Origin: Deltaproteobacteria bacterium
GTDB lineage: Bacteria > Lernaellota > Lernaellaia > JACKCT01
Direction of reading: 5' to 3'
Length of the DNA: 64,000 bases
Assembly: GCA_027493875.1 (NCBI GenBank)
Contig: JAOSJX010000025.1
Coordinates: 62,001 to 126,000 of the forward strand
Positions 1 to 64,000 of this stretch are shown here, in pieces. Under the pieces are notes generated by a model. It saw only the letters and a list, made by a program, of their open reading frames with translations, was not told the DNA's origin and did not search any database. A program made the translations under genes and the position numbers. The first letter of the stretch is position 1. Each line of letters starts with the position of its first letter.

Positions 1-769
1 GGCGGCCGGCAGGCTGTTTATCAAGGTCCGCGGTTGGAAGCCTTGAAGAAGGCGGTTTGCGAAAACCCGGACGCCACGCTCGAAGAACTGCTGGCAGCCA
101 CGGGCGGCCACGGCAGCATCATGGCCGTTCATCGGGCGCTGGGCCGTTTGGGCTGCCGCCGAAAAAAAGTCACTCCGCGCCCGTGAGCAGGACCGTCCCG
201 ACGTCCAAGCCCGGCGGAAGGCTTGGCGCCAAGAAACGGACGGGATCGACTCGTCGCACCTGATTTTTCTGGACGAGAGCGGCGCCAAGACCAACATGAC
301 CCGGCTTTACGGGCGCGCCTTCGACGGAGGGCGCGTGGTGGATGCGTCGCCGCACGGGCATTGGAACACGACCACCATGATCTCGGCGCTGTGGTTCAAC
401 GGACAAACGGTCGATTGGGTCATCGACGGGGCCACCGACGGCGCCGCATTCGAGACGTACATCGAGCATGTCCTGGCACCGAGGCTGCGGGCGGGCGACG
501 TGGTGGTGATGGACAACCTCGCGCCACACAAGAGCCCGGCGGTGACGCACCTCATCGAGGCGGTCGGAGCGCAGGTGCGTTACCTGCCGCCGTACAGTCC
601 CGATCTCAATCCCATCGAGAAGATGTGGTCCAAGATCAAAGCATATCTCCGCAAGGTCAAAGCCCGAACCCTCGACGCACTTTTCCGCGCCATCGGCGAA
701 GCTCTCCGCACCGTCACCGCCGACGACGCTTTCGGGTGGTTCAAATCATGTGGCTACATGCAACCGTGA
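1..769 (+). mobile_element. IS630-family transposase, 5' end outside window, two overlapping frames (frame 1 to about 186, then frame 2 to 769)
   Basis: C-terminal part has DDE endonuclease features ([30 protein letters not shown]). Frame 1 upstream ([31 protein letters not shown]...RRKK) is the HTH part. The frames join near an A7 run at 162-168. Confidence 0.85.
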
Positions 770-819
770 AGTGCTCTAGGTTTTTCGCCCAACGGAAAAC
801 GAACAGCGAGATCGCTCAC

Positions 820-856
820 AATAAATAGGTATGCTGTCCCCCTATTTATTTTTTAA
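820..856. terminator. Bidirectional hairpin between IS630 and the convergent phosphatase gene
   Basis: AATAAATAGG-n11-CCTATTTATT perfect 10-bp inverted repeat followed by a T run. Confidence 0.6.
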
Positions 857-861
857 TCGCT

Positions 862-2514
862 CTAGACGAGATAGCCGAGTCCTTCGAGGCGTTCGAGGAC
901 GCGCGTCATGTCCGGCGACGCGGCGGCGGGATCGAAGGGCGTGCGGGCGGCGGCGGCCGGGCCGGGGATGACGGGACGCGTTTTGAGAAAGTCGTCGTGC
1001 AATAAATTTTCGGCGACGCCGCCGTCGAGGTTCGCGGGCACCGGGGCGCCGAGCAGATGCAGCGCCGTGGCGGCGATTTGCGTGATGGATGAGTCCTTCG
1101 CTTCGCCGCGCCGCGCGGCGGGGCCGCGCAGTCCGACGATCCCGTGCAGGCGGTGATTGCCCGTGTGCCCGACGACGACGGGGCCGACGACGTCGCCCGA
1201 AAAAAATTCCGTCGCGCCGCGCGTCATATAGGCGTAGTCGCGGAAGGCGACAATGATGTCCGGCGCTCGTTCCAGCGCGCGGCCCCAATAGAGATCCTCG
1301 CGCCGCGCGGCCATGGTCACGAGCGGCTCGCCGTCCTCGGGATGGCGCAGTTCCGATAACCGCCCGAGCAAGTCGTCGCGCACCTCTTCGTACTCGCGGC
1401 CGGGGTCGACGGCGCCGTGCGGTTCGCGTCCGCGCAAATTGATCCACAGGTTTCCGAACAAGCCGGACGCGTAGGCGCGCGTGCGCGTCCAATCCACGGT
1501 GTCCCAGGTTTTGTAGCGCGGGTCGATACGGCCGGCGCGGATGTCATCGTCGTTCGGCAGCGGCGTGGGGTCGCCGCGGTGGAGTTTCCGGTGCCACGCG
1601 TGACGCGGATCGTCGCCCTCCGGCAACGGCGGCGGCTGAAACGCGCGCACTTTTTGCGGATCGAACGAAAGAAATCCGTTGTCGACGAGCCACGCGTTCA
1701 GGTACACGTCGCCCTGCAGATCGCCGAAGCCGTGGTCGGAAACCAGCAACAGATGATCCTCCGGGCGCAATCGTTCCATGTAGTCGCCGAGGCAACCGTC
1801 GAGGCGGCGCGCAATGTCGAAGATGGCCTCGCCGTGGTCGGTATGCGTTCCGGGGTTGGCGCGATGGTCGGCGGTGAGTTCGTGCCAGAAGGCGTGCTGC
1901 ACGCGGTCGAGCGCGACGTACACGGCGAAAAAGAGATCGACGGGGCGGTGGTCGAACAGGCGCAGGTACGCGGCGTGCCGCGCTTCAAGCATGGAACGGA
2001 CGTCGGCGACGAAGCGGTCCTTATCGTCGTACCAGTGCACCATCGTGTCGATGACGTAACCGTCCAGGGCGTGCGCGAGATCCGGCGGGTAGAAAGCGCC
2101 GGGCGTATCGAGCGCCGGCGTGTGCATGCCGCCCACGGCGTAGCCGCGCACGGGGTCCACGGGAAACGACAGCGGAATGTTGAGCGCGGCGCAGGTCAGC
2201 GGTTCGGGGAGCATTTCGAACATCGTCGGCGCGAGGCGGTCGCGGCTCGTGGCGAGGCGGATGGCGTACGATCCGTCTTCGCGCATCCCGAAATCGAAAA
2301 TACCATGGCGGCCGGGGTTGACGCCGGTGGTCATGCTCGTCCACGCCTGCGGCGTGAGCGGATGCGTGGTGGATTCGAGGCGGCCGAACGCGCCTTCGCG
2401 CATGAGGCGCGCGATGTTGGGCAGATAGCCCGCGCGGGCCCAGGGAAAGATCAGATCCGGATCGGCTCCGTCCATTCCGAACACGACGACACGCGGCACG
2501 GATTCCCCTTTCAC
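862..2514 (-). CDS. Alkaline phosphatase superfamily / type I phosphodiesterase-nucleotide pyrophosphatase family protein
   Basis: 550 aa; VVVFGMDGADPDLIFPWARAGYLPNIARLMREGAFG...TPQAWTSMTTGVNPGRHGIFDF, LLVSDHGFGD. Confidence 0.85.
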   Translation of the reverse strand: MKGESVPRVVVFGMDGADPDLIFPWARAGYLPNIARLMREGAFGRLESTTHPLTPQAWTSMTTGVNPGRHGIFDFGMREDGSYAIRLATSRDRLAPTMFEMLPEPLTCAALNIPLSFPVDPVRGYAVGGMHTPALDTPGAFYPPDLAHALDGYVIDTMVHWYDDKDRFVADVRSMLEARHAAYLRLFDHRPVDLFFAVYVALDRVQHAFWHELTADHRANPGTHTDHGEAIFDIARRLDGCLGDYMERLRPEDHLLLVSDHGFGDLQGDVYLNAWLVDNGFLSFDPQKVRAFQPPPLPEGDDPRHAWHRKLHRGDPTPLPNDDDIRAGRIDPRYKTWDTVDWTRTRAYASGLFGNLWINLRGREPHGAVDPGREYEEVRDDLLGRLSELRHPEDGEPLVTMAARREDLYWGRALERAPDIIVAFRDYAYMTRGATEFFSGDVVGPVVVGHTGNHRLHGIVGLRGPAARRGEAKDSSITQIAATALHLLGAPVPANLDGGVAENLLHDDFLKTRPVIPGPAAAARTPFDPAAASPDMTRVLERLEGLGYLV

Positions 2515-3476
2515 GAATTCGGTTCCGCCCCGGAGTTTCCCGGCTTCGGTGAGGCAACGTCAAGATCGGGCAACAGACTGTCCGCGACGAGGCGCGCGAC
2601 GATCGCGTACCCCTCGGCGTTGGGGTGCCAACCGTCTTCGGAGACAAAGGTGTCGAGCGCGTTGCGCGACATGCCCAGCTTCCAGGCGTCGATGAGCGGC
2701 GCGTTGGATTCGGCGGCAGCCTCGGTGATCCCCCATGCTCACGGGGTGACGGCAATCGTGATAGCGCAGCAGATATGGGCGAACGTTGCGTTCGCGCGCC
2801 AGCGCGACGACGGCTTTGAGGTTGGCCTTCAACACGTCGGCGTAACGGCGACCGTTTTTGAGGTAGCTTTCGACGGAACGATCGCTGTCCCACGCCTCCC
2901 GGGGTTCGGCGAAAAAACGGCCGGCGCGGATCGGACCGCGGCCGAGCGCGATCTTTACGAAGCGGTAAACGCGCAGCCCGGAAACGGCGCGGTCGAGTCC
3001 TTCCAACGGGTCTTCGCCCGCCAGCGATGCCAGCCAGTGATGATTCCACTGATCGTTGACGCCCGCGGCGAGGACCAGCACGTCGGGGGGATTTTCGGGC
3101 TGTTCAATTCTTTGCGCACAACCCAAAGGATCTCCGCGCTGTTCTTCCCCGGCAGGCCGAGATTGACGACTTCCGCGCGGCCGTCGCGGAGTCGATCGTT
3201 CAGGATCCGTTCCAACCGGTCGGGATAGCTTTCCCCGGTCGGGGCACCGATCCCGAACGTGAACGAATCGCCGACGCACAGCACCTTCAGCGCGTCACGG
3301 CGCGAAAACGCGCCGGTGGACGAAGCCATCTGCCGCACGTAGACGGCGGCGCCGGCGCGGAGAAACACTTCAAGCCAAACGAGCGCCACGACAATGCCGA
3401 AGGCGAGCGCGGCGCCCGCGGCGGCCGGACGCTCCGTCACCACCCGAACAATCCGAATTCGCGAGAGGGCGGACAT
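2511..3476 (-). CDS. SGNH/GDSL hydrolase with N-terminal TM segment (apparent frameshifts)
   Basis: LKVLCVGDSFTFGIGAPTGESYPDRLE (block I), AAGVNDQWN, and D-G-W-H-P-N in another frame. The reading is split over three frames. Its stop overlaps the GTG start of the downstream gene. Confidence 0.75.
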
Positions 3477-3485
3477 CTTGAAATC

Positions 3486-4462
3486 CTACTGAGGGGCGGT
3501 GTTCGTTCCGGCCGGCTTCGACGCCCGGCGCTGTTGGTCCTGGAGGAGAACCGCCCCGATTCGCTCGCCGAGGACGCGATTCCCCGCGGCGTTGGGATGC
3601 CATCCGTCCTCGCCGATCAGGGCGTCGAACTGATCTCGCGGGCCGCCGAAGTCGATCAGGTTGAGCATCGGCGCGCCGGTCCCGGCGGCGGCTTCGCGAT
3701 AGGCGATCTGAATATTCTCGTGGCACGCGTGATAATGGACGAGATAGGGCCGCACGCCGCGATCGCGGGCGATCCTGACCATGGCGACAAGATTGCGCCG
3801 CAATATGTCCTGGTAGGCCCGCGCGTTGGTTTCGTAGTCGCTCCACAGGGCCGGCCAATCCAGGCTTTCCTCTTTGGGCGGCGCGGCGAAAACCGCCCCG
3901 CGCGCACCGGCCCCTGCCCGAAAGCGATCTTGGCGAACCGCAGCGCGCGCAAGCCGGCCACACGGTCCACCTTCGCCGGAAAGCCTTCGTCCGGAATTTT
4001 CTCGGCCCAGTGGCGGTTCCACGTGTCGTTGACCCCGGCGGCGATGAGGACCAGATCGGGCTTGATCCGGTCGCGGTTCAGGGCGCGTTCGAGCATCCAG
4101 AGAATCTCGGCGCTGTTGCGCGAGGGGAGGCCGCGGTTCACGACTTCCACGGCGCGCGGGCGAAGACGGTCCGCGAGAAAATTCTGGAGGTAGACCGGAT
4201 AGGTTTCGTCCTCCTCGACACCGAGGCCGAACGTAAACGAGTCGCCGACGCACAGGATTTTCAGGGCATCGGCGCGCGTGAACTGTTGGGCGGGATGCGC
4301 CATGCGGCGCATGTGCGCCCAGGCGACCGTGCGGAGCGCGGCCTCCATCATCGCCAAGCCGACGATCGTCCCGAGAAGAACCGCGCCGAGGCCGGCCGAG
4401 GGACGGCGCCGGATGACGCCTAAAAATCGGCCGAGCCGGTATTCTTTGAGAAAGCGGACCAC
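3486..4462 (-). CDS. SGNH/GDSL hydrolase, paralogue of the neighbouring gene (apparent frameshift)
   Basis: ILCVGDSFTFGLGVEEDETYPVYLQNFL, IAAGVNDTWNRHW, then EDGWHPNAAGNRVLGERI in the other frame. Confidence 0.75.
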
Positions 4463-4493
4463 ACGTTATTTTAGTTGGTAACGGGGTGATCCG

Positions 4494-6068
4494 TCACGCG
4501 CCGCCGGCGGCCGCGACGGGCCACGCCGGGGCGCCGCGATAGAAGCGGATCATCCCGGAATCGCGCAGCGCGGCGAAGGTCCGCCGGTTGATGTCGTGAT
4601 TGTCGCAACGCAGGCAGCGGTACGTGAAAAGCGGCCGGCCGTCGCGCATCGGGAGGTCTTTGTTTTGGTCGAGTTCGAGCGCCGCGAGGCGGTAACGCTG
4701 ATATTCCTCGCCGTGCCAGAGTTCGCCGATACTTCCCTCGGAGAGATTGCCGAGCGGCTTCACAACGCAGCAAAGTGAAAGGTCGCCGTTGGCTTTGGCG
4801 AGGCCGAGCGCCCAGCCGATGGGGCAGCCGTCCTCGAGGAATTCGTCGGGCGTCCAGTTGTCGGGCGTTTCCTCCGCGGTGGCGACCATGGCCTCGAACG
4901 GCGGCCACAGTTCGATGCCGTTCTCGGCGCATATTTCCTTGCAGCGCGGGAGGTCGCGCATCATGCGTTCGCGGTCGTCGGGACGCAGCGCCATGGGAAA
5001 GTTGTGCTCGTCCACGCGGATGAGCTGCGGGCGGAGGCTGTCGAACCCGAGCCACGCCGCCTGCTCGGCCATGGGGACGAGTTCGTGCGCGTTGGCGCGC
5101 GTCATGACGTGCACGGCCAGCGTGCGCGGAAATGTCGAGCCGCGCTCGCGCCGGTATTCATGCAGATAACGCAGGTTGTTCATGAGCAGGTCGTACTCGG
5201 CCGGCTTCTGTTTCGGGTGCAGCTTGAGAAATACGTCGGCCGTCGCGCCCGAGACGGTGCAGAACATTTCGTCGCAGCCGGCGTCCACCACGCGGCGCGC
5301 GATATCCGGCTTGAGCAGCAGACCATTGGTGAAAAAGTTGACGCGCAGGCCCTTCGCTTTGGCGTATTCGATCATCTCGATGAAGTTCGGGTGTACGGTC
5401 GGCTCGCCGTTGGCAAGAATCGTGACGCCGTCGGTGCCCATGCGCGCGAGATCGTCCACCTGGCGTTTGTAGACGTCGAAGGGCAGGCGTCCTTTGAGAA
5501 ACTCGGCGCCGGGGCGGCGGCCCTTCGCGTGGATGTTGCAGTAGATGCAATCCTCGTTGCAGCGGTTTTCCACCTCGAAGACGAACCAGTGCGGGCCGAC
5601 GAGCGACTGGCGCGTGACGACGCCGAGCAAGCGGAGGACTTCCGCTTCGGTCATGCGTGGCACGAGGGACGCCGCGTGGTCGAGAATGGCGGGCAGTTCG
5701 GCGTCGAGCAACTCCACGCCGACGCCGATTTTGTCGAGCGCGCGGCCGAGCGTTTCGAGGTGCATTTGGAAGCGTTTCGGGAGCGTGGTGACGGGGGAGG
5801 GGTCCAGCGGCGGGACGTTCGCGCGGCACCCGGCCATCACGGCGGCATAGGATGCGATCGGGCCGAGGGCAAAGCAGTTTTCGCGCGTCACACCCACGGC
5901 GAACCGGCGCCCGCCGCGCAGCGCCTGTTCCAACTCCGCGTAGGACCCGGCGCGCCGGGCGATGCGGTCGTGCATCATCGCGCCGTTGCCGTAGAGGTAA
6001 ACGATGTCCTTTTCCAAAACGCGCATCCGAACAAGCCTACCACCCCGCGCCCCGCGCGGAAACAGCAT
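4494..6068 (-). CDS. Radical SAM protein with SPASM-like C-terminus
   Basis: ENRCNEDCIYCNIHAKGRR (CxxxCxxC), GEPTVHPNFIEMIEYAKAKGLRVNFFTNG, C-terminal Cys-rich GDLSLCCVVKPLGNLSEGSIGELWHGEEYQRYR and YRCLRCDNH. Confidence 0.85.
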   Translation of the reverse strand: MLFPRGARGGRLVRMRVLEKDIVYLYGNGAMMHDRIARRAGSYAELEQALRGGRRFAVGVTRENCFALGPIASYAAVMAGCRANVPPLDPSPVTTLPKRFQMHLETLGRALDKIGVGVELLDAELPAILDHAASLVPRMTEAEVLRLLGVVTRQSLVGPHWFVFEVENRCNEDCIYCNIHAKGRRPGAEFLKGRLPFDVYKRQVDDLARMGTDGVTILANGEPTVHPNFIEMIEYAKAKGLRVNFFTNGLLLKPDIARRVVDAGCDEMFCTVSGATADVFLKLHPKQKPAEYDLLMNNLRYLHEYRRERGSTFPRTLAVHVMTRANAHELVPMAEQAAWLGFDSLRPQLIRVDEHNFPMALRPDDRERMMRDLPRCKEICAENGIELWPPFEAMVATAEETPDNWTPDEFLEDGCPIGWALGLAKANGDLSLCCVVKPLGNLSEGSIGELWHGEEYQRYRLAALELDQNKDLPMRDGRPLFTYRCLRCDNHDINRRTFAALRDSGMIRFYRGAPAWPVAAAGGA

Positions 6069-6162
6069 TTCCCTATTGTGTGGAGGGACTTACGTGAGTG
6101 GTAAAAGGAACCAATGGGTGGCGGATGACGCGCGCCCCATCAATGCGCTATCGTTTGCGACA

Positions 6163-6399
6163 ATGAAAACCATCAGTGTCACAGGGCTTAGGGCCGATTG
6201 GTCGAATATTCTCGACGAAGTCCAACGGGGGGAACGTTTTACCGTGACGCGGCGCGGAGTACCCATCGCTATTCTTGCTCCTCCGCACGAGGCCGGGAGC
6301 CGGGTCGGCCAAACAATTGAGTTGATGCTCGGCGAGCGGAAAAACCGCCGGCTCGGTGGGATTTCGATTAGAAGATTGGTCGAGGCAGGGCGACGATAG
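6163..6399 (+). CDS. Phd/YefM-family type II antitoxin, apparently solitary
   Basis: MKTISVTGLRADWSNILDEVQRGERFTVTRRGVPIAILAPP is typical Phd/YefM. No toxin ORF is adjacent. Confidence 0.75.
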   Translation: MKTISVTGLRADWSNILDEVQRGERFTVTRRGVPIAILAPPHEAGSRVGQTIELMLGERKNRRLGGISIRRLVEAGRR

Positions 6400-6414
6400 A
6401 GGTTAAACGACGGA

Positions 6415-7143
6415 TCATACCAACGCCGGTTGCAGCGCGACCGTGGGCATCTCGTCCCACGTTCGGCCTTCCAACGTTCGGCCGGTTTTCTTCTTGTTGA
6501 CGCCGCCCCACTGCTTGAAGAAGAACGCCACGCCGGCGTCGCGGCATTGATCGCGGATTTCCGTAACCCATCCCTCATCCATGGGCCGGGCCTTGGGTCC
6601 TGATTCTCCGCCGACGATAACCCAGTCGATGCCGTTGAGCTTGAGATTCGGCAGCGGGCCGATCAGCGGTTCCAGGGACAGAAATTTCACGTGCGCGTTC
6701 GTGGCGCGAAGGTCGTCAATCCGGTGGACGTACTTTTCCGATTCGACGCTGACGCCCATCCAGATATTCGGCTGCCAATCCAGCGTTGGGCTCAGAGACG
6801 CAAGGCGGTCGGATCGTTTCGTCAGCACCTGAAAAACATGCCAATGGGCCCGGCTCATGACGTTGAAGACCTGCGCCACGTACTCCGCGGGAATGTTTTT
6901 GTGAAAAAGATCGCTCATCGAATTGACGAAAATAACCTGCGGCTTTTTCCAGCCGAGCGGGAGTTCGAGCATCTGCGGCTGAAGCGTCAACCGAAAACCG
7001 CGCGCGTAGTTCGGCTGCCCCATCGCTTTCAGCCGCTTCGCCATCCGCTCGGCGTAGCAATGCTTGCAGCCCGGGCTGATCTTCGTGCACCCCGTCACCG
7101 GATTCCACGTCGATTCCGTCCATTCGATCGCCGATTTAGCCAC
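6415..7143 (-). CDS. Phage Gp37/Gp68 family (DUF5131-like) three-Cys-motif protein
   Basis: [33 protein letters not shown]...[10 protein letters not shown]...[15 protein letters not shown]...FFFKQWGG. Confidence 0.9.
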
Positions 7144-7255
7144 TTACCGAATCCTTCACACGGTGGTTTTCAAACGAGTTCTCAGCGACTTTAGCACTTA
7201 TCTTATTGTGCGGTGTAAGTAGCCGCTAGTAAAGGAGGCCAACTGCCTCACTATC

Positions 7256-8377
7256 CTATATTGGTTTATCGGGAAACGTTGCTCTGACGTGATCAGCAAA
7301 GGTGTTTTTCCTTCTCTTGTCTGCGGGCGGGTCTGTAAGGATCTTCTTCTTTGCTTCAAGGACCTTTAGAATTTCTTTGTAATTAGTTTTGATGAAGCGC
7401 CTACCCACGTTGTGCTCCATATAGATTTCTTCCATGGTCATAGCGCGCCCCGCAAAGTCAGACAATAACATTTTCCCGAGTTGGTCTAACGGTCGGGTTA
7501 ATTCGAATAAGAAAGGCTGTCGCTGAGTTGCGGGATTGTATTCAAAAGAAGCCACTCCTTGGGGGGCGTCGGTGCTTTCTTTAGCCATGATCCCTTTCAT
7601 AATCTCGTATCCACGAAAATGTTTGCTGACGAAGATCAGATGATGACTGGTGCGCTCGCCGTTTTCCCTTTTAAAACAGAACGGAAGCACATAAGCACCA
7701 CCCATTTCCCTAAGCGCTTGGGCAATTTCCTCAACAATCGCCATCTCTCTCTCTGCGGGTGGAAGATCTTCGAGCTTTTCTCGTAGCTGGTCGGCTCTAG
7801 ACTTCCCAAAGAGAGCGTTCATGTGTTCCCTAACTAATTCGTTGCCGAGTCCCATATTAATACGATTATAATTGAAAAAGAAAATGCAATCACAGCCCCA
7901 GTCTTTTAGTACAGAATTTACTAAGCGGAGAGAAAGGCCTTTGTACCCCCACGGGTCTACGAAAAATAGCGTCGGCACTAAATGCATTTCTTCGAACATC
8001 TTGACGATTTCTGATCCGACTTCCTCATTAAAGATATTCGGTCTATGTTTCATTTTTTCGATACCTGGGATGGCGTTAATCGCTTTGTCGAGTGAGCCGG
8101 TGTGGTCCGAGTCTTTATCATTGAGTAAGCAGACGAGCATTTCGCACATGTCAGGATCGTCGAGAGCTTGCTCAATGATTTTGACGGGCGTGGATTTCGT
8201 CCCATCTTCATAACGTCCCGGTCCAGCAAACAAATCAATGTAAGCAATTCTACCTGGTTTAATTTTTGCGCTTGGTATTATTACCTTGGCCCATGCCCAA
8301 AAATATTTCGCTACAATTGTGGCCTTTACCCTCGACTGCTCCGCGGGCATACCAAAAAAACTATCATTGACGGGCAA
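7256..8377 (-). CDS. tcmP: Three-Cys-motif partner protein TcmP
   Basis: N-terminal KATIVAKYFWAWAKVI...RIAYIDLFAGPGRYEDGTKSTPVKII, TLFFVDPWGYKGLSLRLVNSVL, FFFNYNRINMG. Lies next to the Gp37/Gp68 gene; AT-rich compared with its surroundings. Confidence 0.85.
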   Translation of the reverse strand: MPVNDSFFGMPAEQSRVKATIVAKYFWAWAKVIIPSAKIKPGRIAYIDLFAGPGRYEDGTKSTPVKIIEQALDDPDMCEMLVCLLNDKDSDHTGSLDKAINAIPGIEKMKHRPNIFNEEVGSEIVKMFEEMHLVPTLFFVDPWGYKGLSLRLVNSVLKDWGCDCIFFFNYNRINMGLGNELVREHMNALFGKSRADQLREKLEDLPPAEREMAIVEEIAQALREMGGAYVLPFCFKRENGERTSHHLIFVSKHFRGYEIMKGIMAKESTDAPQGVASFEYNPATQRQPFLFELTRPLDQLGKMLLSDFAGRAMTMEEIYMEHNVGRRFIKTNYKEILKVLEAKKKILTDPPADKRRKNTFADHVRATFPDKPI

Positions 8378-8693
8378 GCCTCATTCTCCTTCTTCGAGTG
8401 TCGAAATTCCGCTCACTCACCTCAGTTTGACCAATTTATTATCGCGTTATTTTATTAAAAGCCATATTGCGGATTTGCCAAACAAAAGAAGACATGAAGG
8501 GTGTTTTAAATCATGGCGTGACTGCAGATCTTAAAGGTTTTGTTGCTTTTTTGGAGCAACGGAGGGGCGGATCTAATTTTTGGTATTTCCACGGGGCGTC
8601 ACGCAACTAAATTTACATTGCGACTAGGAAGCGGCCGCCAACTCCACAATGTGCTTTGTGGAAAAGTCCCAAAAGAGGGTAAGGGACGGAGCA

Positions 8694-11600
8694 TCAGACG
8701 GCCTTCGCCAGCGCGACACGCATCGTGTCGCCGGCGAATTTGACGTCGGTGGCGCCCTCGCCGGGGGTCGCCGGGGTCGAGGCGCGTGCAGAGGAGTTCT
8801 TCCATGATGGTGTCGCGCCACTCGTCGACGACCTGCGCGAGGGCGCCGTCCGTTTGATAAACGACGGCGCAGCGGTCCTCGATTTCGAGCCCCGCGTCCT
8901 TCCGCATCATCTGCAAACGACGCAGCAGGTCACGCATCACGCCTTCCCGTTCGAGTTCCGGCGTGATCGTCGTGTCGAGCATCACCCACAAATCGCCGTC
9001 CGCGGCGACGTGCGTTCCTTGTTCGGAATGTTCCTCGACGGTGAAATCCTCGCGCGTAAATTCCATCGTCTCGCCGTCGAAATCCAGCGAGAATGTTTCT
9101 TCCGCGCCGCCGAGCTTCGGCGCCACGGCGTTGCGCCGTCGCCCGCGATCCACGCGGCGAACGCTTTCATTTTCGGGCCGAGTTTTTTTACCGAGCGTCT
9201 TGAAGTTCGGTTTGACGACGCGCGTCGCCGGGCTAGGCGTGGCGGGCTCGGCAACCTCGACCGCCTTTACGTTCAGATTTTCGCGCAGAAACGCATCCGC
9301 CTTCTCCAACGCCTGCTTTTCCGCTTTGGACGTCGGGCCGACGACGATTTTCGCGAGCGGCTGACGGACGCGCAGCTTCGCGCCCTCGCGCGCGGAGAGC
9401 ACGAGATGCGTGACGCGCGAAAGGGACCCCATATCCGCGGCGAGCGCGTCATTGCGCCATTCGGGATGCGCTTCCGGATACGCGAGGTGATGCACGGACG
9501 CGGGCGCGTTTTCATCCGCCGCGCGCACCGCGTTCCGGTAAACCTCCTCGGCGAGAAAAGGAACGATCGGCGCGACAAGACGCGTCAATCCGTCGAGGCA
9601 GGTGAACAGCGTCTGAAACGCGGCGAGGACATCTTTGTTGTCCAAACCGCCCCAGAAGCGCCGGCGATTGTGGCGGATGTACCAGTTCGACAGATCTTCG
9701 AGAAATTCCTCCGACGCCAGCACGCATTGGCGCAGGTTGTAGTTGTCGAATCCCTTGCGCGACCGTTCAATGGCGGCGGCGAGGCGGTCGAGAATCCAGC
9801 GGTCGAATTCCGGCCGTTCGGCGACGGGCACGTCGGCGTGGTCTTTGGGAACGAAATTCGCGACGCGCGCGTAGTTCACGTAAAAAGCGTGCGTATTCCA
9901 ATAAGTGTTGACGAATTTGCCGCGAATCTCCTTGGCCGACGTGTACCCGAAATTCAGATTCGTCGTCGTTTCGTGCCGGCAATACATCCAACGCATTACG
10001 TCCACGCCGACGTGGTCCGCCGCCTCGTCGAACCAGATCGCGTTGCCGGCCGATTTGTGCATCTCCTTGCCGTGCTCGTCGCGCACGAGCGCGTGGCCCA
10101 CCAGCGTTTTGAACGGCGGAATGTTCTCCATCATCGTGCTCATCGCGAGCAGCGCGTAGAACCAGTTGCGGAACTGGCCGGGGAAGCATTCGAGCACGAG
10201 GTCCGCGGGAATCCATTTTTTCCATTCCGCGCGGTCCGTGTTGTAGAAGGTGGTGGAGTAGGGGACGATGCCCGCGTCGAGCCACGGATTGCCGACGTCC
10301 TTGATGCGCCGCGCGCGTCCGCCGCACTTCGCGCATTCGATTTCCACGTCGTCGATGAAGGGGCGGTGCGGGCTGTGGCCGTCGAACGTGTCCCACCCGG
10401 CGACGGCGCATTCCTTGAGCTCGTCCTTGCCGCCGATCACCTCAAAATGGCCGCACTCATCGTCGGCGCATTTCCAGATCGGCAGCGCGAGGCCCCAGTA
10501 GCGCTTCTTGGAGATCATCCAGTCGCGCATGTTGGTGAGCCAGTCGAGCTCCAGGTCGAGGCCGTAGCCGGGGATCCAGTTGATCTTTTTGGCGACCTCT
10601 TTGATCTCCTCGCGCCACGCATCCATGGCGATGAACCACTCGTCCACGCAGCGGAACAGCAGCGCCGTGCCGCAGCGCCAGCAATGCGGATAGCTGTGTT
10701 CGTATTTCTCGGTGCCGTAGAGGACGCTTTTATTCTTGAAATCCTCGACGACAAGATCGGCCACGTCGTGCGCGTCGCGGCCGGTGAGATCGCCGAAGCC
10801 GTCGACGAAGATGCCCTCGTCGGTGATCGGCGAAATCACGGGCAGATCGAACGCCTTGCCGAGCTCGAAGTCTTCCTTACCGCAGCCCGGCGCGATGTGA
10901 ACGATGCCCGTGCCGTCCGTCTCCGCCACGTCCGGCCAGAAGATAACGGGGTGACCCGGGCCTTCGACCTTTTGGTTTTCGTTCTCGTCGTAGGGCCCTT
11001 TGTAAAACCAGCCCTCGAACGCGGAGCCGGGCGTGGTTTCAAGAACCTCGTAATCGCCTTTGCGTCCGACGACGGTAGGGACGAGCTTTTCGGAGAGGTA
11101 GTAAACGGCGTCGCCCTGCCGGACCTTCGCGTAGGTCAGTTCCTTGTTGACGGCGATGGCGGTGTTGGACGAGAGCGTCCACGGCGTCGTCGTCCAGACG
11201 AGGAAGTATTCGCCGTCGCGCCCGACGACCGGAAAGCGCGCGAAGATCGAAAGGTCTTTGACCGGCTTGTAACCTTCGTGCATTTCGTGCTGAGAAAGGC
11301 CGGTGCCGCAGCGCGTGCACCACGGCATGACGTCCAGGCCGTGATAGACGAGCCCCGCTCATGGCATTTCTTGAGAAAGCGCCAGATCGTGTAGTTGTTC
11401 TCGTCGGTCATCGTGAGGTACGAATCGTTCCAGTCCATCCAGTAGCCGAGGCGGATCGACTGCTCGGTCTGGATGGCCGAGTACTTCTCGACGCGCTCCT
11501 TGCACTTCCGCACGAAGCGGTCGATGCCGTACTCTTCGATGTCGCGCTTGCTCTTGAAGCCGAGTTCCTTTTCGACCTCCACCTCGACCCAAAGCCCCTG

Positions 11601-11862
11601 GCAGTCGAAACCGTTTTGATAACGGAGTTTGCGCCCGTTCATGGCGTGGTAGCGCTGGTAGGCGTCCTTGAGCGTGCGGCCCCAGGCGTGGTGAATGCCC
11701 ATCGGGTTGTTGGCGGTGATGGGGCCGTCCAGAAACGACCAGATCGGGCCTTCCGCGTTGCGTTCGCGCAGCGTCTCGAAGGCCTTGGTTTCCTTCCAGA
11801 ATTTCCAGGATCTCGTGCTCAAGGGCGACGATGTCGAACCAGGTGTCGATCTTCTTGTACAT
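8694..11862 (-). CDS. ileS: Isoleucyl-tRNA synthetase (three apparent frameshifts)
   Basis: [117 protein letters not shown]. True C-terminus ([17 protein letters not shown]) is in another frame. Confidence 0.9.
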
Positions 11863-11972
11863 AAAGTCCCCGGAACCCCGCGCCACAGCCCAATCAGACG
11901 GGCCGGACGCGTAAAGCGGGGATTATAGGGACGAAGCGCGATTTGTAAACGGCGATGTGCCGCTTTTTCTAA

Positions 11973-12621
11973 TCCAAGGGGAGTTCCCCCGGCTTTGCCG
12001 GGGAGGCATCCGTCGTTTGACAGTTCCAGAAGTCGTCCTATGAACTCCCGTTCGTGAGCCGACCAAGGCATCTCGAACAAAGGAGTTCATCTGGACGACC
12101 TCGAAAGCTTGAGCCATAGCGTATGGGCGTGTAAGTACCACGTGGTTTTCATTCCCAAGTATCGTCGCAAGAGGCTCTTTGGAGAGTTGCGACGGGATTT
12201 GGGGGAGGTATTCCGCACCTTGGCGCGGCAGAAGGAATGCGCGGTTCTGGAAGGACACCTGATGCCGGACCACGTCCACATGCAGATTTCAATCCCGCCG
12301 AAGTACGCGGTCGCGCAGGTGGTGGGATACATCAAGGGGAAAAGCGCGATTCACATCGCTCGGACGTACAGCAATGTGAGGCGGAACTTCGTGGGCCAGC
12401 ACTTCTGGGCACGAGGATATTTCGTGTCCACCGTCGGAAGGGACGAAAAAACAATTCGCGAATACATCCGCCGTCAAGAAGCCGAGGACAAGCGCCAAGA
12501 ACAGATGCGCTTTGTGTAACGCCCCCGAAGGGGCTCCCGGGCCGCTCGTGAGCGGCTCCCAACTAAGCCGCCTTGGGCGGCTCACAACATAAAGCCCCCC
12601 GCTTTGCGGGGGATCATTTAC
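11973..12621 (+). mobile_element. IS200/IS605-type element, copy 1 (tnpA ATG replaced by CTG)
   Basis: 649-bp unit with Y1/HUH TnpA (HVVFIPKYRRKRLFGELRRDL...MPDHVHMQISIPPKYAV). Palindromic hairpins at both ends (CCCCCGGCTTTGCCGGGG, CCCCCCGCTTTGCGGGGG). Confidence 0.85.
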
Positions 12622-13270
12622 TCCAAGGGGAGTTCCCCCGGCTTTGCCGGGGAGGCATCCGTCGTTTGACAGTTCCAGAAGTCGTCCTATGAACTCCCGT
12701 TCGTGAGCCGACCAAGGCATCTCGAACAAAGGAGTTCATATGGACGACCTCGAAAGCTTGAGCCATAGCGTATGGGAGTGCAAGTACCACGTGGTTTTCG
12801 TTCCCAAGTATCGTCGCAAGAGGCTCTTTGGAGAGTTGCGACGGGATTTGGGGGAGGTGTTCCGCACCTTGGCGCGGCAGAAGGAATGCGCGGTTCTGGA
12901 AGGACACCTGATGCCGGACCACGTCCACATGCTGATTTCAATCCCGCCGAAGTACGCGGTCGCGCAGGTGGTGGGATACATCAAGGGGAAAAGCGCGATT
13001 CACATCGCTCGGACGTACAGCAATGTGAGGCGGAACTTCGTGGGCCAGCACTTCTGGGCACGAGGATATTTCGTGTCCACCGTCGGAAGGGACGAAAAAA
13101 CAATTCGCGAATACATCCGCCGTCAAGAAGCCGAGGACAAGCGCCAAGAACAGATGCGCTTTGTGTAACGCCCCGAAGGGGGCTCCCGGGCCGCTCGTGA
13201 GCGGCTCCCAACTAAGCCGCCTTGGGCGGCTCACAACATAAAGCCCCCCGCTTTGCGGGGGATCATTTAC
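12622..13270 (+). mobile_element. IS200/IS605-type element, copy 2, direct tandem repeat of copy 1
   Basis: Second 649-bp unit, near identical; starts and ends at the same positions within the repeat. Confidence 0.85.
12740..13168 (+). CDS. tnpA: IS200/IS605 family Y1 transposase TnpA
   Basis: 142 aa; MDDLESLSHSVWECKYHVVFVPKYRRKRLF...GHLMPDHVHMLISIPPKYAVAQVVGYIKGKSAI...FWARGYFVSTVG. Confidence 0.9.
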   Translation: MDDLESLSHSVWECKYHVVFVPKYRRKRLFGELRRDLGEVFRTLARQKECAVLEGHLMPDHVHMLISIPPKYAVAQVVGYIKGKSAIHIARTYSNVRRNFVGQHFWARGYFVSTVGRDEKTIREYIRRQEAEDKRQEQMRFV

Positions 13271-13273
13271 TTT

Positions 13274-13480
13274 TTAATCGTCGTCGTGGTCGTCAGGAAG
13301 GGAAACGGGGACATAGTCGGGAAGCGGCTTATTCCAGCCAGGTCCGTCAGATTCAAAGGTGGAATTGAGCAGCTTCTGATAGCGGACGAGCGCCTCTCCC
13401 GCGAAGCCGCGGGCAACGGAGTCGGCGACTCGTTGTTCGTACTTTGTTGCGCCGTTAAGATCGAAAGGGCCTTTCGACAT
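13274..13480 (-). CDS. Small hypothetical protein with acidic C-terminus
   Basis: 68-aa ORF MSKGPFDLNGATKYEQRVADSVARGFAGEALVRYQKLL...; no family recognised. Confidence 0.4.
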   Translation of the reverse strand: MSKGPFDLNGATKYEQRVADSVARGFAGEALVRYQKLLNSTFESDGPGWNKPLPDYVPVSLPDDHDDD

Positions 13481-14077
13481 AAATCGGCCTCCTCATTGAG
13501 CAGAAGAAGAGTAATAAACAACCCGATTTCTTTTTAAGCTACCGGGCCGAACGAAAGAAGTAAGGAACACGCCAAATGTTGCCGAAAACGCGGAAATGAG
13601 CGAATGTGAGCTAGCAATCGACCGCCAAAATTCCGGCAGACATGAAAAATTGTAAACCATCTCGTTTTTTTTCGCTTTACGCATTGCTCGTTTCATCGGA
13701 CGCACCAGCAGACTTCTTTAACCAGAACGTCGTTTTTCCAATAGACAGTTGCTGCAGGTTCTTGTTCCAGTACGGAAACAACACCAACAATTCAGCACCT
13801 TCCGGAGCCTCCCCAAGCCCCCCAGGGCCGAAATTGGCACACAGCAACCAGTCCCCCAAGCCCAATGGAGGTTACGCACAGTGGAAGGGGGTTGTCAAGT
13901 ATTTTTTTAATGAGGGCGTGATTTGCCGCTTGAAACTATGGTAAATTACAGAAGAAATTGAAGCTAGGAGGGATAAGCCGTGGATACCTTATCCGGAATT
14001 ATAAAGCAGAGATTTATTCCAACAGTGGTTTTTTTCTATGGGCCGCCTCATTTACCTTCGCCGCGGCGCCGTACAAA

Positions 14078-14575
14078 GTGATCGGGCGCGACGGGCCGAT
14101 CAAACTGGCCGGGACACCGGTGGAGGAAGGGCAGAAGGCGCCGGGCTTTACCGTCGTCGGCAACGACATGAAGCCGGTTTCGCTTTCGGATTTCGCCGGC
14201 AAGATCGTCATTATCTCGGTCGTGCCCTCGCTCGATACGCCGACCTGCGATTTGCAGACGCGCACGTTCAACGAAAAAGCCTCGGCGCTGGGCGAAGATT
14301 TCGTCGTGCTGACGATCAGCATGGATTTGCCGTTCGCGCAAAAACGCTGGTGCGGGGCGAAGGGCGTGGACCGCGTGATCACACTCTCCGACCACCGCGA
14401 GGCGTCGTTCGGCAAAGCGTACGGTGTGCTGATGCCGGAGCCGAGGCTTCTGGCGCGCGCGGTTTTCGTGGTGGATCAAAAGGGCGTGATCCGCTTGGTG
14501 CACGTCGTCGAGAATATCGGCATGGAGCCGAACTACGACCTCGTGCTATCCGCGGCGAAGAAACTCGCGGAATAG
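14078..14575 (+). CDS. tpx: Thiol peroxidase (peroxiredoxin)
   Basis: IKLAGTPVEEGQKAPGFTVVGNDMKPVSLSDFAGKIVIISVVPSLDTPTCDLQTRTFNEKA; both Tpx cysteines present (PTC and RWC). Start uncertain: the ORF extends up to 13958. Confidence 0.9.
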   Translation: MIGRDGPIKLAGTPVEEGQKAPGFTVVGNDMKPVSLSDFAGKIVIISVVPSLDTPTCDLQTRTFNEKASALGEDFVVLTISMDLPFAQKRWCGAKGVDRVITLSDHREASFGKAYGVLMPEPRLLARAVFVVDQKGVIRLVHVVENIGMEPNYDLVLSAAKKLAE

Positions 14576-14583
14576 GAGCGCGT

Positions 14584-15564
14584 ATGACGCGCGAACGATG
14601 GTGGATCGATCTTCTGGCACAGCGGTTCGGCCGCGAGGGGCCGGGGATTGAGGTCGGCATCGGCTCGGATTGCGCCATCCTCGCGACCGCGCCGGGAAAG
14701 ACGGTCGTCTCGACCGACGCGCTGGTCGAAGGCATTCATTTCGATCTGCGTATGATGGATCTGGCCGACGCCGGCTTTCGCGCGGCGGCGACGAGCCTTT
14801 CGGATCTCGCCGCCGCGGGCGTCGATCCCAAGCGGCCGATCCTCGCCTTTCTTTCCGTCGCGCTCTCCGACGAGCTTCGAGAAGTGGAGTTGGAGGGTCT
14901 CGCCGACGGCTTCGAGCAGGCGTTTCGCGCGTTCGGCGTGCGCCTCGCGGGGGGCGATACGGTCTCGACGTTCGGCCCGCTGACGTTATGCCTGACCGTC
15001 ATCGGCTACGCCGACAGGCCTATGACGCGCGTCGGAGCCCGCGGCGGGCACCGCGTTTTCGTGGCGGGAACGCTCGGCGGCGCCGGTGCGGGTCTGGCGT
15101 TATTGAAAAGCGGCGACGCCGCGGATCACGACCGCGATCTGGTGGACGCCTATCGCCGTCCGAAGCCGCTCATCGCGGTCGGCGCGGCGCTGGCCGACCT
15201 TGGTGCAAGCGCGTGCGCGGACATCTCGGACGGATTGCTGGCCGACGCCGGCCACATCGCCGAGGAAAGCGGCGTCGCGATGGAACTCGATCTCGACGCG
15301 CTGCCGCTGCATCCCGCCCTCGCCGGGCACCACGGTTTTTCGGACGACGACCGCGTGCGTCTCGCCGCCACGCACGGCGACGACTACGCACTCGTCTTTA
15401 CGGTGCCGTCAGAGCAAGAGGCCGAGATCGAAAGCGCCGCGCACCTGCATGGATGGCCGTGCGTCCGGATCGGCGTCTGCACGGCCGGGCCGCCCGGGAA
15501 GGTGATGGCGACGCTCCGCAGGCGACCGTACGAGCCGGAGCAACGTGGATACGAGCACGATTGA
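14584..15564 (+). CDS. thiL: Thiamine-monophosphate kinase
   Basis: EVGIGSDCAILATAPGKTVVSTDALVEGIHFDL..., RLAGGDTVSTFGPLTLCLTVIG, SACADISDGLLADAGHIAEESG. Confidence 0.9.
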   Translation: MTRERWWIDLLAQRFGREGPGIEVGIGSDCAILATAPGKTVVSTDALVEGIHFDLRMMDLADAGFRAAATSLSDLAAAGVDPKRPILAFLSVALSDELREVELEGLADGFEQAFRAFGVRLAGGDTVSTFGPLTLCLTVIGYADRPMTRVGARGGHRVFVAGTLGGAGAGLALLKSGDAADHDRDLVDAYRRPKPLIAVGAALADLGASACADISDGLLADAGHIAEESGVAMELDLDALPLHPALAGHHGFSDDDRVRLAATHGDDYALVFTVPSEQEAEIESAAHLHGWPCVRIGVCTAGPPGKVMATLRRRPYEPEQRGYEHD

Positions 15565-15624
15565 GCGCAAATTTTTGACCGGCCTCGTTGCGCGGGATAA
15601 AATAGGGAAGATCGGAGTTGGATC

Positions 15625-15886
15625 ATGGACGAAAAACAAGAACGAATTCTTTCCTATACCGTCGTTTTCGAACCGGGTGACGAAGGGGGCGGGTTTACCG
15701 TGACCGTCCCCGCGCTTCCCGGTGTCGTGACGGGAGGGGGATTCCCTCGAAGAAGCCCGCGCCATGGCGATGGAGGCGATTGGACTCCATCTGGAGTCTC
15801 TTCGCAGCCACGGAGAGGATATTCCCGTGGAGCGCGACGATTACAGTGTGGTGCTGGAAAAATTGACCGTTCGCGTCGCCGGCTGA
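15625..15886 (+). CDS. hicB: HicB-like antitoxin (apparent frameshift at a G run near 15740)
   Basis: YTVVFEPGDEGGGFTVTVPALPGVVTGGG / DSLEEARAMAMEAIGLHLESLRSHGEDIPVE in two frames, joined at GGGAGGGGG. Confidence 0.75.
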
Positions 15887-15893
15887 GCGATCG

Positions 15894-16118
15894 GTGCCGG
15901 CTCTTCCCGTCCTTAAGCCAAAACAAGTTCTCAAAGCACTTCGGCGAGCGGGATTTTTTGTGGATCGCCAGCGGGGGAGTCACGTATCGTTGCGGCGCGA
16001 AGGGTATGGTGGAACAGTAACCGTTCCGATGCACAACAAGGATCTCAAGCCGAAGACGCTTCGAAGCATCATCAATCAAGCCGGGCTTGATCTTGAAGAA
16101 TTCCTTAAACTGTTGTGA
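15894..16118 (+). CDS. hicA: HicA-like mRNA interferase toxin
   Basis: LKPKQVLKALRRAGFFVDRQRGSHVSLRREGYGGTVTVPMHNKDLKPKTLRSIINQAGLDLEEF. Confidence 0.85.
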   Translation: MPALPVLKPKQVLKALRRAGFFVDRQRGSHVSLRREGYGGTVTVPMHNKDLKPKTLRSIINQAGLDLEEFLKLL

Positions 16119-16131
16119 AGCAAGATCGGTG

Positions 16132-16165
16132 AAAAAAACCCCGGGGCGGCCGCCCCGGGGTTTTC
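16132..16165. terminator. Bidirectional rho-independent terminator
   Basis: AAAACCCCGGGGCGGCCGCCCCGGGGTTTT near-perfect palindrome between convergent genes. Confidence 0.8.
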
Positions 16166-16184
16166 ATTTCAGGATGAAAATGCG

Positions 16185-17065
16185 TCAGTCCACGGGCGTG
16201 TACGACGACAGCTTAATGTCCCAGAACCCGAAGAAGGATTCCGTTCCGTCCGCGCCGATCTGCACGATGCCGTAGTCGTCGTGCCAGTACAGCGTGGAAT
16301 CGAACTGCGAATCCGGGCCCGTGTTGTAGTCGCCCGTGATGGACATGGAAATTTCCTGGCAGCCGTCCACCGTGCCGAAGGGCACCGTGACCGACGCGTT
16401 ATCGTCGATCAGCTCGAACTCGGCGTCCCACGTCACCGTGTACGTGTACGCCGGGGCGAAGGTCGCGTCCGCCGTGCCGTTGCTCGTGACCGAGCCCCTC
16501 CGACCGTCATATCCAGCGGAACGTAGAGCGGCGTGTTGAAGGTGAAGCTGGCGTCCCAGTCCCCCGATTGCTTGGTTTTGTCGAAGGACGTCCAGTAAAG
16601 GTCGACCCCCTTGAAACCCAGCGCGTCCGGCGTGTCGAAGTCGAACCAGATCACCATGCCGAATTCGTCGGCGCCGTCGAAATCGCCGATCTCCACCTTC
16701 GTGTAGGTGCCGCCGTCGTAAGTCTCGGACCCGATCACCTCCGCCGTGACCGTCGCGTCCGCGGTCCCGAAATCGGAAATGCTGTACTCCCACTCGGTCC
16801 CGTCGGCCGGAGCCCAGTTGTCGTCGTCATCGGCGTCGTCGTCCGCGTCATCGTCCGCGTCATCGTCCGCATCGTCATCGTTGTCGTCATCATCATCGTC
16901 GTCGTCATCATCATCGTCGTCGTCATCGTCGCCCGCGGCATCATCGTCGTCGTCATCATCGTCATCGCCGCCGCCGCCGCAACCTGCGATCATGCCGAGG
17001 GCGCCGAGGGCGAAAGCGAGTACAAGAAGGAGCCGCCAGAAGTTGGTCATCTCTCTGTCCTCCAA
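16185..17065 (-). CDS. Lipoprotein with Asp-rich linker directly after the lipobox (apparent frameshift near 16497)
   Basis: LLLVLAFALGALGMIAGCGGGGDDDDDDDDDAAGDDDD...(ADDD)n then a globular domain. C-terminus ...FGFWDIKLSSYTPVD* is in the other frame. Confidence 0.75.
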
Positions 17066-17155
17066 AATTTAGGATTCTTAAGCTTACGGGAGGGCGGGAA
17101 AAAAAAACTCAAGCGTTTTTCAGCGCACACGGATATCCTTAAAATAATTAAAGGC

Positions 17156-18526
17156 TTAGCGATCCGCCGGCGTCTTCGCGAGCCACGCGCGCCACGTGTC
17201 GATTCCCGGTTTTTCGGTGAGATCGTAGTTCAAAACGCCCATCGACCCCCACGCGAGCCAAGCCGGGAGAAGCCCCGTATCCTCGATGGCGTCATACAGA
17301 ACGCACCAAAAATCCGGCGCGTCGCACGGGCATGTTTCGAGCATGAAATCGGGCAGATAATCGCGGATCGACCACCATACGACGAGATCGGAATCGAGCC
17401 GATCGAACTCCTCGAACACGAAATTCATGTAGTCGATCTGGTTCTGATCGTCGAAATCGAAGAGCTGGTAGCATTGATCCGGATTGAGCGTCTCCGGGAT
17501 CACCACCGGGGCGCTGGAAAAGCCCGTTTCCCCGAAGGCGAGGCGTTCGCCCGAATAACCGGCGACGCGCGAGAACCAGTCGGGCGGAAGCGTTCCCAGT
17601 TCATAGGTATCGAACATCGGGTAATATGAAAGGCCCAGTCGGTCCCGCTCGATGGCGGCGCGCTCTTCGAGGGCGTCGATCAGGCATTCGTCGCTTCCGT
17701 AAACGCATTCCTTGTCCTCGCCGTAAAGCAGCCCCAGTCCGAACGTCGGAAAAACGGGGAGTTCCGGGTGCGCCGCTTTGAGCGCGTCGTACGTATCGTT
17801 CACGACCGCGACCAGACCGTCGAACTGGTCGGGGCAGAATTTGAGGTAGAAATCCATCTCGATGCCGTGCGTCATCCAGGTGGGGTCGAAGAAATCGGCG
17901 AGCCAGAGATTGATCTCCTTGTAGGCTTCGCCGATCGCTTGGCCGCCCGCGGTCGTGAAGCTAAAACACGGCACCGTCCAGTCCTGCTCGACGACCAGCT
18001 CGCCGCCCACGTCGTGGGCTTTGGCGGCAAGGCCGGTACGCCTGCCGCCAATGGGCGTGGCAGACAGATAGACCGGGACATCCAGATCGGCGGCCATTGC
18101 GCGGATTTCTTCCATCATGGCGACCCACGCGGGGGGCAGGGGTTCGTCATCGAGAAAGGCATCCCAGGGAAGGCCGAAAAAACCATCGAGATGCAGCGAG
18201 ATCGCGTCGACCATTCCGTCGAATCCCTCGGTGAGAAAAATCGACCGGACGGAGCTATCCGTCACTTCGAAACGGAACGGCGCGGCCGCCATATGGAAGG
18301 AACGGATTTCGCCGAGGTCGGTATCGTCGTCGCTCGTATCGTCGTCTCCGTCGGCACTGTCGTCGTCGAGGTCGTCGTCCCCATCGTCGTCTCCGTCGTC
18401 GTCCGGCGCGTTGTCATCGCCGGAGGCGTCGTCATCATCGTCCTCGCAGCCGCACGCCGCCGGCGAAAGAATCAAAATGACGACGATCCACAGCGTAAGA
18501 AGATGGCGAAAACGCATGCCCTTCAT
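17156..18526 (-). CDS. Lipoprotein, Asp-rich linker followed by a glycoside-hydrolase-like (TIM-barrel?) domain
   Basis: LWIVVILILSPAACGCEDDDDDASGDDNAPDDDGDDDGDDD...; later GIEMDFYLKFCP, LAFGETGFSS resemble glycosidase core motifs. Confidence 0.6.
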   Translation of the reverse strand: MKGMRFRHLLTLWIVVILILSPAACGCEDDDDDASGDDNAPDDDGDDDGDDDLDDDSADGDDDTSDDDTDLGEIRSFHMAAAPFRFEVTDSSVRSIFLTEGFDGMVDAISLHLDGFFGLPWDAFLDDEPLPPAWVAMMEEIRAMAADLDVPVYLSATPIGGRRTGLAAKAHDVGGELVVEQDWTVPCFSFTTAGGQAIGEAYKEINLWLADFFDPTWMTHGIEMDFYLKFCPDQFDGLVAVVNDTYDALKAAHPELPVFPTFGLGLLYGEDKECVYGSDECLIDALEERAAIERDRLGLSYYPMFDTYELGTLPPDWFSRVAGYSGERLAFGETGFSSAPVVIPETLNPDQCYQLFDFDDQNQIDYMNFVFEEFDRLDSDLVVWWSIRDYLPDFMLETCPCDAPDFWCVLYDAIEDTGLLPAWLAWGSMGVLNYDLTEKPGIDTWRAWLAKTPADR

Positions 18527-18645
18527 GTTTTCCGTTGGAGCATCCGCCTGTCAAGGAACGGGGTCTAGGCACCCCCCGGGCCCTATGTTAGATTGGCCCT
18601 TCGCGTAATACCGACCTCGATTCAACCGCATATAAGGGAGGCTCC

Positions 18646-19709
18646 ATGGAGGCCAAAGCGCCGAATGAAAAGTCGCGCAAGGCGCTCGACGCGGCCGTTG
18701 CGCAGATCGAACGCGCGTTCGGCAAAGGCGCCATTCTTCGTCTTGGCGATGACAACCCGCTGGCGGCGGTGGATGTCGTTTCGACCGGTTCGCTCGGCTT
18801 GGACATCGCTCTCGGCGTCGGCGGCGTGCCGCGCGGGCGCATCGTCGAAGTCTACGGCCCGGAAGCCAGCGGCAAAACGACGATCGCGCTCACCATCGCC
18901 GCCAACGCGCAGGCGGGCGGCGGCATCGCCGCCTTCATCGACGCCGAACACGCGCTCGACGTGGCTTACGCGAAGAAACTCGGCGTGAAGACCGAGGAGC
19001 TGTTGCTGTCGCAGCCGGACACCGGCGAGCAGGCCCTCGAAATCGCCGAGGTGCTCATCCGCTCGAACGCGGTGGACGTCGTGGTGATCGACTCGGTCGC
19101 GGCGCTCACGCCGGCGGCCGAGATCGAGGGCGAAATGGGCGACACGCACGTCGGCCTCCAGGCGCGCCTCATGAGCCAGGCGCTGCGCAAGCTCACCGCG
19201 GCCATTTCCAAAAGCCATTGCATTCTCGTGTTCATCAACCAGATTCGCATGAAGATCGGCGTCATGTTCGGCAATCCGGAAACAACGTCCGGCGGCAACG
19301 CGCTGAAATTTTACGCGTCGGTGCGTCTGGACATTCGCCGCATCGCGCAGATCAAAACGGCGACCGAGGTCATCGGCGGCCGCACGCGCGTGAAGGTGGT
19401 CAAAAACAAGGTCGCCGCGCCGTTCCGTCAGGCGGAATTCGACCTCATCTACGGCGAAGGCATCAGCTACGAGGGCGAGCTCATCGACATGGGCGTCGAA
19501 CGCAACATTATCGAAAAAACCGGATCGTGGTTTTCATACGGTGAGATGCGCATCGGGCAAGGCCGCGAAAACGCCAAACAGTTCCTGAAAGAGAACACCG
19601 ACGTGCGCGCGCAGGTCGCCGAGGCGGTCAAAGCCGCGGCGGGGATCGCGGCGCCGGCGGCCGACGATGACGAGGACGGCGCGAACGGCAACGGCAAGGA
19701 GACGAGTAG
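18646..19709 (+). CDS. recA: Recombinase RecA (stop inferred at TAG 19707-19709 after correcting a 1-nt indel)
   Basis: [58 protein letters not shown]...[38 protein letters not shown]. Confidence 0.95.
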
Positions 19710-19710
19710 G

Positions 19711-20966
19711 TTGAGCGAGGGCGAGCGCAAAAGTCCCGACGGGGCGGCGGCGCAGGACCAAAAGAAACAGCAACTCCTCAAGCTGATGAAGCTGGCCGTC
19801 GAGGTCAAGGCTTCCGATATCCACCTCAAGCCCGGCAAGGGCGTCGTCTTCCGCGTCAACGGCCAACTCATGGAAGTCGAGGGATTCCCCCCGCTCTCGG
19901 CGCAGGACGTGGCCGCGTACGCGCGCGCGATGATGACCGAAAAGCAGATCGAGGTTTTTCGCGAGCAAAACGAAATCGACCTCGCGTACTCGATCCCCGG
20001 CATCGGGCGTTTCCGCGCCAACGTCTTTCGCCAGCGCGGCAGCGTGGCGATGGCGTTGCGCACCGTGCCGTTCACCGTGCCCGCGTTTGCGGAGCTCGGA
20101 TTGCCGCCGGTCGTGGAAAAAATCGCCAACGAGCGGCGCGGGCTGGTGCTGGTGACCGGCTCGACGGGCTCGGGCAAATCCACCACGCTCGCGGCGATGG
20201 TCAACTACATCAACTCGACGCGCAACGCGCACATCATCACCATCGAAGACCCCATCGAATTTCTGCTCAAAGACAAAAAAAGCATGATCGCGCAGCGCGA
20301 GGTGGGCTTCGACACGCGCGGGTTTCTGGCCGCGCTGCGTTCGGCGATGCGGCAGGACCCGGACGTGATTCTCGTGGGCGAAATGCGCGACGCCGAAACC
20401 ATCATCACGACGCTCATGGCCGCGGAGACCGGCCACCTCGTGCTCGCCACGCTGCACACGACCGACGTCATGGAAACGATCAACCGCATCCTGTCGTTCT
20501 TCGACGGCGCGCAGGCCACGCAGGTCCGGTATCAGTTCGCCACGGCGATCCGGGCGATCGTTTGTCTGCGTCTGTTGCGGATGCTCGACGGCAAGGACGC
20601 GTTCCGGCGGCGGAAGTCATGGTTTATACGTCGCGCATCGGCGAGATGCTCAAGGACGCCAAACGCACGCACGAGATCCGGGACGCCGTCGCCGCGGGCT
20701 ATACCGCGTACGGCATGCAGACGTTCGACATGAGCCTGATGAAGCTCGTGCTGGAGAAGAAGATCAGCTATCAGGAGGCGCTGGAAAACAGCTCCAACCC
20801 GGGCGATTTCGCGCTCAAATTCAAGGGCGTGTCCTCCACATCCGACACGGATCTTTCGGAATTTCAGCGCATTACCTCCGAAGCCGAACGCAAATTCGCC
20901 GAGAGCCAGGGCGAGACCCTCGACGAGCCGCCGGGCAAGATGGTCATCGAACGGTTCTCGAAATAA
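19711..20966 (+). CDS. pilT: Twitching motility ATPase PilT (apparent frameshift near 20605)
   Basis: [66 protein letters not shown], then [20 protein letters not shown] in the next frame. AAGGAG Shine-Dalgarno ahead of TTG 19711. Confidence 0.9.
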
Positions 20967-21087
20967 GTTAGATATCTCCTAAATATTAAAGCATAATACC
21001 TGACGGGCTGACCCTTACGAATTGTTTTTATGTTGACATGGTTGGAGAATCGTTTACCTTTTGATTACACAATCGGGGGGAATTATC

Positions 21088-22684
21088 ATGAAGGCGGCTC
21101 TTCGAGGCGGCGCGTTTTTCGCGGTGTTATTGCTGGTCGCGGGTATCGCTTCCGCGGACGGGTCCACCGATGCGCGGAACTTGTTGAACGGTCAGTCGGC
21201 CGCGGTGAGCCGTGAGCAGGCGCACGCGGCGGCGTTGGCGCGGCTGGCCTACGAGGAGGAACTCGCCGAGCTCGGGATCGAGCCGGAGGCGATGACCCCG
21301 GCGGACCGCGACCTGCTCATGCAAACCCGGCGCGCGCGCGCGTTGGAGCTCAAAGGCATCAAGACCGAACTCGTCGAACTCGATTTCGCGGCGGCGATTC
21401 TTCAGGACTACCTCGGCGCGGACACCTATGTCGCGGAATCGGCGCCCAACACGAACTACAACACCGCGGATTTCGCGCGGATCGGCCGCCACGACACCGG
21501 ATGGGACAATTTCTTCGGTCAGTTCTACGCCTGCCCGTCCGGGACCGTGGTGGCGGCGGAATTCTGGGCGGACATTACGGACAATCAGTTGACGGGAACG
21601 CTCGACGCGACCGTCGCCAATCTCAGCACGTTCTGGTTCTGGACCACCATCACCTGGAACAATAAGCCGTCCGCCGCCGCGCCGCTGACGGACATCACGC
21701 CGGTTCTGACCACCGACACCGGATACACGGCGCTGACCGCGACGAATACGGTGAAAGCCGTGTGCAACGTCGGCAACACCAACTGGGGCCTCACCGCCTA
21801 TCAGGAATCGTCGGACGAACTCGGCTACGTGGACGTGGCAACGGCCGAACTCGATCCGGACGGCCCGAAAGTCTACGTGCTGATTTATTACGTGGACGAC
21901 AACGACAGTTGCTCCGGCGCCCAGAACATCACGGTGCCGAACTCCGTGTCGGGCACGACCTCCGGCAACTTCGACGACTACGCCGGCACGTGCGGCGGCG
22001 ACGCGGAGGACGTCGTCTATACCTTCACCGGCACGGTCGGCATGCAGTACAACGTCGACCTCATCGGGGGAAGCGGGGCAGGACGTCGCGCTCTACGTCC
22101 GCCAGGGAAGCTGCGGCGGAACGGAGATCGACTGCAACGACGACTACGACGCGTCCGCGTCCGTGGATCACGCGTACTTCGAGTTCGTCGCCGCGGCGAC
22201 GACCACCTACTATGTCTTCGTAGACGGCAATTCGGACGAGGACGGAGATTTCCAACTGACCATCACGTCGTCGACGACGACCACGACGACCACGAGCACC
22301 ACAACGACCACGAGCTCGACGACGACCACCCTGCCGACCACAACCTCGACGACCAGCACCACGGACGGCGGGGATGACGACACCGGCGATGACGATACCG
22401 GTGACGATGATACGGGAGACGACGACACCGGCGACGACGACACCGGCGACGACGACACCGGCGACGATGACACCGGCGATGACGACACCGGCGACGACGA
22501 TGCCGATGACGACGTCGATGACGATGCGGACGATGACGCGGACGACGATGCCGATGATGACGCCGATGACGACGCGGACGACGACGCCGGCGGCGACGAT
22601 GACGACGATACGGCCTCGCCGATCGGCTCCTCCGACGGAGGGGACGACGACGATGACGACGACGGAGGCTGCTGCGGGTGTTGA
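21088..22684 (+). CDS. Secreted protein with C-terminal Thr-rich and (GDDDT)n/(ADDD)n spacer ending GGCCGC* (apparent frameshift near 22075)
   Basis: Signal peptide MKAALRGGAFFAVLLLVAGIASADG. C-terminus TSSTTTTTTTSTTTTT...DGGDDDTGDDDTGDDD...DDDDDDDGGCCGC*. Confidence 0.7.
22371..22505 (+). repeat. 15-bp minisatellite encoding (GDDDT)n, about 8-9 units
   Basis: Variants of GGCGACGACGACACC in tandem. Confidence 0.85.
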
Positions 22685-22687
22685 GTT

Positions 22688-22733
22688 AGTCGCCAGTCGC
22701 CAGTGGCCAGTAGCCAGTGGCCGGTGGCCGGAA
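22688..22733. repeat. Heptamer tandem array (GTCGCCA-type)
   Basis: gtcgcca gtcgcca gtggcca gtagcca gtggccg gtggccg. Confidence 0.75.
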
Positions 22734-22748
22734 AAGAAAGATATCCGG

Positions 22749-22777
22749 GCGCGGGATTCGTCCCGCGCCTTTTTTAT
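22749..22777 (+). terminator. Rho-independent terminator
   Basis: GCGCGGGATTCGTCCCGCGCCTTTTTT. Confidence 0.7.
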
Positions 22778-22833
22778 CCGGTTGATTTGCTGTCTCACGC
22801 GGAGACGCGGAGCGGTGAAGCTATGACAGGCGC

Positions 22834-23034
22834 CTACGCCTCGCCTTTCTTTTGCGCGAAAACCTCGCACGGCATTCCCGAGGCCGCAACCACTTCAACG
22901 CACGGCATCGTTTTGGATTTGAAGTCCAACGCGCGGCAGCCGTGCGGAAAGCGGCGGTCCCACGTCACAAAATAGTGACGGCACCGGCGGCAGAGGGTCG
23001 GATCGGACGGAGGATCGCGGCGGTCGCGTTTCAT
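22834..23034 (-). CDS. Small conserved Cys-rich protein of unknown function (zinc-ribbon-like)
   Basis: CRRCRHYFVTWDRRFPHGCRALDFKSKTMPCVEVVAASGMPCEVF; pattern recalled from small uncharacterised proteobacterial proteins. Confidence 0.7.
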   Translation of the reverse strand: MKRDRRDPPSDPTLCRRCRHYFVTWDRRFPHGCRALDFKSKTMPCVEVVAASGMPCEVFAQKKGEA

Positions 23035-23148
23035 GCGCGCTCATCATACCGAAATCGGCCGGTCGCGCGACCATGCGCGGGACGGCGGCCGGGACGATGG
23101 TCGGCCGAGGCGGATTCGCGCTACAATGCCCCTCGCCGGGGGCGGGTC

Positions 23149-23982
23149 ATGGCACTCGTTTTAATCGCACACGCCGACGACGCGAAACGCGCGGCGCTCG
23201 AAGAAGCGCTGGGCGCGGCGGGCCATGAGGTGCGTTCGGTGGCCGGCGCGCGGGACGCGTTGCTGATGATGGCGAGCCACGAGTTCGACGCGGCGGTGAT
23301 GGGGAGCGCGCTCGGCAACGGAGTCGACGGCGAGGAATGGCGGAACGGGTTGTCGGCGCTGTCGAAGCGCGGCGCCGTCGTCATGCTTGGCGACGAGATG
23401 GCCGGTGGCCCGGATGGCGCCGCGGAACGCCTCGGCGCCGGCGAAGAACCGGCCGCGGTGGTGAACGCGGTGGCGCGCGGACTCCGCCTGCGGGCGCTTC
23501 GGGATGAAGTGAGCCGGCTTCGGAGCGAACTGGACCGGACGCGAAAACGCCTGCGGGCCCTGGAGCAGGAACGCCTTTGGGACATGGTCAAGGACTCGGG
23601 GTGGTATCAAGTGCTCATTGAAAACGTCCCGGACGTCGTGTGGCGTACCGACGCCCAAGGGCGCATTTTGTTCGTCAATCCGGCGGTGCGCCGCGTGCTC
23701 GGCCTGTCGGTCGAGGAATGCCTCGGGCGTCCCATCAACCAGTACATGCCCGAACCGTCCATCAAAAAAATCAACCGCTGGATCGAAGAGGCGCAAAAAT
23801 CCAAGCCGCCGCGCGATCATTTCTTCGGCCACGTCGAATATTATACGAAGGCGGGCGACACGGTGCCGTTTGAAATCCACGTCGCCATCGTGCGCAACAG
23901 CCGGGGCGACGTGCTCGCGTTCGAGGGCATCTCGCGTGATCTGCGCGTGCGCGTCGCGCCGGACGGCCCGGATCGGGAATAG
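23149..23982 (+). CDS. Degenerate receiver domain, coiled coil, PAS domain protein
   Basis: MALVLIAHADDAKRAALEEALGAAGHEVRSVAGARDALLMMASHEFDAAVMGSALGNG, then coiled coil and YQVLIENVPDVVWRTDAQGRILFVNPAVRRVLGLSVEECLGRPI. Confidence 0.75.
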   Translation: MALVLIAHADDAKRAALEEALGAAGHEVRSVAGARDALLMMASHEFDAAVMGSALGNGVDGEEWRNGLSALSKRGAVVMLGDEMAGGPDGAAERLGAGEEPAAVVNAVARGLRLRALRDEVSRLRSELDRTRKRLRALEQERLWDMVKDSGWYQVLIENVPDVVWRTDAQGRILFVNPAVRRVLGLSVEECLGRPINQYMPEPSIKKINRWIEEAQKSKPPRDHFFGHVEYYTKAGDTVPFEIHVAIVRNSRGDVLAFEGISRDLRVRVAPDGPDRE

Positions 23983-23997
23983 GGCGCGCGGCGCCGG

Positions 23998-25434
23998 ATG
24001 ACGAAGTCGTTCACCTTTACGGCCGTCGTTTTTCTCGCCGTGCTCGCGAGCCGTTCGCTTTTTCTTTTCTTTCCGAGTTCGTTTCATTTTTCGTACGAGG
24101 AGGCGCATCAGGGAATCCTGGCGCTTCACCTTGGGCGCGGGCTTGTCCTTCCTCTCGGCGATTACGCCTACGAGAGCTACGCGGGCGGCACCGTTTTTTC
24201 CGGCCTTCTGGCGGCGCTTCCGTTCAAAATATTCGGTCCAACTCTTTTCGCGTTGCGCTTGCCGTCGCTGATTTTGTCGGCGGCGGGCGCCGCGTGTTAC
24301 GCGTTCGCTTTTTATCGTTACGCCGGCCCGCTCGCCGGAATCGCCGCCGCAATCGTCCTGACCGTTTATCCCCCGTATCCCGCATCGATGGACGTCACGG
24401 CGTTCGGCAACCACGCGGAGCTCGCGTCTCTCGGCGGCGCGCTTTTTTTGCTTTTCGCCCGCGTCGTCTTCGACAAACGAAAGGCCGGCATCGCGTCGGC
24501 CGCGCTGCTCGGCGCCGCCGTGGGTTTTTGCGTTTATTACGATCATCTCGCGGTGCTGTTTCTCCCGGCGGCGATCGCTGTTTGGATTTGGACGCAAAAG
24601 AAAGGTCTCGCCGCGCGCGGTGCGGCGGGTTTTCTCGCGGGTATGGCCGCCGGTCTTTCGACGTCTTTTCTCACCGGCGGCCCGGTTCTTTTGGTAAAAA
24701 GAATTTTCGGTTTCGCGGAGACGCCGCCGGGAGGAGTCTGGCCGGAGAGTCCGAATTTTCTTCTCGCGTCCACCGGCCTTTCAACGGGAGGATCGATCGC
24801 GCTGCTGGCGTTCGTCGCCGGTTGCGCGGCCGCGTGGCTCGCGCTGAATCGGCGCGGTCTCACCCGCGAAACGCGGCCGGAGAATCTTGAATTGTGCGTC
24901 TTGCTTGTGGCCGCGGCGTACGTCGGCGCCGTCGCGGCGCTGCGTCCGCACGCGCCCGCGCGCTACGCGTTGCCGGTTTGGCCGCTCCTCGCGGTCGTGC
25001 CGGCGATGCTCGCGCGGCGCGGAAAAGCGTGGATCCTCCCATCGCTCGTTCTTGCGGCGGTCGCGCTCGCGGGATGGCCGGCGCATCTCCGCGCCAAGGT
25101 GGAGCCGGCGCTGTTCGAGCGCGGTTATTCCTATCGCCTCTTTCTTCCCACCTACGCGCATCACCGGGCGATCGGCGCCCGCGCGCGGAAATTAATCGAC
25201 GAGGCGGAAGCGAACGATCCGTGGGACGCCGAAGATCTCTACGAAGGATACGTAATCGGCCACGCGGCGCTCTCGGGCCGGGACGTCCGTGGACATCTCC
25301 GCGCATTGACCCGACCGGACGGAACGCTGCCGGAGAAATTCATCGAAGGCGTGCGCCGCGCCTATGCCGACGCGGGCGGTTCCGCGCCCACGGGCCGCGA
25401 TCAATTCCCGGCGGACTTTTTTAACGATGAATAA
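23998..25434 (+). CDS. GT39/ArnT-like multi-pass membrane glycosyltransferase
   Basis: About 10 hydrophobic segments; FHFSYEEAHQGILALHLGRGLVLPLGDYAYESYAGG and FGNHAELASLGGALFLLFARVV resemble GT39-type proteins. Confidence 0.65.
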   Translation: MTKSFTFTAVVFLAVLASRSLFLFFPSSFHFSYEEAHQGILALHLGRGLVLPLGDYAYESYAGGTVFSGLLAALPFKIFGPTLFALRLPSLILSAAGAACYAFAFYRYAGPLAGIAAAIVLTVYPPYPASMDVTAFGNHAELASLGGALFLLFARVVFDKRKAGIASAALLGAAVGFCVYYDHLAVLFLPAAIAVWIWTQKKGLAARGAAGFLAGMAAGLSTSFLTGGPVLLVKRIFGFAETPPGGVWPESPNFLLASTGLSTGGSIALLAFVAGCAAAWLALNRRGLTRETRPENLELCVLLVAAAYVGAVAALRPHAPARYALPVWPLLAVVPAMLARRGKAWILPSLVLAAVALAGWPAHLRAKVEPALFERGYSYRLFLPTYAHHRAIGARARKLIDEAEANDPWDAEDLYEGYVIGHAALSGRDVRGHLRALTRPDGTLPEKFIEGVRRAYADAGGSAPTGRDQFPADFFNDE

Positions 25435-25592
25435 CGGCGAATGCCGGGGCTGACGCATCGGTCGGGTCGTATCGGACGCTTGATTTTTTTAGATTCGGCG
25501 GATAGTAAATTTTCTAACCGGCACACGAAATACCGGCGGCGGGGTGGTTGGGCCCGGCGTTGCCGCGTGAGCGTGCCTTCGGGAGGAAAGTC

Positions 25593-26806
25593 ATGAAGCG
25601 TCTAAAATTCGTTCTCGTGACCTGCGTGGTAATGGGTATCGTGACGGCGGCTTTCGCCGGCTGGGAAGAGCTCGAGAGCCTGCCCGACGCGCGCTACGGC
25701 GGCGTCCTCGTATCGGACGGAACCTATCTTTACTATTTCGGCGGTTCGAAGGATTTTTTCAACGACGCGCGCGACGACGTCTACCGTTATAATCCGGCGA
25801 CGGATACGTGGGATACGCGTGCCGACATGCCGCAAGGCGTGATCTACCCCTCCGGCGGGATCGTCGGAAACAGCGTGTATCTCTCCGGCGGCTATTATTA
25901 CCCCTACACGCACACCAACGACACGCAGATCTTCGACATATCCGGCAACACCTGGTCCGCCGGATACGATTTTCCGTTCGTCGGCTACGGGGCCGGCGCC
26001 GCGGTCATCGGGAACGACATCTACCACTTGGGCGGTTACGACTACGGCACGTTCTACAATCTCGACGACGTGAACATCTACGACACCGTGGGGATACGTG
26101 GTCCGCCGGCGACACGATGGAGGAAGAGCGCTGGACCCCGGCCGCCTTCAGTGACGGTACCAACCTTTACGCCGTGGGCGGCAACAACGCCGGCTTCGCG
26201 CCGCTCGCGCAGTCGTCCGTCTGGACGCCCACCGTGGACGGAACGTGGACCGACGGGGACATGGCGGATCTGCCCGTTCCCGTCGCCGCGGCGGGATATG
26301 CGGGATGGTATGATTCGGTCGGCGACAATTGGTATTTCTTTCTGCTCGGAGGACGTACGACGGGCTTTACGCTGATCCAAACGGTTCACAAGTACGATCT
26401 GGACGCCGATACCTGGACGACCGAATGCGAAGGTCTTCCCGTCGTTCAGCAGTACACATCGTCGGCGTACGACGATGGATATATTTACGCGGCCGGCGGC
26501 GCGAACGACGACGGCGACGCCCTTGACTGGTTCGCCCGCCTGCCCGTCGACGATTGCGAACCCGCGCCCACCACGACGACCACGACCGTCACCACGACGA
26601 CGACGACCACGACCATCCCCGGCGACGACGACACGGGCGATGACGACACCGGTGACGACGACGCCGACGACGACGCCACCGATGACGATATGGACGACGA
26701 CGCCGACGACGACGCGTCGGACGATGATGACGACGATGATGACGATGCCGCGGACGATGACGACGACGACGACGACGATGATGATGGCGGCTGCTGCGGC
26801 TGCTGA
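25593..26806 (+). CDS. Kelch-repeat secreted protein 1, C-terminal Thr/Asp spacer ending GGCCGC* (apparent frameshift near 26090)
   Basis: Signal peptide; YGGVLVSDGTYLYYFGGS, DIYHLGGYD, DGYIYAAGGANDD...DWFARLPVDDCE; (GDDDT)/(ADDD) spacer, CCGC end. Confidence 0.8.
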
Positions 26807-26841
26807 TCCTCGCTTCGTCTGATCGCGCTGACGCAGAACGG

Positions 26842-26873
26842 AACGGCGGCCCCGGCGGGGCCGCCGTTTTTTC
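26842..26873 (+). terminator. Rho-independent terminator
   Basis: AACGGCGGCCCCGGCGGGGCCGCCGTTTTTT. Confidence 0.75.
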
Positions 26874-27086
26874 TCCGCCGTCCGCGTCGAAACGCGTGCC
26901 GTCCGTCAATTCGGGCCATCCCGGAAACGCCGAAAGTTTCGTCGGTTTTGATAATTTTCTTGTCTTTGGGTGAGTCTGTGGATATCCTCACGCCGATTAA
27001 ACGGCACGGGGAACACGGTGAACGGCGGGAAAATAATATCCCGGCCGTCCCGCAATGGCCCACTGCCCCTTGGATGGGAGTAGGTA

Positions 27087-28283
27087 ATGAGGCGCGTGAA
27101 GCTGATCCTGGTTCTGGCCGTCGTGTTCGGTCTGGCGACCGCGGCCGTCGCCGCCTGGGAATCGCTCGAGAACCTGCCCGCCGCGCGGCTCGCCGGCATG
27201 CTCGTATCCGACGGAACGTACCTGTACTTCATCGGCGGGTCGGACGACAGTGCGGACTGGTCCTCCGGTCAGAAAGACGTTTATCGGTACGATCCCGACC
27301 TCGATACGTGGGATACGCGCGCCGATATACCGATCGGCGTGACCGGGGCCGCGGGCGGATTGGTCCAGAACAAGATTTATGTCGCGGGCGGTGATTTTAC
27401 CCCCATCGACGCGTTCGCGGACGATATGCAGATCTACGACATCGTCGGGAACACCTGGAGCGCCGGCGAAAACATGCCGGGAAGCTATTACGGCTCCGCC
27501 GCCGTGGTGGTGGGAAACGACATCAATATTTTCGGCGGCTTTAATCCGGTCAATTACAACGTGGACGACTGGTTCATCTACGACGCGGTCGGCGATACCT
27601 GGTCGTCGGGCGACGCCATGGATACCGAGCGGTGGGGCGGTTTCGCGTTTACCGACGGGACGAACTTTTACGCGGCGGGCGGAAATGACGGCGCCTTTAG
27701 CACGCAGACCCAGGCCTCCAAATGGGTGGCGCCTTCGGACGCGGGGTGGACCGACGGCGACATGGCGGACCTGCCGACCGAGAAGGCGATGGGAGGATAC
27801 GCGCGGGCCTACGATACGACCGCCGGCGACTGGGTCTTTTACGTGATCGGCGGCTGGTCCACCGGCCTGACGACGGAGCAAACCGTGAACGTTTACCACG
27901 TGGCGACGGATACCTGGACCGCCGGAGACGTCCTCCCTCAAAAGACGGCCGCCGTCGCCGCGGCGTGCCACGACGGGTATATCTATGCGGCGGGCGGCCT
28001 GGACGATGCGGCCAATGAACTCGACTGGTTCGGCCGTCTTGCGGTGGACGACTGCGACGATATCCCCGACGTCGACGATGACGACGACACGGCCGACGAC
28101 GACACCGGCGATGACGACGCCGATGACGATGCCGACGACGACGCCGACGATGACGCCACCGACGACGACATGGACGACGACGCGTCGGACGACGACGATG
28201 ATGACGACGCCGTCGACGACGACGCCGCGGACGACGACGATGACGACGATGACGATGATGACGGCGGCTGCTGCGGCTGCTGA
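27087..28283 (+). CDS. Kelch-repeat secreted protein 2 (intact), Asp-rich spacer ending GGCCGC*
   Basis: MRRVKLILVLAVVFGLATAAVAAWESLENLPAARLAGMLVSDGTYLYFIGGSDD...DWFGRLAVDDCDD...DDDDDDDDDDDGGCCGC*. Confidence 0.85.
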   Translation: MRRVKLILVLAVVFGLATAAVAAWESLENLPAARLAGMLVSDGTYLYFIGGSDDSADWSSGQKDVYRYDPDLDTWDTRADIPIGVTGAAGGLVQNKIYVAGGDFTPIDAFADDMQIYDIVGNTWSAGENMPGSYYGSAAVVVGNDINIFGGFNPVNYNVDDWFIYDAVGDTWSSGDAMDTERWGGFAFTDGTNFYAAGGNDGAFSTQTQASKWVAPSDAGWTDGDMADLPTEKAMGGYARAYDTTAGDWVFYVIGGWSTGLTTEQTVNVYHVATDTWTAGDVLPQKTAAVAAACHDGYIYAAGGLDDAANELDWFGRLAVDDCDDIPDVDDDDDTADDDTGDDDADDDADDDADDDATDDDMDDDASDDDDDDDAVDDDAADDDDDDDDDDDGGCCGC

Positions 28284-28320
28284 TCGTCCCTTCGTCTGAT
28301 CGCGCCGGAATAAAAAAGAA

Positions 28321-28355
28321 AACGGCGGCTCGTCACGGGCCGCCGTTTTTTTTTC
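28321..28355 (+). terminator. Rho-independent terminator
   Basis: AACGGCGGCTCGTCACGGGCCGCCGTTTTTTTTT. Confidence 0.75.
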
Positions 28356-28512
28356 TCCGCCCGCCCCGCCGACTGTGCGGCGGATGACACTTCCCGCACT
28401 TTTCAGTAGGCGCCGCGCCGTCCTCGGATTCTTATCCCGCCGTTCGGAGACGCGCGAAAAGAACTTTTTCCGCGCTCGGGGAAATTCATCCCATTCAAAG
28501 GAGGATGTTTCG

Positions 28513-29382
28513 ATGAAGCGTATTGGTTGGTTCGCGGTGTTGGTTGCCGCTGTTCTGGCCATGGGGGCCATCACGGCGTGCGGCGGCGGAGACGACGACG
28601 ATGACGACGATGATGCCGGCGATGACGATGCGGCGGACGACGATGCGGCGGACGACGACGCGGCGGACGACGACGCCGACGACGACGCGGATGATGATGA
28701 CGACGATGACGCCGACGACGACGCGGATGACGACGCCGACGACGACGCGGATGACGATGCGGACGACGATGACGACGACACCGTGCCCGGAACGCCGCTG
28801 TTCTCCGAGGATTTCGAGGATGACACCCTCGGCGCCGATCCCGGCGCGCCCTGGACCGTCGTCGAGGACGGCGACGCGGATGTCGAAATCATCGACCTCG
28901 ACGAGAAAGCCCAGGACGGCCAGGCGGTGCGCCTCACGTCGGGCGATTCCCTCTCCTACAGCTTCATCGACACGGTCATCTCCTATCCCTATCCGCCCGA
29001 GACCGTGTATATCCGCCTGTTCGCCTCCATCTTCTTCGACGGCGGCGCCTTCGTCGATTTCGCCAAGTTCGACGATTCCAAGGCCAGCGAAAACACCATC
29101 CCCGTTTACAACTTCGGCCTCAACGAAGGCGACGAATCCCCGAGCGTGTACACCGGGCTCGACGTCTTCTTTTGCGAATCGATCGCCTCGGCCGTCTTCT
29201 TCCAGCTCGACGTGATCATCGACCTCATCGGCTTCACGGCGACGACCCTCATCAATGGCGTTCCCTGCGCCGAGGACGCCGGACTCATCTTCGATGAAAT
29301 CCCGGACATCCTGAACTTCTACGTCGGCGGCGAGGGCGCCGATTTCGAAGTTGACGCGGTGAGAGTCCACTACGAGTTCTAA
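28513..29382 (+). CDS. Lipoprotein with Asp-rich linker after the lipobox, C-terminal domain of unknown function
   Basis: MKRIGWFAVLVAAVLAMGAITACGGGDDDDDDDDAGDDDAADDDAADDD...TVPGTPLFSEDFEDDTLG. Confidence 0.8.
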   Translation: MKRIGWFAVLVAAVLAMGAITACGGGDDDDDDDDAGDDDAADDDAADDDAADDDADDDADDDDDDDADDDADDDADDDADDDADDDDDDTVPGTPLFSEDFEDDTLGADPGAPWTVVEDGDADVEIIDLDEKAQDGQAVRLTSGDSLSYSFIDTVISYPYPPETVYIRLFASIFFDGGAFVDFAKFDDSKASENTIPVYNFGLNEGDESPSVYTGLDVFFCESIASAVFFQLDVIIDLIGFTATTLINGVPCAEDAGLIFDEIPDILNFYVGGEGADFEVDAVRVHYEF

Positions 29383-29417
29383 TCGGTCCGGCCCTCCCTT
29401 CCATACGTGATAAAACC

Positions 29418-29448
29418 GCCGGGCGGCCCGCGAGGGCCGCCCGTTTTC
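29418..29448 (+). terminator. Rho-independent terminator
   Basis: CCGGGCGGCCCGCGAGGGCCGCCCGTTTT. Confidence 0.65.
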
Positions 29449-29572
29449 CATATCCGCCGTTCCTGACGTTCAGAAGAATCCTTCTGGATTTCCTGTAAGG
29501 TTTTACGGTAGGATGACCGCCTCGACCCGCGGTCGATAGGGCTCGATTTTTGGTGGATACGTGGAGGGGAGG

Positions 29573-31378
29573 ATGCGTTTGCGACATGCCTGGACGCTCG
29601 CCGCATTGTTGTTCTTGTTGATCGCTTCCCAGGCGCACGCCGCATGGGAAGTGCGCGCCTCGCTGCCCGAGGACCGCTACGGCGGCGTCCTCGTGACCGA
29701 CGGAACTTATCTCTATTACGCCGGCGGCTCGCAGACCTTTTTTCTCGACACCAACACCGAGCTCTACCGCTACGATCCCGACGCCGATACCTGGACCGAA
29801 ATGACCGACATGAACGTTCCCACGACCATGCTCGCCGGCGGTTACGTGGACGGTAAGATTTACGTCTTCGGCGGACTCAACGCCGCGGCCGCGACCGCCG
29901 TCAACTGGCTCGATAACGTTCAGATCTACGATATCGCCGGCAACACTTGGTCGACCGGAACCGCCATGCCTTTTCAAACCTATGGGCAGGCCGCCACGGT
30001 CGTCGGCAACGCGATCCATTTGTTCGGCGGCGTCGACTACGCGGCGTATCAAACCTACGGCTACTACTACGCGATGAACGATTACATCGTCTACGACACC
30101 GTCGGCGATACCTGGACCGCGTCCGACGACATGGACGTCGAGCGCTCCCGCGCCGCCGCGTTCAACAACGGCACCAATGTGTTCCTCGTCGGCGGCGGCG
30201 ATTTCGATCTCTTCCCGCAGGTCACCGCGTCGCGCTGGTCGCCCACCGCGCTCGGAACCTGGAGCGACGGCGCCATGGCCGACCTGACCGCCCCGCTCAC
30301 CGCGATGGCCTACGCGGCCGTGTGGGAATCGACCGCCGGTAAATGGCTCTTCTACATCGTCGGCGGTTCGGACGATTCGTTCAACCTCCGGGACGAGGCC
30401 TGGTGGTACGACACGGGAACCAATCAGTGGCTCGCCGAGGACGACGAGTTGCCCATGGGGGCCTGGCACATGGCCGCCGCTTGCCTCGACGGTTACCTCT
30501 ACGCCGCGGGCGGAAACGTCGAGCCCGGCCTGATCGCGACGGACTGGTTCGGACGCCTGGCGGTCAGTTCGTGCGAGCCGTCGTCCACGACGACGACGAC
30601 CACGACCACCACCACGACTACCTCGTCGTCCACAACCACCAGCTCTTCTTCAACAACCACGTCCTCGTCGAGCACCACCACCAGCTCGTCCTCGACCACA
30701 ACCTCCTCCAGCACCACCACGACGTCGAGCTCGTCGACCACCACGAGTTCGTCCTCGACAACGACGACCTCCTCGTCATCAACCACCACCACCGCGCCGC
30801 CAACCACCACCACGACCACCTCGTCGTCCACCACCACCACCGCGCCCGGGACGACCACGACAACGACGTCATCCTCCACAACCACCACGGCGCCGCCGAC
30901 AACCACCACAACGTCCTCGTCGAGCAGCACCACGACCTCATCCAGTTCCACGACGACGTCCTCCTCATCGACCACCACGACGAGTTCTTCGTCCACGACC
31001 ACAACAACGTCGTCGACCACCACAACGTCTTCCTCGTCAACGACGACAACCAGCTCCTCTTCGACCACAACCTCCTCTTCGTCCACCACCACGACTTCCT
31101 CGTCCTCGACCACCACCACCGCGCCGAGCACGTCTTCTTCCTCGTCCACCACGACCACCGTTCTCCCCACCACGACCTCCTCGACCACCACCACGGCGGG
31201 CGGAGACGACGACACGGCCGACGACGATATCGGCGACGATGACACCGGGGATGACGACAGCGCCTTCGACGACGACACCGAGGGTGACGACGACGTCGGC
31301 CCGCCTTTGGGCGACGACGATGACGAAGCGCCGGCGAACCGTTCATCGTCGGACGACGGCGACGGATGCGGTTGCTGA
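29573..31378 (+). CDS. Kelch-repeat secreted protein 3 with a very long Thr/Ser linker, then Asp spacer ending DGCGC*
   Basis: MRLRHAWTLAALLFLLIASQAHAAWEVRASLPEDRYGG...DWFGRLAVSSCEPSSTTTTTTTT...(TTSSSSTT)n...PPLGDDDDEAPANRSSSDDGDGCGC*. Confidence 0.85.
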   Translation: MRLRHAWTLAALLFLLIASQAHAAWEVRASLPEDRYGGVLVTDGTYLYYAGGSQTFFLDTNTELYRYDPDADTWTEMTDMNVPTTMLAGGYVDGKIYVFGGLNAAAATAVNWLDNVQIYDIAGNTWSTGTAMPFQTYGQAATVVGNAIHLFGGVDYAAYQTYGYYYAMNDYIVYDTVGDTWTASDDMDVERSRAAAFNNGTNVFLVGGGDFDLFPQVTASRWSPTALGTWSDGAMADLTAPLTAMAYAAVWESTAGKWLFYIVGGSDDSFNLRDEAWWYDTGTNQWLAEDDELPMGAWHMAAACLDGYLYAAGGNVEPGLIATDWFGRLAVSSCEPSSTTTTTTTTTTTTSSSTTTSSSSTTTSSSSTTTSSSSTTTSSSTTTTSSSSTTTSSSSTTTTSSSSTTTTAPPTTTTTTSSSTTTTAPGTTTTTTSSSTTTTAPPTTTTTSSSSSTTTSSSSTTTSSSSTTTTSSSSTTTTTSSTTTTSSSSTTTTSSSSTTTSSSSTTTTSSSSTTTTAPSTSSSSSTTTTVLPTTTSSTTTTAGGDDDTADDDIGDDDTGDDDSAFDDDTEGDDDVGPPLGDDDDEAPANRSSSDDGDGCGC

Positions 31379-31515
31379 CGCGCAAAAAACCGTCCGATCC
31401 GCTCATTTTTCTGTTGTCAGGCAATGCCTTAATATGTTAAGGATGAGCCTTAAGGCGGAACTGAAACCGCGCGTCCATTAACTTTTGGTATCGGGTTGGG
31501 AATCGGGGGTTGGCC

Positions 31516-32950
31516 ATGCGTTCGTGGTCTTACGCCGTTCTCGCGTCTTTGGCGCTCCTTCCCATCGCGGCGCTCGCCGCGGGAACCTGGGAAACGCGCT
31601 CCTCGTTGCCGTCGCCGCGTTTCGGCGGCCTGCTCGTCTCGGACGGCCAGTATCTCTACTACGTCACCGGCGCGCAGAGCGCCCTCGTCTACGGCAACAA
31701 CACCTGGCGCTACAGCCCCGCGGACGACTCCTGGACCACCACGCTCAAAAACATCCCGCGCGGCTCGGTCGCTGGCGGCCGGCGGCCTCGTCGACGGAAA
31801 AATCTACGTCGCCGGCGGAAAGTACGTCACGATGGACGGCGCGTTCTGGATCGACGACATCCGCGTTTACAACATTGCGGGAAATACGTGGTCCTTGGGC
31901 GAGCCGATGCCCTTCGAAAACTACGCTCAGGCCGCGACCGTCGTGGATAACACCATCCACTTCTTCGGCGGCCTCGATTACGAGGCCTACCAGAACTACG
32001 ATTATTACGCCCTTGCCGACCACCTGATCTACGACACCGTCGCCGATACGTGGTCCCTCGGCGACGCGATGGATGCCGAGCGGTGGCGCGCGGCCGCGTT
32101 TACCGACGGGCCGAACCTCTATGCCGTCGGCGGCGCCGATCTCGATCTCGATCCCCAGGCGCAGGCCTCGCGCTGGTCGCCTCTCGGCGCCGGATCGTGG
32201 AGCGACGCGGCCATGACCGATCCGAACCACGCGTTCTTCGGTTCCGGGTACGCCCGCGTCTGGGGAGCCCGATGTAGGCAAATGGCTTTTCTACCTCGTC
32301 GGCGGCGACAAGGAGGAGGGCGGCCACACCTCCGACGTGTGGCGGTACGACGTCGAAGCGAACACGTGGTTCGCCGCCCCCCGATTCCCACCGCGATGCG
32401 CCACGTCGCCGCGGCGTGCCACGACGGCTACCTCTACGCCGCCGGCGGCCAGATCGAGGCGGGAAGCGCGGCGCAGAATTGGTTCGGCCGGCTGGCCGTG
32501 CCCGCGTGCGAACCCTCGCCGACGTACACCACCACGACCACCTCCACCTCGACCACCACCACGACCTCGTCGACGTCCACAACCTCCTCCACGACCTCCA
32601 CCACCGGCACCTCGGGATCGTCCACCACCACGACGACGGGCTCTTCCTCAACCACGGCGTCGAGTTCCACCACGTCGCCGTCCACCTCGTCCACGTCGTC
32701 CACCACCGTCCCCGCCACGACGACAACCACGACAATGCCGGAGGACGACGACGCCGATGACGACCTCAACGACGACGCGGACGACGATTTCGATGACGAC
32801 AGCGCCGACGGCGCATCGGATGACGATAGCGGCGATGATGACGGCGCCGGCGACGGTGACGACGACGCCACGCCGCCCCTCGGCGATGACGACGACGCGG
32901 CGCCGGCCTCACGCTCGTCATCTAGCGACGGCGGCGGCTGCGGCTGTTGA
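31516..32950 (+). CDS. Kelch-repeat secreted protein 4, Thr/Ser and Asp spacer ending GGGCGC* (at least two apparent frameshifts)
   Basis: MRSWSYAVLASLALLPIAALAAGTWETRSSLPSPRFGG...NWFGRLAVPACEPSPTYTTTTTSTS...PPLGDDDDAAPASRSSSSDGGGCGC*. Confidence 0.8.
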
Positions 32951-33089
32951 CGAGGCCGGCGGCCTCCAACGGTGAAATATTAAACCGTCATCGTATAAAA
33001 CCTCACAATCTTTTTCTTTTTAAATTGCCGGATGCGTCGACGGTCGTAAGGTCGCCCATTCTTTGAAGCACTCGTTGAAGGGAGTGGTG

Positions 33090-34659
33090 ATGACGATCCG
33101 TCGTGTGGCTCTCGTTTTTGTCGCGGTCTTCGCCCTCGTCGGCAACGCGCACGCGAGTTGGGAAGCGCTGACGTCGCTGCCCGAGGCGCGTTACGGCGGC
33201 GCGCTGCTGTCCGACGATTCGTACGTGTACTACGTCGGTGGCTCCATCGACTCGAGCCAATACGGTTCAACGACCGTCTACCGCTATAATCCGAACACCG
33301 GCTCCTGGGACACCCGGCAAAACATGGATACGCCGGCGATGGGCTTCCGGCGCCGCCCTGGTAGACGGAAAAATCTACGTCATCGGCGGCTATTACAACG
33401 TCGACGTGGCGTCGGTCGTCCCCGTCCTGCTCGACGACGTGCAGATCTACGACATCGCGACGAACACCTGGTCCGCGGGAACGAGCATGCCGTGGACCTC
33501 GGACGGCCAGGTCGCCGCCGTGATCGGCAACGACATCCATCTCCTCGGCGGGCTGGACAACGGCTCCGGATACGCGCGCGATGACTACTTGATCTACGAC
33601 ACCGTCGGAGACACGTGGGCCGCGAGCGACACCATGGACACGGAACGCTACGACGGCGCCGTCTGGACCGACGGCACGAACCTGTTCGCCGCCGGAGGAT
33701 TCGACGCGTTTTTCTCCGAACAGGACCAGACGTCGGAATGGACGCCGACCGTGCTCGGGACCTGGACCGACGCCGCGATGCCCGACCTTCCCTTCGTCCT
33801 CGCCGCCGTCGGCTACGCGACGGCCTACAACACCTCCAGCGAAAAGTGGCAATTTTACATCCTCGGCGGCCTCAAGCCGTTCCCGACATTTTCGGACGCC
33901 GCCCTCTATTACGAGCCCGGCGCCGGAACCTGGGCGGCGGACGACGCCATGTCCGCCGAGGTCGCCTACGTCTCCGCAACCTGCCACGATGGCTATATCT
34001 ACGCGGCCGGCGGGCGGGCGAATTCCGGATTCGTGATCGTTTCGTCGTTCGCGCGTCTTGCGGTCGACGCGTGCGGACCCACGACCACGACAACGACCAC
34101 AACCACGACGACCACGTCTACCTCGAGCACCACGACGTCGAGTTCGTCGTCAACCACGACGTCCTCGTCATCGAGCACCACCACGACCGCGCCGTCGACG
34201 ACGACCACAACGGCCGCTTCCACGACCACGACGACTTCCCCGTCGACGACCACCACCGCCCCGTCCACCACAACGACGACGGCGGCCTCCACGACGACAA
34301 CGACCGCCGGAACGACGACCTCCTCCTCCTCGTCCACGACCACCACCGCTCCGGGATCGACGACGACCACGGCTTCGTCGACCACCACCACGACCGCGCC
34401 CGGGACCACGACGACTTCCGTCGCCTCGACCACGACCACCACAACCACCACGGCGGGTGGCGACGACGACACCGGGGACGACGATGCCGACGACGATACC
34501 GACGGGGACCACGACTCGGGCGACGATGATACCGGCGATGACGATACCGGAGACGACGACGTCGCGCCGATCGGCGACGATGACGACGATGATGGCGGGC
34601 CCGCGACGAGATCGGCGTCCGAGGAGGACGACGACAACAATTGCGGCTGCGGCGGATAA
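33090..34659 (+). CDS. Kelch-repeat secreted protein 5, Thr/Ser and Asp spacer ending NNCGCGG* (apparent frameshift near 33345)
   Basis: MTIRRVALVFVAVFALVGNAHASWEALTSLPEARYGG...FARLAVDACGPTTTTTTTTTTTTS...APIGDDDDDDGGPATRSASEEDDDNNCGCGG*. Confidence 0.8.
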
Positions 34660-34674
34660 GAACAGGCGGGCGGT

Positions 34675-35271
34675 TTAGTCCGCGATCGGCTTGACCGTGA
34701 TCGTCCCGGCGATCTGCACGCCGAGCGAGAGCCGGACCTGTTCGGTGGTCGCCGTGCCCCCGCCGACCTGCGGCACTTTCGCGCACAACGTGAACGGCGT
34801 GTCCGGCGACAAAAACAAATCCGTCATGCGGTCCGGCGCGTCCGGCGCCAGCGTCATCGGCTTCCAGTTGGCCACTTTCCACTCCGGCGGCAGAACGTCG
34901 GTGGACGCCAGGTAGTCCGCCTCCGAAAGTTGCGCCGGATCGGTCACGTCGGAAAGATAAAAATCGACGCTCAGCTCGACCGGGCTTTCGTTGTCGAACA
35001 CCTTGTAATTGAGATCGGTAACTTCGACCGACTCGATGTGCGCCTCCGCGTCCGCCCACCAATCCTGCACGTCGAAAAGTTCGTTGAACGTCACCGGCGC
35101 CGGCGGACATACGGCGTCGATCTCGATCAGAAAAATATTGTTCATACTCTCGGAGAAATCCCGCGTCTGCGACGCCGCGTCGTTGAATTCCTCCGCCGCG
35201 CTGCACGCCGCCGCCGCGACGATCACGGCCAGCGCGCACGCCGCCCATCTCATCTTACGCCAACGCATCAT
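34675..35271 (-). CDS. Hypothetical lipoprotein
   Basis: MMRWRKMRWAACALAVIVAAAACSAAEEFNDAASQ lipobox; remainder unrecognised. Confidence 0.65.
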   Translation of the reverse strand: MMRWRKMRWAACALAVIVAAAACSAAEEFNDAASQTRDFSESMNNIFLIEIDAVCPPAPVTFNELFDVQDWWADAEAHIESVEVTDLNYKVFDNESPVELSVDFYLSDVTDPAQLSEADYLASTDVLPPEWKVANWKPMTLAPDAPDRMTDLFLSPDTPFTLCAKVPQVGGGTATTEQVRLSLGVQIAGTITVKPIAD

Positions 35272-35283
35272 CGACCCTCCCCA

Positions 35284-35345
35284 TGACGCCACATTCCACA
35301 TTCCACATTCTAAACTCATTACTCGTCATTCGCTATGCGCAATGC
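35284..35345. repeat. Heptamer-phased degenerate tandem array
   Basis: acattcc acattcc acattct aaactca ttactcg tcattcg ctatgcg caatgcg. Confidence 0.55.
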
Positions 35346-37110
35346 GTATCGCGCCGGCCGCGCGGCTCGCTTCCTCGATCATCGCGCCCAGCGAAATCTT
35401 GTTCTCCCGCAACGCGCTTTCGAGCACGTGCCGGGCGAAGACCAGCAGCCAATCGCCCTTTTCCGGATAATCGTCGTCCTCGACGATCTCGCCGGTTTTC
35501 AAATAGTGGTCGCGCAGTTTTTCCGCGTCGATCGCCAAATCCGCGTCGTCGTCTTTTTGCGACCTGCTCTCCAGGTGCCCGGAAAGCGCCGACTCGGAAT
35601 AAAACGCCATGATCTTTTCGTCTTCTTCCGGCAGCTTCGTCACCACGTCCGGCACGATCCCCGACGCCTGAATCGACCGCCCGCTCGGCGTATAGTACAA
35701 CGCGGTCGTCAAACGCAGGCCCGTATCCTGCGGCAGCTTGAAAATACTCTGCACACTTCCTTTTCCGAACGTCCGCGTCCCCACGAGCAGCGCGCGCCGA
35801 TGATCCTGCAGCGCGCCCGCCACGATCTCCGACCCCGACGCCGAGCCGCTGTTCACCAGCACGATCATCGGGACGTCCGCGCGCGTGCCGGCGAGCGACG
35901 CGAACGATTCCTTTTCCTGCAGCCGCCCGCGGCCGATCGTGTTGACGATCATCCCCGATTCGAGAAAAAGGTCCGCCACGTCCACCGCCTGCGACAACAG
36001 GCCGCCCGGATTATTGCGGAGATCCAGAATGATCCCGCGCGCCGGGCCGTGCTCGCCCTCGACATCGCCCAGTGCTTTCTTAAGATCCTGCGTCGTCGTC
36101 ACGTTGAAGGAGAAAAGGCGCACCCAGACGAGCCCGTTCGGCAGCGCGTCCGCCTTCACCGTATTCACGGGAATCGTCTCCCGTGCGAGGCGGACGTCGA
36201 ACTCCTTCGCGTCGCCGTCCGCGCCGCGCCGGATCGTCAGCGTCACCTCGCTCCCGATCTCCCCGCGGATCATCTCCACCGCGTCGTACAGACTCATCCC
36301 GGCCGTGGCCTTCCCGTCCACCGCGATGATCCGGTCCATCGGACGCAGTCCCGCCCGCGATGCCGGCGTCCCCTCGATCGGCGCGATCACCGTCAGCAGA
36401 TCGCCGCGCAACCCGACTTCGATCCCCACGCCGCCGAAACGTCCGCTCGTTTCTTGCTGAATCGCGCCGAACTGCCGCGGCGCCAGAAAACCCGAATGCG
36501 GGTCCATTTTGTAAGCCATATACGAAAGCCCGTCGAACAGCAGATCACGTTCGGCGTCGCCGCCCGCGTGCGATTTCACGAACTGATAGCCGGTCAGAAG
36601 TGTGCGCACCGCCTCCTTGCGGTTCTCGGACAAGGTCAGCGGCAACCGGTCGCCTTCATATTCGAGCACCAGGCCGTCCGGCTCCTCGATCACGCGGAGC
36701 GGGCTCTCGGGCACCGCGTCCGCCGCCGCCGCGCCCGCCGGAAGCGCCTGCAACGCGGCTTGCGGTTCGTCCTCGTCCACGGCGTCACCGGCGGGGGTTG
36801 CGGGCGGATCGGATTTGTCCGGGCCGGCGATCGCCGCGGCGGCCTCTTCCTTCGACGCCGCTTCCGAAAGCGCCGCCAGATCGTCGTGCCACGGTTTGGC
36901 GCCGCCCAGGGCCAGCGACCGCGCCATGCCCGCGAACGTCTCTTTCACCAGATCGCCGGGATCGGTCGCGGTAAGATAAAACTCGTCGATCAGCCCGAAC
37001 ACGTCCAGGAGAAGCGTCTCGGTCGGGTTGCCGCCGCATCCTCCCACGACAAGCGCGAGAACAACCGCCAGCGCGAGCCATCCGCGCCGGGATGGTTGAA
37101 GGTTGGTCAT
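35326..37110 (-). CDS. S41-family C-terminal processing peptidase (CtpA/Prc-like) with PDZ domain
   Basis: GRFGGVGIEVGLRGDLLTVIAPIEGTPASRAGLRPMDRIIAVDG..., LRNNPGGLLSQAVDVADLFL, VLVNSGSASGSEIVAGALQDH, FGKGSVQSIFKL. Confidence 0.92.
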   Translation of the reverse strand: MTNLQPSRRGWLALAVVLALVVGGCGGNPTETLLLDVFGLIDEFYLTATDPGDLVKETFAGMARSLALGGAKPWHDDLAALSEAASKEEAAAAIAGPDKSDPPATPAGDAVDEDEPQAALQALPAGAAAADAVPESPLRVIEEPDGLVLEYEGDRLPLTLSENRKEAVRTLLTGYQFVKSHAGGDAERDLLFDGLSYMAYKMDPHSGFLAPRQFGAIQQETSGRFGGVGIEVGLRGDLLTVIAPIEGTPASRAGLRPMDRIIAVDGKATAGMSLYDAVEMIRGEIGSEVTLTIRRGADGDAKEFDVRLARETIPVNTVKADALPNGLVWVRLFSFNVTTTQDLKKALGDVEGEHGPARGIILDLRNNPGGLLSQAVDVADLFLESGMIVNTIGRGRLQEKESFASLAGTRADVPMIVLVNSGSASGSEIVAGALQDHRRALLVGTRTFGKGSVQSIFKLPQDTGLRLTTALYYTPSGRSIQASGIVPDVVTKLPEEDEKIMAFYSESALSGHLESRSQKDDDADLAIDAEKLRDHYLKTGEIVEDDDYPEKGDWLLVFARHVLESALRENKISLGAMIEEASRAAGAIRIAHSE

Positions 37111-37113
37111 GGA

Positions 37114-37836
37114 TTACGCGTCCTGCGGGCTTTCTTCTTCCGCCGCGCGTTTGCGGTCGGACAGGCCGAACAGCCAGCGCTCGATCACCTCGGGACTGTG
37201 CCGCGCGAAAATGTTGGTTCGCCGCTCGCGGCCGATGTTCGTGCGCGGGCCGTGGCCCGGCCAGCATTGCACGTCGTCCGAGAGAACGTAAATTCGGTCT
37301 TGAATGCTTTGCGACAATTGCTCCCAGGAGCCTTCCTTCGTTTCCGTCCGGCCCACCGATCCGGCGAGCAGCGTGTCGCCGGTAAAAGATTCTTCTTGTA
37401 TTTCAAACAGATTCCTCCGGGCGTGTGGCCCGGCGTGGTGAATCACCTCGAATTCGTACGCGCCGGCGCGAACCGTGTCGCCGTCCTTAAGAACGCGGTC
37501 GGCCTTCGGCGACCACGCCGGCTTGCCGGTCCGGAGCAGCGCGGTGACCGAGAAGCGCCCGAACCGCGCCGCGTCCGCCTCGTGCGCGAGGATCGACGCG
37601 CCGGTCGCCGCCTTGAGCGCCGCGTTGCCGGAGACGTGGTCGAAGTGCCGATGCGTGCAAACGATCGCCGTCACCTCGAGCTGCTCCGAACGCACGTACG
37701 CTAGAACGCCCGCGACCGCGCCGCGCGCCGGATCGATGACGATCGCCTCGCGCGACTCCTCCGGCCCGACCACGTACGTGTTCGACTGAACCAACCCGAT
37801 GTAAAACGCTCGACGCGCATATCCTCCCCGCGGCAC
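37114..37836 (-). CDS. MBL-fold metallohydrolase (glyoxalase II-like)
   Basis: NTYVVGPEESREAIVIDPA, CTHRHFDHVSGN, HHAGPHARRNLFEIQEESFTGDTLLAGSVGRTE. Confidence 0.85.
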   Translation of the reverse strand: MPRGGYARRAFYIGLVQSNTYVVGPEESREAIVIDPARGAVAGVLAYVRSEQLEVTAIVCTHRHFDHVSGNAALKAATGASILAHEADAARFGRFSVTALLRTGKPAWSPKADRVLKDGDTVRAGAYEFEVIHHAGPHARRNLFEIQEESFTGDTLLAGSVGRTETKEGSWEQLSQSIQDRIYVLSDDVQCWPGHGPRTNIGRERRTNIFARHSPEVIERWLFGLSDRKRAAEEESPQDA

Positions 37837-38068
37837 GCGTGACGGAGTATTCTAGCGGTTGTGGCGTCTTTTACTCAAGCGACACTCCGGCCACGCCCGC
37901 GCCGGAAACGCCACAACATCTCTGCGTTCTCCGCGGTCTCCGCGTTGAAAAATTCCCTCCTTTGGCTTGCCACGCCGAAGCTTCAGCGAAGGCGGGTCGC
38001 TTTGCGGTGAAATCCTATCCGCCGACACCCGAAATCGACAAACCCCCGGCGGCGTTTTACGATGCCGC

Positions 38069-39294
38069 ATGCTCCGAGCCGTCGTCATCGCCGCCGCCGC
38101 GTGCGTTTTCGCCGCCGCGCCCCTCGCCTGCGACGATCTCAGCCCGCGGCCGTCGCCGGAGCCGAAGGCGCCCGTCGGAAGCCAGATCGTCAAACCCGCG
38201 CAGGACGATCCCATCGGTCCGAGCCATCTGGACCTCGCCGTCGAACGCACGTCGATTCCCACCTGCCGCCGGCCCATGGGACTCACGCTCGACCGCCGCG
38301 GCCGCTTGCTGGTGTCCTGCTCGCTGCTCGGGGAATTGCAGTGGATCGACCCCGCGTCGATGACCGTCCTCGAAACCTGGGAGCCGACCTGGGAGCATCT
38401 CTTCCGCGCGGAGATCGTCGGCGACGAGCGCGTCGTCGCGGTGGGCGCGAACGGCGCCTTCGTCCATATTCTCGATCTGCGCACCGGCCGCCACATCGAG
38501 CGCGTGCGCGTCGGCCGGTCCGTCGGCGATATGAAACGCGTGCCGGGAACGTCCCGCTTCCTCGTCTCCGCCGTCCAGGAACGCACGGTCGCGCTCGTCG
38601 ACGCCATGAGCGCGAGCGTGGTGCGCGAATACCGTTTTCCGCGGCCCGTCGGGTACGTCGCCGTGGCGAAAGGCGGGCACGTCGCCGCCGCGACCGGCGG
38701 CGTCTACCGCAAGGATAAATCCGGCACGCGCCTGCAAACGGGGCAGGTTTATCTTTTCGATCCGCGCACGGACGACCGCCCCGACGCCGCGCGCACGTTG
38801 TCCGTCGGGCGCCGCGCCCGCGAACCGGTGTTCGTAAAGAACGATTCCTGGATACTCGTCCCCAACTTCGACGACGGCACCGTCAGCGTTTTCGACGTCG
38901 CCACGCGCCAACTCTACCGCCGTCTCGACGTCCGCCCCGGCCCCGAACGCATCGTCGTCGGCCCCGAGGGCGAGACCGCCTACTGCCTCAACACGCGCGG
39001 CTCGTCCGTCAGCGTCATCCGCCTCTCGCCGCTCGCCGTCCTGCGCGACATCCAGCTTCCCGCGAGCCCGGAAGACGGCCCGTCGTCAGCCCGGACGGAA
39101 AACTTCTCGTCGTCACGATTCCCGCGCGCGGCGGATCGGAAGGCAACCGGCTCGCCCTCATCGACCTCGCCGAACTCCGCCTCGTCGATCTCATCCCCGC
39201 CGGCGACGACCCCGCCGCCGTCGTCCAGTCCGCCGACGGCCGCCGCGTCTTCGTCGCCAACTTCCTCGGCGACTCGATCTCGATCTTCGAATAA
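38069..39294 (+). CDS. YncE-like beta-propeller lipoprotein (apparent frameshift near 39080)
   Basis: MLRAVVIAAAACVFAAAPLACDD lipobox; MGLTLDRRGRLLVSCSLLGELQWIDP, WILVPNFDDGTVSVFDVATRQL; C-terminus VSPDGKLLVVTIPARGG...VANFLGDSISIFE* in another frame. Confidence 0.75.
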
Positions 39295-39408
39295 CCAATC
39301 CGTTGCCGTACCCGCTCCCGTGACCGTGCCCGGCTCCCACGCCGAAGCCAGGCGAAGGCGGGTGCTCGCACCCGTGCCCGACCCCCCGTTCACTTTGTCC
39401 CCTCCGTC

Positions 39409-39467
39409 CATATCGTCCACCTCCGTCCATATCGTCCACTCCGTCCATATCGTCCACCTCGCCCGGT
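39409..39467. repeat. Short tandem repeat, about 3 copies of TCCGTCCATATCGTCCACC
   Basis: cctccgtccatatcgtccacctccgtccatatcgtccactccgtccatatcgtccacctc. Confidence 0.8.
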
Positions 39468-39549
39468 TCCATATCGTTCCGTCCTGGCCTATGGTGTGGA
39501 AAAATTTGTGGCCAAGCGTCCCTCATTGAGAGAAAGCCGGAGTATTGTG

Positions 39550-40800
39550 ATGTCATTATCAGGCGTTGGGAGAATCTCACCGGTTAAAAAGCAAAACAAA
39601 TCCGTACCTAAGCGAGCGACGCATTCTATCTTAAAACCTCAATTACCCCTCTTTCAAAAAGACAAAAGTCCTCGTGAATTTGCCGACGGTTTCTCACCGC
39701 GGCCACCAAAGTACTTCGCCGTTGAGCGCATCGTGCTTGCGAAAGGAAGCGTCGCCGACCCGGAGCGGCGTTCGCTCGTGGAAAAAATCTGCGCCGTCTA
39801 TCCGAACGCCGAAATCATCGACGCGCCGGATACGCCGCACAACGCGGTGGACCTCAGCGAAAACGATATGCTGGCGCGCCATTACAAAGGCAAGCGCACG
39901 CTCGTGTTCGGCGAACATAAGGGTGCCGTCCGATTCAGCGACGAAGCGGGCAACGTCTGTCCCAACTATTGGCATTTCTCGCCTTACGGTTTCTGCGCCT
40001 ACGACTGCAAGTACTGCTACCTCGCCGGAACGATGGGCGTGAAATGGTCGCCCACCGTCAAAATCTTCGTCAACCTCGCGGAGATGATGAACGCGATCAA
40101 TCGTCGGGCAATGTCGCGCAAGCGCCAGACGGCGTTTTACATGGGGAAGCTCCAGGACCCCATGGCCCTCGATCCGCTCACGGGTTACTCGCGTTTGCTG
40201 GTTCCCTTTTTCGCGCGCCACCCTTACGCGCAGATGACGCTCCTGACTAAGAGCGCCGACGTGGACAACCTTTTGGATCTCGACCATCGGGGACGAACGC
40301 ATCTCTCGTGGAGCCTCAACCCTCCGGAAATTTGCGCCGAGTTCGAAGAAAACGTCCCTTCCCTCGACGAACGGATCGAGGCCATGAAGCGATGCGCCGC
40401 CGCCGGTTATCCCGTCCGCGGCATCGTCATGCCCGTCATCCCGATCGAAGGCTGGCGGGACGCGTACGCGCGCTTCCTGCAACGTCTTTTGAAAGAGATC
40501 CCCCTCGTCCGGCTGACATTCGGTGGCATCTGCATCTACCAAGGCGCAAAGCAACTCATGGAACGAAAGATGGGCCGCGACAACGCGGTCTCGGTGCATC
40601 TCGAACCAACGCGGCGGGGAGACGGCGACGGCCGCCGGCGCTACGGCCACGACCTGCGTACGGAAATGTATTCGTTCCTCGCCGACCAGGCCCGGGCCGT
40701 GCGCCCCGACCTCGACCTCGCGCTCTGCCTCGAAGAACAAGACGTCTGGCGAGCAACGCACACCATCCAGAACCTCGGCCTCTGCAACTGCCTGCTCTAA
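39550..40800 (+). CDS. Spore-photoproduct-lyase-like radical SAM protein
   Basis: CPNYWHFSPYGFCAYDCKYCYLAGTMGVKWSPTVKIFVN (CxxxCxxC), LLTKSADVDNLLDL, SWSLNPPEICAEFEENVPSLDERIEAMKRCAAAGYPVRGIVMPVIP. Confidence 0.8.
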   Translation: MSLSGVGRISPVKKQNKSVPKRATHSILKPQLPLFQKDKSPREFADGFSPRPPKYFAVERIVLAKGSVADPERRSLVEKICAVYPNAEIIDAPDTPHNAVDLSENDMLARHYKGKRTLVFGEHKGAVRFSDEAGNVCPNYWHFSPYGFCAYDCKYCYLAGTMGVKWSPTVKIFVNLAEMMNAINRRAMSRKRQTAFYMGKLQDPMALDPLTGYSRLLVPFFARHPYAQMTLLTKSADVDNLLDLDHRGRTHLSWSLNPPEICAEFEENVPSLDERIEAMKRCAAAGYPVRGIVMPVIPIEGWRDAYARFLQRLLKEIPLVRLTFGGICIYQGAKQLMERKMGRDNAVSVHLEPTRRGDGDGRRRYGHDLRTEMYSFLADQARAVRPDLDLALCLEEQDVWRATHTIQNLGLCNCLL

Positions 40801-40853
40801 TTCTCTGTGTCTCAGTTCCTCTGCGGTTTGTTCGCCCTATTATATTGGCGCTG

Positions 40854-41069
40854 CTAACTCGTAGCCCGCCACTCATGATTCGGATCGGGAAGAAACGTCA
40901 GACTTCCAACGTCGGACATGGAGCCTGAAGATCTCTCGACGTGAAACACAAGCCACCCCGACGGGACTTTCAATCGTCGCGTGATGAGTTTTCTGCGTGA
41001 AAACAAATTGCCGACGGAACTTTCTCCGATCGTCTCCCAGCTGCACGACTTTCCCTGCTCATGATTCAT
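40854..41069 (-). CDS. Small conserved hypothetical protein
   Basis: MNHEQGKSCSWETIGESSVGNLFSRRKLITRRLKVPSGWLVFHVERSSGSMSDVGSLTFLPDPNHEW; VP(G/S)GWLV...TF(L/V)PDPNHEW pattern recalled from small uncharacterised proteins. Confidence 0.55.
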   Translation of the reverse strand: MNHEQGKSCSWETIGESSVGNLFSRRKLITRRLKVPSGWLVFHVERSSGSMSDVGSLTFLPDPNHEWRATS

Positions 41070-41149
41070 TTCGCCGCCTCCGGTCCATTGAACGGAACGA
41101 TTATACCGCAAAGACCGTGACGGTTAAGGCGGCGAACCGCGGGCGTTCC

Positions 41150-41192
41150 GGTGCTCTCACCTCGCACCTCGCACCTCTTACCTCGTCCCTAC
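41150..41192. repeat. Heptamer tandem array (CCTCGCA-type)
   Basis: gctctca cctcgca cctcgca cctctta cctcgtc. Confidence 0.6.
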
Positions 41193-41560
41193 AAGCGAAA
41201 CGCGTTCGGCAAAAGATCGGCGAGGGAGACTTCGCGGACGTTTTTCCGGTCGGCGACGAGGAGGATGCGCGCGGCGGGGGCGAACTCGGCGATCATCTGA
41301 AGGCACAGGCCGCAGGGCGTGATGTCCGCGCGTTTGGGGGCGTGGACGGCGATGGCCTCGATTTCGCGCGCCCCGGCGGAGAGCGCCGCGAGCAGCGCGA
41401 CCCGCTCGGCGCACACCACATGCAGCAGCGACGGCGACTCGACGTTGCAGCCCTCGAAGACGCGCCCGTCCGCGGCCTGCACCGCCGCGCCGACGGGAAA
41501 GTTCGACACAGCGCACACCGCGCGCTGCGACGCGGCGATGGCGTGTTCCGCGAGCTTCAC
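41189..41560 (-). CDS. cdd: Cytidine deaminase
   Basis: SNFPVGAAVQAADGRVFEGCNVESPSLLHVVCAERVALLAALSAG...TPCGLCLQMIAEF; zinc-binding CAE and PCGLC. GTG start overlaps the upstream stop. Confidence 0.85.
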   Translation of the reverse strand: MKLAEHAIAASQRAVCAVSNFPVGAAVQAADGRVFEGCNVESPSLLHVVCAERVALLAALSAGAREIEAIAVHAPKRADITPCGLCLQMIAEFAPAARILLVADRKNVREVSLADLLPNAFRL

Positions 41561-42390
41561 GGGTATATCTCCAACGCGGCCTCCAACAGATCCGTAAAGC
41601 CCTTGGCGTGCTCCGACGCCGCGCGGAGAACCTCGTCGTGCGTGACCGCCGCGGTCCCCGCAACGGCGCCGTTGGTCACCAGCGCCAGCGCCACGATCTT
41701 CATGCCGAGGTAGCGCGCCATCAGCGCCTCCGGCACCAGGCTCATGCACACCACGTCGCCGCCCAGTACGCGCAGCGCGCGCCGCTCCGCCGGCGTTTCG
41801 TAAACCGGTCCGAGCACCGCGGCGAGCACGCCCTTCGACAGCCGCCGCTTCTTCTCCTCCGCGCGGACGCGCAGCCGCTCGAAGATTTTCGTCTGGTACA
41901 TCCCCGTCGGATCGGCGAAGGGCGTGCGTCCGTTTTGAAACGCCTCCGCGCCGAGGCTTGCGACCAGTTCGCGGATCGGGTTGTCGCCCATCGCGTTGTA
42001 GTGATCCTCGATGAGCACGGCGTCGCCCGCGCGCAGCTCCGGATCGAGCGCGCCGACGGAGCTCGTCAGCAGGACGCCTTTCGCGCCGAGCCCGCGCGCG
42101 AGCCGGACGGGCAGCGTCACCTCAAGCGGCGTGCGTCCTTCGTAGAGGTGCGTGCGCCCGCAGAAGGCGGCGACGCGCCGGCCGTTCCATGTTCCGAAGA
42201 CGAGGCGTCCCGCGTGCCCGGCGACGCCCGGCGTCAGCGACGCGTGGATGTGCGCGTAGGCCATCTCGAAGACGGGGGTCATGCGGTCGGCCGCGGCGGA
42301 CAATCCGCTGCCCAGCACGACGGCGATCTCCGGGACGAAATCGGTGTGCGCCCGAATCGCGGCGAGTCCGGGAATGGAGGGGGCGGCCAT
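41557..42390 (-). CDS. Purine-nucleoside phosphorylase
   Basis: EIAVVLGSGLSAAADRM, VAGHAGRLVFGTWNGRRVAAFCGRTHLYEG, GPVYETPAERRALRVLGGDVVCMSLVPEALMARYLGMKIVALALVTN. Confidence 0.92.
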   Translation of the reverse strand: MAAPSIPGLAAIRAHTDFVPEIAVVLGSGLSAAADRMTPVFEMAYAHIHASLTPGVAGHAGRLVFGTWNGRRVAAFCGRTHLYEGRTPLEVTLPVRLARGLGAKGVLLTSSVGALDPELRAGDAVLIEDHYNAMGDNPIRELVASLGAEAFQNGRTPFADPTGMYQTKIFERLRVRAEEKKRRLSKGVLAAVLGPVYETPAERRALRVLGGDVVCMSLVPEALMARYLGMKIVALALVTNGAVAGTAAVTHDEVLRAASEHAKGFTDLLEAALEIYP

Positions 42391-42402
42391 CGGAGCCTCC
42401 GC

Positions 42403-42798
42403 TCAGAAGCTCGAATCGTCTTCGCGGCCGGTCATCGCGCGGCGGAAGATGCGCCGCAGCCGCGACGGCTTGGCCGGATTGTGGCGGCGCATTTCCTGAA
42501 GGTCCACCGTGTCGGCGCCGTCGCCGCCCACGCGGCGCACGTACTCCAGCACGAAAGGCTTGTCGTCCACCGACAGGCAGCGGCAGTAGTTTTTAATGAA
42601 CCCCTTGGTGAAGATCGGCGCGGGCAGTTCGCGCATGTCTTCGCGCTCCAGCGCTTCGAGGTAGGATACGCGAATCTTCGTCCAGTCGCCGATCTCCTCG
42701 AGCGTGATGCCGCGCGTTTCCCGCAGCCGCTTCAGATGATGGCCGAATCCCGCGCCGGGCTCCCTCTCGTGCGGACGGGATTTGCGAAGATCGCTCAT
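42403..42798 (-). CDS. RodZ-like helix-turn-helix protein
   Basis: FGHHLKRLRETRGITLEEIGDWTKIRVSYLEALEREDMRELPAPIFTKGFIKNYCRCLSVD. Confidence 0.8.
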   Translation of the reverse strand: MSDLRKSRPHEREPGAGFGHHLKRLRETRGITLEEIGDWTKIRVSYLEALEREDMRELPAPIFTKGFIKNYCRCLSVDDKPFVLEYVRRVGGDGADTVDLQEMRRHNPAKPSRLRRIFRRAMTGREDDSSF

Positions 42799-42808
42799 CC
42801 GGAACCAC

Positions 42809-43595
42809 CTACTCGATGATGTTCATATACTCCTGCGCCTGGCTGCCGAGCTTGCCGAGGGGATCGACTTTGATCACCTGGAGGAAGTGCTCGCGCGCCT
42901 TGGCCTTGTCGTCTTTTTTTAACAGGCAGATGCCCATATCGAGATTCGCCTCGGGATACAGCGGTGCCTGGTCCAGCACCTGCTGCAGCGTGGCGATGGC
43001 GTCGTCGATGCGGTTCGTCGCCATGTACACCTTGGCGAGGTTGTCGTAGGCGATCATGTAGCGGCGGTCGCGGTCGATGACCTCTTTGAAATAACTCTCC
43101 GCGCGGACGTAGTCGCCTTTTTTGTAGTGCGCCCAGCCCAGACCGTTGAGCGTGTTGGCCCGGTTGCGGTAGGTGTCGTCGGCGAGCGCTTCGCTGAATT
43201 GGTTGATCGCCTCGTCAGAAGCGGCCGACGTAGAGATACAGCGTGCCCAGATTGTGCCGCGCGTCCGTGAATTTCTCGTCGACCTCGAGCGCGTTGAGGT
43301 ACGCCGTTTCGGCTTTTTCGAAACGCTCCTTGTGGAAGTTAGACGAGGCCGAGGGCGTTGTGGATTTCGGGGTCGAGCGGGTTGAGCCGGATCGCTGTCT
43401 CGAGTTCGTCCAGCGCCTCCGAACCCCGGTCGTTCTGCATGTAGGCCATGGCCATCTCGAAATGCGCCGTGGCCTGCTTCTTATCGTCCTCGCTGACCTT
43501 GGGCTTCCCGTTCTTCGAGGCGCACCCGCCGACGCCGCGGCCAGCGCGGTAAGCAGGACGACAAATAGGACCGTGGACCGAAGGAGCCGCTTCAT
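42809..43595 (-). CDS. TPR protein, PilF/PilW-like lipoprotein (frameshifted)
   Basis: MKRLLRSTVLFVVLLTALAAASAG-CASKNGKPK, TPR units (ATAHFEMAMAYMQNDRGSEALDELETAIRLNPLDPEIHNALGL; ANLDMGICLLKKDDKAKAREHFLQVIKVDP) across frames. Confidence 0.7.
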
Positions 43596-43937
43596 GAAAT
43601 GGACAAACCAATCCCACCGGTGTTGAAACAACCCCTGGTAGCATTAGAATCGGTTCCCGTCAACATATTGTATGATTTTTAGGGCACTTTTTCCGCCGCG
43701 GGGAACCCTAAAACGGCGCGGCTCCGGCGTCCTGCGCGGGCGGAAACCGAATTCGACATCGATCCGGTCCGAGTCGGGATCCGGGTCGAGCGCGATCGTG
43801 TCGCCGAGGGGATCGTCCGGCAAATACGTCCGGTCGGGTCTCCCGCGCGGATTCGAAGCGATGTTTGAGTGCGCGCCACTATATAGGCTAATTTGACGCG
43901 GGGACCGATAACGCGCCGACGGCGTCGAGGTGGTCGA

Positions 43938-45995
43938 ATGAAACGAGCCCAATTTTTCTGGTTTGCGGTCGTCCTCGCCGCGCCGGCGTTCTTATTCTGT
44001 TCGTGCGGCGACGACGATGATGACGCTCACGACGCCGCCGGCCCGCCGGACGATGATACCGGCGAACCGGAAGACGACGATACCGAGGACGACACCGGCG
44101 ACGATGACGACTCCGGCGGCGGCGATGACGATGAGGCCGGCCCACCGGCCGGTATTTACGACGTCACCGGCGAAGACGCGGAGCATGGGCCGTACTCCGG
44201 GCAGGCTCAGATTCTGGCGAACCCGGAAATGAAGGCCTACCGCTTCGTCCGCACGGTGCGTTACGCGGACTTGGATTTTGAGGGCGACGAGGTCGCGTGG
44301 GCGTTCGACGGCGCGGCCGACGCGTCGCCCGAGAGCATCGCGTTGTCCGCGAGTCTTTTCCCGGTCTGGTATCTCGCGGCGTACAACGGCGACGCGCGCG
44401 ATACGGAAAACACCGGTCCGATCGCCGTCACGGGAACGCTGACGGCGGACGGGGACGGCGTTTTTACGGGAACGCTCGGCGACGGTGGGAAAAACATCTC
44501 GCTCACCGAGACATGGACGTGGGCCGGCCCGAACAACGGCGAACCGATTTGGGTAAACCGGCGAAGCACCGCGCCGATGCACGAACCGATCGAACCCGGC
44601 CTCAAGGATTTTTTCTTTCTGTTGTTCGGCAGCATGTACGACGTGCCGGACATCCAGCCCTATCTCGAGCGCGACGATTTCAACGCCGCCATTCACTACG
44701 CGGTGAGCGACCCGACGGACCTCAATTTTTTGCGCGCCAACCCGGATACGATCCGCGTGATCCAGCAGCCGATCGACACGTTTTCGATGGCCGAGGCGAA
44801 ATCGCGGCAGCGCGCGTACGGCCAAACGCTCACCGAGAAAGCGGCGTTCTACGACCAGAACACGGTGGATTTTCACATCGAAGGCGCGGGGATGGTGCAC
44901 TCGTCGATTCACGACGACAACGCCGTCATCACCTGGGACGCGGACTTTTCGACGATGGAATGGACCGGGTCGTACATCGCGAGCCAGGCGATGCGTTATT
45001 TGGTGACCGGTGAGGAAGAAGCGCTGGACAATATGCTGACCGGCCTGCACGGGCAGTTTCTCTGCTGGGAAATCGTGCCGAACCCCGGCGAGTTCGCGCG
45101 GGCCGTTCGAATGCATGACGGCAACTCGCCCGCGGATTGGGTTCAGGGGACGGGCGACTACACGGCGTACGATTACGCTCCCAATGGCAACAACGACATG
45201 TCGCACGGGTTCTATACGGGATTCTTCTGGTCGTGGCTCGCGCTGGACGGACTCGACGGCTACGACGACGAACGCGACGAAATGGTGACGATTCTCAGGG
45301 ATCTGGTCGAGAACCATCCGGACGTCGGCGACGGGCTCATCAACGAACTCGGTTTTCAGATGATGCTCGCCTATATGACGGACGACGCGGAGCACGTCAA
45401 TCGCTATCGTCAGCTTCTGCTCTCGCCGCATCTCAATTGGTTTCTGGCCAACGGCAACGGACAGATCGCGGTCTACGGCATTTCAGATTGGTCGGGAAAT
45501 TATCTGATCGCGCAGCAGCTTTTCACCATCGCTAAAATCGCGATTCTGCTCGGCGACGATCAGGAAATCATGTTGCGTCACGGGTGCCGCGTCGCGATGG
45601 AACGCATGGCGCGCTACCGCGCGAACATTTATTCGATCGTGATGCCGCCGCTCGCCTCCGCGTTTCCCATGACATTCGAAATCGACCGCGCGAAACTTGC
45701 CCTCGCGGAGTTTCCCGCGCCCAAGATCCGTCGCGACGTGGACTGGACGATCAATCCCCGCTTTTCCATGTCGCCGTTTCCCGATCTGCCGTGGAAGTTG
45801 GATTGGGGTTTGGGGCTGCGGCTGCGCGGCCTTTACGCCTATCCGCTCTTCGAACGCGATCTGGACAACTTCGTGTGGCGCGCCGGCTCGCTCGATTACA
45901 AGGGCGGCGCGTCCGATATGGAACCGCCGGGCGTGGACTATCTGTTCGCGTACTGGTGGGGACGCTATCACGGGTTGTGGGGAGAAGACGACTGA
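43938..45995 (+). CDS. Large lipoprotein with Asp-rich linker after the lipobox
   Basis: MKRAQFFWFAVVLAAPAFLFCSCGDDDDDAHDAAGPPDDDTGEPEDDDTEDDTGDDDD...; about 600-aa unrecognised globular part. Confidence 0.75.
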   Translation: MKRAQFFWFAVVLAAPAFLFCSCGDDDDDAHDAAGPPDDDTGEPEDDDTEDDTGDDDDSGGGDDDEAGPPAGIYDVTGEDAEHGPYSGQAQILANPEMKAYRFVRTVRYADLDFEGDEVAWAFDGAADASPESIALSASLFPVWYLAAYNGDARDTENTGPIAVTGTLTADGDGVFTGTLGDGGKNISLTETWTWAGPNNGEPIWVNRRSTAPMHEPIEPGLKDFFFLLFGSMYDVPDIQPYLERDDFNAAIHYAVSDPTDLNFLRANPDTIRVIQQPIDTFSMAEAKSRQRAYGQTLTEKAAFYDQNTVDFHIEGAGMVHSSIHDDNAVITWDADFSTMEWTGSYIASQAMRYLVTGEEEALDNMLTGLHGQFLCWEIVPNPGEFARAVRMHDGNSPADWVQGTGDYTAYDYAPNGNNDMSHGFYTGFFWSWLALDGLDGYDDERDEMVTILRDLVENHPDVGDGLINELGFQMMLAYMTDDAEHVNRYRQLLLSPHLNWFLANGNGQIAVYGISDWSGNYLIAQQLFTIAKIAILLGDDQEIMLRHGCRVAMERMARYRANIYSIVMPPLASAFPMTFEIDRAKLALAEFPAPKIRRDVDWTINPRFSMSPFPDLPWKLDWGLGLRLRGLYAYPLFERDLDNFVWRAGSLDYKGGASDMEPPGVDYLFAYWWGRYHGLWGEDD

Positions 45996-45999
45996 TCGC

Positions 46000-47737
46000 A
46001 TGACGAACGAATCATTGCCCGCACTTCCCGCCTTCGCGCGGGAGATGACCGACCGCTACTTCACGAGCACGGTGAGCCAGTTCGTGTTGCACGGCGCGGT
46101 GCGCGATCTGGTGCCGATGGCGAAGGACGACGGATCGCCGGGCTACGTGCCGCTCGAAGAATATCTTCACCGCACGCTGTTCGCGCAGCGCGGCGCCGTG
46201 TTGTTCTACGACCGATCGCGCGGCCTGACGATTCCGGACGCCGAAACCAGCACCGAGTTTCAGGCGTTCATCAACGCGTACGAAGCCGCGAAGAACACGC
46301 GCTACGCGAACAAGCCGCCGGCCGACGCGGGGACGTCGCTGCGTTTGGTGGAGCGGTTTGTCCGCACGCGCGTGGCGGACGGCAAGGGCTGCGCGTTCAT
46401 TCTGGATTTCGCGGATCATCTCGCGCCCGCCGCGGAAACGGCGATGCTGCCCGACGAGGACCGCAACGCGATCGTCACGCTGCTTCGCTGGGCGCGCGAC
46501 GAACTGTTTTTACGGGGCGACGTCACCGTCGTGCTCATCACGGAGCAGCTCGCCGACCTCAACCGCCGTATCGCCGCGAGCCCGTTCACGGAATGCGTGG
46601 AAGTGACGTTGCCGGACCTGGCGGCGCGGCTGGCGTTTATCCGCTACGAATGCGCCGGACGCGATTTCTCCGAACTCTGCGAATTCGACGACGAGACGCT
46701 CGCGAAACTCGCGTCGGGCCTGATGCTCGCGCACCTGCGGCGCATCCTCGCCGAGCCGCTGCGCCTCGGCCGCAAGCTGACGATGGAATCGCTCATGGCG
46801 CACAAAAAGGAGCTCATCGAGGCGGAATGCCGCGGGCTGGTCGAGTTCATCGAGCCCAAACACCGGCTCGACATGGTCGCCGGTTGCCGCGAGGCGAAGC
46901 GCGCGTTGCGTCAGGCGGCGGAGCTCCTGCGCCGCGGGCGGCTGGATGTGTTGCCGATGGGCTATCTGATCTGCGGTCCGATGGGCACGGGTAAGACGTT
47001 TCTGGCCACCTCGTTCGCCGGGGAGATCGGTATTCCGTGCGTGAAGATTCTCAACATCCGCTCGCAGTGGGTGGGGCAGACCGAGGCGAACCTGCAACGT
47101 CTGTTGGCGGTGTTCAAGGCGCTCGGACCGCTCGGCGTGATCGTGGACGAGGCGGACGCGTTTTTCGGCAAACGCGACGCGGAGGGCGACGCGGGCACAT
47201 CGAGCCGCGTGTTCTCGTCGTTCGCGTCGTTCATGAGCGACACGACGCAACGCGGCCACATCATCTGGTTTCTCATCACGGCGCGGCCCGATCTGTTGCC
47301 GATCGACCTGAAGCGCCAGGGCCGCGCGGAGGAACACATCGCGCTCTTTCCGCCGATGGGGCCGGACGAGCGGCGCGAGTACTTCGAGGTCTTCCTGCGC
47401 AAAAACGAGATCGAGACCGGCGTCACGCCGGAGCGGCTCGAATCGGTTTATCTCCAGGCGGGCGCGCCGCGGCTGACCGGCGCGGATATGGAAGCGGTGC
47501 TCATCCGCGCGAAGGGCGACGCGGCGGTGCGCGCGGCGAAAAAAAGTGGAAGAGGACGACTTCGCCGGCGCGTTCCGGGATTTTCTGCCGCCGGTCTACG
47601 AAGAGGAAATGGAGTATCAGACGCTCCTCGGGGTCATGGAATGCACCGTGCGGCGCCTGATCCCCGAGGCGTACCGGGACGTGCCGCGCGAGAAAATCGC
47701 CGCGCGTCTCCGTGAACTGCGCGGAATCGTCGATTAA
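46000..47737 (+). CDS. AAA+ ATPase (apparent frameshift near 47545)
   Basis: LICGPMGTGKTFLATSFAGEIGIPCVKILNIRSQWVGQTEANLQRLLAVFKALGPLGVIVDEADAFF, ITARPDLLPIDLKRQGRAEEHI. Confidence 0.85.
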
Positions 47738-47899
47738 CGGCACGCCTCTTCGGCCGCGCCGTTTCCGCGTAAAAATTTTCGCACTTCCCCGAGAACCGCG
47801 AAAAAAATTTCGCGGAAAAATCGCGTAAGTCCCTGTTTTCTCGTCGCCGCCCGGCGTTTTTTATCGGCATGGTCTGTGCTTGTCCCCTTAGAGCGTCCC

Positions 47900-48772
47900 A
47901 TGTCTTTCGCCGCCGAGGTCTTTAAGAAATATTTTTGGGTCGCCAAACTGGCGTTCGTCGCGTTGCTGGCCTCGGAGTCCGCGGCGCTGGTGAACACGGG
48001 CATCGAAGCGAGGATCGCGGAGGCGGCGGACATCGACGTCCAAGCGCCGCCGCGCGCGTCCCGGTCGTCGTACGTGTCCGTCAAGGAATTCATCCCCATC
48101 CTTGAACGCAATCTGTTCAATTCCGACTATGAGTACATCGAAGGAGCGCTGACCGGGACGCAGGCCGCCGTTCCGGTGGACTACGAACTCATCGGGACCA
48201 TCGCGTTCGAAGACGAACCCTTTTCGATGGCGATCATCAATAACCGCCTGGACGGCCGATCGGACGTGTACGGCATCGGCGACGCGCTTTCGGAAAACGT
48301 GACGCTGGAGTCCGTCGAGCCGAAACAGGCGACGATCCGCCGCCAAGGCGTTCCGGAAGTGCTGAAGCTTGTGGAAATGCGCGTAGCGCCGTCCGGGCCG
48401 CGGTTCGGCAAAGACGTCAATCTCGGGAAAGACGGCATCAAAGAGGTCGGCGAGGGTCAATACGTCGTTTCAAAAGACCTTTTTCAAGAGACGTTCTCGC
48501 ACCCCGCGCGCATGATGCGCGGCGTCCGCGTGGTGCCGCACTTCGAACGCGGACGCATCGCCGGATTCCGCTTCAAGCGCATCCGGAAAAAGAGCCTCTA
48601 TCACAAGATCGGCCTGCGGCGGAAAGATATTCTGCGGCGGATCAACGGGATCGAGATCAGCGGCGTGGATGACATCATGAAGGTGATGGCCTCGCTGCGC
48701 GAGGCGCGGCGGTTCACCATCGACCTGACACGGAAGGGCCAAAAGCGTTCCTTTACGTACGAGGTCCGTTGA
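47900..48772 (+). CDS. gspC: GspC-like type II secretion protein (PDZ), copy 1
   Basis: KYFWVAKLAFVALLASESAALVNTGIEARI...ILERNLFNSDYEY...YELIGTIAF; PDZ-like C-terminus IGLRRKDILRRINGIEISGVDDIMKVMASL. Confidence 0.8.
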   Translation: MSFAAEVFKKYFWVAKLAFVALLASESAALVNTGIEARIAEAADIDVQAPPRASRSSYVSVKEFIPILERNLFNSDYEYIEGALTGTQAAVPVDYELIGTIAFEDEPFSMAIINNRLDGRSDVYGIGDALSENVTLESVEPKQATIRRQGVPEVLKLVEMRVAPSGPRFGKDVNLGKDGIKEVGEGQYVVSKDLFQETFSHPARMMRGVRVVPHFERGRIAGFRFKRIRKKSLYHKIGLRRKDILRRINGIEISGVDDIMKVMASLREARRFTIDLTRKGQKRSFTYEVR

Positions 48773-49060
48773 AACGGGTGCGCGTAGCCGGCTTCCCGTT
48801 CGGCGCGGCGTTGCGTAAGGGCCTTCGCGTCCGATGCGAGCTATTCTTTCCTAACCCCTTGTAACTTCGACGCGGACTTGGGTGTCTTTCTGGCACGGAA
48901 CATGCTATTTCCTGCGCGGAGCGTGGTCCGCCGAAGGGGCCGGCTCGCGTCGGGGACAGGCGCTAAGCAGGGAGAATCAGGGGCGTATCGCTTCTTGCAA
49001 TGACCTAACCCTGTCCGTAAACTAGCGCCGGCCTTCCCGGGGGAATGCGGAGACACGCGC

Positions 49061-49928
49061 GTGGAACTGGAGTTCCTGAAAAAGTACTTCTGGATCGCGA
49101 AGCTCGTCTTCGTGGCGCTTTTCGCGTCCGAGTTGGCGACGCTCGTGAATACGCGTATCGACGCGAAAATCGGCTCGGTGGAGACCGTGGATCTGTCCAA
49201 CGTGAAAGTCGACGCGAAGCCCGGGTACGTTTCGGTTAAGGAATACGTTCCGATCCTGAAACGGAACCTGTTCAACTCGGACTACGTCTACGTCGACGAG
49301 GCGCTGTCGGGCGGCAAGGCGGCCGTCGTGGAGGACTACGAACTGCTGGGCACCATCGCCTGGGGCGGGGCGCCGCATTCGCTGGCCGTGATTCAGGCGC
49401 GCGCATCGCAGGTGACGGACGTTTATCGGGTGGGAGCGAGTCTGGCGGAGAACGTTTCCGTCGAAAAAATCGAGCCGCGGCGCGTGACGATCAAGCGGGA
49501 CGGCGCGTTGGAAGCTGTTGGAATTGCCGGAGATCCGCGTCGCATCGAACCGCGTCACGTTTTCGAAAAACGTGAGCGTGGGCAGCGAAGGCGTCAAGGA
49601 GGTCGGCGAAGGGCAGTTCGTGGTCTCGCAGGACCTTTTTCAGGAAGCCTTTTCCAATCCGGCCAAGATCATGAAAGGCGCCGCGGTGGTGCCGTTTTTC
49701 GAAAAAGGCGGCATCGCGGGATTCCGCCTGAAACGCATCAGGAAAAACAGCGTCTACTCGAAATTGGGTTTGGAGCAGAACGACGTGTTGCGCCGCATCA
49801 ACGGCATCGAGATCAGCGGCATCGACGACATCATGAAGGTGATGGCCTCGATGCGTGACGCGCGGCGCTTTTCCCTGGATTTGACGCGGAACGGACAACG
49901 GCGGTCGTTTACCTACGAGGTCCGTTGA
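49061..49928 (+). CDS. gspC: GspC-like type II secretion protein, copy 2 (apparent frameshift near 49520)
   Basis: MELEFLKKYFWIAKLVFVALFASELATLVNTRIDAKI...ILKRNLFNSDYVY...YELLGTIAW...LGLEQNDVLRRINGIEISGIDDIMKVMASM. Confidence 0.8.
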
Positions 49929-49990
49929 CGAGACGGCCCGGCGGCCCTATGTTCGCCCCGCCGGCGGTTGAGGTTGATTAGGAAGGGCTC

Positions 49991-52508
49991 ATGACGATTT
50001 GGGAAAGCAAAAAATGGCGACTTTTCCTCGCGGCTTTGGCGGTCGCCGTGCCGGCGTTGGTCTGGGCGCCGGTTTCGGCCCCCGCGCAGGATGACCAGGG
50101 CGAGGAAACGCCGGCGCCCGCGCCCGAGGAGACCCCGGCTCCCGACGCGGCGGACGACGAAAAAGGAGCTGCCCGACTTCAATTCGAACGAGCCTGTCGT
50201 TTCCATCGATTTCACCGATACGGATATCAAGGAAGTCGTGAAGATCATGTCCGAACTGACCGGGCAGAACTTCATGATCGACAAAAACGTCGCCGGCACC
50301 GTGACGATCATCAGCCCGACGAAGGTCACGCCGCGCGAGGCGTACGACATCTTCATGTCCGTTCTCGCGGTGAACGGCCTGACCACCGTGAAAGTCGGCA
50401 AAATCACGAAGATCATCCCCATCAAGGACGCCCAGGGCCAGCCCATCGAAACGCACGTCGGCGGCCTGGGGCGCCCGAACGACCAGTTCGTCACGCAGCT
50501 CATGCCGCTCGAGCACATCGACGCCAACGACGTCGCCACCGCGTTCGCGAGCCTTGTCTCGGCGGACGGCAATATCTTCGCCTACGGCCCGTCCAACATG
50601 GTCATCGTGATGGACACGGCGAGCAACATTCAACGCATCATCCGCATTCTGCGCCGGCTCGACGTGGCGGGCGGCGAGCAGAAGGTCGAAGTGATTCCGC
50701 TGGAATACGCCGACGCCGAGCAGATGGCCGACGTCATCCTGGAACTCTTCGAAGGAGAGGGCGGCGGTGGCGGCGGCGGGAACGTCCAGGATCTGCGCGC
50801 ACGGTTGGCGCAGCAGCGCCGGCGCCTGGCGGCCAGCCGGCGTGGCGGCGGTCGGGCGGCGGCGGCGGCCGCGGCCATGGGGTCGTCGGTTCCGTCGAAA
50901 GAGGAAACCAAAATCATCGCCGATGCGCGCACCAACAGTCTGATCATCAAATCGACGCCGCCGGGTATCCGGCAGATTCGCGCGGTCATCGATAAATTGG
51001 ATACGCCGCTGCCCTGGGGCGAAGGCAAGATTCACGTCGTGTACCTCGAAAACGCCAACGCGGAAGAGCTGGCGATGACGCTGGCCGACCTCGCCGGGAC
51101 CGGCGGGGGCGGCGCCGGCGGTATCCGGTCCCCGCAGCAGCAGGGATTGGGCGGCGACCAACGCAATATGGCGCGCAATATCGCCGGGCAGCTTTCCGGC
51201 CGTTCGAGCACGGGCCTTGGGTCCGGCGGCATCGACCGCACGGGCAGCTCGGGTCTCGCGTCCACGACCGGCCGGTTTCTCGCAGATTTTGACGGCGCGG
51301 TGCGCATCACCGCGGAGCCGTCCACCAACTCGCTCGTCATCATCGCCAGCTACCGCGATTATCAGATTCTCGAAGAGGTCATTCACAAGCTCGATATTCC
51401 GCGCCGCCAGGTTTTCGTGGAAGCGCTCATCATGGAAATCACCATGGACCGCGGCTTGGACGTCGGCTTCGAATTCCGCAGCACGAATGACGTGACGGAA
51501 GAAGGCGTTCAAGTCATCGGCGGCACCAACTATGGCGGCATCCAACAGGCCGCGGCGAACCCGCTGGGCATCTCCGGTTTCGCCATCGGCGCGGCGGACG
51601 GCACGATCACGTTCGCGGGCGAGACGTTTCCGAACATCGGCGCCCTGTTCCGCGCGCTCGCGACGGACCAGGACGTGAACGTCCTGTCCACGCCGCACGT
51701 CCTGACGCTCGACAACGAGGAAGCGGAGGTCGTCGTCGCGAACAACGTCCCCTTCGTGACCGGGCAGATCTTTTCCGCCGCGAACAATCTTCCCACGACC
51801 ACCATCGAGCGGCAGGACGTCGGCATCACGCTGCGTCTGACCCCGCAGATCAACGAAAGCGATTTCGTGAAGCTGCTGATCTATCAGGAGGTCAGCCAAG
51901 TCACCGACAGTCCCGAGGGCATTTCCGCGGAGTCGGTCGGCGTGACGACGGCCAAGCGGTCCGCGGATACGGTCGTGGTCGTCAAAGACCGCCAGACGGT
52001 CATCATCGGCGGTCTGCTCAAAGACTCGGTGTCCGTGGTGGACTCGAAGGTTCCGATCCTCGGCGACATTCCGCTCCTCGGCTATCTGTTCAAGAACAGC
52101 AAGAAAAAGGTCGAGAAGACGAATCTGCTCATCTTCCTCACGCCTTACGTCATCAAGGACGCGAGCGATCTGGAAGACGTCACGCGGCGGTCCAACAAGC
52201 GCATGGAGATGTTCCGCGAGGTCAACCACATTCCCGAGCGCGTGAACGATCTCGGAACGCTCGACGAGCGCAACATGACGCCGCGCGATACGATCTTCCG
52301 CGAGCCGATGGGCGAAGTGATCGAAACGGACCCGCGGCTGCGCCGCCAGCTTGAAGAGGAGCGCCGGCGCCGCAAGGCTGGCGACGACGGTCTGTACTTC
52401 CCCGAGGACGAACCACCGGCTTCCGAGGAGGAAGAGGAATCGTCTCCTCCCGAAGAAAGTGACGACACGGGAAGCGGGGACGACTTCCAACCGATCGAGG
52501 ACGAATAG
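49991..52508 (+). CDS. gspD: Type II secretion outer-membrane secretin GspD (apparent frameshift near 50165)
   Basis: VSIDFTDTDIKEVVKIMSELTGQNFMIDKNVAGTVTIISPTKVTPREAYDIFMSVL, secretin core VNVLSTPHVLTLDNEEAEVVVANNVPFVTGQ, VVVKDRQTVIIGGLLKDS, PILGDIPLLGYLFK. Confidence 0.95.
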
Positions 52509-52511
52509 GCC

Positions 52512-54209
52512 ATGGCCCGAAGGATCGGCGAGATCCTGATCGCGCACGGCGCCTGCGACCAGGAAGCGGTCGACAAAGCCCTCGAAACGCAGCGCGAAAA
52601 AGGCGGCCTGCTCGGCGAAATCCTCCTGAAGCAAAAGGCGGTCGGCGACGACGCCGTGCAAAAGGCGCTGGCCGAGCAATTCGATTTGGAGTTCATCGAC
52701 GTCATCGACGCACAGAACGTGGACGCGCATCTGCTGACGATGATTCCCATCACCTATGCAAAGGCGCATCTCGTTCTGCCGCTGCGGCGCGACGACGACG
52801 AGATCGTCGTGGCGTGCGCCAACCCGCTCGACTACGAGGTCCTCGACGATCTGCGCCTGTATCTCGACGGCGAGATCCGGCCGGTGCTGTCCACGCAGGG
52901 CATGGTTTTCGACACGATCAACCTTGTCTACGACCGCGCGCGGGAAACCAGCGACGAGGTGCTCGGCGACCTGGAAGAAGAAGGCGGTCCCGAAACCTTC
53001 GATCTCGAAGAGATGATCGACATCATCGACGCGACCGACGAGGATGCGCCGATTATTCGCCTCATCAACCACCTGATGTACCGCTCGGTCAAAGAACGCG
53101 CCTCGGATATTCATTTCGAGGTGTTCGAGAACGACCTGATCGTGCGTTTCCGGATCGACGGCGTGCTTTACGAGGTCATGCGTCCGCCGAAGCGGCTGCA
53201 CAACGCGATCGCGAGCCGCGTGAAGATCATGGCCAAGCTGAACATCGCGGAAAAACGCATCCCGCAGGACGGCCGCATCCGCATCAAAATCGCGGGCAAG
53301 GACATCGATATCCGCACGAGCATCATCCCCACCGCCTACGGCGAGCGCGTCGTGATGCGTCTTCTGGATAAGTCGCAGGTGCGGTTGGATTTGGAAAGCC
53401 TGGGTCTCGACGGGCCGCGGTTATCCGTCGTGAACAATTTGATTCACCGCGCGCACGGCATCATTCTCGTGACGGGGCCGACCGGTTCGGGGAAAACGAC
53501 GACGCTCTACGCGTCGCTCGTTCGGCTTAACAAACCGGACGTGAACATTCTGACGGTCGAGGACCCGATCGAATATCAGATTCAAGGCATCGGCCAGATG
53601 CAGGTGAATCCGAAGATCGATCTGACCTTCGCCTCCGGGCTGCGGTCGTTCCTGCGTCAAGACCCGGACATCATTCTGGTCGGCGAAATCCGCGATCTGG
53701 AAACCGCGGAGATCGCGATCCAGGCGTCGCTCACCGGCCACCTTGTGTTTTCGACGCTGCACACGAACGATTCGGCCAGCGCGTTTACGCGCCTCGTGGA
53801 CATGGGCGTGGAACCGTTTCTCGTGTCGAGTTCGCTGGTGGGCGTGATCGCCCAACGCCTCGTGCGCGTGCTGTGCGACGACTGCAAAGAGGCCTACGAC
53901 CCGACGGAGGAGGAGCTCGGAAAGATCGGGCTCACGCCGAAGGACGTCAACGGACAATTGTACCGGCCGGTCGGATGCGCCGCGTGCATCCAAACCGGAT
54001 ATGCGGACCGAACCGCCATCTATGAAATTCTCGTGATGCGCGAGAACATCCAACAACTCATCCTCGCCAACGCCGACGCCAACGCGATCAAGCGCGAGGC
54101 CATCAAAAACGGCATGGCCACGCTGCGCATGGACGGCGCCCGCCGCGTCATCCAGGGCGACACGAGTATCGAGGAAGTCATGCGCGTGACGTCGGAAGAC
54201 TTTCAGTAG
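52512..54209 (+). CDS. gspE: Type II secretion ATPase GspE
   Basis: GIILVTGPTGSGKTTTLYASL, NILTVEDPIEYQIQGIGQMQVNPKIDLTFASGLRSFLRQDPDIILVGEIRDLETAEIA, CDDC...VGCAAC. Confidence 0.95.
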   Translation: MARRIGEILIAHGACDQEAVDKALETQREKGGLLGEILLKQKAVGDDAVQKALAEQFDLEFIDVIDAQNVDAHLLTMIPITYAKAHLVLPLRRDDDEIVVACANPLDYEVLDDLRLYLDGEIRPVLSTQGMVFDTINLVYDRARETSDEVLGDLEEEGGPETFDLEEMIDIIDATDEDAPIIRLINHLMYRSVKERASDIHFEVFENDLIVRFRIDGVLYEVMRPPKRLHNAIASRVKIMAKLNIAEKRIPQDGRIRIKIAGKDIDIRTSIIPTAYGERVVMRLLDKSQVRLDLESLGLDGPRLSVVNNLIHRAHGIILVTGPTGSGKTTTLYASLVRLNKPDVNILTVEDPIEYQIQGIGQMQVNPKIDLTFASGLRSFLRQDPDIILVGEIRDLETAEIAIQASLTGHLVFSTLHTNDSASAFTRLVDMGVEPFLVSSSLVGVIAQRLVRVLCDDCKEAYDPTEEELGKIGLTPKDVNGQLYRPVGCAACIQTGYADRTAIYEILVMRENIQQLILANADANAIKREAIKNGMATLRMDGARRVIQGDTSIEEVMRVTSEDFQ

Positions 54210-54236
54210 CCAGTAGCCAGTCGCCAATGGCCAGGG
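54206..54236. repeat. Heptamer array (GTAGCCA/GTCGCCA) between gspE and the S23-like gene
   Basis: gtagcca gtagcca gtcgcca atggcca. Confidence 0.65.
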
Positions 54237-54335
54237 GAGAGCCGGCGCGTAAAATTCGACGACGAACGGGAATCAGAGAACCTCGTAAAAGCTCGCAAAC
54301 GAAGGAAGCAAAAATAGGCGGAGACAGGACTCGCG

Positions 54336-54716
54336 ATGCCTCCCGTGAAAAGTTATCGTGATCTGTTGGTTTGGCAAAAAGCGATGGGATTTGTTGCTCT
54401 TTGTTACCGGGCAAGTGACAAATTACCGACTGGCGAGGAATACGGATTGAAGAGTCAAATTCGACGAGCCGCCGTGTCGATCCCGACCAATATCGCCGAG
54501 GGTCATGAAAGAGGTAACCCTCGCGAGCTTGCGCGGTTTCTCGGCTATTCAAAGGGTTCTCTTGCCGAAGTCGAAACACTATCTCTCCTCGCACTGGAAT
54601 TTGGGTTTATCGCGCAGGACGGCGTCGACGATATTCTGGAACGGGCATCGGAGATCGGGAAAATGGTCAATGGGCTTGTCCGGTCCACCGGTGTGAAAAC
54701 GGCGACAGCCCGATAA
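54336..54716 (+). CDS. Four-helix-bundle protein (23S rRNA intervening-sequence / S23 family)
   Basis: YRDLLVWQKAMGFVALCYRASDKLPTGEEYGLKSQIRRAAVSIPTNIAEGHERGNPRELARFLGYSKGSLAEVETL. Confidence 0.9.
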   Translation: MPPVKSYRDLLVWQKAMGFVALCYRASDKLPTGEEYGLKSQIRRAAVSIPTNIAEGHERGNPRELARFLGYSKGSLAEVETLSLLALEFGFIAQDGVDDILERASEIGKMVNGLVRSTGVKTATAR

Positions 54717-54780
54717 GGTTCAAAAGTAGAAAAAACATGACGATCCGCACGAACAAAATATTTCCGGCGGCGCGATGCCA

Positions 54781-54818
54781 CCAACTGGCGACTGGCGACT
54801 GGCGACTGGTGACTGACT
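54781..54818. repeat. Heptamer array in opposite orientation (ACTGGCG), downstream of the S23-like gene
   Basis: actggcg actggcg actggcg actggtg actgac. Confidence 0.75.
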
Positions 54819-54823
54819 AACCC

Positions 54824-56061
54824 ATGCCGGTATTTAGCTACAAAGCCATGGACGCCCGCGGGAAGACCGTGAGCGGCATTGTGGACGCGGAGTCCGAAAA
54901 GGCGGCGAAGGCCAAGCTGCGCAAGGACGGCAAATTCCCGACCTCGCTCACGCAAGCGGAAGAGGGCAAGCTGACGCGCGGCAAGGGCCTGTCCATGGAG
55001 ATCGACCTGCGCGTGCTCATGGGACGCGTCAAGACGCGCGATCTGGCCATCGCCACGCGGCAGTTCTCCACGTTGATCGGTTCCGGCATTCCGATGGACA
55101 GCTCGCTGCAAGCGCTCGCCAAGCAGGTGGACAGCCCCGTGCTCACCAAGGTGTTCAGCCAGATACGCGAGCGCGTCACGCAGGGAACCTCGCTGGCCAA
55201 TGCGCTCAAGGAGTTCCCCAAATACTTCAGCGCGCTGTTCGTCAACATGGTTAACGCCGGTGAGCAATCCCGGAACGCTCGACACGGTCCTTACGCAGCT
55301 CGCCGATTTCACCGAGGCCACGCTCGACCGCGAACAGAAGATCAAGGCCGCGCTCATCTATCCGATTTTCATGACCATCATCGGCTCGGGCATCATGTTC
55401 TACCTTGTCGGGTTCGTCATTCCGAAAATCACGCAGATCTTCGAAGGCATGAACAAGGCGCTGCCACCCATGACCACGGCGCTGCTCGGCTTTGCCAATC
55501 TCGTGCGAGGCTATTGGTGGCTCGCGGCCATCCTCGGCGGGCTCGGCTATTACGGCTTTCGCCGCTGGCGCGACACGCCGAAAGGACGGAGCCGCTACGA
55601 CGCTTTCGTCCTACGCACGCCCGTCGCCGGACCGCTGGTCCGCAAGATCGCGGTCAGCCGCTTCACGCGCACGCTCGGCACCCTGCTGCGCAGCGGAGTG
55701 CCCATCATCGAGTCGATGAATATCGTCAAGAACGTCGTGACGAACGTCATCATCGAAAAAGGCGATCGAACAGGCGAAGGACAACATCCGCGAAGGGCAG
55801 TCGATTGCCAAGCCGCTGGAGGAGTCGGGCGTCTTTCCGCCGATGGTGATTCACATGATCGGTGTCGGCGAACAAACGGGCGAACTGGAAGAAATGCTCT
55901 TCCGCATCTCCGACGCCTACGACCGCGACGTCACCGCCACCATTCAGGGCCTCATGTCCGTGTTCGAACCCGCCATGTTGCTCGCCATGGCCGGCGGCGT
56001 CGGCTACGCCGTCCTCGCCATTCTCATGCCCATCATGGACATGACCTCGGGATTGCAATAG
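54824..56061 (+). CDS. gspF: Type II secretion inner-membrane protein GspF (two apparent frameshifts)
   Basis: MPVFSYKAMDARGKTVSGIVDAESEKAAKAKLRKDGKFPTSL, TRQFSTLIGSGIPMDSSLQALAKQVDSPVLTKVFSQIRERVTQGTSLANAL, MVIHMIGVGEQTGELEEMLFRIS. Confidence 0.92.
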
Positions 56062-56077
56062 CGCGGCCGTTCGTCCT

Positions 56078-56716
56078 TATTCGGTTTCTTCGACCCAAAG
56101 ATTGTTGACGACGGCGCGGACCTTGTCCGTGTAGAGCACAAGTTCGCGGATTTTTTTCACGTGCGCTTCCGGAGGGAACGGGCCCGGAAAGCACCACGAC
56201 GTTCATGTGCACATCCACGCGCAGATCCGCGGAACGCACCAGCCCCGACGCGCCGATCCGGCGGCGGACTTCTTTTTCGAGTTTCTGGTCCATGATGACG
56301 TCGCCCACGGATCGCGGATCGCCCGCGGGCCACGGGTGGTCGCGGCGCTTGACGACGCGCAGGTCGTTGCGCACCGAACGAACGCCGGGACTCGTCCGTG
56401 CCACGGCATCGACAAGATTGCGTTCGGCGATCGAGTCGACTTTGCCGCGCAGCGTGACGGCGCCGTCCTTCACCGTGGCGCGGACGTCGCGTGCGCCGAC
56501 GGTTTTGGTCGCCCACATGGACGCGGCGAGCCGGTCGCGGATCACGGGATCGGGCAGGACGGGAGACTTGCGCGCCTCCAGCGCCGCCGATCCCGCGGCC
56601 GGAATCAGCGGGTCCTTCGGCTCCTCGTCTTTTTGATCTTCGTCGTCCGCCGCCCACACGCCGGCGGCCGTAGCGAGCATCAGTAAAAGGGTGAGTAAAG
56701 CAATCGTGCGGGTCAC
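56078..56716 (-). CDS. BON-domain secreted protein (apparent frameshift near 56180)
   Basis: DPVIRDRLAASMWATKTVGARDVRATVKDGAVTLRGKVDSIAERNLVDAVARTSPGVRSVRNDLRV...; second BON copy follows. Confidence 0.8.
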
Positions 56717-59256
56717 GAGCCCTCCGGCGCGAGCGATCCCGGCATCGCGGCCATCGCGTGCTTCGGTCCCGTGCGTCCCGCCGTGACCTGACGATAAAAC
56801 AATCGGCGGTTCCATGCGAGATCCGCGCCGTCGCCCGCTTTCCAGAGCGCCTCGTGGTAGCCCGGTTCCCGCCGGCCGAGGTCGAACACGCGGATCACGC
56901 CGGCGTTTTCGTCCAGAACTTCGACGCGCGCGTCGCCCGCCTCGGAAACGTAACACCCGAGCCGCCAGCCGCCGCCGGGCAGCGGCGACACCGGCAAAAC
57001 GGGCGGCGCCGCGAACGGTCCGAGCACGCGGTCGCCCGCGTCGTTTTTTTCGACGAGCAGGAAGTACGTCGTCACGCCGGTCATGGGTGCGTGGGGATCG
57101 CGGTAGCTCGCTTTTCCGCCGCCGGGCGCGGCGTTCGTTTCCATGTACGCCGCGGGCTTTCCGCCGCCGTCGTCGCCGTATCGCGTCAGCACGGTCAACC
57201 CTTTTGTCTTGCGTCCGAAGCGCGATTGCCACGACAGGGTCGCGGCGCCCTCGGCGCGCCCCGCCGAAATTTTCTCAAAGGCGGCATAGTCCGGGTGCGT
57301 CAAAAAGTACGGGCTCGACCAGGCGCGGCGGCCGTCGGTCTGCGTGACGCGGACGTAGTACCAGGAGGGGGCCGCGAATTTCTTATCCGTCCACTCGCCC
57401 GTCAAGACGAAATTTTCGTCGCCGCGTTCCGCGTACACCGCCCGGCCGTTCTTGACGATTTCCACCGAAAGCAGAGGGCGCGTCCCGGCGGCTTCGAACG
57501 TGAACACCGGTTTGTCCTTGGGCTGAAAGTCGCGCCCCGCCGGACGGCCGTCCGCCGAGACGGAAAGGATGATGCGTTCGCCGGTGGTCGCGTAGGTGCG
57601 GCCGTTCGCGACGGCGTCGAACACCGTCCGCCGCGTGAGCGCGCCGGACCAAAACGCGGTGAGCCCGCCGGGCCCCGGTCCCCAGTCGGACGCGCCGGGC
57701 CGGCTGTCGTAACCGCCGGACGCGCCGACGACGCCGACATGAAATCCCCGCGCCAACGCCGACACCGCGGAGCCGCGCTCCGTGAACGGCTCAACACGGC
57801 GCGGATCGCCGGGCGTTTCCGACACGCCGAGGCGCGACGAAATTTCGAGCGCGCGCGTGCGCCCGAGGTCCAGGTGGTCCAGGTCGTCGCCGCGGGCCGG
57901 TGACGCCGGGGCGTACGGAATCAGCAGCGCGTTTTTCGGCAACGATTCGTAGATGAACCGCTTGGCCGCGTGGCCGGCCAGGAATCCCGCGGGCGTGCGC
58001 GCCCACGAATAGGGCCGGGCGCCCGGCACAAGCAGCTCCCAGTCCTCGCGCGGTCCGGACGCCGGGATCGCCGGGTCCGCATCGCAATCGTCATAGATCA
58101 CGGTCGCGCCCGCGCCGAGGGCGATGTCCCAACCGAGCAGCGGAACGTAGTCGCCCGCCCGCTGCGCGGTGACGCACAAGCCCGTCTGCCGTTCCCATTC
58201 CGCCGTGCCGATTCGCCAGGATTCGTCAGTGAGCGCCGCGAAGGACAGCGCGCCGGGACCGCTCGCGAAGGCGTGATATTCCTCCGGCGTCCGAAGTCCG
58301 GCCGAGTCCGACGAGTAACCGCGCAAATCGCCGAAGTAGAGCCGCTTCGCTTTCTTATCGCGCGTCACGAGGATCGGGTTGGACAGCGCGGGCGGAATCT
58401 CGCCGCGGAACCGCGCGCGGAGATACCGGTATCCTTCGTCGGTCAACGATCCGGCGGGAAGACGCGTCCACGCTTCATCGACGGCGGTGCGCGGCGGCGC
58501 TTGGTGGGCGGTTTCCTCGGCGCCGCCGGCCACCGGCGTCTCGTCGAGCGTCACGTGGATCGGAACGCGCGGCACGGCCGGGTTTCCGTACTCGTCGAAG
58601 AAGGTGAGCGTAACGTCGAAAGGCCGGTCCGCGGCCACCACCGACGGCGCCACGATCGCCGCGCGGACGGGATGCGCGGCGCGGATATCCAGCGCCCCCG
58701 CCAGCGGAAGCGGCGTGAACCGCCCGTCGCCGTTCCAGTCCGCCGCAACGATCGGCCGAAAGGACGGCGTCGCCGCTTTGGGGGCGCCGAAGGCGGGCGC
58801 GCCGTCGCCGCCCGGCCCGATGTGGATCGCCACCAGCGAGCGGATCGGCCACGGTTCCTTGCCCGGCGACACCGTAAACGCCCAGCGGCGCCCCGAAACG
58901 CCTTTGATTTCAGCGTCGACGTCGGCGCCGTCCACGGTCACGTGCACGAGCCGGCTCGCATCGCCGTCAGCGGGCCACGCCGCGGAACCCTCGGGACGCA
59001 CGCCGTCGTAGGCCGGCGGAAAAAACACGGCGAGACGGCCGCCCGCCGCCAGCCCGGCGTCCGGCTGCCGGCAACTGATGCGGAGCGGGAGGCGCTCCGC
59101 CGCGGCGACGGCGCCGGACGGCTCCATCCGGCACGCGCCCGGCGACACCGCGGCTCCCCGCGGCGAACAACCGAGCATCCCCACGACGCATCCTAGGACG
59201 AGAAGGGCCGGAAAAAAACCGGGAGGCGGACGGCGCGCGGCATGGCGCGCCAACAT
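56713..59256 (-). CDS. DUF3604-like (PHP-related) secreted protein
   Basis: LYFGDLRGYSSDSAGLRTPEEYHAFASGPGALSFAALTDES..., FHVGVVGASGGYDSRPG, TAFWSGALTRRTVFDAVANGRTYATTGERIILSVSADGRP. Confidence 0.7.
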   Translation of the reverse strand: MLARHAARRPPPGFFPALLVLGCVVGMLGCSPRGAAVSPGACRMEPSGAVAAAERLPLRISCRQPDAGLAAGGRLAVFFPPAYDGVRPEGSAAWPADGDASRLVHVTVDGADVDAEIKGVSGRRWAFTVSPGKEPWPIRSLVAIHIGPGGDGAPAFGAPKAATPSFRPIVAADWNGDGRFTPLPLAGALDIRAAHPVRAAIVAPSVVAADRPFDVTLTFFDEYGNPAVPRVPIHVTLDETPVAGGAEETAHQAPPRTAVDEAWTRLPAGSLTDEGYRYLRARFRGEIPPALSNPILVTRDKKAKRLYFGDLRGYSSDSAGLRTPEEYHAFASGPGALSFAALTDESWRIGTAEWERQTGLCVTAQRAGDYVPLLGWDIALGAGATVIYDDCDADPAIPASGPREDWELLVPGARPYSWARTPAGFLAGHAAKRFIYESLPKNALLIPYAPASPARGDDLDHLDLGRTRALEISSRLGVSETPGDPRRVEPFTERGSAVSALARGFHVGVVGASGGYDSRPGASDWGPGPGGLTAFWSGALTRRTVFDAVANGRTYATTGERIILSVSADGRPAGRDFQPKDKPVFTFEAAGTRPLLSVEIVKNGRAVYAERGDENFVLTGEWTDKKFAAPSWYYVRVTQTDGRRAWSSPYFLTHPDYAAFEKISAGRAEGAATLSWQSRFGRKTKGLTVLTRYGDDGGGKPAAYMETNAAPGGGKASYRDPHAPMTGVTTYFLLVEKNDAGDRVLGPFAAPPVLPVSPLPGGGWRLGCYVSEAGDARVEVLDENAGVIRVFDLGRREPGYHEALWKAGDGADLAWNRRLFYRQVTAGRTGPKHAMAAMPGSLAPEGS

Positions 59257-59336
59257 TCGTCCCGCGGGCGCGTCGTGTCAACCGAGATATTCCGCCGTTC
59301 GGGCGTTATGATATCATACCGTCTCGGGAGGACCCC

Positions 59337-60056
59337 ATGAAAATAGAATATTTATACTTCGGTGTCGTGGCGATGATGGTCGGGATCGGGTTGGTTGTCG
59401 CCTGTTCGAATAATGATGACGGGGGCGGGTCGGTTTCCGGGAGCGATCCCTCCGCGCCCGAGGGAGGCGATGAAGGCGCCTTCGGCGACGATGACGACGA
59501 TAACGCCGACGATGATACCGAGGACGATCCTTTTGACGGCGAAAATTCGTGCCCCTTCGACTACAGTGAAAATCCCGGCTGCGACGAGGACGACGAAGCC
59601 TGCCGCATGGCGGTTTTGATCAATGTCGCGCGCTTCGGCAACGAGGACGAAAGCGACTGCGCGGTCCCGATCCAATGGAGCGGCGCGCTCGCGGCCGTCG
59701 CGCTCGCGCACGCGCAGGATATGTGCGAACGCGGCTACGTGGCCGAGGCCACGCCGGAAGGAGAGGATTTCGCGGACCGCTTGGCCGACGCGGAGATTAT
59801 TGTCGTCCGTCACGCGGAGAATAACGGCAAAATCACCGACGAGGAATTCGATATCACCGACCTCCATAACGCCTTCATGGGCGGCGGCCCCTGCCTTGAG
59901 AACGAGCGCGGCCATATTCTCGACCGGGATCTCACGCACGTCGGCGTCGGCGTGCATCATTGCACCGACGGTTTTCTTTACGTCACCGAGGACTTCGGGA
60001 CCTTCGACGCCGACGAGCTGCGCGATGACCTGCACGAGTTCTGCGACGGTAAATAA
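59337..60056 (+). CDS. CAP-domain (SCP/PR1-like) lipoprotein with Asp-rich linker
   Basis: VVAMMVGIGLVVACSNNDDGGG...GDDDDDNADDDTEDD; CRMAVLINVARFGNEDESDCAVPIQWSGALAAVALAHAQDMCERGYV...LTHVGVGVHHC. Confidence 0.75.
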   Translation: MKIEYLYFGVVAMMVGIGLVVACSNNDDGGGSVSGSDPSAPEGGDEGAFGDDDDDNADDDTEDDPFDGENSCPFDYSENPGCDEDDEACRMAVLINVARFGNEDESDCAVPIQWSGALAAVALAHAQDMCERGYVAEATPEGEDFADRLADAEIIVVRHAENNGKITDEEFDITDLHNAFMGGGPCLENERGHILDRDLTHVGVGVHHCTDGFLYVTEDFGTFDADELRDDLHEFCDGK

Positions 60057-60120
60057 ACTCACAATTCGGCCGCGGCGGGCGCGTTTTCGCCTTCCGGCGC
60101 GCGTGTGATATGATCGCCGG

Positions 60121-60833
60121 ATGCTGAACGGACGTCCGGCGATTCTATTGTTGGCCGCGGCGCTCGCCGCCCTCGCGGCGGCGGGCCTGCCGACGAGCGG
60201 ATGCGTCGCGACCGAAGAGGACGACGACGGCACGCTGGCCAATAACGGCCCTTCCAGCGCCGGGGACGACGACGGCGGCGGCGATGGCGGTGACGGGGAC
60301 GACGACGCCTTCGACGGCACCAACGACTGCAACATCGACTACAGTCAGAATCCCGGATGCAACGCGTCCGACGAAGCCTGCGCCATGGCGATTCTCATCA
60401 ACGCCGACCGTTTCGATCATCCGGACGAAAGCGACTGCGCGCCGGCGATCCGGTGGCACGGCGAACTCGCGGCCGTCGCGCTCGCGCATTCGAAGGACAT
60501 GTGCGCCCGGCAGTTTTCGCGCACGTCAATCCGGACGGCAAGGACCCCTTCGACCGGATGGAAGACGCGGGCATCGCTTTTGTGGCGGCGGCGGAGAACA
60601 TCGCGATGGGAACGGACGGGGCGTTCGACGTGGGCGATTTCGAAGATCTGTTCATGGACGAACCCGAGTGCGCGCAGAATCACCGCGGCAACATTCTCAA
60701 CCGCGACCTCACGCACGTGGGCATCGGCGTGCATCATTGCGGCGACGGCAATCTCTACGTTACGCAGGATTTCGGGACCTTCAGTTTCGACGATATCCGC
60801 GACGATCCGCACGAATACTGCGAAGGGGGATGA
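60121..60833 (+). CDS. CAP-domain lipoprotein, second copy (apparent frameshift near 60517)
   Basis: AGLPTSGCVATEEDDDG; AIRWHGELAAVALAHSKDMCARQF / FAHVNPDGKDPFDRMEDAGIAFVAAAENIAMG...NHRGNILNRDLTHVGIGVHHC. Confidence 0.78.
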
Positions 60834-61111
60834 TGGTGGGCGCTTTTCCGACCGGGAGCCCGAAGGATCTGGTGAAGTCCATCGCCGACGGATTCACGTC
60901 GTTTACCGCCGTTTCGCTCAAAAAATTCCAACCGCCGCACTTGCGGCTGCTGTTGCAGAACCTCGACATCGTCGAGCGGGAAATCCGGCGCGAACAGGTG
61001 GACGACAACGATTTCGAGGGTGTGCGTAAAAAGAACTTCCGCCTCGGAAACCTCAAACGCGCCCGCCTCGTCGTCCACGGCTTCATCAAGCACCGGCGAA
61101 TTCAGTTGTAA
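60830..61111 (+). CDS. Hypothetical protein, start overlaps the upstream stop (ATGA)
   Basis: MMVGAFPTGSPKDLVKSIADGFTSFTAVSLKKFQPPHLRLLLQNLDIVEREIRREQVDDNDFEGVRKKNFRLGNLKRARLVVHGFIKHRRIQL. Confidence 0.65.
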   Translation: MMVGAFPTGSPKDLVKSIADGFTSFTAVSLKKFQPPHLRLLLQNLDIVEREIRREQVDDNDFEGVRKKNFRLGNLKRARLVVHGFIKHRRIQL

Positions 61112-61157
61112 TCGGTCCTTCTTGGGGCGGTCCGGGAATACGCCGGGCGCCGATCGT

Positions 61158-62633
61158 TTACGCCGCAACTTTGTTGATGATCTGCATGACCTTGTGCGTG
61201 CGGTGGTCGCGGGGTATTTCGGGGAGCTGCGTGAAGGTGAGCTTGAGGTTTTCGCGCGCGCCGTGTTTTTTGAGGTAGGCGCCGAAGACGCGCACGATTT
61301 CCGCGCGCACCTGCTCGGCGTCGCGCCCGTCCTCCGGGACGAAGTTGACGTGCAGGCGATCGGTTTTTTCCTGAACAATCTGATACTGGCGCAGGCCCGG
61401 CACATCCATGAACGCGACGAGCAGCGGCGTGGGCAGGATGACGACGGAGCCGCCTTGCGCGCCGGGCAGATGCAGCGTGTGGTTGGTGCGTCCGAGGATT
61501 TTGATGCCGACGGTCGGCATGCCGCACGCGCACGGTTCCGTATTGAAGATCAGCGAGTCGGTCATCTCGTAACGCACGAGCGGCATCAGGTAGTTGTACA
61601 AACTGGTGACGTAGATTTTGTCGCCGCGTTCGCCGGGCGGCACGGGGCGGCCGTCGCCGTCCACGTTTTCGACGAGAATCCAGTCCTCGTTGAGATGGTA
61701 GGTGCCCTCGTTGCAGGTTTTCGCCAGGCCAAGCACCTCGGTGGCCGCGTAGATGTCGTACACGACCACGCCGGGCCAGGCGCGTTTGACCTTGCGCATG
61801 ATGTCGTCGGTGAACGGCTCGCCGCCGGCGGTGATCATCGGCGGATTGATATTCAGTTCGCCGCGTTCGCGAAAGCGCGCGAGGATGTCGAGCATGCTGG
61901 GATAGGAATGAAGGCCGAAGGGGTTGATCTCGTTCAGGCGGTCGACGATGACCTGAAAGGGGTCGGTGATTTCCAGCAGGTTGATGTCCACCACGCGGCG
62001 CGTCCAGCTTCCCATGATGCGCGGGATGAGCACGCTGGCGTAGTGCCCCTGCATGGGGATGACGGCCGCGGCGGGCAACGGCGCCACCGGCGCGGCGGCG
62101 ACGCGCAGCCAATCGCGGAATTTGAAGCGCGGAAACTGCCCGCCGGACGTGAGGCTGAGCGCCTGCCCCATTTCCCAGGCCCACTGGTCACTGAGAAAAA
62201 TGCCGCGCAGGCCGGAGGAGCCGGAGGTGTGCGAGGCGACGTAGCGCCCGAGGAAAAGCTGGCCGACGCGTTCGGGATCGGCGACGAACGCCGCCGCTTC
62301 CTCGCGCGTGGCGGCGGGGTCGGTGACGATGCGGTCGAAGTTTTCCATGAGCAGCGCTTTGTCCACCGGGCGGAAATCGCGGATGTCGAGGTTGTCCGGG
62401 TCCTTGCCGCGGACCTGTTCCGCGTAAAAGGGACAACGCGCAACGGCGTAACGCAACAGACGGCGAAGATTTTCGCGCTGCATCTGAAGAATGCGTTCGC
62501 GGCTGTAGAGGCGGCGGTGCCAGTTCATGATCGTCGCCGCTTTCACGACGCGCCACGAGTTGACGTACCGGACCATCGTGTCGGCCGGTTTGACGATTTG
62601 GCCGTAGGGGCGGTGGGTTACTTCGCGTTGCAT
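61158..62633 (-). CDS. Phenylacetate-CoA ligase-like (PaaK-like) adenylate-forming enzyme
   Basis: LRRLLRYAVARCPFYAEQVRGKDPDNLDIRDFRPVDKALLMENFDRIVTDP...SHTSGSSGLRGIFLSD; VVVYDIYAATEVLGLAKTC. Confidence 0.82.
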   Translation of the reverse strand: MQREVTHRPYGQIVKPADTMVRYVNSWRVVKAATIMNWHRRLYSRERILQMQRENLRRLLRYAVARCPFYAEQVRGKDPDNLDIRDFRPVDKALLMENFDRIVTDPAATREEAAAFVADPERVGQLFLGRYVASHTSGSSGLRGIFLSDQWAWEMGQALSLTSGGQFPRFKFRDWLRVAAAPVAPLPAAAVIPMQGHYASVLIPRIMGSWTRRVVDINLLEITDPFQVIVDRLNEINPFGLHSYPSMLDILARFRERGELNINPPMITAGGEPFTDDIMRKVKRAWPGVVVYDIYAATEVLGLAKTCNEGTYHLNEDWILVENVDGDGRPVPPGERGDKIYVTSLYNYLMPLVRYEMTDSLIFNTEPCACGMPTVGIKILGRTNHTLHLPGAQGGSVVILPTPLLVAFMDVPGLRQYQIVQEKTDRLHVNFVPEDGRDAEQVRAEIVRVFGAYLKKHGARENLKLTFTQLPEIPRDHRTHKVMQIINKVAA

Positions 62634-62637
62634 CTAA

Positions 62638-62886
62638 TTATCGCATTTCATCGGCGATCGTTTCTCGAAGCGCACGGCTCTGCAATCTCCGCGTTTTCCA
62701 AAGCGCGAAGCGCACGGACATCAAGATCAATCGCAACTTGCCGCGCTTGCGAATCAAGGCCTTGATTCTCGCCCGACGGATAAAATCCGAGATCGCTTCG
62801 TCGATCGCGCGTTTTGCCGACCGCGTTCCGGTCAGGCGTTTTAAGCGCTTAATTGTTTCGTCGTCTATTTCGAGGGTCAGACGCAT
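62638..62886 (-). CDS. Ribbon-helix-helix VapB-like antitoxin, solitary (possible frameshift in C-terminus)
   Basis: MRLTLEIDDETIKRLKRLTGTRSAKRAIDEAISDFIRRARIKALIRKRGKLR. Confidence 0.65.
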   Translation of the reverse strand: MRLTLEIDDETIKRLKRLTGTRSAKRAIDEAISDFIRRARIKALIRKRGKLRLILMSVRFALWKTRRLQSRALRETIADEMR

Positions 62887-62955
62887 TGTCGATTCCGCCA
62901 TTTTCCTATCGTGATTAACGTAACGGCGCGTGGGGCGCAAGAAACGCATGACGGA

Positions 62956-63833
62956 TCAATCGCGGTGTCGTCCCGCGGTAATATTCATGGGGACAAGGCG
63001 GTCGTCGGTAAAATCGAAAACGATCACCTCGGGCGGGATGCCGTAGCGGATCGGCGCGACGGTCCAGCCGAGGCCGCGGGAGACCCAGAGCATGGCGCCG
63101 TCCACGTCGAAGCGGCCGGCCAGATAATCCGCGCGTTCGGGCGGCAAAAGAATATCGTAGAGAAAACGGGGGGCCGATCGCCTGGCCGCCGTGCGTGTCG
63201 CCGGCGAGGACGAGCGCGGCGCCGGCTTTCGCGTATTTTTTTTGCCAGTTCCGGAAAATGCGTCATCGCGATGACCGGCACGCCGGGTTCCCGCGGCGGC
63301 GACGTCGCCCACTCCAGATCCTTCGGGCGTTCGACCGCGTCCGCCCCCCAAAGCGCGACCTTGCCCTCCGGGCCTTCGAGGGTGACGACCTCGTCGCGGA
63401 TGGTGCGGATCGGAAGATCGCGCCGCACCGACCACTCGCCGGGTTTGTGGCAGAACAGGCAGTGGCGCGACCCCTGCTTATATTCCGCGTCGCCGAGAAT
63501 GGCGTAGCCCGCGCGGGTGGGTTTCAGAAGCCGGAAAAATTCCACGGCCGCGTCGGGTGTGCCGCCGTAGGGCATGAGATCGCCGGAGATGAGCACGAAG
63601 TCGGGCTCGATTTCCTCGGCCATGCGCAGCACCTGATTTTCGCGCAAACCGATCGAACGCACGTGGATATCCGAGAGAAACATGATCTTCGTGCCGCGCA
63701 GCGCGCGGGCGACGTCGTCCGGCGCCTCGGCGTATTGAAGCCGCACGTCGTAAACGCAGATCGTATTCCAAACGAGCATCGCCACGGCGACGGCCGCGCC
63801 GGCGATCAGGAGACGTTTCGCGGTCCGCGTCAC
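62956..63833 (-). CDS. Calcineurin-like metallophosphoesterase (apparent frameshift near 63240)
   Basis: GTKIMFLSDIHVRSIGLRENQVLRMAEEIEPDFVLISGDLMPYGG...VPVIAMTHFPE; C-terminus in another frame. Confidence 0.8.
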
Positions 63834-64000
63834 GGTTCGCTCCGCAGGCGGGCCGTCGCGAGGGATGTGTACTCGCCGCCGGGGTAGGCGACGAATCCTT
63901 CGAGGCGTTCGCGCCGGACGATCACGTTGTCCGCCCACCAGAGCGGCACATAGACGACGTCCTCCGCAATTTGCCGCTGCGCTTCGGCGTAAAGGCGCCG
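63830..64000 (-). CDS. C-terminus of peptide/nickel-type ABC transporter solute-binding protein (truncated by window edge)
   Basis: Reverse strand: RRLYAEAQRQIAEDVVYVPLWWADNVIVRRERLEGFVAYPGGEYTSLATARLRSEP*, matches the SBP_bac_5 C-terminal pattern. Confidence 0.75.
   Translation of the reverse strand, partial: RRLYAEAQRQIAEDVVYVPLWWADNVIVRRERLEGFVAYPGGEYTSLATARLRSEP

What the first reader, a model, noticed from the sequence alone, without database searches (positions are those of the whole stretch)
54206..54818. S23-type four-helix-bundle gene inserted between gspE and gspF, flanked by inverted heptamer arrays
gspE and gspF are normally contiguous. Here an about 600-bp insert carries a 23S-intervening-sequence-family protein gene, bounded on the left by GTAGCCA/GTCGCCA heptamers and on the right by the reverse-complement type ACTGGCG heptamers. 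The layout looks like a discrete insertion unit with inverted repetitive ends but no transposase.
Basis: partly seen in the sequence, partly recalled or inferred. Interest (0 to 1): 0.62.

Follow-up and report, generated by a model that had tools for sequence, protein, structure and literature searches.

The report
Transposase-less S23 element with heptamer ends
A 0.6-kb stretch that has jumped in between two secretion genes belongs to a widespread, apparently undescribed class of tiny bacterial insertion units: one small gene of unknown function (S23) held between mirror-image runs of a 7-letter repeat, with no gene for a transposase.

Summary
An S23/IVP gene (window 54336-54716) lies between gspE and gspF, bracketed by (CAGTNGC)n at 54204-54231 and its reverse complement at 54781-54815. 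In three relatives gspE and gspF touch, so the insertion is derived. Inverted arrays with a period of 7 bp (sometimes 8) flank 69/98 and 62/78 S23 genes in two collections spanning many phyla; shuffled pairings reach at most 6 and 8, and neighbouring control genes show 1/141. Each element has its own heptamer, shared by its two ends and by close S23 relatives. Cyanobacterial plasmids give occupied and empty sites at base resolution: array, S23 and array arrive as one unit of about 0.4-0.6 kb, usually at a stop codon inside an operon, with a 3-5 bp target duplication in the two clearest cases. No transposase or reverse transcriptase is encoded. S23 is under purifying selection (dN/dS 0.10-0.15) and has the fold of Avd from diversity-generating retroelements. 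I read the focal unit as a mobile, operon-dwelling relative of the 23S-rRNA intervening sequence. That S23 binds the heptamers, and which enzyme moves the unit, are inferred and open. I found no paper linking S23 to heptamer arrays.

The parts
52512..54209 (+). gspE (T2SSE ATPase), upstream host gene; its stop codon lies inside the first heptamer
   Evidence: Pfam T2SSE 483 bits; sequence; contiguous with gspF in G001, G002, G003
54204..54231 (+). left terminal array, 4 units of CAGTNGC (CAGTAGC CAGTAGC CAGTCGC CAATGGC)
   Evidence: inverted match to the right array at 21 of 23 bases
54232..54335 (+). left linker; no convincing similarity to the C24 copy
54336..54716 (+). S23 / 23S-rRNA intervening-sequence protein (PF05635, TIGR02436), 126 aa, predicted four-helix bundle
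   Evidence: AlphaFold pLDDT 96; Foldseek TM 0.93 to 2GSC and 0.79-0.82 to Avd 4DWL
54717..54780 (+). right linker
54781..54815 (-). right terminal array, about 5 units of CAGTNGC on the minus strand (reads ACTGGCG on +)
54824..56061 (+). gspF, downstream host gene; read in three frames in this assembly (two frameshifts)

Best explanation
The 54204-54815 segment is a mobile insertion unit: one S23 gene between two inverted arrays of an element-specific 7-bp repeat, inserted at the gspE stop codon after this genus split from its sister genera. It belongs to a pan-bacterial class of such units, and the S23 units known inside 23S rRNA genes (IVS) are probably those that landed in rRNA. Proposed working: the arrays are the ends of the element. 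S23, a small Avd-fold protein whose homologue structures hold five chains, binds repeated units at the two ends and brings them together. Strand cutting and joining are supplied in trans by another enzyme; a Y1 (HUH) transposase is the best, weakly supported candidate. The unit survives because it settles at stop codons in short gaps between co-transcribed genes and is read through in the sense direction. Shown: the bracket, its specificity to S23, derived and polymorphic insertion, arrival of arrays and S23 together, short target duplication in two relatives, inheritance of the heptamer with the element, purifying selection on S23, sense-orientation bias. Inferred: S23 binding to the heptamers, the trans enzyme, the link to rRNA IVS.
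For: Bracket and specificity: own-pair inverted score >=14 in 69/98 (98 GTDB genomes) and 62/78 (named loci of many phyla); 2000 permutations of pairings reach at most 6 and 8; neighbouring control genes 1/141. Strong period-7 arrays occur in 1 of 35 Y1-transposase loci, whose flanks instead carry palindromes. Period 7 stands alone among periods 3-16 apart from multiples and a period-8 minority. Element-specific units: an upstream unit matches its own downstream unit at >=6 of 7 in 77/96, other elements' units in 2.5%; sharing rises with S23 protein identity. Insertion: gspE/gspF empty in G001, G002, G003. Plasmid occupied/empty pairs: empty aaaaaGTAATTAAC, occupied aaaaaGTAAT|AAATCAG...S23...TTCTTT|GTAATTAAC at 97% identity; empty ggTTCTAGGTTatg, occupied ggTTCTA|AATCAGG...S23...CTGGA|TTCTAGTTatg. 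Three S23 genes of about 80% identity with one heptamer sit at three sites, each with empty counterparts. Four near-identical copies in G059, one inside a ferritin gene. Two diverged copies in the window's own genome at unrelated sites. dN/dS 0.10-0.15. Between co-directional genes S23 is sense in 92 and antisense in 11. S23-positive genomes have Y1_Tnp in 34/37 against 31/61 (p 2e-5); RVT_1 13/37 against 15/61 (p 0.36).
Against: No catalytic function is known for S23 and no movement has been observed directly. The focal insertion has no clean target duplication; left and right junctions share only TA. Junctions at other occupied sites carry small indels. The G059 elements show no target duplication and have extra sequence outside their arrays. 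Solo arrays outnumber S23 copies in this genome (about 25 against 2) and in G064, so arrays can exist or spread without a linked S23. The Y1 association may reflect shared mobile-element load, and three S23-positive genomes have no Y1 hit.
Confidence: 0.68

Rival explanations
1. RNA-level IVS: the arrays serve as the two strands of an RNA stem that RNase III cuts, so that the unit is excised from the operon message as S23 IVS are excised from 23S rRNA. Selection keeps the two arrays complementary for that reason, and mobility is incidental.
For: S23-bearing IVS of Coxiella have complementary ends forming a 28-bp stem cut by RNase III (PMC4990558). The minimum-energy fold of the focal transcript pairs the two arrays as its closing stem. 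S23 lies in the sense direction of the host operon, 92 against 11.
Against: Mismatches between the two arms show no bias toward G-U wobble pairs in the sense transcript, 154 against 160. Pairing alone does not explain a strict 7-bp period. The fold of the whole focal transcript is not exceptional (z = -1.4).
Confidence: 0.3
2. The heptamer arrays are the mobile or expanding thing, like REP sequences or MITEs, spread by another activity; S23 is a passenger that happens to be captured between two arrays.
For: Solo arrays are common: about 25 in G000 and 42 strong period-7 arrays in G064 against 5 S23 genes. S23-less units occur in G059 and G064. 186 GGGAATC arrays are known in Xanthomonas campestris, with 70 close inverted pairs (PMC4692102).
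Against: The bracket is specific to S23 over many phyla (62/78 against 1/141 control genes). The heptamer goes with the S23 lineage. Empty plasmid sites contain no array, so array and S23 arrive together. S23 is under strong purifying selection.
Confidence: 0.2
3. Chance, or slippage-grown microsatellites around an ordinary S23 gene.
For: Heptameric simple repeats are over-represented in many bacteria (PMC4692102), and array lengths vary, as slippage would produce.
Against: Slippage gives no reason for inverted, matching units on both sides, nor for empty sites lacking both arrays.
Confidence: 0.02

Closest known systems
S23-bearing intervening sequences (IVS) of 23S rRNA genes (Coxiella, Leptospira)
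   Same: One S23 ORF, about 0.4-0.6 kb, complementary ends, patchy distribution, no transposase (PMC4990558)
   Different: Inserted in protein operons rather than rRNA; ends are tandem 7-bp arrays with an element-specific unit; short target duplication in relatives; no excision evidence
Dispersed heptanucleotide repeats (GGGAATC in Xanthomonas, GGGGAYT in Nostoc, TAACTGA in Beggiatoaceae)
   Same: 7-bp tandem units, commonly about four copies, intergenic, many close inverted pairs in Xanthomonas (PMC4692102, PMC4679880)
   Different: Described without any linked gene and without a known function; here such arrays bound an S23 gene and arrive with it
Avd, accessory protein of diversity-generating retroelements
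   Same: Same fold (TM 0.79-0.82 to 4DWL); Avd model hit below cut-off
   Different: No reverse transcriptase in the unit; no RVT_1 hit in G000, G059 or G064
RAYT / REP systems (Y1 transposase with dispersed repeats)
   Same: A single-gene unit flanked by repeats that also occur dispersed in the genome
   Different: No Y1 domain in the unit; heptamer arrays instead of REP palindromes; Y1 loci lack heptamer arrays

Membership tests
S23 / IVP protein family (PF05635, TIGR02436) | profile score above curated cut-off | tested here: met
   118 bits against 33.8, and 113 against 24
S23 / IVP protein family (PF05635, TIGR02436) | four-helix bundle fold of 2GSC and 2RLD | tested here: met
   AlphaFold pLDDT 96, TM 0.93 to 2GSC
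S23 / IVP protein family (PF05635, TIGR02436) | homopentamer | not testable with these tools
   2GSC and 2RLD match as five chains each; the focal protein's assembly state is unknown
23S rRNA intervening sequence (IVS) | located in a 23S rRNA gene | tested here: not met
   Between gspE and gspF; no Rfam match in 54000-55000
23S rRNA intervening sequence (IVS) | complementary terminal repeats around an S23 ORF | tested here: met
23S rRNA intervening sequence (IVS) | excision by RNase III | not testable with these tools
   needs RNA data
DNA transposon / insertion sequence | encodes a transposase | tested here: not met
   S23 is the only ORF in the unit with a family match; no transposase
DNA transposon / insertion sequence | terminal inverted repeats | tested here: met
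   inverted heptamer arrays
DNA transposon / insertion sequence | target-site duplication | tested here: inconclusive
   3-5 bp in two plasmid relatives; not clear at the focal site; absent in G059
DGR accessory protein Avd | score above NF033474 cut-off, and a reverse transcriptase nearby | tested here: not met
   24.5 against 80; no RVT_1 hit in G000, which is 78% complete
RAYT / REP | Y1 transposase gene flanked by palindromic REPs | tested here: not met

The most novel reading that the evidence does not exclude
S23 is the mobility protein of a distinct class of transposase-less mobile elements whose ends are tandem heptamer arrays. Each S23 lineage recognises its own heptamer, and the dispersed heptanucleotide repeats of many bacterial genomes are solo or non-autonomous ends left or spread by such elements.
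Probability: 0.35. Interest if true: 0.92.

Novelty: new variant of a known kind. Interest (0 to 1): 0.8.

Why it matters
Two questions have stayed open: what the S23 proteins annotated in many bacterial genomes do, and why 7-bp repeats are over-represented in many of those genomes (PMC4692102 states that the function remains to be elucidated). The association found here ties them together and makes both testable: each S23 gene names its own candidate binding site. It also recasts the 23S rRNA IVS as a probable special case of a general operon-dwelling insertion unit, and accounts for S23 genes found inside operons such as cas6/cas4, cas10/cmr3, nrdB/nrdA and gspE/gspF.

Tried and rejected
2) A degenerate AG-containing consensus unit: the fit beat shuffled units only modestly because rotation was free; only the strand asymmetry is kept (upstream arrays G>C in 89/102, downstream C>G in 91/106). 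3) RNA-pairing selection seen as wobble bias: none. 4) Reverse transcriptase as partner: no association. 5) S23 inside 23S rRNA among the fetched loci: none carried either of two conserved 23S signatures, so the heptamer rule could not be tested on rRNA IVS. 6) Integron-like reading of the G059 junctions (G|TTAAGC): considered, but no inverse core site was evident by eye; left open. 7) Xanthomonas prediction (S23 gene XCC0516 between GGGAATC arrays): could not be run, because the tool does not take a named locus as centre. 8) IR scores include one run of N (L194); the cleaned figures are. 10) The first conserved-stretch alignment was too diverse to search with.

Full report
What is there. The window holds gspE (52512-54209), then 614 bases, then gspF (from 54824). 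The insert contains one recognisable gene, an S23 / 23S-rRNA-intervening-sequence protein of 126 aa at 54336-54716 (PF05635, 118 bits; TIGR02436 'four helix bundle protein'). Left of it stand four units of CAGTNGC (54204-54231), the first of which supplies the gspE stop codon. Right of it stand about five units in the opposite orientation (54781-54815), ending nine bases before the gspF start codon. The arrays match as inverted copies at 21 of 23 bases.

It is an insertion, and a derived one. In G001 and G002 (same family, about 80% identical GspE and GspF) and in G003 (same class) gspE and gspF are contiguous, with 4 and 9 bases between stop and ATG in the two closest. The CAGTNGC pattern has 92 hits in this genome and none in six relatives. 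A second copy of the same family, 74% identical in DNA over the gene, sits on contig C24 between CAGTNGC arrays with unrelated host DNA outside them. Its reading frame is broken in the assembly.

The pattern is general. I collected S23 genes from 98 whole genomes (fetched) and, independently, 80 named loci from Acidobacteria, Planctomycetes, Bacteroidota, Bacillota, Proteobacteria, Chloroflexi and others. For each gene I scored the best inverted match between 400 bases upstream and 400 downstream. A score of 14 or more is found in 69 of 98 and 62 of 78 genes. When upstream and downstream flanks are re-paired at random (2000 permutations) the mean is 1.3 and 2.2 and the maximum 6 and 8. Other genes in the same loci give 1 of 141. 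Loci of another mobile-gene family (Y1 transposases) show strong period-7 arrays in 1 of 35. The flanking repeats have period 7; no other period from 3 to 16 behaves this way, except multiples of 7 and a minority with period 8. Within the window's own genome most S23 genes carry such flanks, each with its own unit, for instance GTAGGTA in L001, identical over 31 of 31 bases on both sides.

The unit belongs to the element. The upstream unit agrees with the same element's downstream unit at 6 or 7 of 7 positions in 77 of 96 cases, and with other elements' units in 2.5%. Sharing of the unit rises with S23 protein identity. On the S23-sense strand the upstream array is G-rich in 89 of 102 and the downstream one C-rich in 91 of 106; the median length is 4.4 units.

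Base-level insertions. S23 matches were found on 24 plasmid records, mostly cyanobacterial, and on no phage record searched. On the plasmids it sits between genes such as cas6 and cas4 (Anabaena, Pseudanabaena), cas10 and cmr3 (Picosynechococcus PCC 7003), nrdB and nrdA (Nostoc) and T4SS-region genes (Trichormus). Inverted matches of 14 or more were seen at all ten distinct plasmid loci examined. Close plasmids provide empty sites. In Trichormus the occupied site reads aaaaaGTAAT|AAATCAG...S23...TTCTTT|GTAATTAAC, while 97%-identical plasmids read aaaaaGTAATTAAC. In Nostoc the occupied site reads ggTTCTA|AATCAGG...S23...CTGGA|TTCTAGTTatg and the empty one ggTTCTAGGTTatg. Both are compatible with a duplication of 3 to 5 bases, and neither empty site contains an array, so arrays and gene arrived together. 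Three S23 genes of about 80% identity with the same heptamer (L348, L353, L408) occupy three different sites, each with empty counterparts. A further plasmid (L359) holds a decayed remnant at the Trichormus site. The other pairs (L345, L351, L353) show small insertions or deletions at the junctions.

Further evidence of movement. Genome G059 carries four near-identical S23 elements at unrelated places, one inside a gene that reads as ferritin and whose frame is restored when the flanks are joined, and about thirty full-length S23-less units of about 201 bp that share the ends, often head to tail. The ferritin call is by eye from the translated flanks. These elements have additional sequence outside the arrays and no visible target duplication, so the class is not uniform.

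Selection and position. S23 pairs L348, L353 and L408 have dN/dS of 0.10-0.15. Over 145 sequences Q35, S42, N46, E49, G50, S69 and E72 are 97-99% conserved. By simple ORF calling, S23 follows a co-directional gene in 134 of 161 cases; between two co-directional genes it is sense in 92 and antisense in 11; the median gap between neighbours is 510 bp.

Protein. The AlphaFold model (pLDDT 96) matches the S23 structures 2GSC (Xanthomonas campestris XCC0516) and 2RLD, five chains each, and more distantly Avd of diversity-generating retroelements, including the DGR ribonucleoprotein entries 8UBE and 8UB7. The focal protein is not an Avd by its curated cut-off, and no reverse transcriptase was found in G000 (78% complete), G059 (99%) or G064 (100%).

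How it may work. I propose that the arrays are the ends, that S23 recognises repeated units at both, and that cutting and joining are done in trans. Among the two enzyme families tested across 98 genomes, Y1 transposases go with S23 (34 of 37 S23-positive against 31 of 61 negative, p 2e-5; still significant in genomes of at least 2.4 Mb) and reverse transcriptases do not. This is correlation only. An RNA role is the main rival: S23 IVS in 23S rRNA have complementary ends cut by RNase III (PMC4990558), and the predicted focal transcript fold closes on the two arrays. Against a purely RNA explanation, mismatches between arms show no wobble bias, 154 against 160.

Relation to what is known. The unit resembles the 23S rRNA IVS (S23 ORF, complementary ends, no transposase) but fails the defining location. 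It resembles dispersed heptanucleotide repeats reported in Xanthomonas and Nostoc (PMC4692102) and Beggiatoaceae (PMC4679880), where no linked gene was proposed; the Xanthomonas paper reports 186 arrays in X. campestris with 70 close inverted pairs and no known function, and does not mention S23 in its main text. My searches of the open-access library found no paper joining S23 to heptamer arrays; subscription literature was not covered. In the complete 786-kb genome G064, 42 strong period-7 arrays stand against at most 9 of any other period tested, but only 5 S23 genes, so solo arrays are common and their origin is not settled.

Verdict. Real, derived, general, and largely unexplained. The structural association and the insertion events are strongly supported; the mechanism is inferred. 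I rate it a new variant of a known kind because the rRNA IVS is a described relative; if S23 proves to be the mobility protein the class would be categorically new.

Noticed in passing
window 22687-22728: A solo CAGTNGC array of about 6 units directly after what looks like a gene's stop codon, without S23; about 25 such solo arrays exist in the genome, several of them next to stop codons.
   Followed up: partly
window 12118-12477 and 12767-13126: Two adjacent Y1 (IS200-type) transposase genes on the + strand; this genome has 23 Y1 hits against 1-7 in its relatives.
   Followed up: no
window about 55265 and 55770: gspF is read in three successive frames (two frameshifts) in this assembly; it may be sequencing error or decay, and the broken frame of the C24 S23 copy may have the same cause.
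   Followed up: partly
L193, L285-L291 (genome G014): About eight places with two S23-like genes in opposite orientation forming a roughly 0.5-0.7 kb imperfect palindrome, multi-copy; unlike the usual single-gene unit.
   Followed up: no
L284 2770-3175 and other G059 sites: 201-bp S23-less repeats in exact head-to-tail arrays, often at contig ends, sharing the ends of the S23 element.
   Followed up: partly
G064:C1:736691-737230 (in L403): An S23-less 540-bp inverted unit with heptamer outer ends and about 40 bp of further inner inverted repeat, MITE-like.
   Followed up: partly
L359 (Nostoc sp. C052 plasmid): Decayed S23 element (array plus S23 fragment) at the same site that is occupied in Trichormus and empty in other plasmids.
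   Followed up: yes
L344, L350, L351: S23 units inside CRISPR operons of cyanobacterial plasmids (cas6/cas4 twice, cas10/cmr3 once).
   Followed up: partly
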